Shown here: positions 1 to 64,000 of the stretch, piece by piece
Layout: each line of letters begins with the position of its first letter
Position numbering within the stretch: the stretch's first letter is position 1
NCBI RefSeq assembly: GCF_000336955.1
Contig: NZ_AOLI01000019.1
Span: forward strand, 514,786-578,785
Direction of reading: 5' to 3'
Length of the DNA: 64,000 nucleotides
Source of the DNA: Haloferax larsenii JCM 13917
GTDB taxonomy: Archaea; Halobacteriota; Halobacteria; Halobacteriales; Haloferacaceae
The notes under the pieces: generated by a model
Seen by the model: the letters and a program-made list of their open reading frames with translations, nothing else
Databases searched by the model: none
Told to the model about the DNA's origin: nothing
Position numbers and translations under genes: made by a program

Positions 1-90
1 CACGAGGGTTTCCCGGTTGACGCGGCACGCCGCCTCGGGATGATACCGGCCGTTAGTGTTCTGGGCGACATCTCACACACCGAAGAGTGA
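1..90 (+). CDS. C-terminal end of an unidentified protein (partial)
   Basis: Frame 1 is open from the window edge for 29 codons and stops with TGA at 88-90. Third positions are mostly G or C, as in neighbouring genes, which suggests a real gene tail rather than chance. The visible residues (RRLGMIPAVSVLGDI near the end) do not identify a family. It lies just upstream of, and on the same strand as, the potassium channel gene. The start and most of the protein are outside the window. Confidence 0.4.
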   Translation, partial: HEGFPVDAARRLGMIPAVSVLGDISHTEE

Positions 91-149
91 AATCTCGATG
101 TGAGCACACACTGTTTTGTCTGTTTCCGTACTACCATACGTGTCCCAAA

Positions 150-1835
150 ATGACCTCACTCCCCGAGTCGATTCGGCGGTTCGGCCCGAGCCGTCGAATC
201 CGACACGTCATCTATTACATCATCGGGCTCGTGTCACTCGTGGTCTTCTACGCGGTGGCGTACAACTACGCGCTGGCGCGGCTCGAAGGCGTCGACCAGT
301 CGATTTTCGCCTCGTTCGAGTTCGTCATCCAGACGATGACCACCACGGGATACGGTCAGGACTCGGATATCTGGAGCCACCCGCTGATGTTCCTGTTCGT
401 CGCCTCGATTCAGATATCCGGTATCGCAATCGGATTTTTCACCCTCCGTCTCATCATCATTCCGCTGTTTACGAGCGCTCAGGTCAACCTCGACGACCGA
501 CTCAGCCCGAAGTCCGACCACGTCATCATCTGTGAGTACCGCCGAGACTCCGCGATTCTGCTGGACGAACTCAAGCAACTTGGCATCGATTACGTGCTTA
601 TTTCGTCTTCACGGGAAGACGCCGAGTCGCTCTCGAACCGCGGCTACGCCGCTATTCACGGCTCTCCGCAGTCGGCAGCCACGTTCGAACGGGCTAGCAT
701 CCGCACCGCGCGAGCGGTGATTACCGACGCCGGCAACGCGAACGTCAATACGATACTCACCGTGCGGACGCTCCGTTCAGACATCGACGTCATCGCGCTG
801 ACCGACGACAGCGACATGGAAGGGGTACTGCGCACCGTCGGCGCGGACACCGTGTTGTCTCCGCACGCGGTCTTGGGACACCGCCTCGCAGAGAAGGCTG
901 TCGCCTCGTTCAGTTCTGAGTTGCGAGACACCATCGAAATCGGCGGGACGACGAAGTTGATGGAACTCCCCGTGTCCGAGTCGAGCGAACTGGTCGGTCG
1001 CAAAATCCGGGACACGAAGGTCAGGGAGCGAACCGGGGCCACCATCGTCGGTGCCTGGTTCGACGGCGAGTTGCAGTTGCCACCCAGCCCGGACGCCGTC
1101 GTCAGTCCAAATACCGTCCTTCTGGTGTCTGGTGAGGAGGCTGCGCTCGAAGAGCTAAACGAGTTCACTCGGCCACCCCGGTCGTTCACCGAACACGAGC
1201 GCTTCGTTCTCGTCGGGTTGGGCGAAGTCGGACAGGCCGCCAAGTCGGTCATTCAGGAGGCTGGTGGTGAAGTCGTGGGAATCGACCTCGAAGAGCGAGA
1301 CGGGGTCGACGTCGTCGGCGATGGCGGGTCCCGAGAGGCCTTGCTCGAAGCAGGTGTCGAGACCGCGGGAGCCATCGTCGTCGGCGTCCCTGACGACTCG
1401 GTTGCGCTCTTGACGACCGCGATGGCGCAGTCTCTCTCCCTCGAGATAGAGATACTCGTCCGTGTGGGGGACGCAGAGACGACACAGAAGGCGTTTACCG
1501 CCGGTGCAGATTACGTCCTGTCGGTCCCGAGGGTGAGCGCGAGGATGGTCGCAAAAGAGCTTCGGGGCGAAGACATCCTCGCCCCGGCGAGCCAGATTCG
1601 CCTCGTCCGAGTACCAGCCGCTGAGTTCGCCGGGAAGACACTCGCAAACTCCCGTATTTACGAGCAGACTGGCTGTCGCGTCATCGCTATTCAAGACGCC
1701 GACGGACAGACTGTAGATATCGACCCACAGCGGCGATTCACCGGCGACGAACGGCTTACGATCGTCGGACGCGACGAAGCTGTACAGAAGTTCCTCAAGC
1801 GGTTCGACGTCTCTCCGACTGACCTCGCTAGCTGA
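150..1835 (+). CDS. Two-TM potassium channel with two RCK/TrkA regions
   Basis: This 561-residue protein is a MthK/KCH-type potassium channel or K+-gating protein of the cytoplasmic membrane. TM1 is about residues 19-41, the pore helix and selectivity filter TTGYGQ are at 65-70, and TM2 is about 79-106. Two cytoplasmic RCK regions follow: the first from about 124 and the second from about 350, where the Rossmann motif GLGEVG is at 356-361. The first region reads ICEYRRDS at the position where a glycine-rich motif is expected, so it probably does not bind a nucleotide. I chose ATG 150 because it begins 18 residues before TM1. The in-frame GTG at 87 would add a cysteine-rich stretch unlike haloarchaeal protein. 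Confidence 0.88.
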   Translation: MTSLPESIRRFGPSRRIRHVIYYIIGLVSLVVFYAVAYNYALARLEGVDQSIFASFEFVIQTMTTTGYGQDSDIWSHPLMFLFVASIQISGIAIGFFTLRLIIIPLFTSAQVNLDDRLSPKSDHVIICEYRRDSAILLDELKQLGIDYVLISSSREDAESLSNRGYAAIHGSPQSAATFERASIRTARAVITDAGNANVNTILTVRTLRSDIDVIALTDDSDMEGVLRTVGADTVLSPHAVLGHRLAEKAVASFSSELRDTIEIGGTTKLMELPVSESSELVGRKIRDTKVRERTGATIVGAWFDGELQLPPSPDAVVSPNTVLLVSGEEAALEELNEFTRPPRSFTEHERFVLVGLGEVGQAAKSVIQEAGGEVVGIDLEERDGVDVVGDGGSREALLEAGVETAGAIVVGVPDDSVALLTTAMAQSLSLEIEILVRVGDAETTQKAFTAGADYVLSVPRVSARMVAKELRGEDILAPASQIRLVRVPAAEFAGKTLANSRIYEQTGCRVIAIQDADGQTVDIDPQRRFTGDERLTIVGRDEAVQKFLKRFDVSPTDLAS

Positions 1836-1982
1836 GTCGCCGTAGTCGACAGGGTGAGTTATCACCCTCGGTGGCGGTCGCGTTTCGGGCGATAGTCTCC
1901 GTGAGAGGCCGCGAGAGTCGCGTACGCAGCCAGGTACCGTCTTCCCTGCTTATTTCAGTCCACAGTGCAATATCCCACCCAA

Positions 1983-3068
1983 ATGAGTACGCCGAGCCAG
2001 ATACCTCCACTTGAGATTACCCTCCGCTTAGTGGCGGGTCTCGCCCTCATCTTGACAAACGGCTTTTTCGTCGCTATCGAGTTCGCGTTGACGCGGGCTC
2101 GTCAGTTCAGCAAACAGGAGTTCATCGGTGACACGCCCGCGCTGGAGCGAGCGTGGGAGATGACGCAGAACCTGGAGATTTACTTGACGACCTGCCAGGT
2201 CGGCATCACGGCATCGAGCATTGCAGTCGGTATCGTCGCAGAACCGGCGTTGGCCGCGCTGTTCAGACCGTACTTCGCCAATACGCCACTCGCGTCGGTC
2301 GGCGCAGGTGCACTCATCGCGTTCGGTATCATCAACCTCCTGCACCTCACTCACGGCGAGCAGACGCCGACGTACCTCGGTGTCGAACGCTCGCGGATGG
2401 TCTGTCGATACGGTGCGACCCCGCTGTACTGGTTCAACTGGCTCATCTCTCCGCTCATCACGCTCGGTGACTGGATTGCCAAGGCGACGCTCAAGCTGTT
2501 CGGCATCGAGATGACGGGTGCGTGGCTCGAAACCGAAGAAGAGGTGCTCGAATCTCGGGCACAGCTTCGGAACCGACTCCACTCCCTCCTCGAAGAAGGC
2601 GAACTGCCAGAGGAACGCCGGGAAGAAGTTCTCCGTGCGCTCGACGTAGACGAACTCGCGGTCAGTGAAATCATGGTCCCGGCCGACGATATCATCGCCG
2701 TCTCGACGACGGCCACTCCGGAAGAGAACTTCGATGAGATTCGCAACACGCCACACACTCGGTTCCCACTCGTTGGCGAGGAGTTGACTGACTTCCGTGG
2801 CGTCGTGTATGCGCCGTCGATTATCGACAACTACGAAGAGTTACAGGACGGGACGCTCTCGTTCGCCGAGATTGCAGCGCCGACGATGACGCTGGCGGCA
2901 GAGACGAACGTCAGCGACGCGTTCGACCAGTTCCAAGCAGAAGACCAAGAGTTGGCGCTCGTCATCGAAGACGGCAACGTGGTTGGACTCCTCACCGCGA
3001 CCGACGCGCTCGAAGCGGTGATGGGCGAACTCGAAGACCCGCTCGACCAGCGCGCTGTCTCCGACTGA
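1983..3068 (+). CDS. CNNM/DUF21 membrane protein with CBS domains
   Basis: This 361-residue protein belongs to the CorC/CNNM 'hemolysin-like' family, linked to divalent cation transport or its regulation. An N-terminal DUF21 membrane region has hydrophobic segments at about residues 13-33, 75-120 and 150-170, with the family's conserved GE(Q)TPTYLGVERS stretch where many members have GEIVPK. Two CBS motifs follow (about 215-275 and 280-350), which would sense nucleotides or Mg2+. The C-terminal CorC_HlyC domain seen in longer members is absent. ATG 1983 is preferred over an in-frame GTG 18 nt upstream. It ends 10 bp before the convergent sensor kinase. Confidence 0.85.
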   Translation: MSTPSQIPPLEITLRLVAGLALILTNGFFVAIEFALTRARQFSKQEFIGDTPALERAWEMTQNLEIYLTTCQVGITASSIAVGIVAEPALAALFRPYFANTPLASVGAGALIAFGIINLLHLTHGEQTPTYLGVERSRMVCRYGATPLYWFNWLISPLITLGDWIAKATLKLFGIEMTGAWLETEEEVLESRAQLRNRLHSLLEEGELPEERREEVLRALDVDELAVSEIMVPADDIIAVSTTATPEENFDEIRNTPHTRFPLVGEELTDFRGVVYAPSIIDNYEELQDGTLSFAEIAAPTMTLAAETNVSDAFDQFQAEDQELALVIEDGNVVGLLTATDALEAVMGELEDPLDQRAVSD

Positions 3069-3078
3069 TTCCCGCGAC

Positions 3079-4332
3079 TCACTCATCGTCCGGCGACGGA
3101 CGCGCCGTGCGTAATTTGAGTACGACTCGCGTGCCGCCCCACTGGCTGGGTTCGACGACGAGTTCCCCGCCAGAACTGCGAATAATCCACCGAGTGAGCC
3201 ACAGGCCCATCCCGGCGCTGTGCATCAAGTCCGTCTCTGTCTCTCGTGTCAGTACCTCCCGTTCAACTTTCGGCAGGCCGGGACCGTCGTCTTCGATGAC
3301 GAGGTCGACGTACTGAGACGATTCGGATTCCAAGGACGTCCCGACGAACACCCGAGGTGTCTCCGAATCGTTGTGCTCGACGGCGTTTTCGATGAGGTTG
3401 TCGAGTGCATACGGAAACAGTTCGTGGGCCTCGATGGTCGTCCCCGCTCGGATATTCGACTGTATCTCGGCCGCTGGCCAATCTAACTCGAGGCGGTCGA
3501 GGTGGTTCTGTAACTCCGCCCCGAGTTCGAACGTCGTGAGGCTCTCTTCGTCGTCTCTCGCCTGAAGCTGTTCGATGTGCCGAGCGCTCTCGCTCAGACT
3601 CTCGATGTTCACCAGCCGTTTTTCCATCGCCTCGACGTGTTTGTTTCCGTCCGAAACCTGGTCGGCGAGCAGGTCGAGATGCCCGCGAAGCACGGTGATA
3701 TCGTTTCGAATGTTGTGGCGAAGCACGCGATTGAGAATGGTGAGACGCTGCTCGCGCTGTTTCTGTGCGGTGATGTCGCTGATTACGAACGTCGCACCGG
3801 TGGGCGTGTCACCGGTTGTGTACACTGGGGCAGCCCACAGTCGAACGTCGAGGGTCGAACCGTTCTTGTGCCGGTGGCGAGTTTCGATGCCGGTTAGCCG
3901 CTCTCCACGCTGGAGTTGCGAGAAGTACGTTTCGAACGTGTCGGGGAGTTCGGCGAGCAGTCGAGCGTACGACTCGGTCAGAAACTCGGATTCTGTCCAC
4001 CCAAATATGCGTTCGGCACCGGTGTTCCACAACTGAACGGACCCGTCTTCGGCGACGACGATGATTGCGACGGGCGCGACTTCGATGACGGAGAGAAACT
4101 GCTCTCGAAGATACTCGACTGTCGCAGTGAAGACGTCCGCCCGCTCTTGGGGCGTCAGATACTCCTGAATGATAGAGACAAAATCAGAGACGAGAGTCGC
4201 AACTAACTCCTCGCGCTGTGTCGGAGCATGGGACTGATACGACTCGATAAAGCGCTCTTGCGCCTCCGTGTGACCCTCTGTCTTGAGGACGTTGAAGAGT
4301 GCGCCGACAAGTTGTTCCGTATGCCTGCTCAT
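3079..4332 (-). CDS. PAS-domain sensor histidine kinase
   Basis: This 417-residue soluble sensor kinase has no membrane segment. Residues 1-75 form a helical N-terminal region of unknown role, residues about 80-190 a PAS domain (WNTGAERIFGW, then an SDITAQKQ boundary), and residues 197-260 a dimerisation/phosphoacceptor region with His206 in RVLRHNIRND. The HATPase domain shows an N box (DNLIENAVEHN), a G1 box (DDGPGLP) and a G2 box (GMGLWL). The partner receiver is not adjacent. An iron-box-like palindrome directly abuts and overlaps the start codon, so transcription is probably iron-responsive. The signal is unknown. Confidence 0.9.
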   Translation of the reverse strand: MSRHTEQLVGALFNVLKTEGHTEAQERFIESYQSHAPTQREELVATLVSDFVSIIQEYLTPQERADVFTATVEYLREQFLSVIEVAPVAIIVVAEDGSVQLWNTGAERIFGWTESEFLTESYARLLAELPDTFETYFSQLQRGERLTGIETRHRHKNGSTLDVRLWAAPVYTTGDTPTGATFVISDITAQKQREQRLTILNRVLRHNIRNDITVLRGHLDLLADQVSDGNKHVEAMEKRLVNIESLSESARHIEQLQARDDEESLTTFELGAELQNHLDRLELDWPAAEIQSNIRAGTTIEAHELFPYALDNLIENAVEHNDSETPRVFVGTSLESESSQYVDLVIEDDGPGLPKVEREVLTRETETDLMHSAGMGLWLTRWIIRSSGGELVVEPSQWGGTRVVLKLRTARPSPDDE

Positions 4333-4347
4333 TTAGGTGAGCCTAAA
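4332..4347. promoter_or_regulatory. Iron-box-like operator at the kinase start
   Basis: TTTAGGTGAGCCTAAA is a 16-bp palindrome (arms TTTAGG/CCTAAA with a central TGAG) that resembles DtxR/IdeR/SirR-family operators. Its first base is the A of the minus-strand ATG of the sensor kinase. With a leaderless or short-leader transcript, a bound regulator would cover the transcription start. It matches the second box at 4675-4690 in all positions except two central ones. Confidence 0.6.
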
Positions 4348-4674
4348 ATCAGGATGCCCAAATGGGTTCCGAGTGTGGAATCCCCAATCAGGGGTGGGTT
4401 CAGCCGAGAATATCGGACGTGATTCTCTCGAATCAGACGTTCAGGACGCCGAGTTCGGTGTGTTCGAAGCGACCTCGAAGACCCATTCGGCGAGGTCCGA
4501 GACGACGCGTTCGGCGACGTTGCCGCCGAAGAAACCATCCTTTGGTTGACAAATAGATTGACATGTTTGGATGGCCGGACGGCGATGGTATCCCACAGTT
4601 CTCATCGAAGACTAGATAGTTCAAATCGAACGATACAAAGCCAGACGCGCCCACAGAAACCGTTTCCTTTATGT
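4348..4674. other. Long intergenic spacer, no intact gene
   Basis: This is the only gene-free stretch longer than 300 bp. It should contain the promoter of the minus-strand kinase near its left end. At the right end TTTCCTTTATG (about 4663-4673) is a plausible TATA region for the small operon starting at 4699. The middle has mixed codon signals on both strands and only the gene-tail-like minus-strand fragment listed separately. I see no RNA gene or repeat in it. Confidence 0.5.
4441..4548 (-). pseudogene. Possible gene-tail remnant
   Basis: On the minus strand 35 codons ending in TGA at 4443-4441 read like a normal haloarchaeal protein C-terminus (GGNVAERVVSDLAEWVFEVA), with G/C-rich third positions. 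The frame has no good start upstream: it runs into lower-GC sequence with several cysteine codons. It may be the leftover 3' end of a decayed gene. No family is recognised, and chance cannot be excluded. Confidence 0.22.
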
Positions 4675-4690
4675 TTTAGGTTTGCCTAAA
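4675..4690. promoter_or_regulatory. Iron-box-like operator of the DUF7331/amphi-Trp operon
   Basis: TTTAGGTTTGCCTAAA is a 16-bp near-perfect palindrome of the DtxR/IdeR type. It begins a few bases downstream of a TATA-like TTTATG (4668-4673) and ends 8 bp before the ATG at 4699. That places it over the expected transcription start, a repressor position. It pairs with the box at 4332-4347. Confidence 0.65.
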
Positions 4691-4698
4691 GCATTCCA

Positions 4699-4866
4699 AT
4701 GAGCACTGGTACGCAGTCGCGCCGCGGGCAACCAGCCGAGACAGAACCCACCCAGCGGCCGGAGATAGCGACTTGTGAAAGCAGCCCTGGAAAGACGGTG
4801 TTTCTCGAATCGGGGAACACCGATGGATGGATTTCGAGTGACGTGACCGTCGACGTTCGAGAATAA
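4699..4866 (+). CDS. Small conserved haloarchaeal protein (DUF7331-like)
   Basis: This 55-residue acidic protein carries the ending SPGKTVFLESGNTDGWISSD followed by VTVDVRE, which I associate with a short haloarchaeal family (DUF7331-like) of unknown function. ATG 4699 is 8 bp after the iron-box palindrome, fitting a leaderless transcript. The next gene starts 10 bp after its stop, so the two are probably one operon. It is shorter than usual gene-length cut-offs and easily missed. The family name is from memory and only moderately certain. Confidence 0.7.
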   Translation: MSTGTQSRRGQPAETEPTQRPEIATCESSPGKTVFLESGNTDGWISSDVTVDVRE

Positions 4867-4876
4867 TTACCGTACA

Positions 4877-5185
4877 ATGACAGACAATCAAGACACCACC
4901 GAAGAAGCGGAAGAGACCGAACGAACCATCATCAGAAGCGGCCGTGAGTTCGAACAAGAGTATCGGCTCGATGCGACCGAGGCGGGGGAGTTCCTGATTC
5001 GATTGGGTGAACAACTCCGCGACGACGACGAACTCCGTATCGTGGACGAAAAGTGGGAACTGCCGTTCGCGTTCGGTGAGCCAATCGAACTCGAAATTGA
5101 CTTCGACGGCGTCGGCGACCCCGAACTCGAAATCGAACTCGAACTGCCGGGACGAACCGACGAAAAAGGACCGGACGTTCGATAG
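4877..5185 (+). CDS. Amphi-Trp domain protein
   Basis: This 102-residue protein starts with an acidic leader, followed from about residue 25 by the amphi-Trp domain: RSGREFEQEYRL, then helix EAGEFLIRLGEQL, then KWELPFAFGEPIELEIDFD. The tryptophan is within an alternating hydrophobic/charged strand that names the family. Function is unknown; members are common in haloarchaea. It is second in an operon behind the iron-box promoter and converges on dpsA, with an 18-bp gap between stops. Confidence 0.85.
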   Translation: MTDNQDTTEEAEETERTIIRSGREFEQEYRLDATEAGEFLIRLGEQLRDDDELRIVDEKWELPFAFGEPIELEIDFDGVGDPELEIELELPGRTDEKGPDVR

Positions 5186-5203
5186 CCTGTCGGCAGGCTC
5201 TCG

Positions 5204-5749
5204 TTACTTCGTCGCCGAGTCGAGGACGAGCGTGTCGTCTTCGAGGTAGTGGTCGATGACGTGCGCGTGCTCTTCGACTTCGATGATTTGCTCGCGGAGC
5301 ATGTGCGCGGTCCCGTGGTCACCGAGCCCCTCCGCGAGTTCGATGTGGTCGCGGTAGCTCTCGATGATGTCGCCGTACATATCGAGGTCGTTCGCGAGTG
5401 ACGTCCGAATGTCGTTCACGTCTTCGTCTTCGGGCTCGACGGTAGCGACGTCCGACAGCGTGGCCATGCTGGCGTTCGGAACACCGCCGAGTGCTTGCAC
5501 GCGCTCGGCAATTTCGTCGGCCGCCTCCTCGACTTCCTCGTACGCCTCCTGCAGGAAGCGGTGGATACCGAGGTGTTCCGCCCCCTCGACGTTCCAGTGG
5601 TGCTTGTGTAACTGGTGATAGAGGACGTACGCGTCCGCGAGGTCCGTGTTCAGCGCGTCGATAATCTGCTCGGCCTTCTCCTCTTCGAGACGAAGCGGGT
5701 TCTCCCCGACTGTGCCCGCTTCTTGACGAACGTTCTTTTGCGTGCTCAT
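5204..5749 (-). CDS. dpsA: DpsA, ferritin-like DNA-protecting protein
   Basis: This 181-residue protein belongs to the Dps/DpsA ferroxidase family. These proteins form dodecamers that oxidise and store iron and protect DNA from oxidative damage. The four-helix ferritin-like core starts at about residue 25, and the di-iron site signature is visible as YHQLHKHHWNVEG with the following HRFLQEAYEEVEEAADEIAERV helix. I chose the second ATG (5749), which gives the usual MSTQK-type N-terminus. A TATA box TCTATAAG lies about 28 nt upstream, so the transcript is leaderless or nearly so. No iron box is seen in its own promoter, although two lie within 1.5 kb. Confidence 0.93.
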   Translation of the reverse strand: MSTQKNVRQEAGTVGENPLRLEEEKAEQIIDALNTDLADAYVLYHQLHKHHWNVEGAEHLGIHRFLQEAYEEVEEAADEIAERVQALGGVPNASMATLSDVATVEPEDEDVNDIRTSLANDLDMYGDIIESYRDHIELAEGLGDHGTAHMLREQIIEVEEHAHVIDHYLEDDTLVLDSATK

Positions 5750-5774
5750 GTACATAGTATGCTACTTGTGAACA

Positions 5775-5782
5775 CTTATAGA
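5775..5782 (-). promoter_or_regulatory. TATA box of dpsA
   Basis: TCTATAAG on the minus strand is centred about 29 nt upstream of the dpsA ATG, the spacing expected for a leaderless haloarchaeal transcript. Confidence 0.6.
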
Positions 5783-5900
5783 TACCCAGTAGACTGACTT
5801 CTCCCAAACAGCGGCACCGACCGAACTGTGCGGTATGGCGGCGACAACAGACGAAACGGTCGTAAGAAAGCGTCCTGGCTAGGGATTTGGGACTGCTGGA

Positions 5901-7313
5901 CTAATTGGCCGGCTTCGGAAGCTTGACCACGAAAATGGAACCGCGTGGTTCGTTGTCTTCGACCCATACGTCCCCGCCGTACTGGTCGACCAGCGTGTAG
6001 ACGAGGTGGAGTCCGACCCCTGTCCCGGGGCTTTTCGGGCCCATCCGTCCCTTCCCGAAGATTTCTTCTTTGCGGTCGTCAGGAACACCCGGGCCGTTGT
6101 CTGCGACCTCTACGACGACGTCCGACTCAGTTTCGTGGAAATCGACGTGAACCTCGGGCTCCGCCGAGTCGTTGTGCCGGATTGCGTTGCTCAGGATGTT
6201 GCCGAACACGGACGTCAACAACTCGTTGGCTCGGACACGCATCACCGGAAGTTCGTCGACGACGAAGGTCGCGTCTTCGTACGCCGTCCGTTTCTTGTCT
6301 ACCTCGGATTTGATGGTCCGACCGAGGTTGACGAATTCGAGGTCGATTTCGGTGTCGTCTTCCAGCGACTCGACGAAGTCGCGGGCGATAGCCGTGAGTT
6401 CGGCGATGTGGCTACTCGTGTCGTCGATGCGGTCCACAGTCGCCATCCCCGCCTCGTCGACGTGGTCTTTGATGATGTCGGCCCACCCCATCAGTAACTG
6501 GACGTCGTTGTTGATGTCGTGGCGGACGATTCGATTAATCATCGTGAGCTTCTCGGTCTTCTGCTCTAACTCCTGCTCGTTGCGTTTTTGGAGCGTTATC
6601 TCCCGGGTCACGAGCTGTACCGAATCGACCTCACCCGCCGTCGAGAGTGGAACCGCGATGTTGTGGAAGTGTCGTACGCCGATGCTATCCTGAAAGGTGA
6701 CTGCACTCCCGGCGGTAATCGCACGCTTGCTCTGTTTGAGCCTCGTGGCCGCAACGTCGTCTGGGATGAACTCCGACAACTGCTTGCCGACGAGTTCGTC
6801 TTGAGAGACACCGAAGGCCGTCGCCATCGTCTCGTTTGCAGCGAGAATCTCACCCGTGACGCTAATTTGGCCGATTTCGTCCGGGGAGTTGTCGACCAAT
6901 CGTTCGTACTTTCGTTGCGTCCGGCGTTGCTCGACGACGTTTCGGATGCGATTGACGAGGAGTTCGAGCGGTTCGTCCTCCCGCACGGCCTGTTTCATCA
7001 GGTACTCGTCGATACCCATCCTGATGGCGCGACTCGCAATCTCCTCGCCGCCTTCCCCGGTAAGGAGGATAAACGGGATGTCGTACTGCTCGTCGACCAT
7101 CTCGTAGAGCTCTAACCCGTCCGTCTCGGGCATCCGGAAATCGCTCACAATACAATCGACCGGTTTACGATTCAACTCCAACATCGCCTCGCCAGCGTTC
7201 GTCGCCATCGTTGTCGTCATCCCGTAATTCGACTCCAGTTTGTCGGCGAGAAGAGAGACGAAGAAGGCACTGTCATCGACGATGAGAATAGAGAGCGAGT
7301 CGTCGCGCGACAT
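5901..7313 (-). CDS. Receiver-PAS-histidine kinase hybrid
   Basis: This 470-residue soluble signalling protein has an N-terminal receiver domain (Asp12/13, phosphoacceptor Asp58 in VSDFRMP, Thr85, Lys107). A PAS domain follows at about 136-245, then a kinase core with His265 in RIVRHDINND, N box FGNILSNAIRHN, G1 DNGPGVP and G2 GTGVGLHL. The order receiver-PAS-kinase is common in haloarchaea, where the receiver is modulated by another kinase. It has no adjacent output gene. The promoter should lie in the 150 bp separating it from the divergent acetyltransferase. Confidence 0.9.
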   Translation of the reverse strand: MSRDDSLSILIVDDSAFFVSLLADKLESNYGMTTTMATNAGEAMLELNRKPVDCIVSDFRMPETDGLELYEMVDEQYDIPFILLTGEGGEEIASRAIRMGIDEYLMKQAVREDEPLELLVNRIRNVVEQRRTQRKYERLVDNSPDEIGQISVTGEILAANETMATAFGVSQDELVGKQLSEFIPDDVAATRLKQSKRAITAGSAVTFQDSIGVRHFHNIAVPLSTAGEVDSVQLVTREITLQKRNEQELEQKTEKLTMINRIVRHDINNDVQLLMGWADIIKDHVDEAGMATVDRIDDTSSHIAELTAIARDFVESLEDDTEIDLEFVNLGRTIKSEVDKKRTAYEDATFVVDELPVMRVRANELLTSVFGNILSNAIRHNDSAEPEVHVDFHETESDVVVEVADNGPGVPDDRKEEIFGKGRMGPKSPGTGVGLHLVYTLVDQYGGDVWVEDNEPRGSIFVVKLPKPAN

Positions 7314-7464
7314 AGATATGGTGTGTCGGGTTCTCCATTATAACCTCTCGCCCCCGATATTCGATTCTGAGAATAGAACCGCCGTTTCCGGGCGATTAAC
7401 CCGCATAGACTCCCCATTTCGGTTAGACAGAAGACACTTGCAGCGTGGTTCTGTACGGTTCCTC

Positions 7465-8016
7465 ATGCCCGGTCCCGTCTTTTTACGAGGTGAGGTCGTA
7501 ACGCTCAGACCAATCGAACGTGACGACCTCGAATTTATCCAGCGCGTCATGAACGACCCCGCGGTCTGGCGACCGGCGCTGGATATCGACCCCACGAACG
7601 ACGCACAAATCGAGGAGTTCTACGAAAACGTACTCTCTGGCACTGACGGGGGACACTGTCTCGTGTGCGCCGACGAGGAGCCAGTCGGCGTCGTCTCGCT
7701 GACCGAGTCGCAGTACGGACCCGACGAGACGAGTCGAGCGCGGTCTATCGAATTGGCGTACTGGCTCGCACCCGAACACCACGGGCGGGGATACGGGTCG
7801 GATGCCGCCCGGCAGATGGTGCAGTACGCGTTCGAAGACCGAAATCTGCGACGAGTGTACGCCCAAATCGGGAGCTTCAACGAAGCCTCGGCCGCCCTCC
7901 TGGAGTCACTCGGGTTCGAGCACGAGGGGACGTTACGGCAGGCGGCGTGGTACCGCGGCGAATATCACGACGTGCTTTGTTACGGTTTACTTCGCGACGA
8001 GTGGCAGCAGCAGTAG
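7465..8016 (+). CDS. GNAT-family N-acetyltransferase (RimJ/RimL type)
   Basis: This 183-residue cytoplasmic acetyltransferase would use acetyl-CoA. It shows the family start GEVVTLRPIERDDLEF, motif A EHHGRGYGSDAARQMVQYAF (acetyl-CoA pyrophosphate loop) and motif B FNEASAALLESLGFEHEG. The size fits RimJ/RimL-like enzymes that acetylate protein N-termini or small amines; the actual substrate cannot be deduced. I used ATG 7465 because the longer in-frame extension back to 7240 overlaps the divergent kinase gene and has poor composition. Confidence 0.87.
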   Translation: MPGPVFLRGEVVTLRPIERDDLEFIQRVMNDPAVWRPALDIDPTNDAQIEEFYENVLSGTDGGHCLVCADEEPVGVVSLTESQYGPDETSRARSIELAYWLAPEHHGRGYGSDAARQMVQYAFEDRNLRRVYAQIGSFNEASAALLESLGFEHEGTLRQAAWYRGEYHDVLCYGLLRDEWQQQ

Positions 8017-8075
8017 GTTGACGACCGAATCTCCCCGGTACTTCGTCGCTTCCCGAAGGGTGTCCGAACGGTCAG

Positions 8076-9188
8076 CTACAGGTCCGCGACGTCTTCGATA
8101 GCGTCGGTGAGTTCCTTGATGGACTCGACGGTGTGTTCGCCCATGTGACCGATGCGGAACGTCTTCTCGCCGAGCGTCGAACCGTAGCCGTTCGAGAAGA
8201 CCATGTCGTACTTCTCGGAGACTTCTTCGATGGTGCCAGCCACGTCGATGCCCTGCGTGTTCTCGATGCAGGCCACCGTCTGGGACTCGTAGCCCTCCTC
8301 GGGGAACATGTCGAAGTGTTCGTACGCCCAGTCGCGGGTGTACTCGGCCATCTCCCGGTGGCGTTCGCTGCGCCCCTCGTGGCCCTCTTCGAGCATGTAT
8401 TTCATCTGCTTCCGGTAGGCCAGCATGATGGGAATCGCCGGCGTGGAGTGCGTCTGGCCCTTCCGGTCGTAGTAGTCGATGCAGCGCTGGAAGCCGCCGT
8501 ACCACGACGCCGAATCCTTCTCGACTTCGCGCTGGTAGGCGTCCTCGCTGACGGTACAAATCGCCAGTCCCGGCGGCATCGCGAACGCCTTCTGCGACGA
8601 CGCGAAGAGCACATCGATGTTGTGCTCGTCGATGTCGACGTAGTCGCCACCGAGCGAGGAGACGGCGTCGACGACGAAGTACGTGTCCGGGTACTCCGCG
8701 ACGACGTCACCGATTTCCTCGACGGGGTTGCGGACGCCGGTCGAACTCTCGTTCATCACCGTCGCGACCACGTCGTAGTGCTTGTCGCTCGACTCCAGTG
8801 TCTCGCGGATGTCTTCGGGCTTGATTGCCTGTCCCCACTCGTATTCGAGACGGTCGACGTTCTTGCCCAGTCGCTCGGCCACGTTGGCGTGGCGCTCGCT
8901 GAAACTCCCACACGTCGGGACGAGGATGTTCTCGTCGACGAGGTTGAGCGTCGAAGCCTCCCAGAATTCCGTCCCAGAGCCGGTGAGGATGATGACGTCG
9001 TTGTCGGTGCCGAGGAACTCCTTCGTGTCCTCGACGATAGTCGTATAGAGGTCCGTCATCCGGTCCATTCGGTGGCCGAACATCGGTTCGGACATCGCCT
9101 CGATGACGTCGTCGCGCACCCCTGTCGGACCCGGAATATACAGCTTCTTTTCGGGATAGTCGCCCGTGTACTCGCGTTTCTCGGTCAC
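8076..9188 (-). CDS. Class V PLP aminotransferase (alanine-glyoxylate/serine-pyruvate type)
   Basis: This 370-residue PLP enzyme carries the family motifs IPGPTGVRDDVIEAM, TGSGTEFWEAS, the Asp in VVDAVSSLGG and the Schiff-base Lys200 in FASSQKAFAMPPG. Relatives transfer amino groups between alanine or serine and glyoxylate or pyruvate. It is a distant paralogue of the gene at 40346-41530 in this window. I chose GTG 9188 (MTEKREYTGD). A GTG three codons further upstream is possible. A short palindrome lies 13-25 bp upstream of the start. Confidence 0.88.
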   Translation of the reverse strand: MTEKREYTGDYPEKKLYIPGPTGVRDDVIEAMSEPMFGHRMDRMTDLYTTIVEDTKEFLGTDNDVIILTGSGTEFWEASTLNLVDENILVPTCGSFSERHANVAERLGKNVDRLEYEWGQAIKPEDIRETLESSDKHYDVVATVMNESSTGVRNPVEEIGDVVAEYPDTYFVVDAVSSLGGDYVDIDEHNIDVLFASSQKAFAMPPGLAICTVSEDAYQREVEKDSASWYGGFQRCIDYYDRKGQTHSTPAIPIMLAYRKQMKYMLEEGHEGRSERHREMAEYTRDWAYEHFDMFPEEGYESQTVACIENTQGIDVAGTIEEVSEKYDMVFSNGYGSTLGEKTFRIGHMGEHTVESIKELTDAIEDVADL

Positions 9189-9200
9189 ATGAACCACCTA

Positions 9201-9213
9201 AGTACCGAGTACT
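9201..9213. promoter_or_regulatory. Palindrome upstream of the aminotransferase
   Basis: AGTACCGAGTACT has perfect 5-bp arms (AGTAC/GTACT) around CGA, 13-25 bp before the minus-strand GTG start at 9188. That is the zone between TATA box and start in leaderless genes. It may be an operator, but such short palindromes also arise by chance. Confidence 0.3.
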
Positions 9214-9350
9214 GTGTAGCGGGGTGGCATGGTAGTTTTGATTCCGACCATATACGGGTTGGCCGACATCGGGAACACGCCGCGACCCGGAACGCTGTCG
9301 CCAGCAGCGACGGTCGGGTATTTAAACACGCTTGTAGGTTATCATTTCAC

Positions 9351-9539
9351 TCACCACGTCGGGGTGAGTTCAGTTCGGTAATGGCAACAGCGAACGAGTG
9401 GACCGTCGCAGACATGCCCGACCAGTCCGGTCGCACAGTCATCGTCATCCACCGGTTCGTAGGAGTCAAGCGGGATCCCGTCTTCGTCGACGAACACCTG
9501 ATAGAACCACTCACTTCCGCCTCCCACGATTCCCGTCAC
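9351..9539 (-). CDS. Small acidic protein translationally coupled to a Bat-type regulator
   Basis: A GTG at 9539-9537 overlaps the TGA of the upstream regulator gene (GTGA), and the frame runs 62 codons to TGA at 9351. Codon usage is that of a real haloarchaeal gene. The protein has WFYQVFVDEDGIPLDSYEPV followed by an acidic DDDD run, plus three cysteines near the C-terminus (GHVCDGPLVRCCHYRTE). I do not recognise a family. The start/stop overlap implies translational coupling, and therefore a role tied to the regulator. It is easily missed because of its GTG start. Confidence 0.62.
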   Translation of the reverse strand: MTGIVGGGSEWFYQVFVDEDGIPLDSYEPVDDDDCATGLVGHVCDGPLVRCCHYRTELTPTW

Positions 9540-10195
9540 AACGTTTCGACGTAGGATTTGAGAACAGCGGCCTCGGCTTTTCGTATCAGTTCTCCCGCCG
9601 TACTCGTCGAACAGTCGAGAGCCTCCGCGACATCTGCAACTGACCCGTCTCGGGGGCGTTCGTAATAGCCGACAGCGACCGCGACTTCGAGGGCCTCTCG
9701 CTGCCGAGGGGTGAGCTGTGAGGGCGACGTTCGACGCGCGAACTCGTGGACGCGTTCGATAGTCACGTCGCCGAGTTCGGAAAGGTCGTCGTGGAATGCA
9801 CTGAGAGCCGTGGCTTCGCCGACCGCTTCGAACCGGACCGTCCCGTCCGCACGGAAGACGACCGGCGGGAGGAAGATGACGTGCGACTCCGCGATTGTCT
9901 CCAGCAGGGCCGGAGCAAACTCGTAGCCGTCCTGTTGGAGGAACACGTACGTCCCGTCGACGTCCTCGACGAAGTGACTCGAACGGAGCGAGTCGATACT
10001 GGCGACGGTTCGCTCGGTTGCGGCCCGGTCGCCGTCGCACCAGAACAACGTCGTCGCGTCCGCCGTCGGGCTCCACATCAGGAGTTCAGCCCGAGAGGCT
10101 CCCGTCACGTCCATCAGTTGGTCGTGCAGCGGGTGGACGAATCGCTCGGGATACGTGACCGAAAACTGGATGTGTTTCATACCGAGGGTGGACAT
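9536..10195 (-). CDS. Bat-type helix-turn-helix transcription regulator
   Basis: This protein of about 219 residues belongs to the haloarchaeal bacterio-opsin-activator family. An N-terminal sensory half of unknown ligand is followed by the C-terminal HTH: SQLTPRQREALEVAVAVGYY, then SVADVAEALDCSTSTAGELI and the closing RKAEAAVLKSY. I chose ATG 10195 (MSTLGMKH), which leaves 19 bp after the upstream hydrolase stop. Met at 10180 is an alternative. The gene lies between a hydrolase and a small protein on the same strand, suggesting a three-gene operon. Confidence 0.85.
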   Translation of the reverse strand: MSTLGMKHIQFSVTYPERFVHPLHDQLMDVTGASRAELLMWSPTADATTLFWCDGDRAATERTVASIDSLRSSHFVEDVDGTYVFLQQDGYEFAPALLETIAESHVIFLPPVVFRADGTVRFEAVGEATALSAFHDDLSELGDVTIERVHEFARRTSPSQLTPRQREALEVAVAVGYYERPRDGSVADVAEALDCSTSTAGELIRKAEAAVLKSYVETL

Positions 10196-10214
10196 CGTTC
10201 TGCCTCTCATGGTA

Positions 10215-11177
10215 TCAATCGGTCCGATGTACGCTCGCCTCGGAGCGGCGTCGGTCGGATTCTCCGTCTCCGCCTCCGTCTCCGTAGGTAGCGAGGACTT
10301 CCGGCACACTCTGGAGGAGCGTTCGCAAGTGGTCGGCGTCGTCGACGACCGTCAACTGCGCAGTCGGCACGCGCTCGCGGAATTCTCGAACCCCCGCTAT
10401 CGGGACGTTCGCATCGTCGTCACCGTGCCAGAAGCACACCTCGGTCTCGATGTCGTCGAAGTCGATATCCCAGTCTGTCGCAGTCGCTCGGAACTCGGTG
10501 ACAGCACCGCGTCTGGAGGCGCGGAACGCCTCTACGAAATCTTCCTTGACGACCGCCGCGACAGCATCCGAAATCGGGCCTGCCGTCTCAGCAGTCTCAC
10601 TCGTGGTGTACTGCGAGACGACGAACGACGGGTCGAGTCGGTCTGCAAGCCACGCCTGTCCGCGAAAGAGACCGCGGAGAATCGACGGTGCGGTCGTCGC
10701 CAGTCCCCTGAGCACTCGCAGCGGGGCGGGCGTCTCCGAGCCGACTTCAGGGGGCGTCGCTCCGGCGACGACATCGACGCGAGAGACTCGTTCGGGGTGC
10801 GTCGCTGCGGTCGAAAGCGCGTACGGCGCACCGCCGGAGAAGGCGACGAGGCCGGCGGATTCGACGCCAGCGTCGTCGAGGACGGCATGAACGAGGGCTC
10901 CGGCGACTCGTATCGAACAGTCCCACGGCGTCGAGTTCCCGTATCCGGGCCGCTCGAACGCGAGCAGTCGCACGCCGTGTTCCGTCGCGGCGGTGTCGAA
11001 CAGCGCAGCTACCAATCGCGAACCGGGAGTCCCGTGGAAGAACACGACCGGGACGCCCTCAGAGCACCCGTATTCGGTGTAGGCCACCTGCCGGTCGTCA
11101 CCGACTGAGACGGTTTCGACGTGCGAGTCGTCCCGATTCGTTCGCTCCCGAACCGACTCCGGAATCCGTGTCACCAT
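10215..11177 (-). CDS. Alpha/beta hydrolase
   Basis: This 320-residue cytoplasmic alpha/beta-fold hydrolase shows an oxyanion-hole motif FFHGTPGSR (about 47-54), a strand ending in ERPGYGNS, the nucleophile Ser114 in AFSGGAPYA and a probable catalytic His in VDDADHLRTL near residue 285. The acid is probably the Asp of WHGDDDANVP. Substrate is unknown. The C-terminus ends in a low-complexity GDGGGDGESDRRR tail. It appears to be the first gene of a minus-strand operon with the Bat-type regulator. Confidence 0.82.
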   Translation of the reverse strand: MVTRIPESVRERTNRDDSHVETVSVGDDRQVAYTEYGCSEGVPVVFFHGTPGSRLVAALFDTAATEHGVRLLAFERPGYGNSTPWDCSIRVAGALVHAVLDDAGVESAGLVAFSGGAPYALSTAATHPERVSRVDVVAGATPPEVGSETPAPLRVLRGLATTAPSILRGLFRGQAWLADRLDPSFVVSQYTTSETAETAGPISDAVAAVVKEDFVEAFRASRRGAVTEFRATATDWDIDFDDIETEVCFWHGDDDANVPIAGVREFRERVPTAQLTVVDDADHLRTLLQSVPEVLATYGDGGGDGESDRRRSEASVHRTD

Positions 11178-11275
11178 TCACTGAGAGTTCTCGTCGCCGA
11201 AGGGAGTGACTGGTGCCGGACTCATCCGGCGGTATTTGTATCCAAATCGGGTGTGGACTCGTACTCGACGCCGTC

Positions 11276-12265
11276 TCAGTCGTCGGCCTCCGCCGACTCT
11301 GCTCGCGGTATCGTCACGTCCGGGAGACCGGCCTCGATTTCGTCGCGCCGGTCTTCGAACTCACCGGGAAGGACGAGGCGCCCGCCGAGGTCGTCCAGCG
11401 GTTCGTCGCTCGCGTATCCCGGTCCGTTCGTGGCGAGTTCGAACAGCACACCGCCGAACTCACGGAAGTAGACCGAACGGAACCAGTGGCGGTTTATCTG
11501 AGTGGTCGGTCGCAGTCCCATCGACTGCACGGCGTTCCGCATCGCTGCTTGGTCCTCGTCCGTCGGCGTCTGGAACGCGACGTGGTGAACGGTTCCGCGG
11601 CCCTGCCGACTGCTCTCGATGGTCGGCAGCACGTCGACGTACTTCCCGACCGGCCCCTGCGCGGCGAATCTCCGTCGCTCGTCGCCCGAGGCATCGCCTT
11701 CCGACTGCTCGCTGGCCACTTCCTCGAAACCCATCGTTTCGAGCAGGTTCGTGGTCGGCTCGGGGTCCGCTTCCCAGAGCGTCACCGAGTGGAATCCACG
11801 AATCGCCGATTCCTCGGGGACGAATTCGGTCCACGGAACGGTCGGGTCGTCGTCGGGAATCTCGACTTCGACGAGTTCGACCGGGAGGCCGTCAGGGTCG
11901 CGGAAGGGAAGGACGGTCTCGCCGAATCGCTCGATTCGGTCGTCGTACTCGACGCCGTAGTCGTCGAATCGGTCTTCCCAGTAGTCGAGACTTCCGTCGG
12001 GGACGCGGAACGCGGTCCGCGAGACCTGTCCGGTGCCGACCGTCCCACGTGGGAGGTCTGCCCACGGGAAGAACGTCATACTCGTTCCGGGCGTCCCCTC
12101 GGCGTCCGTGAAGAAGAAGTGGTACGCGCTGGGGTCGTCCTGGTTGATAGAGCGCTTGGCGAGTCGGAGGCCGAGGGTCTCGACCCAGAAGTCGAGGTTC
12201 TGCTGTGGGTCGCCCGCGATGCACGTCACGTGGTGAATACCGGGACTTGGGGTGGTGTCTGTCAT
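11276..12265 (-). CDS. VOC-family ring-cleaving dioxygenase-like protein (MhqO type)
   Basis: This 329-residue protein has two vicinal-oxygen-chelate modules. The N-terminal one starts PGIHHVTCIAGDPQQNLDFW, and the second is visible at IRGFHSVTLWEADPE and GTVHHVAFQTPTDED. The ending FREFGGVLFELATNGPGYA contains the conserved metal-ligand Glu. Relatives are annotated as hydroquinone/catechol ring-cleaving dioxygenases or glyoxalase-like proteins. Length and module order match MhqO/PcpA-type proteins. The substrate in haloarchaea is not established. It is a single gene with its own promoter region on the minus strand. Confidence 0.85.
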   Translation of the reverse strand: MTDTTPSPGIHHVTCIAGDPQQNLDFWVETLGLRLAKRSINQDDPSAYHFFFTDAEGTPGTSMTFFPWADLPRGTVGTGQVSRTAFRVPDGSLDYWEDRFDDYGVEYDDRIERFGETVLPFRDPDGLPVELVEVEIPDDDPTVPWTEFVPEESAIRGFHSVTLWEADPEPTTNLLETMGFEEVASEQSEGDASGDERRRFAAQGPVGKYVDVLPTIESSRQGRGTVHHVAFQTPTDEDQAAMRNAVQSMGLRPTTQINRHWFRSVYFREFGGVLFELATNGPGYASDEPLDDLGGRLVLPGEFEDRRDEIEAGLPDVTIPRAESAEADD

Positions 12266-12388
12266 CGTCCAGAGTAGGGGCCGAAGCGACTTGAGTCTCT
12301 GCTGACGTGAGGGTTACTGGGTGACAGCGCGGATAGTCGGCTCGTGTGGCGGTGTGAGTCACTGCCGTTTGTCTTTCCGAGCCGTCCG

Positions 12389-12457
12389 CAGTCGGTACGT
12401 GGAGTCCCGTACAGTCGGTACGTGGAGTCCCGTGCAGTCAGTACGTGCAGTCCTCCG
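12389..12457. repeat. Three tandem 23-bp repeats
   Basis: Units at 12389-12411, 12412-12434 and 12435-12457 begin CAGTCGGTACGTGGAGTCCC. Units 1 and 2 differ only in the last base, and unit 3 has diverged (CAGTCAGTACGTGCAGTCC). The array fills the intergenic space after the dgcA stop (12475) and before the VOC gene promoter (12265). No gene reads through it. Confidence 0.85.
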
Positions 12458-12474
12458 GAATCGGCACCCGGCAG

Positions 12475-13530
12475 TCAGTCCGAAATCGAGATGCCGTGTC
12501 CAGGCCCCGACGGAATAATCTGCGGGCTGAAATCAGTCTCGACGACATCCTCGGCGAGGAGTAAGTTCCCATCGAGGTCGATGTAATCGAACGACCCGAC
12601 GCCGGAAACGAGGTGCGCGCTGGCGTGGATACCAACCGCACTCTCCAGCATACAGCCGACCATCAGTTCCAGATTCGCCGCCTCGGCGATTTCGGCGATG
12701 GCCACCGCGTTCAGAAGCCCCGACTTGCCGAGTTTGACGTTGATGATGTCCGCCGCGTCTTCCCGGACGACGCGCATCGCGTCGGCGGGCGAGAAAACCG
12801 TCTCGTCGGCCGCGACAGGGACGGGAACGCTGTCCCGAACCCGGGCGAGACCCGCGATGTCGTCTTTCGACACCGGTTGTTCGAGGAGCGCGAGGTCGAT
12901 GCCGCGCGACGCAACCCCGTCTACGAATCGTTCGGCTTCGACCGGCGTCCACCCCTGATTCGCGTCCACTTTGAGGGCCGCGTCCGGCGCGGCTTCGTGA
13001 ACCGCGGCGACCCGTTCGAGGTCTGCTGCGACCGCGTTCCCCGTCTTGATTTTGATGTGGTCGAACCCCGCGTTCGCGGCATCTTCAGCCCGCTGATCCG
13101 CTGTCTCCGGTGGAAGGATTGGTATCGTCACGTCGGTCTGCACCGGTTCGGGCCGTCCACCGAACAGCTCCGCGAGCGGGAGTCCCCGGTGACGACAGTA
13201 CGCGTCGAGGATGGCCGTCTCGATGGCGAACAGCGCCGACACCATCCCCGGGAACGAGCACCGAAGGTCGCGGACGAGCGCCCGGTAGTTTCTGCTATCG
13301 CGTCCCTCGACGATGTTCGCGGCGGCACGAGCGGTTGCGAGCGCGCTCTGCTGTGTCTCGCCGGTGACTGGCGGCATCGGCGACCCTTCGCCGTACCCGC
13401 GAACGCCCGACTCCGTCTCGACGGTCACGAGCACGTTTCGGGCCTGCTCGCGCGTTCCGAGGCTGATTTCGAACGGGTGTTCGAGCGGCAGGTCGTGCGC
13501 TTTCGCAGAGAGATTCGTAATGACAGTCAT
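12475..13530 (-). CDS. dgcA: DgcA-like enolase-superfamily racemase (N-acetyl-D-glutamate racemase)
   Basis: This 351-residue mandelate-racemase/muconate-lactonising-enzyme family member resembles dipeptide epimerases. It has catalytic Lys160/Lys162 (HIKIKTG), metal ligands Asp189 (KVDANQGW), Glu217 (LLEQPV) and Asp242 (VAADET), and catalytic Lys266 (NVKLGKSG). Its ATG overlaps the stop of the DUF1611 gene (ATGA), so the two are coupled. That pair matches the DgcN-DgcA D-glutamate pathway described for marine proteobacteria and haloarchaea: DgcN N-acetylates D-Glu and DgcA racemises the product to N-acetyl-L-Glu. The assignment rests on family plus coupling; a dipeptide epimerase remains the alternative. 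Confidence 0.82.
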   Translation of the reverse strand: MTVITNLSAKAHDLPLEHPFEISLGTREQARNVLVTVETESGVRGYGEGSPMPPVTGETQQSALATARAAANIVEGRDSRNYRALVRDLRCSFPGMVSALFAIETAILDAYCRHRGLPLAELFGGRPEPVQTDVTIPILPPETADQRAEDAANAGFDHIKIKTGNAVAADLERVAAVHEAAPDAALKVDANQGWTPVEAERFVDGVASRGIDLALLEQPVSKDDIAGLARVRDSVPVPVAADETVFSPADAMRVVREDAADIINVKLGKSGLLNAVAIAEIAEAANLELMVGCMLESAVGIHASAHLVSGVGSFDYIDLDGNLLLAEDVVETDFSPQIIPSGPGHGISISD

Positions 13531-14570
13531 AGCGCGTCCTGAACGGCGTCGAGCAGTTTCTCCGGGCCGTCGTCGGCGTAGACGTTCGCCGCCGGCAGGT
13601 CGTACAGGTCCGGCGCGTCGGCCTCGTCGGCCCACGTCGAGACCGCGGCGACCGTGGTATCCGAGAGCGCTTCGATAGCCCGCTTTTCGGCGGCCGCCCC
13701 TGCGACCGACAGGCGGTCGAAGTGCGTTCGCGTCTCCCTGCTCGGGTGGTCGACGAGGACGACCGCGTCCGGCGCGGCACCGTGCAGGAGTGATAGCGTC
13801 ACTCCCGCGTACGCGTGGTGCCTGAGCGCCGCCTGCCCCTCGACGAAGACGTAGTCGTGGTCCTCCGCGACGGCGCAAACGAGGTCTTCGACGACACCAG
13901 AGGCGAAGTCTGCGGGGACACGGTCGATGACGACCCCGCGGTCGGCTCCAATCATCAGGCCGGTCTGTCCGGTCGCGACCCATCCGGCGTCGAGTCCGGC
14001 GCGACGCGCGGCCCGGTACAGTTCGAACGTCGTGGTTCGCTTCCCGACGGCGCAGTCGGTCCCCATCGTCAACACGACGGTCGCATCCACGTCCAGCGAG
14101 CGGCCGTCCGCCAGTCGAAGGTCCGCTGTCGCTGGCGGCTTCCGAACGTCGAACAGCTCGACGCCGCAGTCGTCGGCGAGGTCACGCCACTCGGCGTGGT
14201 CGGTCAAGAAGACGTGGAGCCCCGAAACGACGTCACAGCCCGCTCGCATCGCCTGCTCGATGTCTTCGACCCATGCGTCCGGGAGGTCGCCGCCAGCCGG
14301 TGCAACCCCGATGACGAGTGCTTCGGCCTCGGGTGCTGTTTCGAGGGCGGCGTCTATGCTCTCGACCACAGGCACGTCCGAGACATCGTCCCTGTCGAGG
14401 GCTGTACCTGCCTCCGATGCCGCACAGGTCGAGTCGATGACGGCACGGGCGTCGAAGATGTCGCTGTGTATCACGACGCCGTTTGCGGTCTTTCCACCGG
14501 AGTTGCCAAACTCGCCTTCGGCGAGGACGATAACTGGTGTCTGGGGGTCGAACGCCTCGGAGAGGTTCAT
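13527..14570 (-). CDS. dgcN: DgcN-like DUF1611 protein (D-glutamate N-acetyltransferase)
   Basis: This 347-residue DUF1611 protein has an N-terminal Rossmann-like domain (residues 1-150) and a P-loop-type second domain with GTDCAVGKRTT at 170-180, then a conserved FVEGQAALRHHAYAG motif. DUF1611 proteins of this type were recently assigned as D-glutamate N-acetyltransferases. It is coupled to dgcA by ATGA. ATG 14570 is supported by a TATA-like TTTACC about 25 nt upstream and the normal MNLSEAF start. The operon is divergent from a Bat-type regulator. Confidence 0.82.
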   Translation of the reverse strand: MNLSEAFDPQTPVIVLAEGEFGNSGGKTANGVVIHSDIFDARAVIDSTCAASEAGTALDRDDVSDVPVVESIDAALETAPEAEALVIGVAPAGGDLPDAWVEDIEQAMRAGCDVVSGLHVFLTDHAEWRDLADDCGVELFDVRKPPATADLRLADGRSLDVDATVVLTMGTDCAVGKRTTTFELYRAARRAGLDAGWVATGQTGLMIGADRGVVIDRVPADFASGVVEDLVCAVAEDHDYVFVEGQAALRHHAYAGVTLSLLHGAAPDAVVLVDHPSRETRTHFDRLSVAGAAAEKRAIEALSDTTVAAVSTWADEADAPDLYDLPAANVYADDGPEKLLDAVQDAL

Positions 14571-14580
14571 ACAGGAAGAC

Positions 14581-14594
14581 ACCCGGATTCGGGT
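14581..14594. promoter_or_regulatory. Candidate operator in the dgcN promoter
   Basis: ACCCGGATTCGGGT (arms ACCCG/CGGGT, spacer GATT) is a perfect palindrome 11-24 bp upstream of the dgcN ATG. It overlaps or adjoins the TATA-like element, so a bound protein would block initiation. It faces a divergent regulator gene. Confidence 0.4.
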
Positions 14595-14694
14595 AAAGTA
14601 CCAGAACCGTACATATCCGGTGGGGGGGAGGTATTCGACCACGGCTCGCTTTGGGACGTACGCGACGTCGAAACAGTCAACCGACGCAGGCAGA

Positions 14695-14708
14695 ACTACC
14701 AGAGTAGT
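14695..14708. promoter_or_regulatory. Second palindrome, before the divergent regulator
   Basis: ACTACCAGAGTAGT (arms ACTAC/GTAGT, spacer CAGA) lies 28-41 bp upstream of the regulator ATG at 14736. It has the same 5-4-5 geometry as the palindrome at 14581-14594 but different bases. Confidence 0.35.
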
Positions 14709-14735
14709 CGAGACTGAACGGAGGAAAGATACGTG

Positions 14736-15473
14736 ATGCCGTCTGCACCAGACGATGAGTCGTCAGAGCCACCCGCAGAGCGCAGGCAAGACGGGTATCA
14801 GCTCGTACTTGAACTCACGCACCCGAACTGCTGGATGAACGAAGTGACCGCCGAGACGGACGCGCGGTTGCTGGTCAACGCGACGTATCTCGTCGAGGGA
14901 CAGGTGAAGACGCACGTCGTCGCGTACGCCGAATCGACCGCCGCGCTCGACGACCTCGTCCGAGTGACAAGGGAGTCCGACCACACCATCTCGGTGACCG
15001 AGATGTACAGCCAACGCGAGTTCGGAAGCGACCCGCTCCTTTCGAACAAAGCGCGCAGGAGCCTGCTCGTCGAGTACGAACCGGAAGACAGCATCCACGA
15101 CGCGCTCGCCTCGCGGGGGTTCCTGCCGCAGGAACCGGTTCGAATCAGAGACGGCTGGGAGTACTGGACGGTCGCGGTCGACGAGCCACGCTCGAAGATT
15201 CAAGAGCGACTGGACGTGGTCTGCGAGGAGAAAGACGCGATTATCGAGATTCGAAAAATTTCGAGTCGACGCCGGCCTGACGCACCCGACGTGAACGTCG
15301 AACTCCTCTCGGACCGCCAACGCGAGGTGTTCGAACTCGCCAGAGAGCGCGGCTACTACGCGATTCCGCGGGAGGCCTCGGGAAGTGACCTCGCCGACGA
15401 ACTCGGCATCTCGAAGACGACGCTCCACGAGCATCTCCGGAAGGTCGAAGCCAAACTCCTCGGTGGCGACTGA
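14736..15473 (+). CDS. Bat-type helix-turn-helix regulator, divergent from dgcNA
   Basis: This 245-residue haloarchaeal regulator has a sensor-like half (residues 20-170, beginning QLVLELTHPNCWMNEVT) and a C-terminal bacterio-opsin-activator HTH: LLSDRQREVFELARERGYY, then SGSDLADELGISKTTLHEHL and RKVEAKLLGG. ATG 14736 follows a GGAGG ribosome-binding sequence at about 14720-14724. A GTG directly before it is possible. Divergent placement makes it the likely local regulator of D-glutamate use, but this is inference. Confidence 0.85.
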   Translation: MPSAPDDESSEPPAERRQDGYQLVLELTHPNCWMNEVTAETDARLLVNATYLVEGQVKTHVVAYAESTAALDDLVRVTRESDHTISVTEMYSQREFGSDPLLSNKARRSLLVEYEPEDSIHDALASRGFLPQEPVRIRDGWEYWTVAVDEPRSKIQERLDVVCEEKDAIIEIRKISSRRRPDAPDVNVELLSDRQREVFELARERGYYAIPREASGSDLADELGISKTTLHEHLRKVEAKLLGGD

Positions 15474-15496
15474 GCGGCCTCGGACGCTGCGTTTCG

Positions 15497-16759
15497 TTAC
15501 TTCGGGCTCCCCGAACTCCGGACGGAGGTGGAACGACTCTCTTTCGAAACCGGAGGTTCGGTAAGGTAGAGCACGCCCGAAACAAGGAGGAAGAGCACAC
15601 CGAACCCGATAACTGCGGTGAGTGGACTCCACGCGTCAGCGACCACGCCGCCGAACAGATGCAGTGGCGTCCGAAGCAACGCAAATACCATCGCGGCCGC
15701 GCTCAGGACGGTGGCCCGTCCGGCGGACGGGATGTGGTCGTTGAGGTGGCCGCTGATGATTGGTTTCATCGCCGCGCGCGTTCCCTTCATCACGAAGAAC
15801 GACGGGACTGCGATGACCGCGACGACTGCGGGCGCAGCCAGTACCACCCCCGTCAGAATCGGAATGACGAACACCGTTCGCCTGAGTCCGAATCGGTCGA
15901 CGAGGTCGCCCGCGTAGAAACTCCCGAACGCACCCACGCCCGCGAACGTGGCGTAGAGCACTCCCAACCCGATTTCCGGGGGCAGTCCGAAGGGCAGTGT
16001 CGTGAGGCTGGCTTCGAACGCGTCGACTGCGACCGGTTGGATGAACTCCTCCATCGCACTGGTGACGCCCAAAAAGAATCCGGCGTAGATGACAAAGGAG
16101 CGGAGCGACTGACCGGCGAATGCGTCTCTAACGACCTGTAGGACAACCCTGATATCGGGTGTCGTCTCCTCGGCGACCCGCGGACCGGGGAGCGACGCGA
16201 CCACGACGATGCCGACCAGTGCGAAGACCGCGCTCGCGAGAAACGGGTATCGTGGGTCGAGGATGTACAACCCGGCACCGACGACCATCGTCAGAGCCAT
16301 CGACCACTGTCCGATTGCGGTGCCCCGGCCGCTGATACCCGTGAATCGCTCGGCGGCGAGCGTCCCACCCAGTGCGTCGTACAGCCATGCGTCTTCACTT
16401 CCCGACGCGAAGGCCAACGAGAGCGCCCAGAGCGACCACACAGCCAGAAACTCGGGATAGCTCTGTGCGACGACCATCCCGAGTAAGTGGACGAACGCGA
16501 GCGCGCGACTCACGATGATACTGTTTCGCCGGCCGATTCGGTCGCCGACGTAGCCAGTCGGAATCTCTCCGGCGACCGTCAACACGGCCTGAAGTGCGCT
16601 CAGCGAGACGATTTCCGTGAACGACAGCCCCCGCGAGAGCAGGAACAACACGAATATCGGAAAGGCGAATCCGCGCGGGTCGAGCGAGCGATACAGGTAG
16701 TATCGGGTGGCGACGCTCCGAGACCGGCGCTCTCGTGACGGGTCGGGCGAGGATGTCAC
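15497..16759 (-). CDS. Major facilitator superfamily transporter
   Basis: This 420-residue integral membrane protein has about 12 hydrophobic segments. The MFS loop motif GDRIGRRNSIIV follows TM2, and a related GDLVDRFGLRRTV lies between TM8 and TM9. The N-terminus is short and basic (RERRSRSVATRYYLYRSL). It lies 23 bp downstream of a phosphotransferase-like gene on the same strand, so the two are probably co-transcribed. That resembles drug-resistance pairs, but no substrate can be named. Confidence 0.85.
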   Translation of the reverse strand: MTSSPDPSRERRSRSVATRYYLYRSLDPRGFAFPIFVLFLLSRGLSFTEIVSLSALQAVLTVAGEIPTGYVGDRIGRRNSIIVSRALAFVHLLGMVVAQSYPEFLAVWSLWALSLAFASGSEDAWLYDALGGTLAAERFTGISGRGTAIGQWSMALTMVVGAGLYILDPRYPFLASAVFALVGIVVVASLPGPRVAEETTPDIRVVLQVVRDAFAGQSLRSFVIYAGFFLGVTSAMEEFIQPVAVDAFEASLTTLPFGLPPEIGLGVLYATFAGVGAFGSFYAGDLVDRFGLRRTVFVIPILTGVVLAAPAVVAVIAVPSFFVMKGTRAAMKPIISGHLNDHIPSAGRATVLSAAAMVFALLRTPLHLFGGVVADAWSPLTAVIGFGVLFLLVSGVLYLTEPPVSKESRSTSVRSSGSPK

Positions 16760-16782
16760 TTAGTCTCCACCGAACCGCCGAC

Positions 16783-18000
16783 TCACGCTTTCCCGAGATT
16801 CGACTCGTCGGTGGTGTCGCCAGCGGCCGACTGCGACACGTCGAGTTCGCCGATGGTGTCGAGGGCGAACTGATGTAGTTCGCAGTTACCGTCGAAGACA
16901 TCCTCGATAGGGTCTCCGACCATCTCGGCAATCCACTCGTGGTTCCGCTCGTCGAGCGTCAATTTGACCGCGATGCCGACCCACTCCAACCAGCGGGCGG
17001 CGACGTGCAGTCGGTAGCCGCGCTCGACGAGTTCGTCGGGGCCATCCCAACCGACCGACCTCAGTCCCTCGCGATAGCCATCGAGCACTGCCCGTTCGAG
17101 GTCCGCCGCACGGGAGACGGGCCAATCGAGGAACATCAGCGTGAGAATCACCAACGCCCCAGCGTCGTCTCCGAGTCTGGCGATACCGCACTGGTCCCAG
17201 TCGATGGCAACTGTTTGAGGCGTTCCGTCCTCGGTCGTGGTCGCAAAGAGGTTGCGACCGAAGGCGTCGAAGTGGCAGAACGTCTTCGGCAGGTCGTCGC
17301 GGGCGGCAACGAACCGGTCGCGGTTCTGCCACGCCGAAAAGAGTCGGTTTCGACTCTCCTCGGTCGGGAAGTGACGGCGAACGATGGGTTCCTGCGGAAG
17401 CGTATCGACGAGAGCCACGACGCTGACGGTCCGGCTAAAGTCGAACGTCCGCTCTATGACCCAGTCCCCGGACGGGATATCACTGCCCGTGAGGAACGCA
17501 CCGTTGAACTGCCCGAGGTGGCGGGCGACCTGTCGGTACTGGTCGAGGGTCCACGACTCTGACCCACCATAGTCGTCCGAGAGGTCTTCGAGCCACAACC
17601 AGACCGCTTCACCGGGATACTCGTCGATGCGGTACGTGGTCGCTGGAACCAACCCAACGGACGTCTGGTCGGCGATGTTCGAGCGGTACGCTTCCGCCTC
17701 TCGCTTCCAGTAGGGGTGGCCCGATGGGTCCTCACCGGGGCGTTTTGCGAGGACCTTGAGAACGACCGACCACGTCGTCGTCGTCGCCGACACCGTTGCC
17801 GTTCCTTCGAACCGGAAGAGGGCTGTCCCAAAATAGCCCCCTCCGGCCCCGACGCGCATCGGCGAGTACTCCCACTCGTCGACGGTCGCAGTGTCGTCAC
17901 CGAGCACCGCCCTCACTATCGGAGTCAGCGTCTCGGCGTCGATATCTGAGACTTGCTGTTCGATTTCGGAACTGATGCCCGGGATGTTCAGCGATGTCAT
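16783..18000 (-). CDS. Aminoglycoside-phosphotransferase-like (APH/CHK) kinase
   Basis: This 405-residue protein-kinase-like fold enzyme shows the catalytic loop CHFDAFGRNLF (Asp and Asn) and the metal-binding Asp in VAIDWDQCGIARLGDD. Upstream is a lysine-containing strand (WSVVLKVLAKR) and an ATP-lobe glutamate region. It is related to APH and CHK-like small-molecule kinases; the true substrate could be an amino sugar, choline-like compound or antibiotic. Clustering with an MFS exporter could suggest detoxification. Its start at 18000 is followed upstream by a 141-bp AT-richer gap carrying the promoter. Confidence 0.8.
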   Translation of the reverse strand: MTSLNIPGISSEIEQQVSDIDAETLTPIVRAVLGDDTATVDEWEYSPMRVGAGGGYFGTALFRFEGTATVSATTTTWSVVLKVLAKRPGEDPSGHPYWKREAEAYRSNIADQTSVGLVPATTYRIDEYPGEAVWLWLEDLSDDYGGSESWTLDQYRQVARHLGQFNGAFLTGSDIPSGDWVIERTFDFSRTVSVVALVDTLPQEPIVRRHFPTEESRNRLFSAWQNRDRFVAARDDLPKTFCHFDAFGRNLFATTTEDGTPQTVAIDWDQCGIARLGDDAGALVILTLMFLDWPVSRAADLERAVLDGYREGLRSVGWDGPDELVERGYRLHVAARWLEWVGIAVKLTLDERNHEWIAEMVGDPIEDVFDGNCELHQFALDTIGELDVSQSAAGDTTDESNLGKA

Positions 18001-18141
18001 CGGACCCTCTCACCCGAGTCGGGAAAGTGACACATGCGGTGCACCCTTACCTCCAGTCTTCGCTTCACGGAAATTCACCAATTGATAGATAATACCATAC
18101 GACATACAAATTCCTGCTGTCAGCGATACTGTCTCAGCAAG

Positions 18142-19200
18142 CTACCGTTTCGTCGCCTGGACGACCGTCTGCCCAGGTCCAGCACGCCGAATTGCTGTTT
18201 GGCGTACGTCTTCGAAGCCTGCGTCGCGGAGCCACTCGCGGACCGCTTCGTACGGGTGGATCGTCGCGTCCAGCGTGACCAGATACGTCAACCCGACGAA
18301 CCCCTGACCCGTCTTTCCGACCGGCATTCGTGCGGTGTCCGCCAGTTGGTCGAGCACGACGAGTTGGCCACCGGGACGAAGCCACTCGGCGACGCGTTCG
18401 AACAGCCGCCTGTTTGCCACATCGTCGTGGGCGTGGATGACGTTGAACATGAGCGCAACGTCGTGTTCAGCGCCGAGGTCGTCTTCCCAGTAGTCGCCGC
18501 CGGTGACCTCGACGCGGGCTTCGAGGCCCGCCGCTGCAATCTCTTCTCGGGCGACGTCCAGCGCTTCGGGGTAGTCGAAGACGACGGCGGAGAGGTTCGG
18601 GTGCCTCCGACACAGTTCAATCGCGTACAGACCGTGCCCGCCGCCAACGTCGAGCACGCGTGTCGCACCGTCAGGAACGCCGACGGCGTCGGCAACCTCG
18701 TCGACGACGACGCTCGCTGCCGCGCGGAACCCCTTTTGCGCAGTCTCCCAGCGCGTCGGCTCTTCGTCGAACCACTCGTAAATCGTCTGCGGTGGATGGC
18801 CCTCGCGGACGACCGTCTCGAAGTTGTCCTCCCAAAACGGGAAGACGAGTTCGTCCCAGAACGTGAGCCACGGGGCCATGTTGGTCTCCGACTCCGCGAG
18901 CAGCCACTTCGTCGTCATTCGCGTGTTCCGGTACCGACCGCCGTCCATGGTGACGTACCCCTGCGCGTCGAGGAACGTCGATAGCACCTCGATGGCGTTT
19001 GCGTCCGCATCGAGCCGGTCGGCGAGTTCGGTCGCAGACAGTGGCTCCCCAGCTGACGCGAGTTTTTCGAAGAGGCCGATATCGAGTGCGAGCACTACTG
19101 CTTCGAACGTCGACGCACCGAAGAGGTCCAAGATGGGTGCAGGCCCCTTGTCGAGCCGGAGCAACAGCAATCGTTCGAGGAAGTTTGGATTGACTGGCAT
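18142..19200 (-). CDS. SAM-dependent O-methyltransferase
   Basis: This 352-residue protein resembles acetylserotonin/hydroxyindole and plant-type small-molecule O-methyltransferases. Residues 20-100 form the winged-helix dimerisation domain (ALDIGLFEKLASA, then LSATELADRLDADANAIEVL). The catalytic domain has motif I VLDVGGGHGLYAIEL, the SAM-adenine acidic VVFDYPEALDVA, and MFNVIHAHDD. ATG 19200 lies 13 bp after the upstream hydrolase stop, making a hydrolase-methyltransferase operon. Substrate is unknown. Confidence 0.85.
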   Translation of the reverse strand: MPVNPNFLERLLLLRLDKGPAPILDLFGASTFEAVVLALDIGLFEKLASAGEPLSATELADRLDADANAIEVLSTFLDAQGYVTMDGGRYRNTRMTTKWLLAESETNMAPWLTFWDELVFPFWEDNFETVVREGHPPQTIYEWFDEEPTRWETAQKGFRAAASVVVDEVADAVGVPDGATRVLDVGGGHGLYAIELCRRHPNLSAVVFDYPEALDVAREEIAAAGLEARVEVTGGDYWEDDLGAEHDVALMFNVIHAHDDVANRRLFERVAEWLRPGGQLVVLDQLADTARMPVGKTGQGFVGLTYLVTLDATIHPYEAVREWLRDAGFEDVRQTAIRRAGPGQTVVQATKR

Positions 19201-19213
19201 CGTATTCCTCGCG

Positions 19214-20152
19214 TCAGTGAGATTCTCCCGTCGCAGTTGTGTCTCCCGCCGCGGTTGCATCTCCCGTCGCGCCCTTCACCTCGTGCGCGAACTCCCGCAC
19301 CGCCGCGGTGAAGAACGCCGGGTTGTCGATGTTCGAAGCGTGGCCCGCGTCGGGGACGACAGTCACCTCCACGTCGGCGTTCGTGAGTGACTCGGCGAGA
19401 CGCGTGTGCATGGTCCGAAATGCCTTCGGCGCGTGTTCGCCGTACAGCAGCAACACCGGCACGTCGATTTCAGACCCGTCGAAGTCGCTCTCTGGGAATC
19501 GCGCCATCGCCCTGGTAATCTTGGCGAATTCGGCGTGTGAAATCCGCGGCGCGTCTTCGACGAGTCGCTGAATCGTGTCGGCGTCGGTCGCAACACCCGG
19601 CGAGAGGAGGTTGCCGACCCGGAGTTGGATTTTGTTCAGCGTCGGATACCGAATCACGCGGTCGAGCAGGGCGAAGAACCGCAGGTTCGAGAAGATGAGT
19701 CGCCCGGACAGGGGAAGCGGGGCGGCGGTGAACGTGTCTGAGAGGACGAGTCCGGCGACTTCGTCGGGATGGGCGGCCGCGTACACCTGCGCGATACAGC
19801 CCCCCATCGAAAGCCCGCAGAGAATCGGGTTTTCGACGTCCAGTGCCGACAGGAGGGCGTCGAGGTCTGCGGCGTACAGGTCCATCGAGTACGGGTCGCG
19901 GTCGGAACCGCCGGTGTGTCCGTGACCGCGCACGTCGTAGGTGATGGTCGTGAATTCGTCACTGAGCGCATCCACCTGCGGCCCCCACTCGGTCGTGCTC
20001 ATGAACATCCCGTGGATGAACACGATTGGCGGGCCGTCGCCGCGCCGTTCGTAGTACGTCTCGATATCTCCGGTCCGGACCGTGCCGGTTGTCGTATCGT
20101 CTCCGGCCGACGGCCCGCCGGTCGTTGATTCCCCACCCTCACCACGAATCAT
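19214..20152 (-). CDS. Alpha/beta hydrolase (lipase/esterase-like)
   Basis: This 312-residue hydrolase shows the oxyanion motif FIHGMFMSTTEWG, nucleophile Ser115 in CGLSMGGCIAQ, the acid likely in LLYGEHAPKAF and catalytic His in PDAGHASNIDNP. Both ends are low-complexity (a GESTTGGPSAGDDTTTG start and a GATGDATAAGDTTATGESH end), typical of halophilic tails. It is 60 bp downstream of the FilR1-type regulator and 13 bp upstream of the methyltransferase, all on the minus strand, so the three probably form one operon. Confidence 0.82.
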   Translation of the reverse strand: MIRGEGGESTTGGPSAGDDTTTGTVRTGDIETYYERRGDGPPIVFIHGMFMSTTEWGPQVDALSDEFTTITYDVRGHGHTGGSDRDPYSMDLYAADLDALLSALDVENPILCGLSMGGCIAQVYAAAHPDEVAGLVLSDTFTAAPLPLSGRLIFSNLRFFALLDRVIRYPTLNKIQLRVGNLLSPGVATDADTIQRLVEDAPRISHAEFAKITRAMARFPESDFDGSEIDVPVLLLYGEHAPKAFRTMHTRLAESLTNADVEVTVVPDAGHASNIDNPAFFTAAVREFAHEVKGATGDATAAGDTTATGESH

Positions 20153-20212
20153 GCGAGAGATACGCTCACTGTGGAGAAAACGATGTCTCTCGATACGAGT
20201 TCGGACAAGGAG

Positions 20213-21148
20213 TCACCCGTCTGCAAGTAGTTCGGAATCCGCCCTGACAGATTCGTAGACGCGTTCGGCCCACTCGCGGGCGACAGGTGACTCGGTATCG
20301 ACGAACACTCGCATGAGTCCGGTCGTCTCGTCGTAGCCACCGATGCCGACTCGCTCGTCGAAGAGGGCGAGACCGTACGGCAGGTCGTCGCGCGTCCGAA
20401 GCGTCAGGTGGCCGCTTTCGACTGCTTCCCGCGCCTGCTCGGGGTACGTCTCGAAGAGTTTGTCCGCGATGTGCGGGAGGTAGATAATCTCCGTCTCGGT
20501 GGTCTCGAAGACGTGTTGGTGGAACCCGCCGAGGGCGAGCGGGGCCATGTGCGTCGTATTGAACCCCCGGAACGTCTCGGAGGAGCGGACGAGCGAAATA
20601 AAGCGCTCGACCGGGCGGTAGGGGTCGTCAGGCTCTGCGACAGTGACTGTCGCGTCGACGAACGGTTCGACGACGAACTCCTGGTGGTCCTCGCAGACGG
20701 CTTCCAAGAGCGGTGTGAGTCGCCGTGCAGTTCCGACGTTGGCCTCGAATCGAAGCACTTCCTCTGCGATAATCTGACCGAGTCCGGTCAGTCGGAAGCG
20801 ACCGTCGACTTTCTCGACGAATCCCTGCTGGTCGAGCCACTGGGTGAACCGGTGGCTCGTCGCCTTCGACACGTCGAGGCGAGATTCGATTTCTCTCCTG
20901 TCGAGCGGGCCGTCGAGCAGCGCTTCGAGGACCGGCCCGTGACGGACGATGTCGCCGAGCACGTCCGTCTCGATGCGCTCGTTCGCCCGTTCGAGTCTCC
21001 GGCCGAGATACCGGCGGTTGCGCGCGTTCTCTAAGATGGCCTCTAAGAGCGGTGTTCCCGGTTCCGGAGAGCCCTCACGACTGGTGTCGTAGCTCGTATC
21101 GCGGCTGGTATCGTGACTCGTATCGCGACTGTGCTCGTCCGAAGCCAT
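20213..21148 (-). CDS. Winged-helix regulator with FilR1-type C-terminal domain
   Basis: This regulator of about 311 residues has an ArsR/MarR-like winged helix at about 50-130 (LEALLDGPLDRREIESRLDV, then SKATSHRFTQWLDQQGFVE). The C-terminal FilR1-like domain of haloarchaea ends GGYDETTGLMRVFVDTES. The N-terminus contains a four-residue repeat, S(R/H/Y)DT, encoded by 12-bp DNA repeats. I chose ATG 21148 (MASDEHS); a TTG/ATG six codons upstream is less likely. It is divergent from the FAD-dependent oxidoreductase at 21372 and probably controls both sides. Confidence 0.82.
   Translation of the reverse strand: MASDEHSRDTSHDTSRDTSYDTSREGSPEPGTPLLEAILENARNRRYLGRRLERANERIETDVLGDIVRHGPVLEALLDGPLDRREIESRLDVSKATSHRFTQWLDQQGFVEKVDGRFRLTGLGQIIAEEVLRFEANVGTARRLTPLLEAVCEDHQEFVVEPFVDATVTVAEPDDPYRPVERFISLVRSSETFRGFNTTHMAPLALGGFHQHVFETTETEIIYLPHIADKLFETYPEQAREAVESGHLTLRTRDDLPYGLALFDERVGIGGYDETTGLMRVFVDTESPVAREWAERVYESVRADSELLADG
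21076..21135. repeat. Five in-frame 12-bp repeats in a regulator gene
   Basis: Five 12-bp units (consensus CGTGACTCGTAT on the plus strand) encode the N-terminal tetrapeptide repeat S-x-D-T of the FilR1-type regulator. Because the unit is a multiple of three, copy-number change would alter length without breaking the frame. Confidence 0.75.
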
Positions 21149-21371
21149 GACTCTTGCTAGCAATAGACGAGACGGGCGATAGTAACGTTACCCCGTTCAA
21201 ACTCCGTGAGTGCGCTTCGAGTCTCGACTCAGTGAGTGCACTTCGAACCGCAACTCAGCCAGTCGTTCCTCGAACTCCGATTCCCGGCGTTTCGTCGCGT
21301 GAAACACGGTTCAGTCCCTGAAACGTGGGGCAGCGAGTGAGGCTAACCGAGAAAGAATCGTATGTTAGCAC

Positions 21372-22772
21372 ATGTCTATAACCGACATCGACGACACGGC
21401 GCGAGAGGAGTTTATCGAGGGCTTCCACGGGAGCGTAATTCGCCCCGACGCCGACGAGTACGACGACGCACGGGCGGTGTGGAACGGGATGATAGACAGG
21501 CAGCCGGGCCTCATCGCCCGGTGTGCGGGCGTCGCGGACGTTGTCAGTGCGGTGACCTTCGGCCGCGAGAACGACCTCCTCGTCTCGGTTAGAGGCGGTG
21601 GCCACAACGTCGCGGGAAGCGCCGTCTGCGACGACGGACTCGTCATCGACCTCTCGGAGATGACGAGCGTCCGCGTCGACCCGGACGCGCGAACCGCGTG
21701 GGTCGAAGCCGGTGCGACGTGGGCCGACGTGGACCACGAGACGCAGGCGTTCGGCCTCGCAGCACCCGGCGGCGTCGTCTCGGACACCGGCGTCGCGGGG
21801 CTGACTCTCGGCGGCGGTATCGGCCACCTCCGCCGGAAGTACGGACTCAGTTGTGACGCGCTGCGGTCGGTCGAACTCGTCACCGCAGCCGGCGAGTTCG
21901 TGACCGCGAGCGAGGACGAACACGCCGAGTTGTTCTGGGGTATCCGAGGCGGAGGCGGCAACTTCGGCGTCGTCACGGCGTTCGAATTCGACCTCTTCCC
22001 CGTCGGCCCGGACGTCGCGATGTGCCTCGTCTTCTACTCGGCAGACGAGTTCGAATCGACGATGGGTTCCTACCGCGAATACTGCGCGTCAGCCCCCGAC
22101 AAAGTGAGTTCCCTGACGTTCTCGGGCGTGATGCCCGACGAAGAACTCTTCTCGGATGACGCGCTCGACGAGCAGAAAATCGGGGTGCTCGGGTGCTACG
22201 CCGGACCTCCGGCGGAGGGCGCGGCCGCGCTCGAACCGCTTCGAACGCTCGCCGAGCCGGTGGCCGACTTCAGCGGCGTGCTGCCCTACGTCGAACTCCA
22301 GCAACTCCTCGACGAAGACTACCCCGACGGAATGCGCTACTACTGGAAGTCGCTGTACCTCGATGGGCTCTCGGATAGCGTTCTCGACCGACTGGCGTAC
22401 TGGGTCGACGCCGCGCCATCTCCGCTTTCGACGGTAGACATCTGGCATCTGGGTGGGGCGATAAGCGACGTGGACGACGACGAGAACGCGTTCGCCGGAC
22501 GACACGCGCCGTATCTCCTCGGCGTCGAAGCCAACTGGGAAGCCCCCGAAACGGACGACGAGAACGTCGCGTGGGCCCGCGACTGCCTCGACGACATGCG
22601 GCAGTTCTCCGACGGGTCGGTCTACCTCAACTTCCCCGGTTTTCTGGAGGAGGGCGACGACATGATGCAGACCACGTTCGGCCCGACCTACGAGCGACTG
22701 GTCGCGCTGAAAGACGAGTACGACCCGACGAACCTGTTCCGGATGAACCAGAACGTGGCCCCCTCGTCGTAG
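21372..22772 (+). CDS. FAD-dependent oxidoreductase, berberine-bridge type
   Basis: This 466-residue flavoprotein has a PCMH-type FAD-binding domain: SVRGGGHNVAGS, where His78 is the expected 8-alpha covalent FAD attachment, then GLTLGGGIGHL and FWGIRGGGGNFGVVTAFEF. A C-terminal BBE segment ends TNLFRMNQNV. The cysteine used for bicovalent attachment in some members is not present in GGVVSDTGVAGLTLGGG. Relatives oxidise sugars, alcohols or secondary metabolites. There is no signal peptide, so it is cytoplasmic. It is divergent from the FilR1 regulator. The 223 bp between them contain two imperfect ~30-bp direct repeats around TGAGTGCNCTTCGA. Confidence 0.87.
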   Translation: MSITDIDDTAREEFIEGFHGSVIRPDADEYDDARAVWNGMIDRQPGLIARCAGVADVVSAVTFGRENDLLVSVRGGGHNVAGSAVCDDGLVIDLSEMTSVRVDPDARTAWVEAGATWADVDHETQAFGLAAPGGVVSDTGVAGLTLGGGIGHLRRKYGLSCDALRSVELVTAAGEFVTASEDEHAELFWGIRGGGGNFGVVTAFEFDLFPVGPDVAMCLVFYSADEFESTMGSYREYCASAPDKVSSLTFSGVMPDEELFSDDALDEQKIGVLGCYAGPPAEGAAALEPLRTLAEPVADFSGVLPYVELQQLLDEDYPDGMRYYWKSLYLDGLSDSVLDRLAYWVDAAPSPLSTVDIWHLGGAISDVDDDENAFAGRHAPYLLGVEANWEAPETDDENVAWARDCLDDMRQFSDGSVYLNFPGFLEEGDDMMQTTFGPTYERLVALKDEYDPTNLFRMNQNVAPSS

Positions 22773-22796
22773 CCGTGTTCTGCCCGATAGAGTCGT

Positions 22797-23588
22797 CTAT
22801 ACCCGCCGAAGGAACGCCCGCAACTCCGCAAGTCCGGCATCGTACTGGTCGCGGAAGATGCAGTGGCCCGCGCCGGGGACGTGGACGAGTCGGCCATCGG
22901 CTAACGTCGAAGCCGTGTCGAGGTGGTCCGCTCTCGTCTCCGGGTCGGCGTCGGCTTTCAACACGAGCGCCGGGGCGGTGATGTCGGGAAATATCTCGGC
23001 CGCGGCCCCGAACCCTGCCCGCGTAATCTCCGCAATCGCCGGACGACACTCAGTTCGGGCGACGGCGAGGCGTCGGGCGAGGTCCGGTCGCTCGTCTCGA
23101 TACTCGTCGGCGATGGTGTCCACACCCTTCTCGGACCACTCTCGAACCGCGTTTCGGACCTCATTCGCCCGCTCGTCGGGGCCACTCTCCGGGATATCGA
23201 GCATGCAAGCGGGGTCTTCGAGCACGACTGCACGCGGGAGGTCAGGGTGCATCGCGGCGGCCAACGCGACAGTCGACCCACCCATCGAGTGGCCGAGCAA
23301 AATTGGGTTCGAGAGGTCGAGGGCGTCGAGCAACCCCACGAGGTCGGCGACTCTGTCGCGGGGTCCGTACCCGGTTTCGGGCGCGTCCGAAAGGCCGTGA
23401 GCGCGGGCGTCGTAGGTCACGACGTCGTAGTCGGCTGCGAGGTCCTCGACGAGTGGTTCCCAGCACCGCCCGTTGTCGGTAAAGCCGTGTGCCATCACCA
23501 GCGGCGGTCCCTCGCCGGTTCGGTAGTACTGCAACGAGACGCCGTCGACGTGGATAGAATCTGTTTCCCAATCGTCAGGAAGGTTCAT
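22797..23588 (-). CDS. Alpha/beta hydrolase
   Basis: This 263-residue hydrolase shows MAHGFTDNGRCW (oxyanion region), TYDARAHGLSD, nucleophile Ser101 in LLGHSMGGSTV, acid in LVLKADADPET and catalytic His in VPGAGHCIFRDQ. It resembles haloalkane-dehalogenase-like/esterase hydrolases, with substrate unknown. It converges with the flavoprotein gene (24 bp between stops). Upstream on its own strand is a tandem-repeat array and then a membrane-protein gene. Confidence 0.85.
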   Translation of the reverse strand: MNLPDDWETDSIHVDGVSLQYYRTGEGPPLVMAHGFTDNGRCWEPLVEDLAADYDVVTYDARAHGLSDAPETGYGPRDRVADLVGLLDALDLSNPILLGHSMGGSTVALAAAMHPDLPRAVVLEDPACMLDIPESGPDERANEVRNAVREWSEKGVDTIADEYRDERPDLARRLAVARTECRPAIAEITRAGFGAAAEIFPDITAPALVLKADADPETRADHLDTASTLADGRLVHVPGAGHCIFRDQYDAGLAELRAFLRRV

Positions 23589-23632
23589 TGGCAGAACTGG
23601 CGAGTAGTCGAAGAAAAACCTCTCGCTCTATT

Positions 23633-23697
23633 CAGGCCTGCAGTTCAGGCGCGCAGTTCTGGCCTGCAGTCCAGGCGCGCAGTTCAGGCCTATAATT
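23633..23697. repeat. Five tandem 13-bp repeats
   Basis: Five consecutive 13-bp units: CAGGCCTGCAGTT, CAGGCGCGCAGTT, CTGGCCTGCAGTC, CAGGCGCGCAGTT, CAGGCCTATAATT. They alternate between CCTG and CGCG centres, giving a 26-bp higher-order period. The last unit overlaps the stop codon of the membrane protein gene. The array is 45 bp upstream of the hydrolase start. Confidence 0.88.
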
Positions 23698-24298
23698 CAC
23701 GCCGGAAGAACCGGCTCAGAGCGAACAACACCACCGCGAGAACGGCGGCCGGGATGGCGACCGCAGGGACGCTCACGGGAATCTCCGTGCCAGCGAAGGG
23801 ATTTCCGCCCCCGGCGGCGAGATAGCCCGCCAACAACTCTTGTCCGGCGTGACCGAGGAGGAAGAATCCATCGAGGGTGACGACGGCCGCCGCACCGGTA
23901 ACGAGGCTAATCATCGTCGCAGCATCTTCGACGTTCAACAGGTGTGCGGCCTCGGCCTCGCTCATCACGTCGCCGCGCTGGACGCGCTGATAGCCGACGT
24001 ACACCAACCCGAGCGCTGCGACCGCCTCGATGGCACCCGCGTACGCCCCAAGGACGAGGATTTTCGGGGCGGACAACAGCGGGTCACCGCCGGGGAAGAG
24101 GCGCTGTGTCGACGCCGGGAGCGTCATCGCCAGTGGCAACACCAACGCGAGTGCGCCGAAGATTGCACTCTGTAACGCGAGTTTGTATGCGAGGTGCTGC
24201 TTGAAGAGACTGCGTCGGCGCACTCGAACCCGTTCGTAGGCAGACTGTCCCAGCAGCGCCGACGCGATGGGGTCGTCGAAACCGTCGTCACCATCCAT
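23690..24298 (-). CDS. Integral membrane protein of unknown function
   Basis: This 202-residue protein has a hydrophilic N-terminus (about 35 residues, with a basic RVRVRRRSLFKQH) followed by about four membrane segments (44-62, 83-105, 128-152 and 172-195). The loop VQRGDVMSEAEAAHLLNVED sits between the second and third. No motif identifies it. The stop codon falls inside the 13-bp repeat array. It lies about 100 bp downstream of the ATP-grasp gene on the same strand. Confidence 0.72.
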   Translation of the reverse strand: MDGDDGFDDPIASALLGQSAYERVRVRRRSLFKQHLAYKLALQSAIFGALALVLPLAMTLPASTQRLFPGGDPLLSAPKILVLGAYAGAIEAVAALGLVYVGYQRVQRGDVMSEAEAAHLLNVEDAATMISLVTGAAAVVTLDGFFLLGHAGQELLAGYLAAGGGNPFAGTEIPVSVPAVAIPAAVLAVVLFALSRFFRREL

Positions 24299-24397
24299 GC
24301 TGTACGAGTGTCGGGTGCGGGACCTCGATATAAAATCTAGTCGGTCCCGAAATCAGTCGTGAGAGACAACAGTTCGACCGACTAAGGGGTTCGGCAG

Positions 24398-25342
24398 TCA
24401 ATCGAGTACCGAGACGACAGCGTCCGCGAGGTCGTCGACCGCGTCGTGGCCACCGAGGTCGAGATACGGCTCGATGAGTTCGAGTTCCATGAGTCGAAAC
24501 TCGCCGTCGCGCTCGATTCCATCGACGCGGGCGTAGGGGAGGTGTGCCGCATCGACGCCGACGAGTTCGGCCGCTGTCTCCAAGGCCTCAGTCGCCTGCA
24601 CGACGATTTCCTCGTCCGGTTCGTACGTCCGATTTTCTGTCTCGAAATTCGGTTCGACACCGAACTCGTCTGGCGCGCGGAAACTCTGCCACGCGTAGCT
24701 GTACGCTCCGCAGAAGAACACGAGCGAGCGCTCGCCATCGGCTATCTCGGGGGCGAACTCCTGTACGAGCGCGCCGCGCGACGAGAGCGTCTCACGGTCC
24801 GCTCCGCCTCCCGCGGTCGACCCTGTTTGCCGTGCCGCCGAAAACGGCTCTTCGAATCGCGGTTGGTCCCGCGCCGCCGTTTCGAGCGACGTTTTCCACG
24901 CGCCTGCCGAACTCGTCCCGATTGCCGGTTTGACGACCGCTTCCTCCCAGCCGCGCTCTCGGAGTATCGTCTCCAGATTCGGTCGCTCTCCGGGTTCGAC
25001 CCACGCGGTCGGGATGATGGGAACGCCCGCGGCGTCGAGAGCGCTCAGATAGGATTTGTTCACGTTCCACCGAACCACGTCCGGCGGGTTGAGAAGCGTC
25101 ACACCCGCGTCTTCGACGGTCGAAATCCAGTCGCGGAAGTCGTCCGGTCGCGTGTAGTACGTCCAGCAGGACCGAAGGAGGGCGACGTCGAAGTCGGACC
25201 AGTCCACCGACGAGTCCATCCAGCGAACTCCCTCGGCGTCGAAGCCCCGACTCCGAAACGCCTCTCGAAGTGCCTTCCCGTCGGCGGTCAACTCCGGGGC
25301 GTCGGTGCCGGTGACGATGCCGAGACGTTGGGAAGTCGTCAT
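24398..25342 (-). CDS. ATP-grasp (RimK-like) ligase
   Basis: This 314-residue cytoplasmic protein has an ATP-grasp pattern. It starts with RLGIVTGTDAPELT, has an N-terminal substrate-like domain (DFDVALLRSCWTYY) and the ATP-binding lysine in EEAVVKPAIGTSSAGAW. The acidic ligands are in ARVDGIERDGEFRLMELELIEPYL. Such enzymes join a carboxylate to an amine or thiol with ATP. The substrate is not evident. ATG 25342 gives the canonical MTTSQRLG start; the extension to 25402 lacks halophile composition. Confidence 0.78.
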   Translation of the reverse strand: MTTSQRLGIVTGTDAPELTADGKALREAFRSRGFDAEGVRWMDSSVDWSDFDVALLRSCWTYYTRPDDFRDWISTVEDAGVTLLNPPDVVRWNVNKSYLSALDAAGVPIIPTAWVEPGERPNLETILRERGWEEAVVKPAIGTSSAGAWKTSLETAARDQPRFEEPFSAARQTGSTAGGGADRETLSSRGALVQEFAPEIADGERSLVFFCGAYSYAWQSFRAPDEFGVEPNFETENRTYEPDEEIVVQATEALETAAELVGVDAAHLPYARVDGIERDGEFRLMELELIEPYLDLGGHDAVDDLADAVVSVLD

Positions 25343-25459
25343 GATACGAACACGGTCGAGTGGAAGTGGGTAAAGTGTTCGCGTCGGGTTAGCACAATGC
25401 AACCACCGATTCCAAGTGCCCGTCAGAACTGATAACAGTCCGAAGACTCACCGACCTGC

Positions 25460-25894
25460 ATGGAGTCGGCTCCGCTGACTGACGAAGACACGGCCCTCAT
25501 CGACACCGTCACCGAGACGAATCTGGACACCTTCGAACCCGGTTTCTTCGACGGCGCACACATCGTTACGGCAGGAATTCGGATGGCCGACGGCGAGATA
25601 TACGAGGGCGTGAGCCTCCCGGCGAGTATCGGCCGCGCCTCGATGTGCGCCGAACCCGTCGCCGTCGGTTCGGCTATCGCCGACGGGTACACCCACGACG
25701 AGATACAGACCTGCGTCGCGGTCGCGTATCCGATGGACAGCCACGACGCGACTGAGGTCCGAGTCGTCCCGCCGTGTGGCCCCTGCCGCGAACTGCTCGC
25801 CGACTACAACGACGCGATGCGGGTTATCGTCCCCATCGACGGCGACAATCGGGTCGTCGATGCAATCGACTTGCTGCCGACGCGAACGTGGTAG
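25460..25894 (+). CDS. Cytidine-deaminase-like zinc hydrolase
   Basis: This 144-residue enzyme has the zinc-binding signature Cys63-Ala-Glu65 (SMCAEPVAVG) and Cys106-x-x-Cys109 (VPPCGPCRELL). That arrangement is typical of small homotetrameric cytidine and blasticidin-S deaminases. It would hydrolytically deaminate a cytosine-containing or related substrate in the cytoplasm. The length fits the family. Which substrate is used cannot be told from the sequence. It is divergent from the ATP-grasp gene and convergent with the HAD phosphatase. Confidence 0.85.
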   Translation: MESAPLTDEDTALIDTVTETNLDTFEPGFFDGAHIVTAGIRMADGEIYEGVSLPASIGRASMCAEPVAVGSAIADGYTHDEIQTCVAVAYPMDSHDATEVRVVPPCGPCRELLADYNDAMRVIVPIDGDNRVVDAIDLLPTRTW

Positions 25895-25908
25895 TCGGGG
25901 GTCCGTTC

Positions 25909-26577
25909 CTACTCGGCTAGCGGGACGACATCGTGGAGTGACTCCACCTCGTAGGTCGGCGCGACCGAGAGGTCGATATCTCGGGTGTGCGCGCGTCGGA
26001 CGAACACGGAGTCGAGTCCGGCACGCTCCGCTGCGACCACGTCGCTGTTGCTGTCGCCGACGTAGAGCGCCGACTCCGCGCCGAGGTCGGCCATCGCTCG
26101 GTCGATGTAGTGCGTGTTCGGTTTCTTGAGCGTGAGGCTCTCCAGTGTCTTCTCGCGGCCGTAGTAGGTGTCGAACAGCGAGCGCAAGTCGAAGAAGTCC
26201 AGTTTGTACTCGATAGTGCTGTGGTGGTTGTTGCTCACGATACCGCGGGCGACCGAGAGGTCGGCGATGGCGGAGACGTCGTCGTAGCGTTCCCGAGCGC
26301 CTGCCTCGAAGGCGTCGAACTGCGACTGCTCGTCGTGGTGTTCGAAGGCGTCCCAGAACTCGCTCACGTCGAGGTCGTACACCGAACAGACCTCGAAGAG
26401 GGCGTCAGCGCTCTTCCCGCCCACGACGGCGTCGAGGTGCTCCGGTCGGATGTCCTCGACACCGACAGCGCGGAACGCCTCACGAGTCGCCTCGCGTTGT
26501 GTCTCCGGTGCCGGTGGTTCGACGAGAATTCCGTCGCTGTCGAACAGCACCGCGTCGTATCGTGTCACGACCGACAC
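25909..26577 (-). CDS. HAD-superfamily hydrolase (phosphoglycolate-phosphatase-like)
   Basis: This 222-residue phosphatase has motif I LFDSDGIL (nucleophile Asp13, acid Asp15), motif II near RGIVSNNHHS, Lys in LTLKKPNTHYI (motif III) and motif IV YVGDSNSDVVAAERAG. An alpha-helical cap lies between motifs I and II. Relatives dephosphorylate phosphoglycolate, sugar phosphates or nucleotides. Because a putative glycolate-type dehydrogenase is elsewhere in the window, phosphoglycolate is a reasonable but unproven guess. Confidence 0.83.
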   Translation of the reverse strand: MSVVTRYDAVLFDSDGILVEPPAPETQREATREAFRAVGVEDIRPEHLDAVVGGKSADALFEVCSVYDLDVSEFWDAFEHHDEQSQFDAFEAGARERYDDVSAIADLSVARGIVSNNHHSTIEYKLDFFDLRSLFDTYYGREKTLESLTLKKPNTHYIDRAMADLGAESALYVGDSNSDVVAAERAGLDSVFVRRAHTRDIDLSVAPTYEVESLHDVVPLAE

Positions 26578-26682
26578 CAGTACGCGGTGCGAAAATAGGT
26601 ATTTTGGTTTTGACAGTTCGGGGCGCGTTCGGTTTGGCAGTTCGAAGCGCGAGTCCGGACGCTTCGAAGCGGCGTGACCGAA

Positions 26683-27843
26683 TTATCGGTCCGCGTACTT
26701 CGTGGCCGCTCGGCGGATGCTCCCGGCCAGTTCGGTCAGGTTGTCGCTCGTCCCGGAAATCTCGTCTGCGACCTGTGTGAGGACCGCGACGCTTCCACTC
26801 AGGAACACGCCCGCGCTCTCGCTCGGGGCGAGTGGCACGTCGTACTCCACACAGACCGATTCGAGGGCGTCGATGTCGCGCTGTTCGAGGCCTTCGGCGA
26901 CGAACGAGAGCGACACGCCGGTCGCGGCGCTCGCGTCGTCACCGCCGCGCATGGCCAGTTGTTTCTCCGCCTCGCGGCGCGAGATATCGGTGTATTCGAC
27001 GACTCGGACGGTGTCGTCGTCGACGAGTCGGTCACTGCCGAGGGCGTGAGCGACGAGCGCCACGTCGCGCGTCTCGGCCACGTCGTGGGTTCTGATGATG
27101 TGCGCGCCGCGTTCGACTTCCATCGTCGCCGCGGCGAGGCTGACCGGTAGTTGGTCTTCGTTCTCCATCCGCCCGGCGATGTCGCCGAGGAAGTCCTCGC
27201 GGTTCGTCGCCGTCAGAATCGGGCGGTTGAACGCGCGGAACTCACGGAGTCGGCGGAATCGCTCGCGGTCGTCCGCGAACGTCTTTTCGGGCGTCCACTT
27301 CCCGAAGGAGGGGTCGAGAATCGTCTTGTCGGTGAAGCCGCCGCGTTCGAGCGCGGCGAAGGTCTCTTCCATCGAGATGACCGCACCGGGGTTCTGGGGG
27401 TCCGGCGGGCTTGCCATCTTGATGTTCGGCACGTCGTAGTCCTCACAGACCTCGCGCATCCGCGGGTCGGCGAAGCCAGCCACGTCGTTGACGATGTCGA
27501 ACCCGCGGGTGAGTGCCTCTTCGGCGACGTCTGCGTACCGGGTTTCGATGGAGAAGACGGCGTCGTCGCCGATTTCGTCGATGACGGCGACGGCCTTGTC
27601 CAACCGTTCGAGTTCCTTCTCGGCCGGGAGGACGTCGTACTTGATGTTCGCCGACTGGAGGCCGATATCGACGATGTCGGCACCCTCGCCGATGAGTTCG
27701 TCTTCGGCGAACCGCGCGGCGTCTTCGACTTCGGCGTGCATGCTCGGTTTCCACCCCGAACTTGGGCTCATGTTCAGCACACCCATGATTCGCGGGCGGT
27801 ACCCGTCACCGACGGTGAAGTCGCCGAGTTCGACCGTTCTCAT
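26683..27843 (-). CDS. Dihydropteroate-synthase-like pterin-binding protein
   Basis: This 386-residue protein has a TIM-barrel pterin-binding domain: IMGVLNMSPSSGW, then GADIVDIGLQSAN, IVNDVAGFADPRM, and the final RGAHIIRTHDV containing the conserved arginine and histidine. A C-terminal extension of about 110 residues follows and is not part of standard FolP. Classic DHPS has NxTPDSF where this reads NMSPSSGW, and GGESTRP is replaced. It may therefore be a variant for a modified pterin, or a corrinoid-protein relative, rather than folate synthesis. It is divergent from the pentapeptide-repeat gene. Confidence 0.78.
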   Translation of the reverse strand: MRTVELGDFTVGDGYRPRIMGVLNMSPSSGWKPSMHAEVEDAARFAEDELIGEGADIVDIGLQSANIKYDVLPAEKELERLDKAVAVIDEIGDDAVFSIETRYADVAEEALTRGFDIVNDVAGFADPRMREVCEDYDVPNIKMASPPDPQNPGAVISMEETFAALERGGFTDKTILDPSFGKWTPEKTFADDRERFRRLREFRAFNRPILTATNREDFLGDIAGRMENEDQLPVSLAAATMEVERGAHIIRTHDVAETRDVALVAHALGSDRLVDDDTVRVVEYTDISRREAEKQLAMRGGDDASAATGVSLSFVAEGLEQRDIDALESVCVEYDVPLAPSESAGVFLSGSVAVLTQVADEISGTSDNLTELAGSIRRAATKYADR

Positions 27844-28074
27844 ATGTGCGTAGGACGGTTGCCGAACAAAAAGCACATCGGTCGAGTGGGGACGGATTGC
27901 AGCGAAACTGGCCGACGACTCCCCGACGAGGCCGGCCAACCAAATGTTGATGTGGGTGTGGTGTGTCGGGCTGGCTGACACCTCGAATGACCGAATCGAC
28001 TGGTGCGAGCGAGGCGACGAGTGAGAGGACGAGTGAGGGGAGATACAGTTGCGTCGAGAGACCGGGTGAACGAC

Positions 28075-30171
28075 GTGGCGACTGAACAGCCCACCTGCAC
28101 GTTCGTCTTCGACCCGGATGGATGGAAGACCGACCGCGAATTGGAGAGTCCGCTCCGCGGCGACGACTCCCTGACGGACGACGGCAAGTGGGAGTGCCCG
28201 CACGACCCGGTCTCCGGGTCAGACCACTGTCCGTTTCACTTACCGCACCTCCCGCCAGCGGAGCGCCCTGACGGCATCGACCAGAGCGAGGCACTCCTGC
28301 GCGTCCTGAAGGAAGTCGCCGAGTGCGACGACCGGACCGAGCGCCGCCGGAAAAAGCAGTTCGTCGGCGCGGCGTTCGACACGCTCCGTCTCGATTCGGT
28401 CGTGATAGACGCCGACGACAACTACCCAATCGACCTTCGACACGCGACTATCGGCTCGCTCGACTGTACGAACGCGACGGTCACTCACGAACTGGATTTG
28501 AGCGGGGCAACCGTCGGCGGGGAGAGTCGACTTCACGGGACGTTCGAGTCGGTTCGGTGTTTCGGAACGACGGTCGACGACCTCACACTCGACGTGTCGA
28601 GACTGGACGACGCCGTGTTCGCGTCGGCCGACTGTGGCACGGTCTCGTTCGAAGATGCGACCATCGAGCGCGTCGATTTCCGCGATATCGACGCCGAGCG
28701 CGTGGCGTTCGACCGCGCCTCGATTCGGCGGGCGTCCTTCGACGAGGCGACTATCGACACGGCTCGGTTTTCCTTCGCCGACATCCGACTGTGCGACTTC
28801 GACGACGTGACGTTCGGTGTCGGAAACTTCTACTTCGCGTCGTTCGAGGAGGCGGACTTCCGCGGTGCGACGATAGACCGGGCGGTGTTCAAAGACACGA
28901 CGTTCGACGGCGCGTACTTCAACGACGTGTCGTTCGCGCTCGCGAACTTCATCCACACCAGCATCTCGCGGGCGCACTTCTCCGGCGCGTCACTGGGCGA
29001 AGCCTCGTTCTACGAGTCTACCTTCGAGTTCGAAGCTGACTTCTCGGACACCCACCTCGGCTGGGCCAGTTTTCAGGACTGCACGTTCGACGCCGCCGAT
29101 TTTTCGGGTGCAGTCCTCGAACAGGCCGTGTTCCGAGGCGCGACCTTCGAGGAGGCGGACTTCCGCGGGGTCGACCCGGCGGGCGCGTTGAACCTCAAAG
29201 AGACGACTGTCGAGCGTCGCCTCCGGGTGCGACCGGACGTGACTCGCGCCCCGAACGACTCGTACGTCTGTCTTCAGGGGAGCACGATTGCCGGTGGCTG
29301 TCTCGAACAACCCACAGATGGGACCGCGATTTACGACGTTGCAGGTGCGACACTCGGCACCGTCGAGTTCGCCGCGCCAGACGAGGTGGACGTGCTCTCT
29401 CGAATCCGGTTCTACCGGACGCGATTCGACGCGTTCGACTACCGCGACGACGACATCGACCTCGCGGCGAACCAGTTCGAGATACACCGCAACCCCGACG
29501 ACCTCGGAGAACGGGCGTCGTCGCTGGCGAGTTACGGGCTTGCGCTCACGGAGGCGCGCCGCGACGAAGAGTCGGAATTCGGGCACGTATTCGAATCGAG
29601 TGGGTACGGGGAGTTGCGGGACCGGGCGGCCGAGAGGCTCGCCCGCGACCCAGACCGCTATCACGACGGGGCGCTCTGGGACGAGCCGGACGCGAAGGGG
29701 CTCGAATCGACCTACCTCTACGCGAAGAACGGCGCGAGCAAAATCAACGACAACCAATCGGCAGCCGAGTTCTTCCGTCTCGAAATGAGCCACCGGCGGG
29801 ACCGCTACGCCGAGTTGGCGGGGGACGCCGATTCGCGAATCGAGTGGGTTAGCTACCGGCGTCGCTGGGCGAGCAACCTCGTTCTCGACTGGGTGACCGG
29901 CTACGGTGAGCGCCCGTCGAACGTCGTCTGCACGTCGATGCTTGCTGTCGCCCTGTTCGCGGTCCTCTACTACGTCCTCGCGCCCGGCCTCTACGAGAAT
30001 CTGCTGAACTATGGGATACTGAGTATCGGCTCGTTCGTGACGCTCCTGCTCGGACAGGCGTCGAAGGTGTCGATACCGCTGATTAACTTCCTCAGTCAGG
30101 TCGAGGCGTTCCTCGGCGCGTTCCTCATCGCGCTGTTCGTGTTCACGCTCACGCGGTCTATCAACCGCTGA
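28075..30171 (+). CDS. Pentapeptide-repeat protein with channel-like C-terminus
   Basis: This protein of about 698 residues begins with a Cys/His-rich segment (CTFVF, then ECPHDPVSGSDHCPFHLPH) that could bind zinc. From about 125 to 420 it is largely pentapeptide repeats of A(D/N/S)Fxx type (FSFADIRLCDFDDV, FEEADFRGATIDRAVF), forming a right-handed quadrilateral beta-helix. After a helical linker, the last about 85 residues have two or three membrane segments (SMLAVALFAVLYYVLAP, SIGSFVTLLLG, FLIALFVFTLTRSI) arranged like a two-TM channel. The pore filter is degenerate (IGSFVTLLLG). I prefer GTG 28075 as start; GTG 28066 is equally possible. Confidence 0.8.
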   Translation: MATEQPTCTFVFDPDGWKTDRELESPLRGDDSLTDDGKWECPHDPVSGSDHCPFHLPHLPPAERPDGIDQSEALLRVLKEVAECDDRTERRRKKQFVGAAFDTLRLDSVVIDADDNYPIDLRHATIGSLDCTNATVTHELDLSGATVGGESRLHGTFESVRCFGTTVDDLTLDVSRLDDAVFASADCGTVSFEDATIERVDFRDIDAERVAFDRASIRRASFDEATIDTARFSFADIRLCDFDDVTFGVGNFYFASFEEADFRGATIDRAVFKDTTFDGAYFNDVSFALANFIHTSISRAHFSGASLGEASFYESTFEFEADFSDTHLGWASFQDCTFDAADFSGAVLEQAVFRGATFEEADFRGVDPAGALNLKETTVERRLRVRPDVTRAPNDSYVCLQGSTIAGGCLEQPTDGTAIYDVAGATLGTVEFAAPDEVDVLSRIRFYRTRFDAFDYRDDDIDLAANQFEIHRNPDDLGERASSLASYGLALTEARRDEESEFGHVFESSGYGELRDRAAERLARDPDRYHDGALWDEPDAKGLESTYLYAKNGASKINDNQSAAEFFRLEMSHRRDRYAELAGDADSRIEWVSYRRRWASNLVLDWVTGYGERPSNVVCTSMLAVALFAVLYYVLAPGLYENLLNYGILSIGSFVTLLLGQASKVSIPLINFLSQVEAFLGAFLIALFVFTLTRSINR

Positions 30172-30227
30172 GAGGAGGAGAGGGTCGCTGAGACAGACTT
30201 AACTCGCTGTTGTCCGAGGTGGGAGCG

Positions 30228-30479
30228 ATGACTGACGCCGACTCCGACGAAGTTCGAACACAGCTCGAACAGGCGTTTTCGGAGGTGAACCTCCCGATAA
30301 CCGGGCCGCACGACCTCTCAGCGGCGTTCCGGTCGGGAGACAACACGAGCTTCGAGATTGCGGACTCCGAGTTGACGCCCGCCGACCTCCAACTCGCGGT
30401 TTCGCCCGATGGCTATCCCTACGAGACGGTCGAGGCGTTCGTCGACGAACTCGTCGATGCTCTGGAAGACAGCACGTAG
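30228..30479 (+). CDS. MTH865-family small protein
   Basis: This 83-residue acidic protein follows the MTH865 pattern: a helix (VRTQLEQAFSEV), the conserved LPITGPHDLSAAFRSGDNTSF, then SELTPADLQLAV and a final helix. MTH865 from Methanothermobacter has an EF-hand-like fold without known function. ATG 30228 (MTDADSD) is preferred; an upstream GTG/ATG at 30210 is possible. It sits 56 bp after the pentapeptide-repeat gene on the same strand. Confidence 0.75.
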   Translation: MTDADSDEVRTQLEQAFSEVNLPITGPHDLSAAFRSGDNTSFEIADSELTPADLQLAVSPDGYPYETVEAFVDELVDALEDST

Positions 30480-30548
30480 TCAACACGGAAAGTGCGGAGA
30501 ACGGCCGGGGCGATAGAGACTGTTTTACGCGAGCAACCGTACACCCAC

Positions 30549-30638
30549 ATGAGTTGTCAGTACCGTGCCGAGCGACGTGGCGAGCGCGGGAGGACACCAA
30601 TCGAGATGGAGTCGAGACCACCCACCCCAGAGCTGTGA
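30549..30638 (+). CDS. Possible 29-residue leader peptide of otsA
   Basis: ATG 30549 opens a 29-codon frame (MSCQYRAERRGERGRTPIEM to the end PPTPEL) whose TGA overlaps the otsA GTG start as GTGA. A TATA-like TTTTACG at 30523-30529 is about 26 nt upstream, which puts the transcription start at this ATG. A leaderless transcript would therefore translate the peptide first and reach otsA by coupling. The peptide is basic, unlike most haloarchaeal proteins. It could instead be an untranslated leader. Confidence 0.42.
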   Translation: MSCQYRAERRGERGRTPIEMESRPPTPEL

Positions 30639-32077
30639 CAGAAAACGACACCGACGCCGGACTCGTCGTGCTCACCAACCGCGAGCCGTACGTCCACGAC
30701 GCGCCGAACGACGTGACCAAACCGGTCGGGGGACTGACCGCCGCGATGGACGACGTGATGCGCGAAGTCGGCGGCACGTGGGTCGCACACGGCCACGGCC
30801 GCGCCGACTTCGACGTGACAGATAGCGATGGGTACGTCACCGTCCCGCCGGAGGCCGGGCAGTACTCGCTCAAGCGACTCGATATCCCGGACCAGCCCTA
30901 CGAGGGCTACTACTACGGCTACAGCAACCAAGTACTCTGGCCGCTCTGTCACGAACACGTCGACCGGATTCGGGCCTCACCGGACGATTGGACCGCCTAC
31001 ACCGCGGTGAACGAGCAGTTCGCCAGTGCCGCTCTCGACGCACTCGCCCGGCAGACAGCCGAGTCGACACTGCTGTGGGTTCACGACTACCACCTCGCGT
31101 TGGTCCCCGAACTCGTCCGCCGTCAGACCGACGGCGACGTGACAATTCAGCACTTCTGGCACATTCCGTGGCCGCCTGCGCAGTTGTTCGACCGGAGTCC
31201 CCACGCGGCGGCTCTGTTGACCGGGTTGCTCGGCAACGACCGCATCGGGTTCCACACCCACGGCTACGCACAGGAGTTCCTCGCGACAGTCGAGCGAACG
31301 CTTCCAGATGCTGAAGTCGACTCCGACGCGCTTCAGGTGACTCACGACGGCCGAACCGTCGAAGTGTACGTCGCGCCCGTCGGCATCGACACCCAGACGG
31401 TCGATGACCTCGCAGAGAGTCCCGAAGCCGAACGGTTCTGGCGCGACCTCAGCGAACGGGAGGGAATCGCCTCCGACGAGCGAATCGCCGTCAGCGTGGA
31501 CCGACTGGATTACACGAAAGGCATCCTCCAGCGACTCGACGCCGTGGAACACCTGCTCGAACGCGACGGCTCCCTGCGCGGGTCGTTTCGACTGCTCCAG
31601 AAAGGGTCGCCGACGCGCGAGCAGATTCCGGAGTACGAGCGCTATCAGCGGGATATATTCGAGAAGATACGCCACCTCAACGACCGGTTCGGAACCGAGG
31701 AGTGGCAGCCAGTCGTCTATCTCGACGGTCGCTACACGCGCGCCGAAATCAGCAGTCTCTATCGAAACGCCGACGTGTGCATCGTGAGTCCGCTCGCAGA
31801 CGGCTACAACCTCGTCGCACAGGAGTACGTCGCCGCGAACCAGTCGGCTTCGGGGGCACTCGTCCTCAGCAAGTTCGCGGGCGTCCACACGCTCATCGGC
31901 GACGACGCGTTCACCATCAACCCACACGACACCGCCGGGTTCGCGGCGCAAATCGAAGCCGCGCTGGACGCTCCGAAAACGGAGCGAGCCGGGCGATTCC
32001 AGCGCATGTACGAGCAAGTCGCAGCGTCCGATATCGGCGCGTGGATGGAACACTCGCTGGGACAGTGGAGTCGGTGA
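30635..32077 (+). CDS. otsA: Trehalose-6-phosphate synthase (GT20)
   Basis: This 480-residue glycosyltransferase of family 20 transfers glucose from a nucleotide sugar to glucose-6-phosphate. Diagnostic segments are KPVGGLTAAMDDV, WVHDYHLALVPELV, IPWPPAQLFDRSP, DRLDYTKGILQRLDAVE and SPLADGYNLVAQEYVAA (DGYNLV where most have DGMNLV). Trehalose is a compatible solute and stress protectant. No trehalose-6-phosphate phosphatase is adjacent. GTG 30635 gives the standard N-terminus; the in-frame TTG at 30554 would add a non-homologous stretch. Confidence 0.9.
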   Translation: MTENDTDAGLVVLTNREPYVHDAPNDVTKPVGGLTAAMDDVMREVGGTWVAHGHGRADFDVTDSDGYVTVPPEAGQYSLKRLDIPDQPYEGYYYGYSNQVLWPLCHEHVDRIRASPDDWTAYTAVNEQFASAALDALARQTAESTLLWVHDYHLALVPELVRRQTDGDVTIQHFWHIPWPPAQLFDRSPHAAALLTGLLGNDRIGFHTHGYAQEFLATVERTLPDAEVDSDALQVTHDGRTVEVYVAPVGIDTQTVDDLAESPEAERFWRDLSEREGIASDERIAVSVDRLDYTKGILQRLDAVEHLLERDGSLRGSFRLLQKGSPTREQIPEYERYQRDIFEKIRHLNDRFGTEEWQPVVYLDGRYTRAEISSLYRNADVCIVSPLADGYNLVAQEYVAANQSASGALVLSKFAGVHTLIGDDAFTINPHDTAGFAAQIEAALDAPKTERAGRFQRMYEQVAASDIGAWMEHSLGQWSR

Positions 32078-32241
32078 GCGTCGGCGCGATACGACCACTC
32101 GGATTCCTTACTAAATTCTCCTTCAGGGAGCGCCTTTGAGGGACGAGCGAGTACGTGTAGATGCAGTGAGGTAGGTATCCCCCACTCGGCCCTCCGCCGT
32201 CGAGACGGCAGTGAACTGACTCGGACGGCTTCCAGTCTCCT

Positions 32242-33063
32242 ATGAACTCCGACACGTATCTCTCCCGAATCGGTATCGACCCCGACTCACTCGGCGAGTC
32301 GTCGCTTTCGTCCCTCCGTCGCCTCCAGCACGCCCACGTGACGACGATTCCCTTCGAGACGCTCGCCGTCACTGGCCACCCCTTCGACGAGGCAGACGAC
32401 GGCGAGGGCGTCCGCCTCGAACTGCCGCACCTCTTCGAGAAAGTCGTCGAGCGCGAGCGCGGCGGCTTCTGTTTCGAACTCAACGGCCTGTTCAACTGGC
32501 TGCTCTCCGACCTCGGATTCGACGCCGACAGAGTGGCTGCACGCGTCCTCGACGACGACGGCGTCGGTCGCCCACCGGCAAACCACCACTCGAACGTCGT
32601 CGAACTCGACCAGAGATACGTCGTCGACGTCGGCATGGGCGTCCCCTCGATGCGACGGCCGACTCCGCTCGACGGCGAGGTCAGAACCGACGAGGCGGGC
32701 GTCTCGTGGCGCGTCGTCGAGAGCGACCGCCCGGACGAGACGCATCTGACGCAGTACCGCTACGAACCCGACGGCGAGTGGCAAGACCGCTACCTGTTTT
32801 CCGACACACCGCGCATGCTGACATACTTCGAGGCGACGTGCGACTACCTCCAGAGCGCCCCCGAGTCGTCGTTTACCGGCGACCCCGTCGTCATCCGGCC
32901 GACCGAGGACGGGCATCGAAAACTCACTCCCGAGTCGCTGACGCGGTACGTGGGAAGCGAGTCGAGCGAGCGCGAGATTGAAGCGGCGGAGTGGGACGAC
33001 CTCCTCGAAGGCGAGTTCGGCATCGACTACCGAACCGAGGCGGACGAGTCGCCGGTCGCGTAG
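32242..33063 (+). CDS. Arylamine N-acetyltransferase
   Basis: This 273-residue NAT-family enzyme has the full Cys-His-Asp triad: Cys77 in RERGGFCFELNGLF, His116 in ANHHSNVVEL and Asp129 in YVVDVGMG. It transfers acyl groups from acyl-CoA to arylamines, hydrazines or related amines in the cytoplasm. The length matches the family (about 270-280). It stands alone between otsA and the convergent thiamine operon; its 24-bp 3' gap to thiD suggests convergent termination. Confidence 0.9.
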   Translation: MNSDTYLSRIGIDPDSLGESSLSSLRRLQHAHVTTIPFETLAVTGHPFDEADDGEGVRLELPHLFEKVVERERGGFCFELNGLFNWLLSDLGFDADRVAARVLDDDGVGRPPANHHSNVVELDQRYVVDVGMGVPSMRRPTPLDGEVRTDEAGVSWRVVESDRPDETHLTQYRYEPDGEWQDRYLFSDTPRMLTYFEATCDYLQSAPESSFTGDPVVIRPTEDGHRKLTPESLTRYVGSESSEREIEAAEWDDLLEGEFGIDYRTEADESPVA

Positions 33064-33087
33064 AGCCACCCGGTAGCGATTTCGGGC

Positions 33088-33915
33088 TTAGTCGTCGCCG
33101 AAGTCGGCGAGATGGTTCACGCTTCCCGCGCCCTGACCGACGTCTGCGGGTGCGGCGAGCGCCGATTGCGTGAACTCGATGCCGCGCTCGACGGCGGTTT
33201 CGAGGTCGTCGCCGCGGGCGAGACCGGCCGCGATTGCGCTCGACAGCGTGCATCCGGAGCCGTGCGTCCGGTCGGTATCGACTCGCGGGTTGGTGAACGT
33301 CGTCGTCTCCTCGCGGGTGACGAGCGTGTCGACGACCGTTCCGTCGCCGGTTTCCACGTGGCCGCCCTTCAGGAGGACCGCGTCGGCACCGCGTTCGAAG
33401 AACCAGTCGGCGACCTCGCGGATTGCTTCGGGACTGTCCGGCACGTGGCCGGTGAGTTCTGCGGCCTCGTCTGCGTTCGGCGTCACGAGCGTCGCCTGCG
33501 CGAAGATGTCGTCGTAGGCGTCGATGGCGTCGTCGTCGAGCAATCGGTCACCCGAGGTCGCGACCATCACGGGGTCCACGACGGTGGGAGCGTCGTATTC
33601 GGAGAGGCACTCCGCGACCGTCTCGACTGCCTCGGCCGTGGCGAGCATCCCGAGTTTTATCGCGCCGATGTCGAAGTCGTCGGCGACGGCGTCGAACTGA
33701 GTTCGCACGGTTTCCGTCGGGAGGACGTGGGTGTCGGCGACGCCGCGGGTGTTCTGCGAGGTCACACCGATGATGACCGAACCGCCGTAGACGCCGAGAC
33801 GCGTCATGGTCTTCAGGTCGGCCTGAATCCCCGCACCGCCGCCGGAGTCGGTGGAGGCGATAGTGAGCGCGTACGGCGGGGTTTCGGGCGTCGGCGAGAG
33901 CGTGCCGTCGCTCAT
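33088..33915 (-). CDS. thiD: Hydroxymethylpyrimidine (phosphate) kinase
   Basis: This 275-residue ribokinase-fold enzyme phosphorylates HMP and HMP-P for thiamine synthesis. It shows STDSGGGAGIQADLKTM, ITSQNTRGV-type substrate loop (IGVTSQNTRGVAD), VVDPVMVATSGD and the anion hole DRTHGSGCTLSSA. The C-terminal ThiN domain seen in some archaeal ThiD proteins is absent. Its ATG overlaps the thiM stop (ATGA), so translation is coupled. It is last in the thiE-thiM-thiD operon. Confidence 0.93.
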   Translation of the reverse strand: MSDGTLSPTPETPPYALTIASTDSGGGAGIQADLKTMTRLGVYGGSVIIGVTSQNTRGVADTHVLPTETVRTQFDAVADDFDIGAIKLGMLATAEAVETVAECLSEYDAPTVVDPVMVATSGDRLLDDDAIDAYDDIFAQATLVTPNADEAAELTGHVPDSPEAIREVADWFFERGADAVLLKGGHVETGDGTVVDTLVTREETTTFTNPRVDTDRTHGSGCTLSSAIAAGLARGDDLETAVERGIEFTQSALAAPADVGQGAGSVNHLADFGDD

Positions 33916-34793
33916 GGGTGCACCTCGATTTCGATTCGCTCGGCGCGGTCCGCGAGGTCGGGAAGGGGGTCGTCGGACCGCTCTTTGGCCGTTCCGTTTG
34001 CGAGGCCGGCAACCGCATCGAGGAACGCGACGCGGTAACTCGCCGGGCCGTGATACTCGCCGAAGACGCCGTTTGCGGCCAGTTCGCCAGCCAGCCCGTA
34101 GGCCATCGTCCCCGCCAGCGCGGCTTCGAGCGGGTCGTCGATGGCGGCGGCGAACGTCGCCAGCGTCACGCCGAGCATACACCCGGTTCCGACGACGGTG
34201 CCCATCATCTCGTGGCCCGCGTGGACCTCGTAGGCGACTTCGTCGGTCGCGACGATGTCCGTCTCGCCGGATGCGACGACGACAGACCCCGTTTCGCGGG
34301 CGCACGCGACCGCCGTCGCCGCGATTTCGGCGTACTCGCCGACCGATTCGACACCGCGAACTTCCGCGTCGGCACCGGCGAGCGCGGAGATTTCGCCGTA
34401 GTTGCCGTTGAGTACGTCCACGTCGAGTTCCGTGACGAGTCTGTCGGCGACGCGAGAGCGAGTCGGAGTCGCACCGACGCCGACGGGGTCGACGACGAGC
34501 GGCACGTCGTTCTCGCTCGCGGCGCGGCCCGCGGTCAGCATCGTCTCTTCGCCCGTCTCGCTGACTGTCCCCATGTTCAGGAGACAGCCGCTCGCGATGG
34601 AGACCATGTCGCCGACCTCGCGCTCGTCGTCGGACATGACCGGCAGGCCGCCCCAGTGGAGCGTGATGTTCGCCACGTCGTTGACGGTCACGTCGTTAGT
34701 GACCGAGTTGACGAGGGGTTCGGCCGACGTGACGGCCGAGAGCGCGCGCTGGAGGTCGAAGTCGCGGTCGAGACCGCCCGACGAGTGCGTCAT
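33912..34793 (-). CDS. thiM: Hydroxyethylthiazole kinase
   Basis: This 293-residue ThiM salvages hydroxyethylthiazole by phosphorylation. Motifs include LVNSVTNDVTVNDVANITL, the early PVMSDDEREV active-site loop, VVDPVGVGAT, LNGNYGEISAL and the ATP-site VVGTGCMLG. It overlaps thiE upstream and thiD downstream by ATGA. Together the three enzymes combine HMP-PP and thiazole phosphate into thiamine phosphate. Presence of ThiM signals thiazole salvage beside de novo supply. Confidence 0.93.
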   Translation of the reverse strand: MTHSSGGLDRDFDLQRALSAVTSAEPLVNSVTNDVTVNDVANITLHWGGLPVMSDDEREVGDMVSIASGCLLNMGTVSETGEETMLTAGRAASENDVPLVVDPVGVGATPTRSRVADRLVTELDVDVLNGNYGEISALAGADAEVRGVESVGEYAEIAATAVACARETGSVVVASGETDIVATDEVAYEVHAGHEMMGTVVGTGCMLGVTLATFAAAIDDPLEAALAGTMAYGLAGELAANGVFGEYHGPASYRVAFLDAVAGLANGTAKERSDDPLPDLADRAERIEIEVHP

Positions 34794-35434
34794 CGGCGGT
34801 CCCTCCCGTCTTCGACCGCGGTCGCAAGCTGGCGCGTCGCCGCTTCGGGGTCGTCCGCGCCGGTGATTTCGGTGATGACCGCGACGCCGTCGGCTCCGGC
34901 GGCGACCACGTCAGCCGCGTTCGAGGCAGTGATACCCCCGATGCCGACGATGGGAATCGAGACGGCGTCCGCGACGGCCTCGACGCGCTCGACGCCGATT
35001 TCGTACTCGTCGTCGTCGATGTCTTTCGAGTCGGTGGCGAAGACGGCACCGACGCCGAGGTAGTCGGCACCGGCGTCTTCGGCCGCCAGCGCAGCCTCGA
35101 CCGTCGAGACCGACCGGCCGACGATGGCGTCTCGACCCAACTGGTCACGGGCAGCCGCTATCGGCAGGTCGTCGTCGCCGAGGTGGACGCCGTCGGCACC
35201 GACTGCCGCGGCGATATCGACGCGGTCGTTGACGACGAACGGGACGCCTGCCTCGGCCGTCAGTTCGCGCACGTCGCTGGCGAGGACGTAGCGCTCGCGA
35301 GCAGTCGCGTGCTTCTCGCGAAGTTGCACGAAGTCCACGCCGCCGTCGACCGCGGCCTCGACGACCTCGGTCGTCGACCTGTCGCCCGACAGGTCCGACT
35401 GGGTGACGAGATACGTGTCCATGGAGATATTCAT
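34790..35434 (-). CDS. thiE: Thiamine-phosphate synthase
   Basis: This 214-residue TIM-barrel enzyme condenses HMP-PP with thiazole phosphate. Motifs are VDFVQLREKHATARE, PFVVNDRVDIAAAVGADGVHLGDDDLP, GRSVSTVEAALAAEDAGADYLGVGAVF and VGIGGITASNAADV. It is first in the thi operon; the start is ATG 35434 or the in-frame ATG 35422 (MDTYLVTQ), which cannot be settled here. I see no TPP riboswitch in the 144 bp upstream; haloarchaea often use a ThiR regulator instead. Confidence 0.92.
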   Translation of the reverse strand: MNISMDTYLVTQSDLSGDRSTTEVVEAAVDGGVDFVQLREKHATARERYVLASDVRELTAEAGVPFVVNDRVDIAAAVGADGVHLGDDDLPIAAARDQLGRDAIVGRSVSTVEAALAAEDAGADYLGVGAVFATDSKDIDDDEYEIGVERVEAVADAVSIPIVGIGGITASNAADVVAAGADGVAVITEITGADDPEAATRQLATAVEDGRDRR

Positions 35435-35578
35435 TGGTTGTATCTGTTGGTAGTCGACTGTGGCGGCAAAGTCGTTACCATTCGGCGAATTTCCGAAGCG
35501 GCCGGTTCTCGGCGATTGAGAGGCTGCTATCGGGATTATCTCGGTGGACAGCGAATCGACACGTGGTGAGTGGTGATG

Positions 35579-36178
35579 ATGTCATTCCTCGTTGCATACG
35601 GAACCAAAGAGGGACAGACCGAGAAGATAGCCGAGCGAATCGTCGCAGTGCTCGACGGCCGGGGCCACGAAGCGACCGCGGTCTCAGTCGCGGACGTTCC
35701 GGCGGACCTGTCGGTCGCCGACTTCGACGCGGTGCTCGTCGGGTCGTCCATCCACATGGGCAAACACGGAAAGAAGATACTCCGCTTCGTCAGGGAGCAC
35801 CGCGAGGCAATCGAGACGCGGCCGAACGCGTTCTTCCAAGTGTCGCTGTCGTCGGCGTTCCCGAGCGAGGAGAGCGACGCCCACGTCGCCGAGTACATCG
35901 AGGAGTTCGTCGAGAACACTGGGTGGGAACCCGACCGAATCGGGGCCTTCGGGGGTGCGCTCCGCTACTCGAAATACGGGTTCTTCACGCGGGTGATAAT
36001 GAAGCGCATCACGCGGGAGACCATCGGCGAGACGGACACCTCCCGGGACTACGAGTACACCGACTGGGACGAAGTCGAGACGTTCGCCGCCGACTTCGCC
36101 GCTCTCGTCGAGGCGGGTGACGTGGCGGTCAACGACGACGTGGCGGCTGGTGGCGAGCCCGAAGAAACGTCCGTGTAA
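35579..36178 (+). CDS. Flavodoxin-domain protein (HemG-like)
   Basis: This 199-residue FMN-binding protein resembles the menaquinone-dependent protoporphyrinogen oxidase HemG and related flavodoxins. The N-terminal phosphate-binding loop is YGTKEGQTEKIA, followed by VLVGSSIHMGKHGKKILRFV and AFGGALRYSKYGFFTRVIMKRI, the last two being typical of HemG. Flavin reduction in the cytoplasm, possibly in haem synthesis, is likely. ATG 35579 is preferred over the two upstream ATGs (35570/35576). It is divergent from thiE. Confidence 0.85.
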   Translation: MSFLVAYGTKEGQTEKIAERIVAVLDGRGHEATAVSVADVPADLSVADFDAVLVGSSIHMGKHGKKILRFVREHREAIETRPNAFFQVSLSSAFPSEESDAHVAEYIEEFVENTGWEPDRIGAFGGALRYSKYGFFTRVIMKRITRETIGETDTSRDYEYTDWDEVETFAADFAALVEAGDVAVNDDVAAGGEPEETSV

Positions 36179-36181
36179 AGC

Positions 36182-36994
36182 ATGAAGACCCGCACGCTCG
36201 GTATTTTGGTCGTCGCCGTGCTCGTCGTGGTCGCAGCAGTCGGTGGCGGACTCTGGGCGCTCGGCCGACTCTCGTTTCTCGACTCCTACGGGAGCGAGTA
36301 CTACTACGAAGTCCGCGTCTCGGCGAACGAGCCGATTTCGAACGTGACCATCTTCGCCCCGTTGCCGGTCGTCGACGGCGACTCGCCCGTCGCGGGCGTC
36401 ATCGAGACGCGGGAGTACCTGCTCCCCGAGACGTGGTCGTACGACGTGGTCGAAACGGAGTACGGTCCGATGCTCAGACTCCAAGCCGACGAACTCCCGG
36501 CCGACCCGACGTATCACCGCCCAGTCATCGAAAACGACCGACTCGTCCGGTGGGAGCGAGTCTCGGCCGACGAGTACGACCGAAACGACACCGACGTCGT
36601 CAGAATCGACCACGATGCAATCGAGTTGACCGCCGACCGGACGGTGAACCGCTCCATCGAAACGCGGGCCCCCGAAGGGACGGAACCGCTGTTCGAACCG
36701 CGGTCGAACGTGACCGCAGTTCCCTGTGAGTGGCCCCACGAGGACGACGACGTGCGGTGTTACAGCTACGACACGCGGATATTCGTCTCGTACGACGGCC
36801 CGGAGACGACCGAACTGTCCGTGACCGTCGAACTCCGCGGCACCAACTCGTGGTGGGTCGGCGGATGGAACTACAACGAGTACACCGACCGCGTGTACGT
36901 CTACGACCTGCCGGCCGACCAGCGCGGATGGGTCGTCGTCGGGGGGGCCGCCGAGACTGGTGTCGGGAACTATCCCCGAAATCCGCCACAGTGA
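36182..36994 (+). CDS. Membrane-anchored extracellular protein of unknown function
   Basis: This 270-residue protein has an N-terminal anchor at about residues 5-29 and an otherwise hydrophilic extracellular domain rich in Trp and Tyr. N-glycosylation sequons are visible (NVT, NDT, NRS), and the two cysteines in PCEWPHEDDDVRCYSYD could form a disulfide. The end (WWVGGWNYNEYTDRVYVYDLP) is beta-rich. It starts 3 bp after the flavodoxin stop, so co-transcription is very likely. The family is not recognised. Confidence 0.75.
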   Translation: MKTRTLGILVVAVLVVVAAVGGGLWALGRLSFLDSYGSEYYYEVRVSANEPISNVTIFAPLPVVDGDSPVAGVIETREYLLPETWSYDVVETEYGPMLRLQADELPADPTYHRPVIENDRLVRWERVSADEYDRNDTDVVRIDHDAIELTADRTVNRSIETRAPEGTEPLFEPRSNVTAVPCEWPHEDDDVRCYSYDTRIFVSYDGPETTELSVTVELRGTNSWWVGGWNYNEYTDRVYVYDLPADQRGWVVVGGAAETGVGNYPRNPPQ

Positions 36995-37119
36995 GTCCTC
37001 TCGACCACCGTATTACCTCAACCACTGCATCACGTTCCAGCAACCGTGACAGTCGCCGAGTCCGGCAAATGTGACGGCCTGCACACACACTTTTCACTTT
37101 TACATGATTATACATGATA

Positions 37120-40100
37120 ATGGCTGACGACGACCAGACGCGGGCGACTCGACCACCCGCGACGACAGACAGCCGCGACCTGAGTGACCTGCAGGCGTTT
37201 CAGGAGTCGCAGGCCTACGACGTAGCGGACGTGGCCGAGTACGCCGCGCTGGCAGCAGCCCTGCGTGAGGTCGTCGCTGGTGAGGTCCGATTCGACGAGT
37301 ACACGCAGGTGTTGTACGCGACCGACGGGTCGATTTACGGGGCGCGACCGGCGGGCGTCGTCATCCCGAAGACTGTCGCGGACGTTCGTGCAGCGGTCGA
37401 AACGGCCGCCGAGCACGACGTGCCGATTCTTCCGCGCGGTGCCGGGTCGTCGCTCGCCGGGCAGTCTGTCGGTCCCGGGTGTGTCGTCCTCGACTTCTCG
37501 AAGTATATGGACGACATCGTCGTGGTCGACCCCGAGAACCGCCGGGCGACGGTCCAACCCGGCGTGGTGCAAGACGACCTCGACGACCACCTCGCGCAGT
37601 TCGGCCTCCAGTTCGCGCCCGACCCGGCGTCGTCGAATCGGGCGACACTCGGCGGCGGCATCGGCAACAACTCGACCGGCGCGCACTCGGTTCGGTACGG
37701 TATCACCGACGCCTACACCGAGGAGTTGCGCGTCGTCCTCGCCGACGGGTCGGAGATTCACACCCGCGACGTCGTCCTCGACAGCGACGAATGGGACGAC
37801 ATCGTCTCGAAAGACGACCGCGAGGCCGAGATTTACCGGACTGTCCGGGCGCTGGTCGAAGACAACGAAGCCGAAATCGAGCGCCGGTATCCCGAACTCA
37901 AACGCTGCGTGTCGGGCTACAACCTCCACAAAGTCGTCTTCGAGAACGACGACGGCGAGCGCGTCATCAACCTCTCGAAACTGTTCGTCGGTGCCGAGGG
38001 GACACTCGGTGTCGTCGTCGAAGCGACCGTCTCGCTTGTGACCGTCCCCGAAGACACCGCGCTCGTCCTCTACGCCTACGACGACCTCGTCGATGCGATG
38101 GCCGCGGTTCCCGACGCCCTCGACTTCGACGCCAGCGCGGTCGAACTCATGGACGACGAGGTGTTTCGGATGGCCCGCGAATCCAGCGAGTACGCGCAGT
38201 ACGTCGAGCAGATTCCGGACGGGACCGCCGCGACGCTGATGCTGGAGTTCGACTCCGAGTTGCACGACGACTTCGAGGCGACGATTCGGCGGGCGAACGA
38301 GCACTTCCTCGAATCGGGCGACGCCCACGCCGATGGGGACGGCGGCGGCACCGCCTTCGACGCCATCGAAGCCTACTCCGACGAGGCGCAGGGTGACATC
38401 TGGAAGCTCCGAAAGGCGGCGATTCCGCTTCTCATGTCGCTTCCGGGCGACCCGAAGCCCTACCCGTTCATCGAGGACGCGAGCGTGCCGCCCGAGGAAC
38501 TCGCCGAGTACGTCCAGTCGTTCGAGGCGGTGCTGGCCGACCACGACACGTCGGCCGCCTACTTCGCCCACGCTGGGGTCGGCACGCTCCACATTCGACC
38601 CATCCTGAACCTGAAAGACGCCGACGGCATCGAGACGATGCACTCGATTACCGACGACGTGACCGACCTCGTATTGGAACACCACGGCGCGTTCTCGGGC
38701 GAGCACGGCGACGGACTCGCGCGAACCGAGTGGAACCCGAAGATGTACGGCCCGGACCTCTGGGAGGCGTTCAAGGACCTCAAGTCCGTGTTCGACCCCG
38801 AGTGGCGAATGAATCCGGGAAAGGTCGTCTACCGCGACGACGACCCGACCGATATGCGCGAGCACCTTCGGTACGGCCCGGAGTACTCGTCGCTCGAACC
38901 CACCACGGCACTCGACTTCGACGACGAAGGCGGATTTTCGCACCTCGTCGAACTGTGCAACGGGTGTGGGACCTGCCGACAGACTGGGTCCGAGACGATG
39001 TGTCCAACCTACCGCGCTTCGCGGGACGAGATGGAGACGACCCGCGGCCGGGCGAACATGCTTCGTGCGGCCATCAGCGGCGACCTGCCAGAGTCGGAGC
39101 TGTACGCCGAGCGATTCCAAAAAGAGGTTCTCGACCTCTGTATCGGGTGTAAGGGCTGCAAAAACGACTGTCCGACCGGCGTGGACCTCGCCAAGTTGAA
39201 AGCCGAGGTCAAACACCAGTACCACGCCGAAGAGGGGTCGTCGGTCAGAGAGCGACTCTTCGCGCAAATCGACGCCGCGGCGAAGTTGGGGAGCAAACTC
39301 GCACCGGTCTCGAACTGGCTCACAGCGATTCCCGGAGCGCGGACCGTGATGGACCGCTATTTCGGCATCGCTGCCGACAGGAGTCTTCCGACGTTCACCC
39401 GGAACACGCTCGAACGCTGGGTGAACGGCCGACGGTCCGCGGTCTCCCCGTCCGAGGCGACTCACCGGGTGCTCCTGTTCCCGGATACGTACACGAACTA
39501 CGTGTCTCCCGAAGTCGGGAAGGCCGCAGTTCGAACCCTCGAAGCGGCGGGCGTCCACGTCACACTCGCCGAAAACGTCGCTCCGAGCGGTCGAGCAGCC
39601 TTCTCCGGCGGCTTCCTCGACGTGGCTCGCCAGCGGGCACATCACAACGTCCGGCGATTGCGGCCATTCGTCGAAGACGGCTGGTCGGTCGTGTTCACCG
39701 AGCCGTCCGACGCGGTGATGTTCCAAGACGAGTACGCCGACCTGCTCGACGGACAGGCCGCATTGGACGTCGGCGCGGCCGCCTACGGCATCATGGAGTT
39801 CGTCGACGTGTTCCGACTCGACGAACAACTCGACGTTCGAGGACGAGAGGGGAGTTCGGCCGCGGCCCCGCAAGCCGCGGCAGACGGCGGCCGCAACTCA
39901 CCCGAGTCACTGACATACCACGGCCACTGCAACCAGAAGGCGCTCAACAAGGACCACCACGCAGTCGGCGTGCTCCGGCGCGTCGGCTACGACGTGGACC
40001 CACTCGATTCGGGGTGCTGCGGGATGGCCGGGAGCTTCGGCTACGAGTCCGAACACTACGACCTCTCGAAAGCCATCGGCCGAATTCTGTTCGAGCAGGT

Positions 40101-40230
40101 GGACGAGAGCAGCGGAGACACCGTGGTCGCGCCGGGGGCGTCGTGCCGGACGCAACTCACAGACCGAAACGAGGCCGCACACCGGCCACCGCACCCGATT
40201 GAGAAGGTCGCCGAGTTGCTTCGGGAGTGA
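37120..40230 (+). CDS. FAD-linked oxidase fused to an iron-sulfur module (D-2-hydroxyacid dehydrogenase)
   Basis: This 1036-residue protein merges a GlcD/Dld-type FAD domain with a GlcF-type iron-sulfur domain. The FAD loop PRGAGSSLAGQSVG is at 105-118, followed by NRATLGGGIGNNSTGAHSV and the GEHGDGLARTEWN ending. Two ferredoxin-like clusters lie near 611 (CNGCGTCRQTG then MCP) and 674 (CIGCKGCKNDCP), and a cysteine-rich-domain CCG motif lies at about 965 (SGCCGMAGSFGYE). Family members oxidise D-lactate, glycolate or D-2-hydroxyglutarate and feed electrons to quinone. An aminotransferase gene lies 115 bp downstream on the same strand, pointing to glycolate-to-glyoxylate chemistry. ATG 37120 or 37114 is the start. 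Confidence 0.88.
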   Translation: MADDDQTRATRPPATTDSRDLSDLQAFQESQAYDVADVAEYAALAAALREVVAGEVRFDEYTQVLYATDGSIYGARPAGVVIPKTVADVRAAVETAAEHDVPILPRGAGSSLAGQSVGPGCVVLDFSKYMDDIVVVDPENRRATVQPGVVQDDLDDHLAQFGLQFAPDPASSNRATLGGGIGNNSTGAHSVRYGITDAYTEELRVVLADGSEIHTRDVVLDSDEWDDIVSKDDREAEIYRTVRALVEDNEAEIERRYPELKRCVSGYNLHKVVFENDDGERVINLSKLFVGAEGTLGVVVEATVSLVTVPEDTALVLYAYDDLVDAMAAVPDALDFDASAVELMDDEVFRMARESSEYAQYVEQIPDGTAATLMLEFDSELHDDFEATIRRANEHFLESGDAHADGDGGGTAFDAIEAYSDEAQGDIWKLRKAAIPLLMSLPGDPKPYPFIEDASVPPEELAEYVQSFEAVLADHDTSAAYFAHAGVGTLHIRPILNLKDADGIETMHSITDDVTDLVLEHHGAFSGEHGDGLARTEWNPKMYGPDLWEAFKDLKSVFDPEWRMNPGKVVYRDDDPTDMREHLRYGPEYSSLEPTTALDFDDEGGFSHLVELCNGCGTCRQTGSETMCPTYRASRDEMETTRGRANMLRAAISGDLPESELYAERFQKEVLDLCIGCKGCKNDCPTGVDLAKLKAEVKHQYHAEEGSSVRERLFAQIDAAAKLGSKLAPVSNWLTAIPGARTVMDRYFGIAADRSLPTFTRNTLERWVNGRRSAVSPSEATHRVLLFPDTYTNYVSPEVGKAAVRTLEAAGVHVTLAENVAPSGRAAFSGGFLDVARQRAHHNVRRLRPFVEDGWSVVFTEPSDAVMFQDEYADLLDGQAALDVGAAAYGIMEFVDVFRLDEQLDVRGREGSSAAAPQAAADGGRNSPESLTYHGHCNQKALNKDHHAVGVLRRVGYDVDPLDSGCCGMAGSFGYESEHYDLSKAIGRILFEQVDESSGDTVVAPGASCRTQLTDRNEAAHRPPHPIEKVAELLRE

Positions 40231-40345
40231 GCTACGACCGGGCTGGGCGGTACAGTCAGGGGCGTTCAGCGACTCGACACCGAAGCCGGGTGCCGGTTCC
40301 GCAAACACACCTTTTACACTACGGTGGGGCATCACAGCACACACC

Positions 40346-41530
40346 ATGTCAGATGCACCCGATGTCGGCGAACTCAATCCGCCGAATCGAACGCTGATGG
40401 GGCCGGGTCCGAGCGACGTTCACCCGCGGGTCCTCCGCGCGATGTCAACACCGCTCGTCGGGCACCTCGACCCCTCGTTCATCGAAATTATGGACGAAGT
40501 ACAGGAACTCATGCGCTACACGTTCCGGACCGACAACCAGTGGACGATTCCCGTCTCGGGCACCGGGTCGGCGTCGATGGAGGCGGCCATCGGCAACCTC
40601 GTCGAACCGGGTGACACCGTCCTCGTGCCGACGAACGGCTATTTCGGCGGTCGCATGGAGTCGATGGCCGAACGCGCCGGTGGGAGCGTCGTCCACGTCG
40701 ACGCCCCGTGGGGCAAGCCGCTCGACCCCGCCGACGTACAGGACGCGTTCGACGAACACCAACCGGACGTGTTCGGGTTCGTCCACGCCGAGACCTCGAC
40801 CGGCGTGAAGCAACCGAACGTCCCCGAACTGACGAGCATCGCCCACGACCACGACGCCTACGTCGTCGCCGACTGCGTGACCTCTCTGGGCGGCGTCGAA
40901 CTCGAAGTCGACGACTGGGGCATCGACGTGGCCTACTCCGGGCCGCAGAAGTGCCTCTCCTGTCCGCCGGGTGCGAGTCCGCTGACGCTCACCGACCGCG
41001 CGATGGACAAGGTGCTCTCACGTGAGGAAGCACCCCGGTCGTGGTATCTCGACCTCTCGCTTCTCGAAGGCTACTGGGGCGATGACCGCTCGTACCACCA
41101 CACCGCACCTATCACCAACGTCTACGCGATTCGGGAGGCGCTCCGCCTCGTCGCCGAGGAAGGCATCGAAGATAGGTGGGAGCGCCACCGCCGCGTCGCT
41201 GGCGCGCTCAAAGCCGGTGTCGAAGCGATGGGTCTCGGCCTCAACCCCGAAGACGACTACTGGCTGCCGAGCCTCAACGCGGTGCTCGTCCCCGACGGCG
41301 TCGATGCCGGCGCGGCAATCGACTACGTCCTCGACCACTACGACCTCGAAATCGCGGGCGGCCTCGGCGCGCTCGCGGGCGACATCTTCCGTATCGGGTG
41401 TATGGGCTACTCCGCACAGCCCGAGAACGTCGCGTTCCTCATGACTGCACTGGGTGAGGCGCTGGAGGCGCAGGATGCAGACGTTGACGTGGACGCCGGA
41501 TTCGCGGCGATGCGAGAGCGACTGCACTAG
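40346..41530 (+). CDS. Alanine-glyoxylate / serine-pyruvate aminotransferase family
   Basis: This 394-residue class V PLP aminotransferase has MGPGPSDVHPRVLRAM, IPVSGTGSASMEAAI, FVHAETSTGVKQP, the Asp in VVADCVTSLGGVE and Schiff-base Lys202 in YSGPQKCLSCPPG. These match the alanine-glyoxylate class more closely than the gene at 8076-9188. ATG 40346 has a TATA-like TTTTACA at 40312-40318 about 28-34 nt upstream, consistent with a leaderless transcript. Next to the FAD/Fe-S dehydrogenase, it would convert glyoxylate to glycine. Confidence 0.9.
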   Translation: MSDAPDVGELNPPNRTLMGPGPSDVHPRVLRAMSTPLVGHLDPSFIEIMDEVQELMRYTFRTDNQWTIPVSGTGSASMEAAIGNLVEPGDTVLVPTNGYFGGRMESMAERAGGSVVHVDAPWGKPLDPADVQDAFDEHQPDVFGFVHAETSTGVKQPNVPELTSIAHDHDAYVVADCVTSLGGVELEVDDWGIDVAYSGPQKCLSCPPGASPLTLTDRAMDKVLSREEAPRSWYLDLSLLEGYWGDDRSYHHTAPITNVYAIREALRLVAEEGIEDRWERHRRVAGALKAGVEAMGLGLNPEDDYWLPSLNAVLVPDGVDAGAAIDYVLDHYDLEIAGGLGALAGDIFRIGCMGYSAQPENVAFLMTALGEALEAQDADVDVDAGFAAMRERLH

Positions 41531-41544
41531 GTGGGTATCCACCC
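41530..41544 (+). terminator. Short hairpin after the aminotransferase
   Basis: GGTGGGTATCCACCC directly follows the stop codon: stem GGTGG/CCACC with a 4-base loop. No U-run follows, so it may stabilise the 3' end rather than terminate. Confidence 0.3.
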
Positions 41545-41689
41545 AATCCTGCTCTTCGACCGCGAAAGTGGCGTCAGCTCGGCGATAATCGGCGTTGATT
41601 CGCGGTGACAGTCAGGCGAACCAGAGTAAATCGGCCGGGGCAGTTTCACCCCTTCATGGTGGTTGACCCCGCAGTTGTCATCGCCGAAC

Positions 41690-41974
41690 ATGAACCGACA
41701 CGCTATCATCGGCGTCGTGCTCGCAGTCCTCCTCTCGACTGCGGGTGTCGCCGCCGCAACCCCCGGAAACGCCCCCGTAGAACCGAACGCCGACGAGTCC
41801 GGTGTCGCTGGCGCACAGGGACCGCCGAGTGAGTTGCCGGGACCGGTTCCGGACTTCGTCTCTGACATCCACAGCGCGATTACCGACTTCCTCAACGGCA
41901 TGCTTGACGGTGCGCTCGGCCCCGTAGTCAGTGACGCGACCGAAGACACCGTCTCAGAGACCGGCGATGCGTGA
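41690..41974 (+). CDS. Small secreted protein
   Basis: This 94-residue protein has a Sec-type signal peptide (basic MNRH, hydrophobic AIIGVVLAVLLSTAGVAAA) with likely cleavage after AAA. The mature part is acidic and proline-rich (GPPSELPGPVPDF) with a C-terminal amphipathic segment (DIHSAITDFLNGMLDGALGPV). Function is unknown. The IS element inserted 47 bp downstream now separates it from a secreted-protein gene that was once directly next to it. Confidence 0.72.
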   Translation: MNRHAIIGVVLAVLLSTAGVAAATPGNAPVEPNADESGVAGAQGPPSELPGPVPDFVSDIHSAITDFLNGMLDGALGPVVSDATEDTVSETGDA

Positions 41975-42080
41975 TACGCATCGGCCCAAGCATACATCCC
42001 GAACTAGCCCGAGCAAACTACCTAGCCCGGCTCTGTTGAAATCCTCGGGGAGTTACAAATTCGACCGGTAGTCTGACCGG

Positions 42081-42932
42081 ATGGAAGCCCTCCCAAAGTC
42101 GCGGTTGCTCCAGTTCGTGGAACAAGCATACCACTTGGCTCGTCGAGCTGTCGCTCGCTACTCGTCGAAGTTCTCGAAACGGCGGTACACGCTCCATCAA
42201 CACATCGTCTTGCTATGTCTCAAGGTGCGGAAGAATACGACGTACCGGACGCTTCTTGACGAACTCATCGAGATGCCTCGGATTCGGAGCGCCCTCAATC
42301 TTGAGGGACTCCCGACACCATCAACGCTATGTAAAGCGTTCAATCGGCTTGATATGGCGGTTTGGCGCGTTCTGCTCAACCTCTCGGTCACACTCCTCCC
42401 GACCAACGGTGTCGTCGGAATCGACGCCTCCGGTTTTGACCGGAGTCACGCCTCGAAGCACTACACGAAACGAACGAAGCTGACGATTCAGCAGTTGAAA
42501 GTTACCCTTCTCGTGGATACGAGGTCGAACGCGATTCTCGACGTACACGTGACGACGACCAGAAAACACGACTCGAAGATCGCGCCGTCACTCATCATGC
42601 GAAATATCGAGGAAGTCGATATTCTCCTTGGCGACAAGGGATACGACGACCAGAAGATTCGCGCGTTGGCCCGTGAGACTGGTGTTCGACCGCTCATCAA
42701 GCACCGCGAGTTTTCGTCGCTCCACAAGGCATGGAACGCTCGGCTGGATACTAATCTCTACGGTCAGCGCAGTCAGAACGAGACCGTAAATTCTCGCCTC
42801 AAACGGAAATATGGCGCATTCGTCCGCTCACGAGACTGGTGGAAGCAGTTCCGCGAACTCGTCATCAAGTGCATTGTTCACAATCTGGAGCGAAACCTCG
42901 CTATTTCAAATGAGGAGAGCGACTGTCCGTGA
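42081..42932 (+). CDS. IS5-family transposase (DDE)
   Basis: This 283-residue transposase appears intact. Catalytic residues are visible as Asp115 (VVGIDASGFDRS), Asp185 (ILLGDKGYDDQKI) and Glu234 (SQNETVNSRLKRKYGAF). The N-terminus (FSKRRYTLHQHIVLLCLKV) resembles the ISH1 subgroup. The start codon lies 52 bp inside the left inverted repeat. No frameshift or premature stop is seen, so it may be active. Confidence 0.92.
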   Translation: MEALPKSRLLQFVEQAYHLARRAVARYSSKFSKRRYTLHQHIVLLCLKVRKNTTYRTLLDELIEMPRIRSALNLEGLPTPSTLCKAFNRLDMAVWRVLLNLSVTLLPTNGVVGIDASGFDRSHASKHYTKRTKLTIQQLKVTLLVDTRSNAILDVHVTTTRKHDSKIAPSLIMRNIEEVDILLGDKGYDDQKIRALARETGVRPLIKHREFSSLHKAWNARLDTNLYGQRSQNETVNSRLKRKYGAFVRSRDWWKQFRELVIKCIVHNLERNLAISNEESDCP

Positions 42933-42967
42933 TTCCGAGAGGAAGGGACTGCTGAATACAGAGGGTG

Positions 42968-43108
42968 GGCCTTGTTTAGACGCGGTGCAGATTGTCCGAG
43001 AAGACCTTTGCCCATACAACGAGATCGGAGAGGGAGGCACTCATGGACGGACTCTACTCATCCAATAGAACCACCATCTGACGTCTTCAGGAGCGTATAA
43101 ACAAGGCT
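42968..43108. mobile_element. MITE-like nested insertion, about 141 bp
   Basis: A perfect 10-bp inverted repeat, GCCTTGTTTA at 42969-42978 and TAAACAAGGC at 43098-43107, is flanked by a 9-bp direct repeat CAGAGGGTG at 42959-42967 and 43109-43117. No coding frame is present inside. The end sequence GGCCTTGTT equals the first 9 bases of the outer element's right terminus, so the same or a related transposase could move it. Confidence 0.65.
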
Positions 43109-43187
43109 CAGAGGGTGAGTTCAGTAATCCACCAGTGGCCATTCGATGGTTGAATTTTAAACCACCCATTCTTCGACTACCAATTTA

Positions 43188-43658
43188 TCAATCCGAAATT
43201 GTGGTTGTATTGAGCTGCGAAAAATTGAGTGTGAGTGGGTTTGTTTGTACGGAACACCGCGTATCAGTCTCTGGGTCGAATTGACTGTCACCGTTTGTGT
43301 CTCCATAGGCAAGAACTCGAACCGTGTGGCTCCCCTTCAACGGCTGGTCAAGATTGAGTATCTCCCCATCGGACGCAACCGCTCGGTTGCTCGTCACGTG
43401 TTTCACTCCAAGCACAGTGTCGTCCTCGTAGGCGACTAATAGAATGTCTGCTCCGCTCCCGAGTTCGTAGCCAACTCGAAGTTTGTCAGCTCCCCAACCG
43501 TAGTATTCGTCCCTGCTCAAGTCCTCTGGTGGGGGCTTGTAGAACCCGAGCGAATTGATATTGCATTCTTGACTAAGAGCAGATGACGTTGCTCCGAGAC
43601 ACCCGCCAAGAACAGCGAGAAGAGTAAGGAGAGCTACCATGACCGCTTTGCGGCACAT
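43188..43658 (-). CDS. Putative lipoprotein carried by the IS element
   Basis: This 156-residue protein begins with a lipoprotein signal peptide (MVALLTLLAVLGGCLG, lipobox Cys20 from Met1). The mature domain has AYGDTNGDSQFDPETDTRC, a pattern like calcium-binding or DUF7282-type extracellular modules, and ends NTTTISD. Three further cysteines could form disulfides. It is transcribed against the transposase inside the inverted repeats, so it behaves as a passenger gene. ATG 43658 is used; an in-frame ATG at 43640 would keep the signal peptide. Confidence 0.7.
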   Translation of the reverse strand: MCRKAVMVALLTLLAVLGGCLGATSSALSQECNINSLGFYKPPPEDLSRDEYYGWGADKLRVGYELGSGADILLVAYEDDTVLGVKHVTSNRAVASDGEILNLDQPLKGSHTVRVLAYGDTNGDSQFDPETDTRCSVQTNPLTLNFSQLNTTTISD

Positions 43659-43804
43659 GCTAATTGATTAATGCCTGATTGGTAAATGCTTTATCAGGAA
43701 TTGGTAAATCGAACTGGCTGTCACGACCGATTCGCGCGCTGTATTCAGCACTCCCGCTGAAACCTGTCGCTGATTGAGGATTTCAACAAGGCCCCTAGCC
43801 CGAA

Positions 43805-44383
43805 ATGAAGCAATCTACACTGGTTGTCCTCGCACTCGTCGCACTCGTCGGCGGCGGTGTTGCGACCGCGTTTGTGACCGGTGTCGGCCCGTTCGCCAGC
43901 GACGACGACGAGCTAGACGGTGAGTTCCCGACACAGACGGCGACACCAAGCTCCGGAGACGACTCGTCCGGCAGTGGCGACGGCGGTGACAGTAGCGGCG
44001 GCGACTCCGACGGCTCTTCGTCTGACGAGACCTCGACGCCGCCGTTTAGCTTCACCATCGAAGACATCGAGGAGTGTGGCCAGACGTGCCGCGACGTGAC
44101 GAGCACCGTGACGAACCAGCAGGACGACTCCGCGACCGGCGTCACGGTCTACAGTCGCATCTACGTCGGCAACAGCACCGCCGAGGACGACGTCATCTGG
44201 CAAGGAAAAGAGGCGATTGGCGGCCTCGAAAGCGGCGAGTCCTACACCGCGACGCGTCGCGTCGAACTTTCGTTCACGGAGGCGTTCGCGGTCCAGCAAG
44301 CCGACGGGTGGATAACCATTCAGACGACGATTCAAAGCGACGAGCAGACGCTGACCTACACCGAGCGTCGGGACGTCGTCTGA
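43805..44383 (+). CDS. Secreted/anchored protein with acidic Ser-Gly-Asp linker
   Basis: This 192-residue protein has an N-terminal signal or anchor (MKQSTLVVLALVALVGGGVATAFV). A low-complexity Ser/Gly/Asp linker follows at about 45-80. A C-terminal domain of about 110 residues contains EECGQTCRDVTSTVTNQQD, with two cysteines three apart, and ends TLTYTERRDVV. This looks like a haloarchaeal beta-sandwich surface domain of unknown function. Its ATG is 3 bp from the IS target duplication, so its native promoter is now 1.8 kb away. Confidence 0.78.
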   Translation: MKQSTLVVLALVALVGGGVATAFVTGVGPFASDDDELDGEFPTQTATPSSGDDSSGSGDGGDSSGGDSDGSSSDETSTPPFSFTIEDIEECGQTCRDVTSTVTNQQDDSATGVTVYSRIYVGNSTAEDDVIWQGKEAIGGLESGESYTATRRVELSFTEAFAVQQADGWITIQTTIQSDEQTLTYTERRDVV

Positions 44384-44470
44384 ACCGCCCCGCGGGTGTC
44401 GGGCGCACATCGCGCCGTCAACCCCCATCGGTTCCGCAACGACTTTTCGCGCCGCCTGCCAACGCCGGGT

Positions 44471-45763
44471 ATGAACATCGAGGTTCGCGAACTGGCCGGT
44501 CTCGGCCCCGACGCTCGCCGCGCCTTCTTCGAGCGAGACGCCGGTGTCGCCGAAGTCCGGGCGGACGTCCGCGACATCGTCGAGCGCGTCAGAACCGAAG
44601 GCGACGTCGCACTCCGCGACTTTTCCCGCGAGTTCGACGACGTCGAAGTGGGAAACATCGACGTGACGGACGCCGCAGAACGCGCCTACGACGAAATCGA
44701 CGACGACGTGCGCGAGGCTATCGAGACGGCCGCGGCGAACATCCGCGAGTTCCACGAGCGACAGGTCCCCGAGGACTGGCGCGAGGACTTCAGTGGTGAC
44801 GACTCTGGGACACGCGAATTGGGTCGGCGCTACCGCCCGCTCGAACGCGTCGGCGTCTACGCCCCCGGCGGGACCGCCGCGTACCCGTCGAGCGTCCTGA
44901 TGGGGGTCATCCCGGCGAAAGTCGCTGGCGTCGAACACGTGGCTGTCGCAACCCCCCCGGCCGAGACGATGAACCCGGTCACGCTGGCCGCGATGCACGT
45001 CGCGGATGTCGATGCCGTCTACTCGGTCGGTGGGGCGCAGGGCATCGCCGCGCTCGCATACGGGACCGAGACGGTGAACGCGGTCCAGAAAGTCGTCGGG
45101 CCGGGTAACAAGTGGGTCACCGCCGCCAAGGCCGAAGTCCGGGGCGACGTGGACATCGACTTCCTCGCCGGCCCATCCGAGATTCTCGTCGTCGCCGACG
45201 AGACCGCAGACCCGCGGTTCGTCGCGTCCGACCTCGTCGCGCAGGCCGAACACGACCCCAACGCCTCGGTCGTCGCCGTCACCGACGACGAGGAGGTTGC
45301 AGACGCCATCGTCGCGGAAGTCGAGACCCAAGCCGCCGAGAGAGACCGGACCGAGACCATCGAGGCCGCCTTGGAGAACGACGCCTCTGGCGTCCTCCTC
45401 GCGCGGTCGATGTCGGAAGCAGTGCTCTTCGCCGAGGAGTACGCCGCCGAGCACCTGTCGATTCAGGCCGACGACGACGAAGCCCTCTTGGACCGCATCG
45501 ACTCGGCGGGAAGCGTCTTCCTCGGGCCGTACACCCCCGTCGCGGCGGGTGACTACGCTTCCGGGACGAACCACGTCCTCCCGACCGGTGCGGGCGCAAA
45601 GCGACAAGGCGGTCTCTCCGTAGACCACTTCGTTCGCTCGACGACCGTCCAGCGACTCGACGAGGCCGCGTTAGCAGACCTCTCGGAGACGATTACGACG
45701 CTCGCAGAGGCAGAGGGCCTCGACGCGCACGCAGAGAGCGTCCGCGAGCGTCTCGGCGAGTAA
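44471..45763 (+). CDS. hisD: Histidinol dehydrogenase
   Basis: This 430-residue zinc enzyme performs the last two steps of histidine synthesis (histidinol to histidine with NAD+). Diagnostic parts are ERVGVYAPGGTAAYPSSVLM, SVGGAQGIAALAYGT, VVGPGNKWVTAAK, DFLAGPSEILVVADE, the QAEHDPNA metal/catalytic site, YAAEHLSIQ and the final SVDHFVRSTTVQ. ATG 44471 gives the standard N-terminus. It is not next to other his genes, as is usual in haloarchaea. Confidence 0.95.
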   Translation: MNIEVRELAGLGPDARRAFFERDAGVAEVRADVRDIVERVRTEGDVALRDFSREFDDVEVGNIDVTDAAERAYDEIDDDVREAIETAAANIREFHERQVPEDWREDFSGDDSGTRELGRRYRPLERVGVYAPGGTAAYPSSVLMGVIPAKVAGVEHVAVATPPAETMNPVTLAAMHVADVDAVYSVGGAQGIAALAYGTETVNAVQKVVGPGNKWVTAAKAEVRGDVDIDFLAGPSEILVVADETADPRFVASDLVAQAEHDPNASVVAVTDDEEVADAIVAEVETQAAERDRTETIEAALENDASGVLLARSMSEAVLFAEEYAAEHLSIQADDDEALLDRIDSAGSVFLGPYTPVAAGDYASGTNHVLPTGAGAKRQGGLSVDHFVRSTTVQRLDEAALADLSETITTLAEAEGLDAHAESVRERLGE

Positions 45764-45931
45764 CTGTAACTGCCGACCGCTTTCGGCGAGTCGGAACCGT
45801 TCGGTTTACTTCCTGACACTTAGTTACGACCTTTCAAACGAGGTTAGATGGCCTATAACCCTCGAAATTCGGATATTAGTGAAATACTGTCGCCCCGTCT
45901 TTTTATCTTGTCAGACGACGACTAGAGACTG

Positions 45932-47266
45932 ATGACCAGAAGTGAGGTGACGGCCGTCGTGATTGCGACGTCCCTCATCGGGGTGGTGCTCTCTCTCGTC
46001 GCGGGCATCGTCGGCAGCACAGTCGACGTCGCGACGAGCGTGTGGGTCGTCGCGGGTCTCCTCGGGGGTGCGCCGGGTGCACTCGGGTCGGCAGTCGGCG
46101 CCGTGTTCATCGACATCTCTCGCGGGACGCTCGGGTGGGAGACGCCGATTCGGGCCCTTTCGGCGTGCGTGACTGCGATTGTTCCCTTCGCACTCCGTCG
46201 CCTCGCGGTCGGCGACGACGTTCGACTCTCCTCACTTCGTGACTTCGTTGCCCTCGAATTTGCCGTCGTAGTCGGCGTTCTCGGCGGCGTCGCGACCCTC
46301 GCGTGGGGTGGCGAACTGCTCGGGACCGTCCCGTTTCTCGTCGCGCCGCGGCTGTTCTTCCCGCAGGTCGTCGGCCCGCTCGTGGCCGTCGCATTCGTGT
46401 TCGGCATCGGAACGCGCCGCGGCATCGACCTCGACGTCGCAAAACGCGCATCGCCGATACTCCCGCTTCGAGGGACCTACGGCGGCACTGTGCTCACCGT
46501 CACCGTCCTCGCCTGGTTCGGTCTCGGCGTCGTCGGCAGCATCGGCTATCGGACGTTCGAAATCGTCGCGACCAGCAGTCCGAAACAGTTCACCGACCGC
46601 GGCCTCGGCTTCCTGCTGCAACTCGACACGCCGCTTTTCGGACCCGGCGCGCGACATCTTCAAATCGCCCTCGGCGTCGCCGCGCTCTCGGTTCTCGCCG
46701 CGATTCTGGTCGCCGAGCGCCACCGCCCGGACTCGCGCCAGGAGGCTATCGTCCTCACCCGGCGCGACGCGCTCATCACCTTCGCGGCCGCCGGTGCCGT
46801 CGCCGTCGGCGTCGTGGGCGCGCAACGACCACTGCAACCCAACGACTCGGAGACGCTCGCAGACCGTGACGTGCAGACGATGTTGGCCGTCGCCGAAGTC
46901 GTTCTGCCGTCGGTCGTCACGGTCGAAACTGGGTTCGTCACGACCTATTTCAGCCGAACGGGCGAGGACCGAGCGCGAGAACTCAAGCGGGCGCTCGCCG
47001 AACTCGACCGCGAGTCGCGACGCGAGTTCGGTCGGCACTTCGCCGACCTCTCGGTGGAGACCCGAGACGAGTACCTGAAAGACCTCGCTGTCGACCGTGT
47101 CCCGTCGGACCCGACCGGTGACACCGCCGCGCGACTTCGCTACTACATCGTCGACGCGCTTCTCTACGCGCTGTACAGTTCGCCGAAAGGCTCGACGCTT
47201 CTCGGCATCGAGAACCCTTCCGGATACCCCGGCGGATACGACGACTACCAACGGAGCCCCGAGTAA
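45932..47266 (+). CDS. Membrane domain fused to gluconate 2-dehydrogenase subunit 3
   Basis: This 444-residue protein has an N-terminal membrane domain with about 6-7 segments (residues 5-260), resembling substrate-specific/ECF-like integral proteins. A C-terminal domain from about 305 (DVQTMLAVAEVVLPSVVTVETGFVTTYF, then GFLL- and YALYSSPKGSTLLGIENPSGYPGG) matches the small subunit 3 of gluconate 2-dehydrogenase complexes. Between them LTRRDALITFAAAGAVAVGVVG (276-297) looks like a Tat signal located internally. Its stop overlaps the next ATG by one base (TAATG). A TATA-like CTTTTTATC lies 25-35 nt upstream. Confidence 0.82.
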   Translation: MTRSEVTAVVIATSLIGVVLSLVAGIVGSTVDVATSVWVVAGLLGGAPGALGSAVGAVFIDISRGTLGWETPIRALSACVTAIVPFALRRLAVGDDVRLSSLRDFVALEFAVVVGVLGGVATLAWGGELLGTVPFLVAPRLFFPQVVGPLVAVAFVFGIGTRRGIDLDVAKRASPILPLRGTYGGTVLTVTVLAWFGLGVVGSIGYRTFEIVATSSPKQFTDRGLGFLLQLDTPLFGPGARHLQIALGVAALSVLAAILVAERHRPDSRQEAIVLTRRDALITFAAAGAVAVGVVGAQRPLQPNDSETLADRDVQTMLAVAEVVLPSVVTVETGFVTTYFSRTGEDRARELKRALAELDRESRREFGRHFADLSVETRDEYLKDLAVDRVPSDPTGDTAARLRYYIVDALLYALYSSPKGSTLLGIENPSGYPGGYDDYQRSPE

Positions 47267-48948
47267 TGCCCATCCCCAACCGCACAACAGACACGACCGC
47301 AGACCGGACGCCCAGCCCCCGCGCCGACGTGTGTATCGTCGGTGCTGGTGTCGCTGGCGGCCTCGTCGCCGCCCAACTCGCAACCGCGGGCTTCGACGTC
47401 GTCGTCCTCGACGCAGGCCCCCGATTCGACCGCAGCGACAACCTCGCCCGCATGGAGACGGGACTTCGACCGGTTCACTCGCTCGGCGACGTCTGGGAGA
47501 TGGGCGGCCCTCGCGACCGGTACACGACTGCTGGTGAAGTGGCCTACCCGCTCAACGACCTGCGAGTCAAGGGCGTCGGCGGGACGACGCTCGCGTGGGG
47601 TGGATACACGCCTCGACTCCACGAGAAAGACTTCGAGATGCAGTCTCGGTACGGTCTCGCGAGCGATTGGCCCATCTCCTACGACGACCTCGAACCGTAC
47701 TACGCCCGCGCCGAGGCGGAACTCGGTGTCGCCGGAGACGACGACAACCCGTTCGTCGAGCGTAGTTCACCCTTCCAGATGCCAGCGTTCCCGCCGAGCT
47801 ACACGGACACGCTGTTCAGGGACGCCTGCGAGGAGCTGGGAATCGCGTTCCACTCGTTGCCGAAGGCAATCTGCTCTGAGCCGTACGACGGCAGAAGCCC
47901 GTGTGTCGGCTACAGTACGTGTACGCCGGTCTGTCCCTCAGGGGCGAAGTACACTGGCTTCGTCCACATCCGCAAGGCCGAGAAAGCGGGAGCACGGGTC
48001 ATCGACAGGGCGACCGTTCGACGCCTCGAACACGGCGCTGACGGGAAGACGCTCGAAGCGGCGGTGTACGCGACGCCCGATGGGTCGCAGTATCGCCAAG
48101 AAGCGCGTTCGTTCGTCCTCGCCGCGGGGGGTGTCGAGACCGCTCGCCTCCTGTTGCTCTCGGCGTCCGACGCCCATCCAGACGGACTCGCAAACTCGTC
48201 CGGTGCAGTCGGTCGGAACTTCATGGACCACCTCTACGTGAACTCGTTTGCGACGCTCACCGAACCGCTTCAACAGGAGCCAATCGGCTACGTCACGAGT
48301 CAGTCACAGGAGTTCTACGACCACGACGACCCGACGCCGGGGAGCGTCATGCTCACCTTCGGAAACATCCAGTCGGTGAAGCCTATCGAAGTCGCGCTCC
48401 GCGGCGGCGACGCCGTGCTTCGTGAGGATCTCGACGACACTATCATGGGCAATCGGTGGGGCGACGAACTGCTCGATTCACTCCAGTCGCGCATCAACAG
48501 TACGCCGGGAGAACTCGCGATTTACGGTGCCGTTGAGATGCTTCCCGACCCCGACAATCGCATCACGCTCGACAGGAGCACGACCGACGCCTTCGGCGAC
48601 CCCGTGCCGAACGTCCGCCTCTCGCCGGACGCTCACGCCCGAACCACCGGTGAGTTTGCCACGGAAAAACAGCGGGAGATTCTGCGGGCGCTTCCGGTCC
48701 CGACCGCAGACATCTCGTCGAGTAACACGTTCGGCCTCGGCGCGCACCACATGGGAACCGCACGGATGGGCGACGACCCCGAGACGAGCGTCGTCGATGC
48801 GGAGTTGCGAACTCACGACGTGGACAATCTGTTCGTGGCGTCGAGCGCGGCCTTTACCACCGGCGGGGCCGCCAATCCGACGCTCACCATCGCCGCACTG
48901 TCGCTGAAAGCGGCCGACGCGCTCGAACGCGAGTTGCGACAGGAGTGA
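47266..48948 (+). CDS. GMC-family FAD oxidoreductase (gluconate/glucose dehydrogenase-like)
   Basis: This 560-residue flavoprotein has the FAD Rossmann motif VCIVGAGVAGGLVAA (22-36), KGVGGTTLAWGGYTPR, a four-cysteine segment (CVGYSTCTPVCPSGAKYTGF), and the catalytic pair near the end: HHMGTARMGDDPETSVVD and TTGGAANPTLTIAAL. It would oxidise a sugar, gluconate or alcohol and pass electrons onward, probably through the membrane-fused subunit encoded just upstream with a 1-bp overlap. No cytochrome c subunit is adjacent. No signal peptide is visible, so partner-dependent (hitch-hiker) export or cytoplasmic function are both possible. Confidence 0.88.
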   Translation: MPIPNRTTDTTADRTPSPRADVCIVGAGVAGGLVAAQLATAGFDVVVLDAGPRFDRSDNLARMETGLRPVHSLGDVWEMGGPRDRYTTAGEVAYPLNDLRVKGVGGTTLAWGGYTPRLHEKDFEMQSRYGLASDWPISYDDLEPYYARAEAELGVAGDDDNPFVERSSPFQMPAFPPSYTDTLFRDACEELGIAFHSLPKAICSEPYDGRSPCVGYSTCTPVCPSGAKYTGFVHIRKAEKAGARVIDRATVRRLEHGADGKTLEAAVYATPDGSQYRQEARSFVLAAGGVETARLLLLSASDAHPDGLANSSGAVGRNFMDHLYVNSFATLTEPLQQEPIGYVTSQSQEFYDHDDPTPGSVMLTFGNIQSVKPIEVALRGGDAVLREDLDDTIMGNRWGDELLDSLQSRINSTPGELAIYGAVEMLPDPDNRITLDRSTTDAFGDPVPNVRLSPDAHARTTGEFATEKQREILRALPVPTADISSSNTFGLGAHHMGTARMGDDPETSVVDAELRTHDVDNLFVASSAAFTTGGAANPTLTIAALSLKAADALERELRQE

Positions 48949-49020
48949 AGCGAGACACCAGAAGGCGAGTCGTGTTGGACCGGCGCCACAGTTAACCGTT
49001 CCCACAGTATAACGGGATGT

Positions 49021-49386
49021 ATGAGCACGGAATCCACGACCGGAACAGAGGACAAGGCTGTCGTGGTCACGCCCGACGCGGCGGAGGAGGCGATTTCCCT
49101 CCTCGAAGGTGAGTCGATGGACACAGACGTCGCTGGGCTTCGCTTGTTCGTCCAACAGGGCGGCTGTGCCGGACTCTCGTACGGGATGCGGTTCGACAAC
49201 GAACCCGAGGACGACGACACCGTGGTGGAACGACACGGCCTGCGCGTCTTCGTCGACCCCGCGAGTCTCAACTACGTCAGCGGTGCGACGCTGGACTACG
49301 AAGGCGGCCTGCAGGGTGCGGGCTTCCACGTCGAGAACCCCAACGCGACGAGCAGTTGCGGGTGCGGTGAATCCTTCCGAACGTAG
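49021..49386 (+). CDS. IscA/HesB-type iron-sulfur carrier protein
   Basis: This 121-residue A-type carrier has cluster-binding cysteines Cys49 (QQGGCAGLSYGM) and Cys113/Cys115 (SSCGCGESF). The fold signature VVVTPDAAEEAISLL and LDYEGGLQGAGFHVENPNA are classical for this family. It accepts and delivers 2Fe-2S or 4Fe-4S clusters in the cytoplasm. AGTTAACC about 28 nt upstream is a plausible TATA box, fitting a leaderless ATG at 49021. Confidence 0.93.
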   Translation: MSTESTTGTEDKAVVVTPDAAEEAISLLEGESMDTDVAGLRLFVQQGGCAGLSYGMRFDNEPEDDDTVVERHGLRVFVDPASLNYVSGATLDYEGGLQGAGFHVENPNATSSCGCGESFRT

Positions 49387-49426
49387 GCCCCGACTCCTTA
49401 AGCCACCCGAGGACAAACCGGGGTTC

Positions 49427-49675
49427 ATGGCCGAACTCGAAGCGCATACGGTATCCAGTGGGAAGACTGTCTTCGTCGCCCGCGACGAGGTCGAACGCGG
49501 GGCGAAAGGGCCGTTTTTCATCGTCTACTCGACGGAAGAAGCCGAACGTCGCTGGGGATACCGATGCGGGAACTGCGAGTCGTTCGACACGGCGATGGAC
49601 ACCATGGGCCGCGTCGAGTGTAACGTCTGCAGTAACGTCCGAAAGCCCGAAGAGTGGGACGCTGCCCACGAATGA
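49427..49675 (+). CDS. Small zinc-ribbon protein (DUF5816-like)
   Basis: This 82-residue haloarchaeal protein has a zinc ribbon formed by Cys47/Cys50 (YRCGNCESFDTAMDTMGR) and Cys65/Cys68 (VECNVCSNVRKPEEWDAAHE). I associate this with DUF5816, of unknown function; the family name is from memory. It begins 41 bp after the iron-sulfur carrier gene on the same strand and is probably co-transcribed. Zinc rather than a cluster is inferred from the spacing. Confidence 0.75.
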   Translation: MAELEAHTVSSGKTVFVARDEVERGAKGPFFIVYSTEEAERRWGYRCGNCESFDTAMDTMGRVECNVCSNVRKPEEWDAAHE

Positions 49676-49884
49676 GTGACTGACGACCGCGACTCGAACC
49701 CGACAAACTGGCTTTTTGTCTTTCTCTGGTTACGCTCATCTCTCTCGTCACACTGGTCACCCTCAACGACGGTGAGCGAGAGTTGTGAGGTTTCGAATAG
49801 GACAAAAGTGGCGAGGGGAACAGCCACCTCTCAACTTTTGGTATGGTATACCGTGACAATCTTTATGTCACGTGGCGTGGTACG

Positions 49885-50238
49885 ATGACGTGCATGGCCC
49901 AGGCTTCGATGCCTCCTGTTCAGGAGGCTCGGTCGATATTCGGCAAGCTGGGGTACACCATCAAAGGCGATGGCCCCGACATGCTTGCCGAGCGCAAGTG
50001 GCGTACGGTCCAGGTGACCGCAATGGGTTCGCGTGAAGCGTCTCAGTGCCGACCGGCACTTCCGGACGGAGGCGAGGAGACAGAGTATCGCCTTCGCTGT
50101 TTCGTGACGTGGAGCGACCACGCTGAGACGTTGCGAAAACGTCTCCGTGGCGTGGACCTCCCGTACGAGTGGGCCATTATCGGGGTATCGAACATGGGGG
50201 GAGACGACTACCAAGTCGTCCACGGTGTGAACGCATAG
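49885..50238 (+). CDS. Conserved haloarchaeal protein (DUF7116-like)
   Basis: This 117-residue protein begins MTCMAQASMPPVQEARSIF and continues with LGYTIKGDGPDMLAERKWRTVQVTAM, features of a small haloarchaeal family of unknown function (DUF7116-like by memory). It ends IIGVSNMGGDDYQVVHG. Three in-frame ATGs occur; 49885 is preferred because a TATA-like TTTATG lies about 24 nt upstream, at 49860-49865. No enzyme motif is visible. Confidence 0.68.
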   Translation: MTCMAQASMPPVQEARSIFGKLGYTIKGDGPDMLAERKWRTVQVTAMGSREASQCRPALPDGGEETEYRLRCFVTWSDHAETLRKRLRGVDLPYEWAIIGVSNMGGDDYQVVHGVNA

Positions 50239-50283
50239 CGCCTTCCGCCGAAACGTTTTCTCAGCCCAATACATAGTGCCGAT

Positions 50284-51015
50284 ATGTCGCAACCCGCGCA
50301 GACTGGGCTCCGTCGATTCGTTCGTAGTCGACGCCTCAACGCAGTACTGGCGTGGCTGTTCGCAGGCTTCCTCGTCGCAGTCGCTATCGGCAGTGTCGTG
50401 ACCGGCGGCAGCCTCGTCTGGGGCGGATTCGCTGCGGCCGTCGCCGTGCTCGTGGTCGTTCCGGCCGTCTCCTTCCGGGAACCGAGCGCGATGCTCCCGT
50501 GGGAGGTGGTCGCGCTCGCGTCGCTGCCGCTCGTGTCTCGCGTCCTCGTCAGCGGGCAGACTATCGGTGGCTTCGCCTTCACCGGCCGCCTCTCGACGTA
50601 TCTCGCGGTCGCAGCAGTCGCGCTCATCGTCGCCGTCGAGTTGGACGTGTTCACGCCGGTTCGGATGAACCGCACGTTCGCCGTCTTCTTCGTCGTCATC
50701 GCGACGATGGCCGCCGCGGGCGTCTGGGCTGTCGTCCAGTGGCTCTCGGACCTCTATCTCGGGACGCAACTGCTATTGAACGGCCGCCCAGACCCGGTCA
50801 TCGAGGAGGCGATGATGTGGGACTTCGTCGCCGCGACCGTCGCCGGACTCTTCGCAGGGTTGCTCTTCGAGTACTACTTCCGCCGCCGGTCAGGGTCGAA
50901 AGAGCGACTTCCGACTGACCTCGCCGACGTGGGCGAGTCGAGCGACGCTGCTACCGGGAGCACCGCCCCTGACGCGAGCGGTCGTGTCGGCCGCGACGGG
51001 GGTGAGACGCGATGA
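50284..51015 (+). CDS. Multi-spanning membrane protein, first of a pair
   Basis: This 243-residue protein has six to seven hydrophobic segments. The feature MWDFVAATVAGLFAGLLFEYYFRRR resembles the final segment of its downstream neighbour, and of YjdF-like membrane proteins. The end is a low-complexity acidic tail (GESSDAATGSTAPDASGRVG). It overlaps the next gene by ATGA, so the two proteins are made together and may assemble. Function is unknown. Confidence 0.75.
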   Translation: MSQPAQTGLRRFVRSRRLNAVLAWLFAGFLVAVAIGSVVTGGSLVWGGFAAAVAVLVVVPAVSFREPSAMLPWEVVALASLPLVSRVLVSGQTIGGFAFTGRLSTYLAVAAVALIVAVELDVFTPVRMNRTFAVFFVVIATMAAAGVWAVVQWLSDLYLGTQLLLNGRPDPVIEEAMMWDFVAATVAGLFAGLLFEYYFRRRSGSKERLPTDLADVGESSDAATGSTAPDASGRVGRDGGETR

Positions 51016-51671
51016 GAATCCGCGAACACCTCCACATCAGCCCACGTCGCCAGCAACAACTCTCGCGGGCGATGCAGGTCACCCTCATCGGTCTCGTCTT
51101 CATCGGTCTCGACAGAGGTGACATCGGCATCGTCGTCAACGCCTCGGTCGGTCTCGGCGTGACGTACCTCCCCGCGGTTCTCGAACGCGACTACCGGATT
51201 CCGATGGACGCCGGACTGACCCTCTGGATTTCCTCGGCGGCGTTTCTCCACGCCCTCGGGACCGTCGGACTCCCCGGGTCAGAGACGAACTTCTACGCCG
51301 GTATCTGGTGGTGGGACCACCTCACGCACGCCTTGTCGTCGTCGGTCGTCGCGGCCGCGGGCTACGCGACCGTTCGCGCGCTCGACGAACACACCGACGC
51401 CATCTACCTCCCGCCGCGGTTCATGTTCGTCTTCATCCTGCTTTTCGTCCTCGCGTTCGGCGTCTTCTGGGAGGTCATCGAGTTCGCCGTCTCCGGGGTC
51501 GCCGCGCTCGCGGGCACCGGGTCGGTGCTGACCCAGTACGGACTCGACGACACGCTCTTGGACCTCGTCTTCGACGCCATCGGCGGCCTCATCGTCGCGC
51601 TCTGGGGCACGGCGCATCTCTCGGATGTCGTTGGGGCGATTCAGACGCGGCTCGAACGGACCCCGCGATGA
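51012..51671 (+). CDS. YjdF-like membrane protein, second of a pair
   Basis: This 219-residue protein resembles DUF2238/YjdF inner-membrane proteins: WDHLTHALSSSVVAAAGYATVRAL and FWEVIEFAVSG, then LVFDAIGGLIVALWGTAHLSD. The acidic and histidine residues lie at membrane boundaries and are conserved in that family. Function is not known. It is translationally coupled to the preceding protein (ATGA). Six membrane segments are visible. Confidence 0.78.
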   Translation: MRIREHLHISPRRQQQLSRAMQVTLIGLVFIGLDRGDIGIVVNASVGLGVTYLPAVLERDYRIPMDAGLTLWISSAAFLHALGTVGLPGSETNFYAGIWWWDHLTHALSSSVVAAAGYATVRALDEHTDAIYLPPRFMFVFILLFVLAFGVFWEVIEFAVSGVAALAGTGSVLTQYGLDDTLLDLVFDAIGGLIVALWGTAHLSDVVGAIQTRLERTPR

Positions 51672-51722
51672 ACAGTAGTCGGGAATGATTATTTGTGATA
51701 GTAAAACGAAGAGTCACGAGAG

Positions 51723-51929
51723 ATGGTGTTCAAGAAAATCACCCTCATCGGTCGGAGTAACGAGAGTTTCGACGCTGCCGTGGACGATGCCATCGACCGC
51801 GCAGAAGAGACGCTCGCGGGCGTCCACTGGGTCGAGGTAGACGAGCTCGGCGTCGAAATCGCGTCTGTCGACACGCGAGAGTACCAAGCAGAAGTCACCG
51901 TCGCCTTCGAACTGCAACAAGGCGAGTAG
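51723..51929 (+). CDS. Dodecin (flavin-binding)
   Basis: This 68-residue dodecin forms hollow dodecamers that bind flavins. The flavin-stacking Trp36 is present in [14 protein letters not shown], and the strand-helix-strand order is [22 protein letters not shown] then [12 protein letters not shown]. Haloarchaeal dodecins store riboflavin or lumichrome rather than FMN. It is a single gene with an AT-rich promoter region (GATTATTTGTGATAGTAAAA) directly upstream. Confidence 0.93.
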
Positions 51930-52072
51930 TAGCACCGCCGCACTGACGCGACGAACCGTCCGACGACCGTCGGGGCGACCCGGTCCCGAACCCGAACACT
52001 CCCGGTCGGCCTCGTCGGCCACACCGTCCCGACGGCTTCTTGTTCACCCGAAACGTCACTGACGAGAAGCGA

Positions 52073-53452
52073 ATGCCACGGCTCCTCCACTACTCCGACC
52101 TCGAAAACGTCTACGACGACCCCGAGCGCGCCGGCCGCCTCGCCGGGTGCGTCACGGCGCTCGACGGCGACGACACGCTCGTCGTCGGCACGGGCGACAA
52201 CAGCGCGCCGGGCGTCCTCTCGCTGGTCGAACGCGGCGGGCAAGTCCTCGACTTCTACCGCACCGTCGACGCCGACTTGGAGACGTTCGGCAACCACGAT
52301 TTCGACTACGGCCCGGTTCGACTCCGGGAACTCGTCTCCGAGAGCCGCCCGACGTGGGTCTCGTGTAACACCCGCGACGAGGACGGCGAACGGTTCGCCG
52401 CCGACGAAGGAACCGTCCCGTGGACGACCCGGGACGTCGACGGCATCACACTGGGCTTCTTCGGCGTCACCGACCCTGCGACCGGCTCTATCAATCCCGA
52501 AGCAGTCGACGTGACGTTCGACGACCCCTACGTCGAAGCGACAGCGGCCGCGACAGCCCTTCGAGACGACGGAGCCGACTACGTCGTCGCCCTCTCACAT
52601 CTCGGCAGCGGCGACGACGAACTCGCCCGCCGCTGCGACGTTGACCTCATCCTCGGCGGTCACGTCCACGCCGAACGCGACGACGTGGTCGAGGGCGTGC
52701 CCATCGTCCGCCCCGGCGCGAACGGCCACGTCGTCTGGGAGGTTCGCATCGACGACGACCGCGTGGAGACGGTTCGGCACAAGACCGGCGAGTACCGACC
52801 CGACGAAGCGTTCGTCAGGGCGCTCAACGGTCGCGTCGATGCCGCGGGACTCGACGAGGTGCTGTGTCGAATCGACCGCCCGATGGACCGCTCAGAGGAG
52901 ACGGTCGCCGCGGGCGAGTGCCGCGTCGGCAACGCCATCGCCGACGCCTACCGGTGGGCGACTGGTGCCGACGTGGGACTGCAAAACAGCGGCGGCGTCC
53001 GGTCCGGCCCGCCAATCGGTCCCGACGTGACCCACGCCGACCTCGTGAGTCTGGTCCCGTTCGAAGAACAGCTCGTGGTCGCCGAAGTGACGGGGACGGA
53101 ACTCCTCGCGGTGTTCAACGCCGCCCGTGGCGCGACGATGGGGTTCGGCGAACCCGACTGGTGGCACGCCCAGATTAGCGGTGCGCGAATCGTCTGGGAC
53201 GACGAGCAAAACGAGGTCATCGAGGCGACCGTCGGCGGCGAGGCAATCGACCCCGACGCGTACTACACGCTCGCGACGAGCGACTACATCCTCCACACGA
53301 CACAGGAGTTCCCGGCGGTCACGCAGTCCCACCGCGCTGGCGAGTACGGTATCCAACACGAGGTGCTGGCCGAGTACGCCCGCGAGGTCGGCTTCGACGC
53401 GGCGGTCGAAGGACGCATCGAACGCCGGTCCGCACGCCCGGCAGAGGACTGA
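52073..53452 (+). CDS. 5'-nucleotidase/metallophosphatase (UshA-like)
   Basis: This 459-residue binuclear metallophosphatase has a C-terminal nucleotide-binding domain. Metal motifs are LLHYSDLENVYDD (the usual DxH is DLE here), GTGDNSAPG, FGNHDFDYG, ALSHLGSGDDEL and GGHVHAERD. The C-terminal part has LQNSGGVRSGPPIG and VPFEEQLVVAEVTG. No signal peptide, so it is cytoplasmic, unlike bacterial UshA. ATG 52073 gives MPRLLHYSD; an in-frame upstream extension is unlikely. Confidence 0.87.
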   Translation: MPRLLHYSDLENVYDDPERAGRLAGCVTALDGDDTLVVGTGDNSAPGVLSLVERGGQVLDFYRTVDADLETFGNHDFDYGPVRLRELVSESRPTWVSCNTRDEDGERFAADEGTVPWTTRDVDGITLGFFGVTDPATGSINPEAVDVTFDDPYVEATAAATALRDDGADYVVALSHLGSGDDELARRCDVDLILGGHVHAERDDVVEGVPIVRPGANGHVVWEVRIDDDRVETVRHKTGEYRPDEAFVRALNGRVDAAGLDEVLCRIDRPMDRSEETVAAGECRVGNAIADAYRWATGADVGLQNSGGVRSGPPIGPDVTHADLVSLVPFEEQLVVAEVTGTELLAVFNAARGATMGFGEPDWWHAQISGARIVWDDEQNEVIEATVGGEAIDPDAYYTLATSDYILHTTQEFPAVTQSHRAGEYGIQHEVLAEYAREVGFDAAVEGRIERRSARPAED

Positions 53453-53535
53453 CCCGTGGTGACAGCCCGCGCCCTCGTCGGCGAGTCCGTCCGCGAGGGA
53501 AAGGTTCAGGCACGCCCGGCAAGTGGGTTCCGAGT

Positions 53536-53943
53536 ATGACACGCGTCGTGGTCCCGGTTCGGTACCCGCTTTCGAAACACTCGCGGGCGACGCTCGAAGA
53601 GGCCGTCCGAATCGCCCGCGAGCGCGACGCCGAGTTGACAGTCCTCCACGTCGACCTCTACCAGTCGAACCGCGGGGTGACGCGAACCGAACTCAAACGG
53701 GCGGTCGAACGCGAGTTCGGCCCCCTCGTTCGCGCCCGCTACGTCGTCCGTCGCGGCTTCCTCGTCGAGGAGACGATTCTCGAAGAGGTGGCCGCCGAGG
53801 AAGCCGACATCGTCGTCATCGGGTCGAAGCAGGCGAGTCGCTGGCGGCGGATGCTCCGGCGCTTCCTCGACGACCCTGACATCGACATGTACCTCCGGGA
53901 GAAACTGGATTGTACGGTGATTACGGTCCGCGCAGACAGCTAA
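53536..53943 (+). CDS. UspA-family stress protein
   Basis: This 135-residue single-domain universal stress protein starts TRVVVPVRYPLSKHSRATLEEAV and continues DAELTVLHVDLY. An ATP-binding loop of the G-2x-G-9x-G(S/T) type is not clear; the region IVVIGSKQASRWRRMLRRFLDD is basic instead, so it may not bind ATP. It stands between the nucleotidase and the convergent MscS gene. Confidence 0.83.
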   Translation: MTRVVVPVRYPLSKHSRATLEEAVRIARERDAELTVLHVDLYQSNRGVTRTELKRAVEREFGPLVRARYVVRRGFLVEETILEEVAAEEADIVVIGSKQASRWRRMLRRFLDDPDIDMYLREKLDCTVITVRADS

Positions 53944-53958
53944 CCACCGACCGAACTG

Positions 53959-55050
53959 TCACGCTTCGGCGGCGCTGTCGTCGTCGTCGCCCTTCTCGTC
54001 GCTACCGTTTTCCACGTCGAGTCGCGCGTCAGCCACCGACTCAGCATCCGGCGGCGGTGACGCAACCACGTGCCGAGCGTCCGATTCGGCGGCGTTTCCG
54101 GCGACCTGTGTCGCGCCGTTTGCGCTGTCGCCAGTGACGCGGACCGCACCGCTCGTCTCGTCGAAGACGAGGTGAGTGTGCGGGTACGCGAACTCGATGT
54201 TGGCGTCGGACTCTTCGAGGAGGTCCCAGAGGCGCGTCTGGACCTCCGACTGAATTCGGAGCAGTTTGTACGGTTTGAGCGACCAGTACCGGAGGCGAAA
54301 GAGGACGCCGTTGTCGGCGTACGACTGGATGTACGCGGTCGGTTTCGCCGGGTAGCGGGCGCTCCCGATGCGGATGTCCGGCCCGCCTTCGATGACTTGG
54401 TCACAGTCGCGGGCGGCGCGTTCGATGAGGTTGCGGGCGGCGTCGAGGTCCGACTCGTAGGTGACGAGGATGTCGAGCGACAGGCGCGTGCGCTCGTCCT
54501 CGGCAGAGTAGTTGATGACGTCGCGCTCGCGGATGGTCGAGTTCGGCATCACGAGGAAGGTGTTGTCGAGGGTGAACACCTTCGTGTAGCGGAGGTTTAT
54601 CTCGTCGACGAAGCCGCGCGTGCCGTCGTCGAGTTCTATCATGTCGCCGATTTCGTAGGGCTGGTCGGCGAGGATGAACACCCCGTTGATGATGCTCCCG
54701 ACGATGGGCGCGAGCACAATACCGAGGACGGCCGAGAACACCGTCACCGAGAGGACGATGTCGCCGAGCCGAAGGCCGATTAGACTCGCGGCGGCCGCGG
54801 CCCCGGTCAAGACAATCGACAGACGGACGATGCGGAGGATGGTCTGTGCGACGCTCTGGCGGTGGAACTGGCGAGCGACAGGGCGACCAATCAGGCGAAC
54901 GACGTACTTCGAGACGACGATACTGAGCGCGACGACGAGGACCGCGGTGACGATGTTCCATCCCGGGAAAATCAGCGATTCGGGGATGAAATCCGGCGGA
55001 GTTACGCCACCCGTCTGGAGCGCGACGAGGGCGGGATTCGCGGCTGTCAC
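53959..55050 (-). CDS. MscS-type mechanosensitive channel
   Basis: This 363-residue small-conductance channel has three membrane segments: residues about 22-45, 60-85, then the pore-lining helix VFSAVLGIVLAPIVGSIINGVFI. The cytoplasmic beta domain follows with IGDMIELDDGTRGFVDEI, RYTKVFTLDNTFLVMPNS and a C-terminal acidic tail. It protects against hypo-osmotic shock. I used GTG 55050 as start; the open frame continues far upstream into the trmB promoter, but that part is poor in haloarchaeal character. Confidence 0.87.
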   Translation of the reverse strand: MTAANPALVALQTGGVTPPDFIPESLIFPGWNIVTAVLVVALSIVVSKYVVRLIGRPVARQFHRQSVAQTILRIVRLSIVLTGAAAAASLIGLRLGDIVLSVTVFSAVLGIVLAPIVGSIINGVFILADQPYEIGDMIELDDGTRGFVDEINLRYTKVFTLDNTFLVMPNSTIRERDVINYSAEDERTRLSLDILVTYESDLDAARNLIERAARDCDQVIEGGPDIRIGSARYPAKPTAYIQSYADNGVLFRLRYWSLKPYKLLRIQSEVQTRLWDLLEESDANIEFAYPHTHLVFDETSGAVRVTGDSANGATQVAGNAAESDARHVVASPPPDAESVADARLDVENGSDEKGDDDDSAAEA

Positions 55051-55269
55051 CGCGACCCACCCGCTAATCGACCCACATCGCCGGCGTTCCGCTCGACTCC
55101 GCGCATAGCAATCGCAACGGGGAGCGACGAAAAAAGGGTTGTCACTGTCGTGGATGCGTGTGAGAGTTGGGAGAACAGTGCCGCGAAAGCGAACTCGACC
55201 TGCCCGATGATAGGATGTATATGTGAGGAATCGGTACCTCGTTATACACCCGGTTACGGAACGGGGTGC

Positions 55270-55285
55270 TACTCGAATTTTAGTA
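55270..55285. promoter_or_regulatory. TrmB-type operator upstream of trmB
   Basis: TACTCGAATTTTAGTA fits TACT-N8-AGTA, close to the Halobacterium TrmB motif TACT-N7-8-GAGTA. It lies 5 bp upstream of the TATA-like TTTACG (55291-55296), which is about 28 nt before the ATG at 55319. Upstream-of-TATA placement could mean autoregulation by activation. Confidence 0.5.
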
Positions 55286-55318
55286 AATGGTTTACGTGAT
55301 GCCGTAGAGGACACGACC

Positions 55319-56380
55319 ATGGCTGACGAACTGCGCCTCACGATGGAGCGCGTTGGCGAGCGGTTCAATCTCGGCGAATACGAAATCGACGCGTATCTCG
55401 CTGTTCTCGAACACGGACAACTGACGGCGAGCGAAATCGCCGACCGAACGAGCATCCCGCAACCGCGGGTGTACGACACGGTCCGAAGCCTCTCGGACCG
55501 CGGTCTGGTCGAACTTCGGGAGTCGCGGCCGATGAAAATCGTCGCCGTCGACCCCGACGACGCCTTCTCGAACGTCAAGACCTCGCTCGAAGAACTCATC
55601 GAGGAACTCGAAGCGCGGTACACCGCACCCGCCCGCGACACCGAGGCCGTCTCGCTCGTGAAGTCGCGGTCGACCATCCTGCGCTACGTCGAAGAGATTA
55701 TCGAGGCCGCAGAGTACGAACTCGTCCTCTCGCTGACGCCCGACCTGCTTCGTCGCTTCCGCGACGACCTCGCCGCCGCCATCGACAGCGGCGTGAGTAT
55801 CGACCTACTCATCACGCCCGCCTCTCGCGCTCCCGACCCGAGCGAGTTCAACTACCTCGACGTGGCGACCATCGCCCGCGCGCGCCGCGGCATCACCACG
55901 CCGGTCCTCGCAGTCGCCGACGGCGAGTACTCCATCTACGCCACGCAGGACGCCCTGCGCGACGACCGCGACCGCTACGGCGTCATTTTCAACCGCTCCG
56001 CGCTCGGCTTCCTCGTGAGCGGGTTCTTCGGGACCGTCCTCTGGAGCACCGCCGAAACCATCGTCGCCGACGGCAAGAAGCGACCCTTCCCGCGCCGTTA
56101 CGCCTCTATCCGCCGCGCAGTCAAGGATATCCGCGAAATCGAAGGCGACTTCTACGCTTCCGTCTCCGGCCGCGACATCGAGACGGGCGACGCCATCGTC
56201 GTCGAGGGGCGCGTCATCGAGACGGCCTTCGAAGACACCGAGGAAGTCGCGTCGCTCCACATCGAGACCGACGAAGGAATCGTCGAAGTCGGCGGTCTCG
56301 TCGCCGCGCTCGAAGACGTCGAAGGACAAGAGATTCTGCTCGGCCGCGACGAAGTGCCGGACCGCGACCAGTTCGCCTGA
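55319..56380 (+). CDS. trmB: TrmB-type sugar-sensing transcription regulator
   Basis: This 353-residue regulator has an N-terminal winged helix at about 15-85 ([20 protein letters not shown], then [20 protein letters not shown]), a coiled linker and a C-terminal sugar-binding domain ([29 protein letters not shown]). In haloarchaea TrmB senses glucose and controls gluconeogenesis, glycolysis and cofactor genes. ATG 55319 is supported by TATA-like TTTACG 28 nt upstream. It converges with the zinc-ribbon membrane gene of the sugar-uptake locus. Confidence 0.9.
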
Positions 56381-56407
56381 ACTGACACCGCAGCGGTTTC
56401 CGCGTTT

Positions 56408-57199
56408 TTACTCCTCGTCGAACTCGTAGACGACCGACCCACAGTCCTCGCAGGCGAGGACGTCCTGTTCCGGCGAGTCGTAGATGCTCGCCGTGCCACC
56501 GCAGCAGTCGCGCGTCGTCGTCTCTTCGAGCGCGCCGCCGCAGGACGGACAGACCTCCGCGAACATGCGAAGCGGCTCTGTCGCCGCGAGAGCGACCATC
56601 GGGTCGACACCGCGTTCGATAACCGTGTAGAGCGTCGCAACGTCGGCGATAGCCTGCGTGCGCGAGAGCCAGACCGACAGGTCGGGGCCGTGGAGTCCGA
56701 TGCCGTCGTACTCGGGTGACGCCTCGGCTTCGAACGGAACGGCGGTCTCGACCGCGTCGGCCAGTTCGTCGTCGCTTCCCTTTCGGAGCGTCGCCATCGT
56801 GTCTTCCCACGCTGCTCGGGCGGCGTCGGCGAGAAACAGGCCGTCCGGTTCTTCGACCAGAACACCGGCGTCGAGGAGCGTCGAGAGCATGACCTCGGGG
56901 TCGACGTTGGCGTCGAGCGATTCGGACTTCCGCGGTTCGTCTTCGTCGTGGCCGAAGACGCCAGCGAGACCGACGGCCGCGACGAGTCGCGGCGCGAACG
57001 ACGGCGTGCCGGGGACGACGTAGCCTCGGAGGTAGACGGCGAGCGCGCCGAGTGCGAGGGCGACGACCCCGGCCGGAATCCAGAGGAATCCGAGCGCGAG
57101 TGCCGCGGCCGCGACGACGACGGCGTTGACGACGGTACAGGGGAGACAGCGGTTCTCACCGGTGTATTCTGGTCGTTTGAGTGCGTCGAGGTGTGTCAT
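56408..57199 (-). CDS. Membrane protein with C-terminal zinc-binding cysteines
   Basis: This 263-residue protein starts with CLPCTVVN and two membrane segments (about 26-60), then a soluble region with EVMLSTLLDAGVLVEEPDGL. It ends with several cysteine pairs (VCPSCGG, DCCGG, ACEDCGSVVYEFDEE), which would bind zinc. Function unknown. It is 45 bp downstream of the Gfo/Idh gene on the same strand, so it probably shares its transcript. Confidence 0.75.
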   Translation of the reverse strand: MTHLDALKRPEYTGENRCLPCTVVNAVVVAAAALALGFLWIPAGVVALALGALAVYLRGYVVPGTPSFAPRLVAAVGLAGVFGHDEDEPRKSESLDANVDPEVMLSTLLDAGVLVEEPDGLFLADAARAAWEDTMATLRKGSDDELADAVETAVPFEAEASPEYDGIGLHGPDLSVWLSRTQAIADVATLYTVIERGVDPMVALAATEPLRMFAEVCPSCGGALEETTTRDCCGGTASIYDSPEQDVLACEDCGSVVYEFDEE

Positions 57200-57244
57200 G
57201 ATACGAGGCGGAAGGAGTGTGCGCGTCTTGCTATCGGAGTCTGT

Positions 57245-58333
57245 TCAGTTCACTGGTGGGGCTTCGACGGGGTCGAGGCGGACCGAGCGGCCTTCTTCGG
57301 ACGAGCGATAGATGGCGTCGATGACGCGCTGGACCGCGAGGCCCTGTTCGACCGTGTTGCGGCCGGGGTGTTCGCCCGCCGCGACTGCTTCGAGGAAGAG
57401 CTTCTGTTCGGACTTGTGGGTGTCGTTGGGCTGGGTCTCGATGTTGGCCGTGCTGAGGTGGTTGCCGCCGCCGGTGCCGCCCTCGTACACTTCGAGTTCG
57501 TGGCTGGCGCGGTCGAAGCGAGCGCCGCCCTCGGTGCCGCGGAGGAAGAACTCGTCGTTGGTCGGGCGGTTCGTCGCCCACGCGACTTCGAGCGAGATGG
57601 TCGTCCCCTCGGCGGTTCGGATGAACGCACTCGCGGAGTCGTCGACGTCGAACCCTTCGGGACCGACGTCGTCGCCCCACATCTCGACGAACGTGTAGTC
57701 GTCTTTGTCGCCGAACTGCGAGCGAGTGACGCCCGAGACTTCGACGACCTCGGGGAAGTCGAGGAAGTAGAGTGCGAGGTCGATAGCGTGAACGCCGATG
57801 TCGATGAGCGAGCCACCGCCGGAGATGTCCTTCGAGGTGAACCACGAACCGCGGCCGGGGATGCCGCGTCGGCGCACGTAGTTGGCTTCGATGTGAGACA
57901 TGTCGCCGAACCGGCCGTCTTCGTAGTAGTGGCGAACGACCTCGACCGGGTTCGCAAAGCGGTTGTTGAAACCGACCATACAGAAGCCATCGGCCTGCTT
58001 CGCCGCGTCGGCGATGCGCTCGGCGGATTCGAGCGAGTGCGCGAGCGGCTTTTCGAGAAGCACGTCGAGCCCGGCGTCGAGGGCCGCGACGGCGTACTCC
58101 TCGTGGAAGCGGTTCGGGGTCGTGATGACGACGGCATCGACCTCTGCGAACAGCTCTGCTTTCTCTTCGTAGGTGTTTACGTCGTACTTCTCTGCGAACC
58201 GTCGTCGGGCGTCAGCCTGGATGTCGAGGCCGCCGACGAGGTCGGCACCGAGGTCGACCAATCGGTCTGCGTGGTGGTGCCCGATGTTTCCAAGTCCGAC
58301 GATACCGACCCGGACTGATGACACTGTATTCAT
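57245..58333 (-). CDS. Gfo/Idh/MocA-family oxidoreductase
   Basis: This 362-residue NAD(P)-dependent dehydrogenase has a Rossmann motif RVGIVGLGNIGHHHA (8-22), the catalytic Glu94-Lys95-Pro96 in VLLEKPLAHS and the C-terminal domain ISGGGSLIDIGVHAIDLALYF with the catalytic His. Members oxidise or rearrange sugars, inositol or glucose derivatives. Its place behind a carbohydrate ABC operon makes it the likely first enzyme for the imported sugar. An AT-rich promoter-like region with inverted TTAAC/GTTAA arms (58344-58363) lies just upstream. Confidence 0.88.
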   Translation of the reverse strand: MNTVSSVRVGIVGLGNIGHHHADRLVDLGADLVGGLDIQADARRRFAEKYDVNTYEEKAELFAEVDAVVITTPNRFHEEYAVAALDAGLDVLLEKPLAHSLESAERIADAAKQADGFCMVGFNNRFANPVEVVRHYYEDGRFGDMSHIEANYVRRRGIPGRGSWFTSKDISGGGSLIDIGVHAIDLALYFLDFPEVVEVSGVTRSQFGDKDDYTFVEMWGDDVGPEGFDVDDSASAFIRTAEGTTISLEVAWATNRPTNDEFFLRGTEGGARFDRASHELEVYEGGTGGGNHLSTANIETQPNDTHKSEQKLFLEAVAAGEHPGRNTVEQGLAVQRVIDAIYRSSEEGRSVRLDPVEAPPVN

Positions 58334-58446
58334 GATTCAATTATTAACTACTACTGGTGTTAAGTTTCACGTTCTACGGTCTGTATTGCCAGAATCGGCG
58401 TCGAACGCCTGCAAGCGCGCCGGTCGCGGGGTGACTCGACTGGGCG

Positions 58447-58650
58447 TCAGTAGAGTTGTTCCTCGCGCTCCTTGCGCTCTTCTTCGCGGCGCTCTTTTTC
58501 CTTGAGTTTTCGACGGCCTCGAAGGTACTGTCGACCCTTCGGGATGAATTTGTTCTTCACGTCGAGGACGAACGAGACGATGCCGTACGCCCAAAAGAAG
58601 AACAGGACAGTCATCCCGCCGAGGTAGAGTATTCCGAGTTCGTTGACCAT
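58447..58650 (-). CDS. Small TM/coiled-coil protein in the sugar ABC locus
   Basis: This 67-residue protein has one membrane segment (LGILYLGGMTVLFFFWAYGIV) and a strongly charged C-terminal half (KLKEKERREEERKEREEQL), which should be a basic coiled coil. It is 50 bp after the ATPase gene and 113 bp before the Gfo/Idh gene, on the same strand. No known family is recognised. It could be an accessory of the transporter. Confidence 0.7.
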   Translation of the reverse strand: MVNELGILYLGGMTVLFFFWAYGIVSFVLDVKNKFIPKGRQYLRGRRKLKEKERREEERKEREEQLY

Positions 58651-58700
58651 GGGTACGTGATACCGTGTGTTGTGGATAAGCGTTGTGTGGGTGTGACGAC

Positions 58701-59888
58701 TCAGTCGTCGCTTTCGGCCTCCGCATCAGCAGGCCCGCTGGCCGTGATGGTGCTTTCGATGCCGTGACTGAGTGCGATACCCGTCTCCGTGTCGAAGAGG
58801 TGGACTCTGGTTCGGTCGAGGACGACTTCGACGTCTCTGTCTTCCTCGATGTCGGAGTCCGGCGAGACGCTCATCAGGAGTTGGTCGTTGGCGGCGACCG
58901 ACGCCTCTTCGAGGTCCGCGTGTGCTTCTTCGGCGAGCTTCAGGTAGACGAATATCTCGTCGCCCATCGGCTCCAACACGTCCGTCGTCGCCTCGATGCG
59001 GTGGGTCGGGTTCGCCACCTGTCGCTCGTTCTGGACGAGGTAGACGTCCTCGGGCCGGATGCCCATCGTCACGTCTCTGCCCGTCTCGATGCCGACGTCG
59101 GCAGGGTCGAACTCGACGTCGATGTTGGTCGAGACGAACCCGTTTTCGGTAATCTCCCCGTCGAGGAAGTTCATCGAGGGCGACCCGATGAACCCGGCGA
59201 CGAAGAGGTTCGCAGGCTCGTTGTAGCAGACGAGCGGCGGGTCGATTTGCTGGAGTTGGCCGGAGTCGATGACCGCGATGCGGTCGGACATCGTCATCGC
59301 CTCCGCCTGGTCGTGGGTGACGTAGACGATAGTCGTATCCAGCTCTTTGTGCAGACGCTGGAGTTCCGTGCGCATGTGGACGCGGAGCTTCGCGTCGAGG
59401 TTCGCAAGCGGCTCGTCCATCAGGAACACGCCGGGGTTGCGGACGATTGCACGGGCGATGGCGACGCGCTGTCGCTGCCCACCGGACATCTCGTCGGGCA
59501 TGCGTTCGAGCATCCCGCCGAGTTGCACAATCTCGGAGGCGCGCTCGACGCGACGGTCGATTTCCTCCTTGTCGTAGTTGCGGAGGCGGAGACCGAACGA
59601 GATGTTGTCGTACACGTCCATGTGCGGGAACAGCGCGATGTTCTGGAACACCATCGCCACCCCGCGGTCCTTCGGTGGAAGGTTCGTGACCTCGCGGTCG
59701 CCGATGAAGACCTTCCCCTCTGAGGGGATGGTCAGCCCCGCAATCATCTCCATGGTCGTCGACTTGCCGCATCCCGATGGACCGACGAGGCAGATAAATT
59801 CGCCGTCGTTGATTTCGAGATTCATGTCGTCGACCGCCGTTACGTCGTCGTAGTGCTTGCTTACGTGTTCGAGTTTAACGTCTCCCAT
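58701..59888 (-). CDS. Carbohydrate ABC transporter ATPase (UgpC/MsmK type)
   Basis: This 395-residue ATPase has Walker A GPSGCGKST (36-44), Q-loop FQNIALFPHM, signature SGGQRQR (135-141), Walker B VFLMDEP with catalytic Glu, H-loop His192 (YVTHDQAEAM) and a C-terminal TOBE/OB region (GRDVTMGIRPEDV). That composition is typical of ATPases shared by sugar importers. It is third in the transporter operon, 2 bp after the second permease, so translation is tightly linked. Confidence 0.93.
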   Translation of the reverse strand: MGDVKLEHVSKHYDDVTAVDDMNLEINDGEFICLVGPSGCGKSTTMEMIAGLTIPSEGKVFIGDREVTNLPPKDRGVAMVFQNIALFPHMDVYDNISFGLRLRNYDKEEIDRRVERASEIVQLGGMLERMPDEMSGGQRQRVAIARAIVRNPGVFLMDEPLANLDAKLRVHMRTELQRLHKELDTTIVYVTHDQAEAMTMSDRIAVIDSGQLQQIDPPLVCYNEPANLFVAGFIGSPSMNFLDGEITENGFVSTNIDVEFDPADVGIETGRDVTMGIRPEDVYLVQNERQVANPTHRIEATTDVLEPMGDEIFVYLKLAEEAHADLEEASVAANDQLLMSVSPDSDIEEDRDVEVVLDRTRVHLFDTETGIALSHGIESTITASGPADAEAESDD

Positions 59889-59890
59889 GG

Positions 59891-60850
59891 TTACTCCTTC
59901 AGTGCTCCTGCAGTCAGTCCACTGACGATACGCTCTTGTGCTATGATAACAAGGACCGCCACAGGTAAGACTCCCACGATGGAAGCGGCGGCCATCAGGT
60001 TAAACGGCGTGTCGAACTGGCCCTGGTATTTCAGGATGCCGGCGACGATGGGTGCCCACGAGGAGGCCTCACCGTTGTTCATCAGGAACGAGAAGAAGAA
60101 CTCGTTGTACACTGCGATGAACGTGAGGACGCCCGCTGTCGCCACGCCGGGTGCCGAAAGCGGCACGATGACGCGGAACAGCGCCCCGAGACGCGTGGTT
60201 CCTTCGACCCGTGCTGCATCCTCCAACCCGTCCGGAATCTGTCCGTAGAAGGTCGTGAGGATGAAGATAGACAGGGGAAGGAACAGTGCGCTAAAGGGCA
60301 GCACCATCGGTGCCGGCGTGTTGAACAGGTCCGGCGACGAGATGGTGACAGCGCCGATGCTCAGCGCGGTGTTCCCGGTGAACAGTTCGAACAGCGGGAT
60401 GAGGAACGCTGCCGGTGGGAAGTACGAGATGGCGAGGATACCGAGCATCAGGATGCCCTTTCCGGGGAACCGAAGTCGCCCGAAGACGTACCCCGCGAGG
60501 CTCGCGATGAGCAACACGATGACAGTCGTCGTGATACCGAGCACGAAGCTGTTGAACATGAACAGGTGGAACGGCACCCGTTCGAACATCGTGATGAACA
60601 CCTCGGGCTGGAAGCCCTTCGGCAGCAGTCCCATGTTGGTGATGAGGCGGTTCGGCGTGAGCGCCAGCACCAACAGCCAGTAGAACGGGAACAGCGTCGT
60701 GACCAGGAAGAACACCGTCGCGACGTAGAACATCGCGCGGTAGACTCTGTCCGGGTTCTTGATTGCTTTGTCCACCCACCGGCCGAGCGGACCGCGTTTC
60801 ATCTCTGCGTCGTCGGCTCCGACACCGACACCGGACGTTTCGCTGGACAT
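59891..60850 (-). CDS. Carbohydrate ABC transporter permease (MalG type)
   Basis: This 319-residue permease has six membrane segments and the coupling EAA motif DGLEDAARVEGTTRLGALFRV, then IVPLSAPGVATAGVL. An N-terminal cytoplasmic segment of about 35 residues precedes TM1. It forms the pore with the upstream permease. It begins 1 bp after the preceding stop. Confidence 0.92.
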   Translation of the reverse strand: MSSETSGVGVGADDAEMKRGPLGRWVDKAIKNPDRVYRAMFYVATVFFLVTTLFPFYWLLVLALTPNRLITNMGLLPKGFQPEVFITMFERVPFHLFMFNSFVLGITTTVIVLLIASLAGYVFGRLRFPGKGILMLGILAISYFPPAAFLIPLFELFTGNTALSIGAVTISSPDLFNTPAPMVLPFSALFLPLSIFILTTFYGQIPDGLEDAARVEGTTRLGALFRVIVPLSAPGVATAGVLTFIAVYNEFFFSFLMNNGEASSWAPIVAGILKYQGQFDTPFNLMAAASIVGVLPVAVLVIIAQERIVSGLTAGALKE

Positions 60851-60851
60851 G

Positions 60852-61877
60852 TTAGATACCCTCGCTGGCGAAGTTGACGATGTATACGGAGACCACGACG
60901 GCGATGATGCCCGCGGTGACGAACGCCACCGTCGCCGAGGTTCCGTACAGCGGTGCGTTGAACGTGGTGACGACGAGACACGAGAGGGACGGGACCGTCT
61001 GGCACCCGGCCATCGTCTCGATGATACCGTAGACCCGCATCGCGTCGATGGTGCGGAACAGCATCGCGACCAGCACCGTCGGCAGGATGAGCGGGAAGGT
61101 AATCAGCTTGAACTGCTGCCAGCGCGACGCGCCGGCAACCTTCGCCACGTCGTACAGCGACCGGTCGATGCTCTGCATCCCGGCGAGGATGAGAAGCGCC
61201 ATGAACGCTGACGTCTTCCACACGTCGGCCACGATGATGAGGAACAGCGCGTCTGCGGTGTCACGCAGCGGCGTCGTTCCGATGAGTCCGAGTTGGTTCA
61301 ACAGCGCCGGATTGTCGCTCGTCCCGATGAGGAAGCCGATGTTCGGCTGGAACATCAGGAAGAAAATCATCCCCTGAATGACGATGGGCACGGCCCACGG
61401 GATGATGATAGCGACGCGGACCCACCGCCGACCACGGAAGTCCTGGTCGAGGATGAGCGCCTGACCGAAGCCGATGAGCGTTTCGAAGAGCACGCTGAAC
61501 AGGGTGAAGATGAGCGTCACCATCAGCGCGCTCGAGTAAATGTCCGTTACGAACGGGAACTGTGTCGTGAACGTCGGGAGGAACGCGGACGGAAGTGCGA
61601 AGTCTCGTGCTCCGGTGAACAGGTCGATGTAGTTCTGCAACCCGACGAACTCACCCAGGCGTGCGGACCCCGTTAGCTGGTCGGCGAACAGCGACATGCT
61701 GAACGTCTGGACCAGTGGGTAGACCGCGATTACCCCCAAAAGGATGAGTGCGGGTGCGAGAAGCAGGTACGCGAACTGCGTCTCCGTGAGCGTTTCCATC
61801 CAGTTTACGGCCGACGCGTACGGGCCGGTGCGCCGGGAATCAGAAACTGCCTCCCCCGATTGTTGTTCTGTAGCCAT
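60852..61877 (-). CDS. Carbohydrate ABC transporter permease (MalF/UgpA type)
   Basis: This 341-residue permease has six predicted membrane segments and the EAA loop RSLYDVAKVAGASRWQQFKLI followed by TFPLILPTVLV. A predicted extracellular loop carries CQTVPSLSC, whose two cysteines could pair. It follows the binding-protein gene after a 53-bp gap containing a strong hairpin and is adjacent to the second permease. Confidence 0.92.
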   Translation of the reverse strand: MATEQQSGEAVSDSRRTGPYASAVNWMETLTETQFAYLLLAPALILLGVIAVYPLVQTFSMSLFADQLTGSARLGEFVGLQNYIDLFTGARDFALPSAFLPTFTTQFPFVTDIYSSALMVTLIFTLFSVLFETLIGFGQALILDQDFRGRRWVRVAIIIPWAVPIVIQGMIFFLMFQPNIGFLIGTSDNPALLNQLGLIGTTPLRDTADALFLIIVADVWKTSAFMALLILAGMQSIDRSLYDVAKVAGASRWQQFKLITFPLILPTVLVAMLFRTIDAMRVYGIIETMAGCQTVPSLSCLVVTTFNAPLYGTSATVAFVTAGIIAVVVSVYIVNFASEGI

Positions 61878-61898
61878 GACAATTGATAACGTTTGTGT

Positions 61899-61920
61899 GG
61901 GATAAGTTACGTCTTATCCC
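61899..61920 (-). terminator. Hairpin between binding-protein and permease genes
   Basis: GGGATAAG-TTACGT-CTTATCCC is a perfect 8-bp stem with a 6-base loop. On the minus strand it lies 11-32 bp after the binding-protein stop and before the permease ATG at 61877. No T-run follows. It most likely stabilises the binding-protein mRNA or partly terminates transcription, keeping the permease level lower. Confidence 0.6.
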
Positions 61921-61930
61921 GTGACGGAGT

Positions 61931-63490
61931 TTATGCGGCGCTCTGCTCGATCTGTTCGAGTTGCGACTTGAGGTCGGACATCGCCTTCTCCGGGGTCTTC
62001 TCCCGTGCCATCGCGTTGTTGACTTCTTGGGAGATTTTCCCGGACTGCTGTGGCCACACGACAGTGACCGGACGGGGGATGGCGTTGTTGCCAGCGACCT
62101 TCAGCGCGTCGAGGTAGCGACCGATGACGGGCACCTGCTGTGCACGCTCGGAGTCGAGCAGCGACGGGCGTGGCGGAATCCAGCCGATGATTTCGAACAT
62201 ATCGAGCTGGAACTGCTCGTCTTGCATGGCCTTGAAGACCTGCACGGCCGCCTGCTTTTTGGCGTCCGTCGCGTTCGGGTTCATCGTCAGGTGCCACCCA
62301 CCGAGCGCGGCGACGGGACCACCAGTTCCCTCGTACTTCGCTTCGTCGGGCGTGACACCGTACGGAATCGGCATGACACCGAGGTCTTCGCCGAAGCCGG
62401 TCTGGTCGTTGTCTTCGGTCGGCTCGGCACCGTTGATGACGATGGAGTACGGCCAGTTGCGGTGCATGATGGCGTCGCCGCCGGTGAACGGCTTCCGAGA
62501 CGGTTCTTCGGTCCACTGGAGAACGGCCTCGGGCGCAACCTTGCCCGTGATACCCTCCAGCGAGTGTTCGTCGTCCTCACCGTGAATGAGGGTACGAACC
62601 ATTCGGATGGAGTCGAGAACAGGCTCTTCGTCGACTGTGACCGGACGGTCACCGACTGGGCCGAAGAGGTTGTCTCGACCACCGAAGTACGCGCCACCGT
62701 ACGAGGTCATGAACTCGTTGAAGTCACAGCACGACAGGCCTTCGTAGACGTTCGCTTGGAAGGTGTACCCGTACTGGACGTCGGAGTTGGCTTCCATGGC
62801 CTCTTTCGTGACCTTCGAGAACTCCTCCCAGGACATGGACTCGGTCGCCCACGTGTCGAAGTCGTCGTCGGTATAGCCCGCGTTTCGAAGCAGGTCTTTT
62901 CGGTACTGCATCGTCGGGAAGTCGGGGAAAAGCGGCTGTCCGTATAGGTCACCGTCTGTTCCCTTCGCCGTCGAGACGCTGGCATCGAAGTACTCGTCTT
63001 CGATGGCCGACGTCATCTCGCTCGGCAGCGACTTCGATAGGTTCTGCAGTTGGTTCCGCGCGATGAACGGAATCGTCCACCCGCTGTCCATCATCAGCAG
63101 TGTCGGTTCTTGCCGACCACCACTGAGCCACTGCTGGTACTGCGCTTGACGGTTGTCAGTCACCTGCGACCCGGCGACGATTTCCACCGTGATATTGTCT
63201 GGCAATCCAGCGTTCCGAAGTGCCTCGAAAATCGCGTCTTCGTTGTCGGCGACGCGGGTGTCCGCCGCCCACTTGACGGTAATCTCCTCGGTTGGTTCTT
63301 CGGTGTTAATCGGTGTGTCGTCGTCTCCGTTGCCACCACCGCCACCGTTGCCACCACCGTTGCCGCCTCCGCCCCCTGTGCTAATGCAGCCCGCGAGTCC
63401 GACTGCAGCGCCCGATGCGCCGGCAGCCTTCACGAAACTGCGTCGAGAGACGCCATTGCGCTTGCCCCTGTGTGAGTCAGTATCAACCAT
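61931..63490 (-). CDS. Sugar-binding lipoprotein of the ABC transporter (Tat-exported)
   Basis: This 519-residue extracellular binding protein has the Tat signal NGVSRRSFVKAAGASGAAVG with twin arginines Arg16/Arg17 and lipobox LAGC (Cys35). A long glycine/asparagine linker follows, then the family-1-type fold: EITVKWAADTRV, WLSGGRQEPTLLMMDSGWT, MHRNWPYSIVINGA, GGWHLTMNPNATDAKKQAA. The substrate is unknown but probably a sugar. It is the first gene of the operon and is under a strong TATA promoter with a TrmB-like operator. Confidence 0.92.
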   Translation of the reverse strand: MVDTDSHRGKRNGVSRRSFVKAAGASGAAVGLAGCISTGGGGGNGGGNGGGGGNGDDDTPINTEEPTEEITVKWAADTRVADNEDAIFEALRNAGLPDNITVEIVAGSQVTDNRQAQYQQWLSGGRQEPTLLMMDSGWTIPFIARNQLQNLSKSLPSEMTSAIEDEYFDASVSTAKGTDGDLYGQPLFPDFPTMQYRKDLLRNAGYTDDDFDTWATESMSWEEFSKVTKEAMEANSDVQYGYTFQANVYEGLSCCDFNEFMTSYGGAYFGGRDNLFGPVGDRPVTVDEEPVLDSIRMVRTLIHGEDDEHSLEGITGKVAPEAVLQWTEEPSRKPFTGGDAIMHRNWPYSIVINGAEPTEDNDQTGFGEDLGVMPIPYGVTPDEAKYEGTGGPVAALGGWHLTMNPNATDAKKQAAVQVFKAMQDEQFQLDMFEIIGWIPPRPSLLDSERAQQVPVIGRYLDALKVAGNNAIPRPVTVVWPQQSGKISQEVNNAMAREKTPEKAMSDLKSQLEQIEQSAA

Positions 63491-63499
63491 TACAGTTTG

Positions 63500-63525
63500 T
63501 ACTCTAAGTTTAGTGATTATTTATA
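63500..63525 (-). promoter_or_regulatory. Promoter and TrmB-like operator of the sugar ABC operon
   Basis: TATAAATA (63518-63525, minus strand) is centred about 32 nt before the ATG at 63490. Between it and the start, 63500-63515 reads TACTCTAAGTTTAGTG on the plus strand, matching the trmB-upstream site TACTCGAATTTTAGTA at 13 of 16 positions. Position downstream of the TATA box suggests repression. Confidence 0.5.
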
Positions 63526-63538
63526 CTTTTGGTGGGAG

Positions 63539-63559
63539 TTACTACCGCTGTTGTAGTAA
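63539..63559. promoter_or_regulatory. Palindrome upstream of the sugar ABC promoter
   Basis: TTACTACCGCTGTTGTAGTAA has perfect 7-bp arms TTACTAC/GTAGTAA separated by 7 bases. It ends 14 bp upstream of the TATAAATA box, a typical activator position. The regulator is unknown; spacing differs from TrmB sites. Confidence 0.5.
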
Positions 63560-63644
63560 ACTACTTGTCAATATTCACTGCAGTCCGAATTCCAATCTAT
63601 TCGATATTTGTGAGAATCGATACCTAGATACGGGTTGTCACACC

Positions 63645-64000
63645 TTAGTCTTTTCCCGGAGCAGGCCATCGAGGCGTCTTTGGGGCCTCAATGCGCTCGA
63701 TATCCGCACTCGATAGGTCGACGTCGAGAGCACCGATATTCTCGTCGAGGTGGTCGAGTCGGCGTGGCCCGATGATTGGCGCGTCGACGACTGGTTTGTG
63801 TAATAACCACGAAAGTGACACCTGTGCAGGCGACGCATCCTTTTCATCAGCGATGGCACGAATCTCGTCGAGGACGGCCCAGTTTTCGTCCGTAAATCGG
63901 TCGGACGTGTAGTCGTCCGTGTCCGCGCGCGTGTCCGCGGGAACCTCGCTATCTCGTTCGTACTTTCCGGTGAGAAAGCCGCCGGCGAGCGGCGACCACG
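63645..64000 (-). CDS. Aldo/keto reductase (partial, C-terminal part)
   Basis: About 118 C-terminal codons are in the window: WSPLAGGFLTGKYERDSEVP, then SPAQVSLSWLLHKPVVDAPI, IGPRRLDHLDENIGALDVDL and the closing IERIEAPKTPRWPAPGKD. These are typical of the AKR family that reduces sugars or aldehydes with NADPH. The N-terminal catalytic half lies beyond the window edge. It lies upstream of the sugar ABC operon on the same strand, about 155 bp away. Confidence 0.88.
   Translation of the reverse strand, partial: WSPLAGGFLTGKYERDSEVPADTRADTDDYTSDRFTDENWAVLDEIRAIADEKDASPAQVSLSWLLHKPVVDAPIIGPRRLDHLDENIGALDVDLSSADIERIEAPKTPRWPAPGKD

Follow-up and report, generated by a model that had tools for sequence, protein, structure and literature searches.

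The window analysed here, a 64,000-nucleotide stretch of the Haloferax larsenii JCM 13917 genome, contains an IS5-family element that encloses a lipoprotein gene as well as its transposase, and the question it raises is whether this gene is a fixed part of the element or one of many interchangeable passengers. Haloarchaea are textbook cases of rampant gene exchange, and their accessory genomes are patchy. We consider the element to be probably (at roughly 0.75) an autonomous member of a haloarchaea-wide modular cassette transposon system, in which transposition of whole units is combined with exchange of cassettes at a pair of border motifs that we call P and Q.

Structure of the element and its insertion site

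The element forms a single transposable unit at 42029-43793 of the window, with one pair of terminal inverted repeats (IRs) and one transposase. Its boundaries and genes are as follows.

42021..42028, no strand: left target-site duplication CCTAGCCC, with an exact copy at 43794-43801
42029..42046, + strand: left terminal IR (IR-L) GGCTCTGTTGAAATCCTC, 16/18 against the right end and common to relatives
42081..42932, + strand: IS5-family DDE transposase, 283 aa (NCBIfam NF033579, IS5_2; Pfam DDE_Tnp_1)
43188..43658, - strand: passenger (cassette) gene for a predicted 156-aa lipoprotein, lipobox LGGC
43776..43793, - strand: right terminal IR (IR-R), End A, a layout also found in transposase-free elements
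43794..43801, no strand: right target-site duplication CCTAGCCC, exact and directly outside IR-R

As an earlier note on this DNA had described, the IRs and an exact 8-bp duplication surround an intact transposase gene and an oppositely oriented open reading frame (ORF) for a lipoprotein, and between 41.9 and 43.9 kb CCTAGCCC occurs in two copies only, each directly outside an end of the element. The transposase scores 223.6 bits against IS5_2 (cutoff 140) and matches DDE_Tnp_1 (PF01609), as an IS5-family DDE enzyme should; no other intact close copy of it exists in its genome, and plasmid records label it merely 'IS5 family transposase'. The terminal IRs and the fixed duplication length (exactly 8 bp in 25 copies) likewise place the element in the IS5 family. 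The empty site that the earlier note had suggested looking for, a single uninterrupted copy of the target, is present in Haloferax elongans (G025), and together with the exact duplication it bears out the claim that the element moved as a unit with the lipoprotein gene. A composite with separate ends, the alternative named in that note, and a compound transposon between two flanking IS copies were both ruled out by the single IR pair and single transposase. The low GC content ascribed to the surroundings is real, but it is a property of the element (0.52 against 0.63 for the window), the flanks being host-like.

The right end of the element lies a few bases 5' of the ATG of a predicted secreted-protein gene (43805-44383; the interval is 43794-43805), so that the upstream region of that gene has been displaced. 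The original arrangement upstream of the secreted-protein gene is retained in H. elongans.

Related copies with other passengers

A transposase identical in all its amino acids to that of the window is encoded on a plasmid of Halorussus halophilus, which belongs to a different family. The Halorussus element (L293:3949-7273) has its own exact duplication, ATTTTTAG, and is 99.8% identical to the window over 939 bp (42029-42967) and 100% identical over 60 bp (43734-43793), with no homology between 42967 and 43734, where a TrkA-C protein gene and a gene for a formate/nitrite-transporter-family protein take the place of the lipoprotein gene. The view that this lipoprotein and the IS are permanent partners was therefore rejected; neither 392 genomes of the order nor the plasmid collection yielded a close copy of the lipoprotein. 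In a DNA search, the transposase half was present in most of the 170 genomes of the family, and the lipoprotein part had no match elsewhere in them. The lipoprotein has distant haloarchaeal relatives at 41-43% identity and a faint, sub-threshold similarity to DUF7282, and none of the array sites described below (J, A or B) was found in the 1.5-kb flanks scanned around its relatives in other families (L038-L066). An internal P-like match (5814-5839) separates the two Halorussus cargo genes, and this transposase-bearing element with two cassettes links the autonomous elements to the arrays.

An exact 8-bp duplication marks the right end of 25 (the window and Halorussus copies among them) of the 52 distinct copies of the transposase whose left end is intact, against a mean of 0.02 in a shuffled control. 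All 25 are between 1195 and 3967 bp long (1.2-4.0 kb), and nearly all hold passenger genes, mostly different from one another, so that a passenger can hardly be called unusual here, as it had been. Copies lacking the lipoprotein, which the earlier note would have counted against its reading, do exist, but they hold other passengers. These, most of them named by eye from the sequence, are lipoproteins, small membrane proteins, HD-domain-like, reductase-like and pilin-like proteins, histidine kinases, and a substrate-binding lipoprotein with an oxidoreductase; a clear cargo ORF reaching 60 aa is missing from a few copies, L138 among them. Certain passengers occur more than once, at separate sites and each time with another duplication (L113/L115, L009/L011 and L032/L033). 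The window's own genome also has a transposase-free element (L002:526-1119, C17) with the same terminal IR and an exact duplication, ATTTCTTC, whose cargo is one different lipoprotein gene only, and in which the P motif is absent.

Border motifs and cassette arrays

Since the homology between Halorussus and the window stops at P and Q, the shell ends exactly at these two motifs, which lie in the window as follows.

42950..42967, - strand: border motif Q, part 1, on the shell side of the cassette; Halorussus shell homology ends at 42967
42968..43108, no strand: nested MITE of 141 bp, ends GGCCTTGTTTAGACGC / GCGTATAAACAAGGCT, splitting Q
43109..43126, - strand: border motif Q, part 2, comprising the second MITE duplication copy and the outer arm
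43724..43750, - strand: border motif P; Halorussus shell homology is exactly 43734-43793

Both motifs consist of a 10-nt arm, a 7-nt core and a 10-nt arm, with arms drawn from a common vocabulary (RWRTnnnnCA) and differing cores, AGNGCGC in P and AGAGGGT in Q. A P motif is expected by chance 0.02 times per window; the one found here is set 43 nt in from the outer end and comprises the outer arm GAATCGGTCG (43724-43733), the core AGCGCGC (43734-43740) and the inner arm TGCTGAATAC (43741-43750); in the comparison with Halorussus, the shell takes in the inner arm and core (TGCTGAATAC-AGCGCGC-), and the outer arm is different. Q next to the transposase reads TGCTGAATAC-AGAGGGT- (inner arm 42950-42959, core 42960-42966) and belongs to the same motif family as the array junctions. 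The MITE within it is flanked by a 9-bp duplication, CAGAGGGTG (42959-42967 / 43109-43117), and its relatives in two other genomes, at 69-74%, are full-length; within the window's own genome, Q part 2 matches the junction consensus weakly.

P was detected in 110 of the 170 family genomes, the reversed control pattern in none of the genomes listed. From about 80 P loci and the named plasmids, in a sample of one genome per species, three site types were worked out. These loci also served to train the model that defines the classes, and cassette boundaries were set by an automatic procedure. End A is an IR, 25 nt and P; End B is Q and an IR; and the junction J, of about 94 nt, is Q, a spacer of about 30 nt and P. 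Arrays follow the layout A-(cassette-J)n-cassette-B, with all sites in one array in the same direction, and P and Q also border transposase-free elements. A three-cassette transposase-free array with the exact duplication GGCGAGTG exists in the window's own genome (L152), a Haloprofundus plasmid (L273) has about 10 cassettes, and the longest array, with about 13 J, lies on the G082 chromosome next to another with about 9, the two taking up some 24 kb. An IS605-type TnpB gene (L278:2307-3638) lies in the gap between the two G082 arrays.

Transposition of units and exchange of cassettes

Among 77 A-to-B units, only 17 showed an 8-bp duplication with at most one mismatch, compared with 0.21 for permuted partners, and seven showed an exact one, compared with none in 1000 permutations; the exact cases include units with two, three and four cassettes. 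From the duplications we infer strongly that the outer IRs are the sites of action of the transposase, which moves the shell together with its contents and produces 8-bp duplications.

The 156 distinct cassettes cut out of the arrays and elements have a median core of 570 bp, of which the longest ORF covers a median of 72%. Seventeen recurring cassette pairs, at 76-97% identity, were found, most with different site contexts; thus one pair (L189/L273, 93%) is a single-cassette element in H. prahovense and lies mid-array in Haloprofundus. Protein pairs at 74% or more have the same orientation with respect to the sites, and inversion of cassettes between P and Q was rejected, no inverted copy having been found. 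At fixed loci of different Haloferax species, the cassette is wholly different and kilobases of flank are collinear at 91-96% on both sides; such two-sided swaps were seen at three locus pairs (L202/L183, L179/L187 and L193/L203), and weaker or one-sided cases include L151 of the window's genome compared with H. larsenii L276. In eight pairs that have a locus or a shell in common, homology across P is 0.88-0.92 in the shell, 0.99 in the inner arm and 0.95 in the core, and falls to 0.70 in the outer arm and 0.24-0.32 in the cassette. Q outer arms do not always move with the cassette, and the breakpoints become less sharp in cassette pairs that are about 85% identical. Comparison of the loci shows, in short, that shells have swapped cassettes and that the breakpoints are concentrated at P and Q.

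Possible mechanisms

In the scheme that we favor, a shell would consist of a terminal IR, the transposase gene and Q on one side and of P and an IR on the other, and a cassette would be any gene between Q and P, here that of a lipoprotein. The transposase would first shift the shell and its contents as one unit by way of the outer IRs, creating the 8-bp duplications, and transposase-free units with the same ends would presumably be mobilized in trans. Shells trade cassettes, with breakpoints concentrated at P and Q and orientation kept, and cassettes line up with J (Q-spacer-P) between them. The exchange itself would be a conservative recombination at P and Q, carried out by a hypothetical enzyme, and we give this mechanism slightly less than an even chance. 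With their different cores, the two motifs would each pair only with their own kind, which would make the exchange a natural counterpart of recombinase-mediated cassette exchange. The arm-core-arm design suggests a tyrosine-recombinase-like site, which would permit exchange and not inversion. No recombinase gene was recognized among the large ORFs flanking several selected arrays, and for this reason the enzyme is hypothetical; nor was an integrase that could drive the exchange recognized in the flanks examined.

A wider version of this scheme is possible, although the odds are somewhat against it: throughout the class, P and Q in inverse arrangement would serve a dedicated recombinase that swaps and strings cassettes, and an IS5-type transposase would move the arrays, the whole being analogous to integrons, independently evolved and mainly diversifying surface proteins.

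Short-homology recombination or gene conversion is an alternative that we hold to be less likely than not. P and Q (each about 27 nt) and J (about 94 nt) would act as homology patches during mating, with no dedicated enzyme. Recombination is frequent in haloarchaea, J sites average 73% column identity with long identical stretches in some, and some breakpoints reach beyond the core; the conservation of the J spacer also means that ordinary homologous recombination could account for part of the shuffling. However, End A and J have only the P patch in common and yet cassettes lie behind both, breakpoints concentrate at the inner arm and core, and homology alone does not require distinct cores and an arm vocabulary conserved throughout the class.

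The arms of P and Q resemble the terminal IR (GGNCGTGCTGAATAC compared with GGCTCTGTTGAAATC, 11/15), and so the motifs may be transposase sites. If they were internal binding sites of the transposase, arrays could have arisen by aberrant end-to-end transposition or by fusion of neighbors with loss of the inner IRs, and the fixed 43-nt distance of P from the outer end and the position of the transposase gene between IR and Q would be in keeping with this. We regard it as unlikely, however, because the J spacer is conserved across genera, which a random fusion scar would not be, and because orientation within arrays is uniform.

The first reading, in which an unusual lipoprotein gene is the permanent passenger of a one-off transporter IS, agrees with the single end pair, exact duplication and empty site, but is contradicted by the near-identical Halorussus shell with other genes; the generality of usually differing passengers in the clade and the missing close lipoprotein copies (392 order genomes and the plasmid collection) also speak against it, and we hold it to be very improbable. 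A true integron-type system, with an integrase and folded attC sites, is scarcely credible: its ordered arrays with conserved junctions, small-gene cargo and kept orientation are matched here, but arm pairing is not maintained, single-stranded folding of J is no better than that of shuffles in six of eight cases (J as a folded attC was rejected on these grounds), no integrase was recognized at the arrays examined, and the published archaeal integrons are attC/IntI based, with Halobacteria unmentioned in the text (PMC9668308).

Comparison with known systems

Modular IS231-MIC231 elements and mobile insertion cassettes (MICs) are, with the transporter IS and integrons, the nearest known systems. 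They are similar to the present system in having IS ends around passengers, transposase-free versions movable by a cognate transposase, and a modular interior; however, they are not known to have the ordered multi-cassette arrays, the conserved 94-nt junction and the two motifs with differing cores, and the haloarchaeal system swaps cassettes in situ at the same locus and spans a whole archaeal class. The IS231-MIC231 work (De Palmenaer 2004; Chen 1999) is cited in PMC3129680 and PMC6542083. Transporter IS (tIS), such as those of the IS1595 family (PMC3129680, ref 6), also combine a transposase and an unrelated gene within one IR pair, but the passenger here is interchangeable and bordered by recombination-like motifs. 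The window element, with its unrelated passenger, one IR pair and single transposase, has the makeup of a tIS; its own transposase sets it apart from MICs, whereas its transposase-free relatives do fit that class. If specialists prefer, the system could alternatively be filed under MIC/tIS.

Integrons and archaeal CALINs (Ghaly 2022, PMC9668308) share with it mostly single-gene cassettes, conserved separating sites and cassette-level mobility. The haloarchaeal site, however, is unrelated and without a conserved hairpin, no integrase was recognized nearby, and the arrays terminate in inverted repeats of the IS, bordered by 8-bp duplications; tandem single-gene cassettes that are singly mobile are found in the relatives, the window element having one cassette. 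A transposon with one surface-protein passenger, Hlac_3088 of Halorubrum lacusprofundi, appears as a single case in the available text of PMC10544981, where a cassette system is not described. We could not find any described haloarchaeal IS-ended cassette arrays with such junctions in the open-access PMC literature.

Distribution and gene content

With a sequence-only J model, 308 out of 391 genomes of Halobacteria gave a match (E-value of 1e-4 or less, half-site matches counted); the E-values of this model are rough, and its counts per genome mean at least that many. No match was found in about 124 genomes of other classes, so that within this sample of the phylum J is confined to Halobacteria, and the exact motif had no match in IMG/VR that would indicate viral carriage.

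Among 149 cassette ORFs, 21 resemble lipoproteins, and a simple hydropathy test assigns a membrane-like segment to another 74. With cassettes so rich in small membrane proteins and lipoproteins, cassette traffic is likely to vary the cell-surface proteome. Pfam recognized 49 families among 120 cassette proteins, mostly as single hits, and the idea that the cargo forms a defence island was rejected, only three of the 120 matching PADLOC models. The mean GC content of cassettes is 0.51, compared with 0.58 at the locus edges, and the window cassette (0.50) is typical. If the proposed system is real, most genomes of the class possess an organized platform for gene cassettes that does not follow the integron paradigm, and this platform would explain part of the low-GC pool of accessory genes, rich in hypothetical genes, membrane proteins and lipoproteins; cassette traffic would be directly testable in Haloferax volcanii, and the system might provide a new cassette-exchange tool for archaea.

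A second dialect of the border motifs, with an inner arm like CGTTAGATA, exists in another branch of the same transposase family (L013, L025, L031, L033, L114 and L137).
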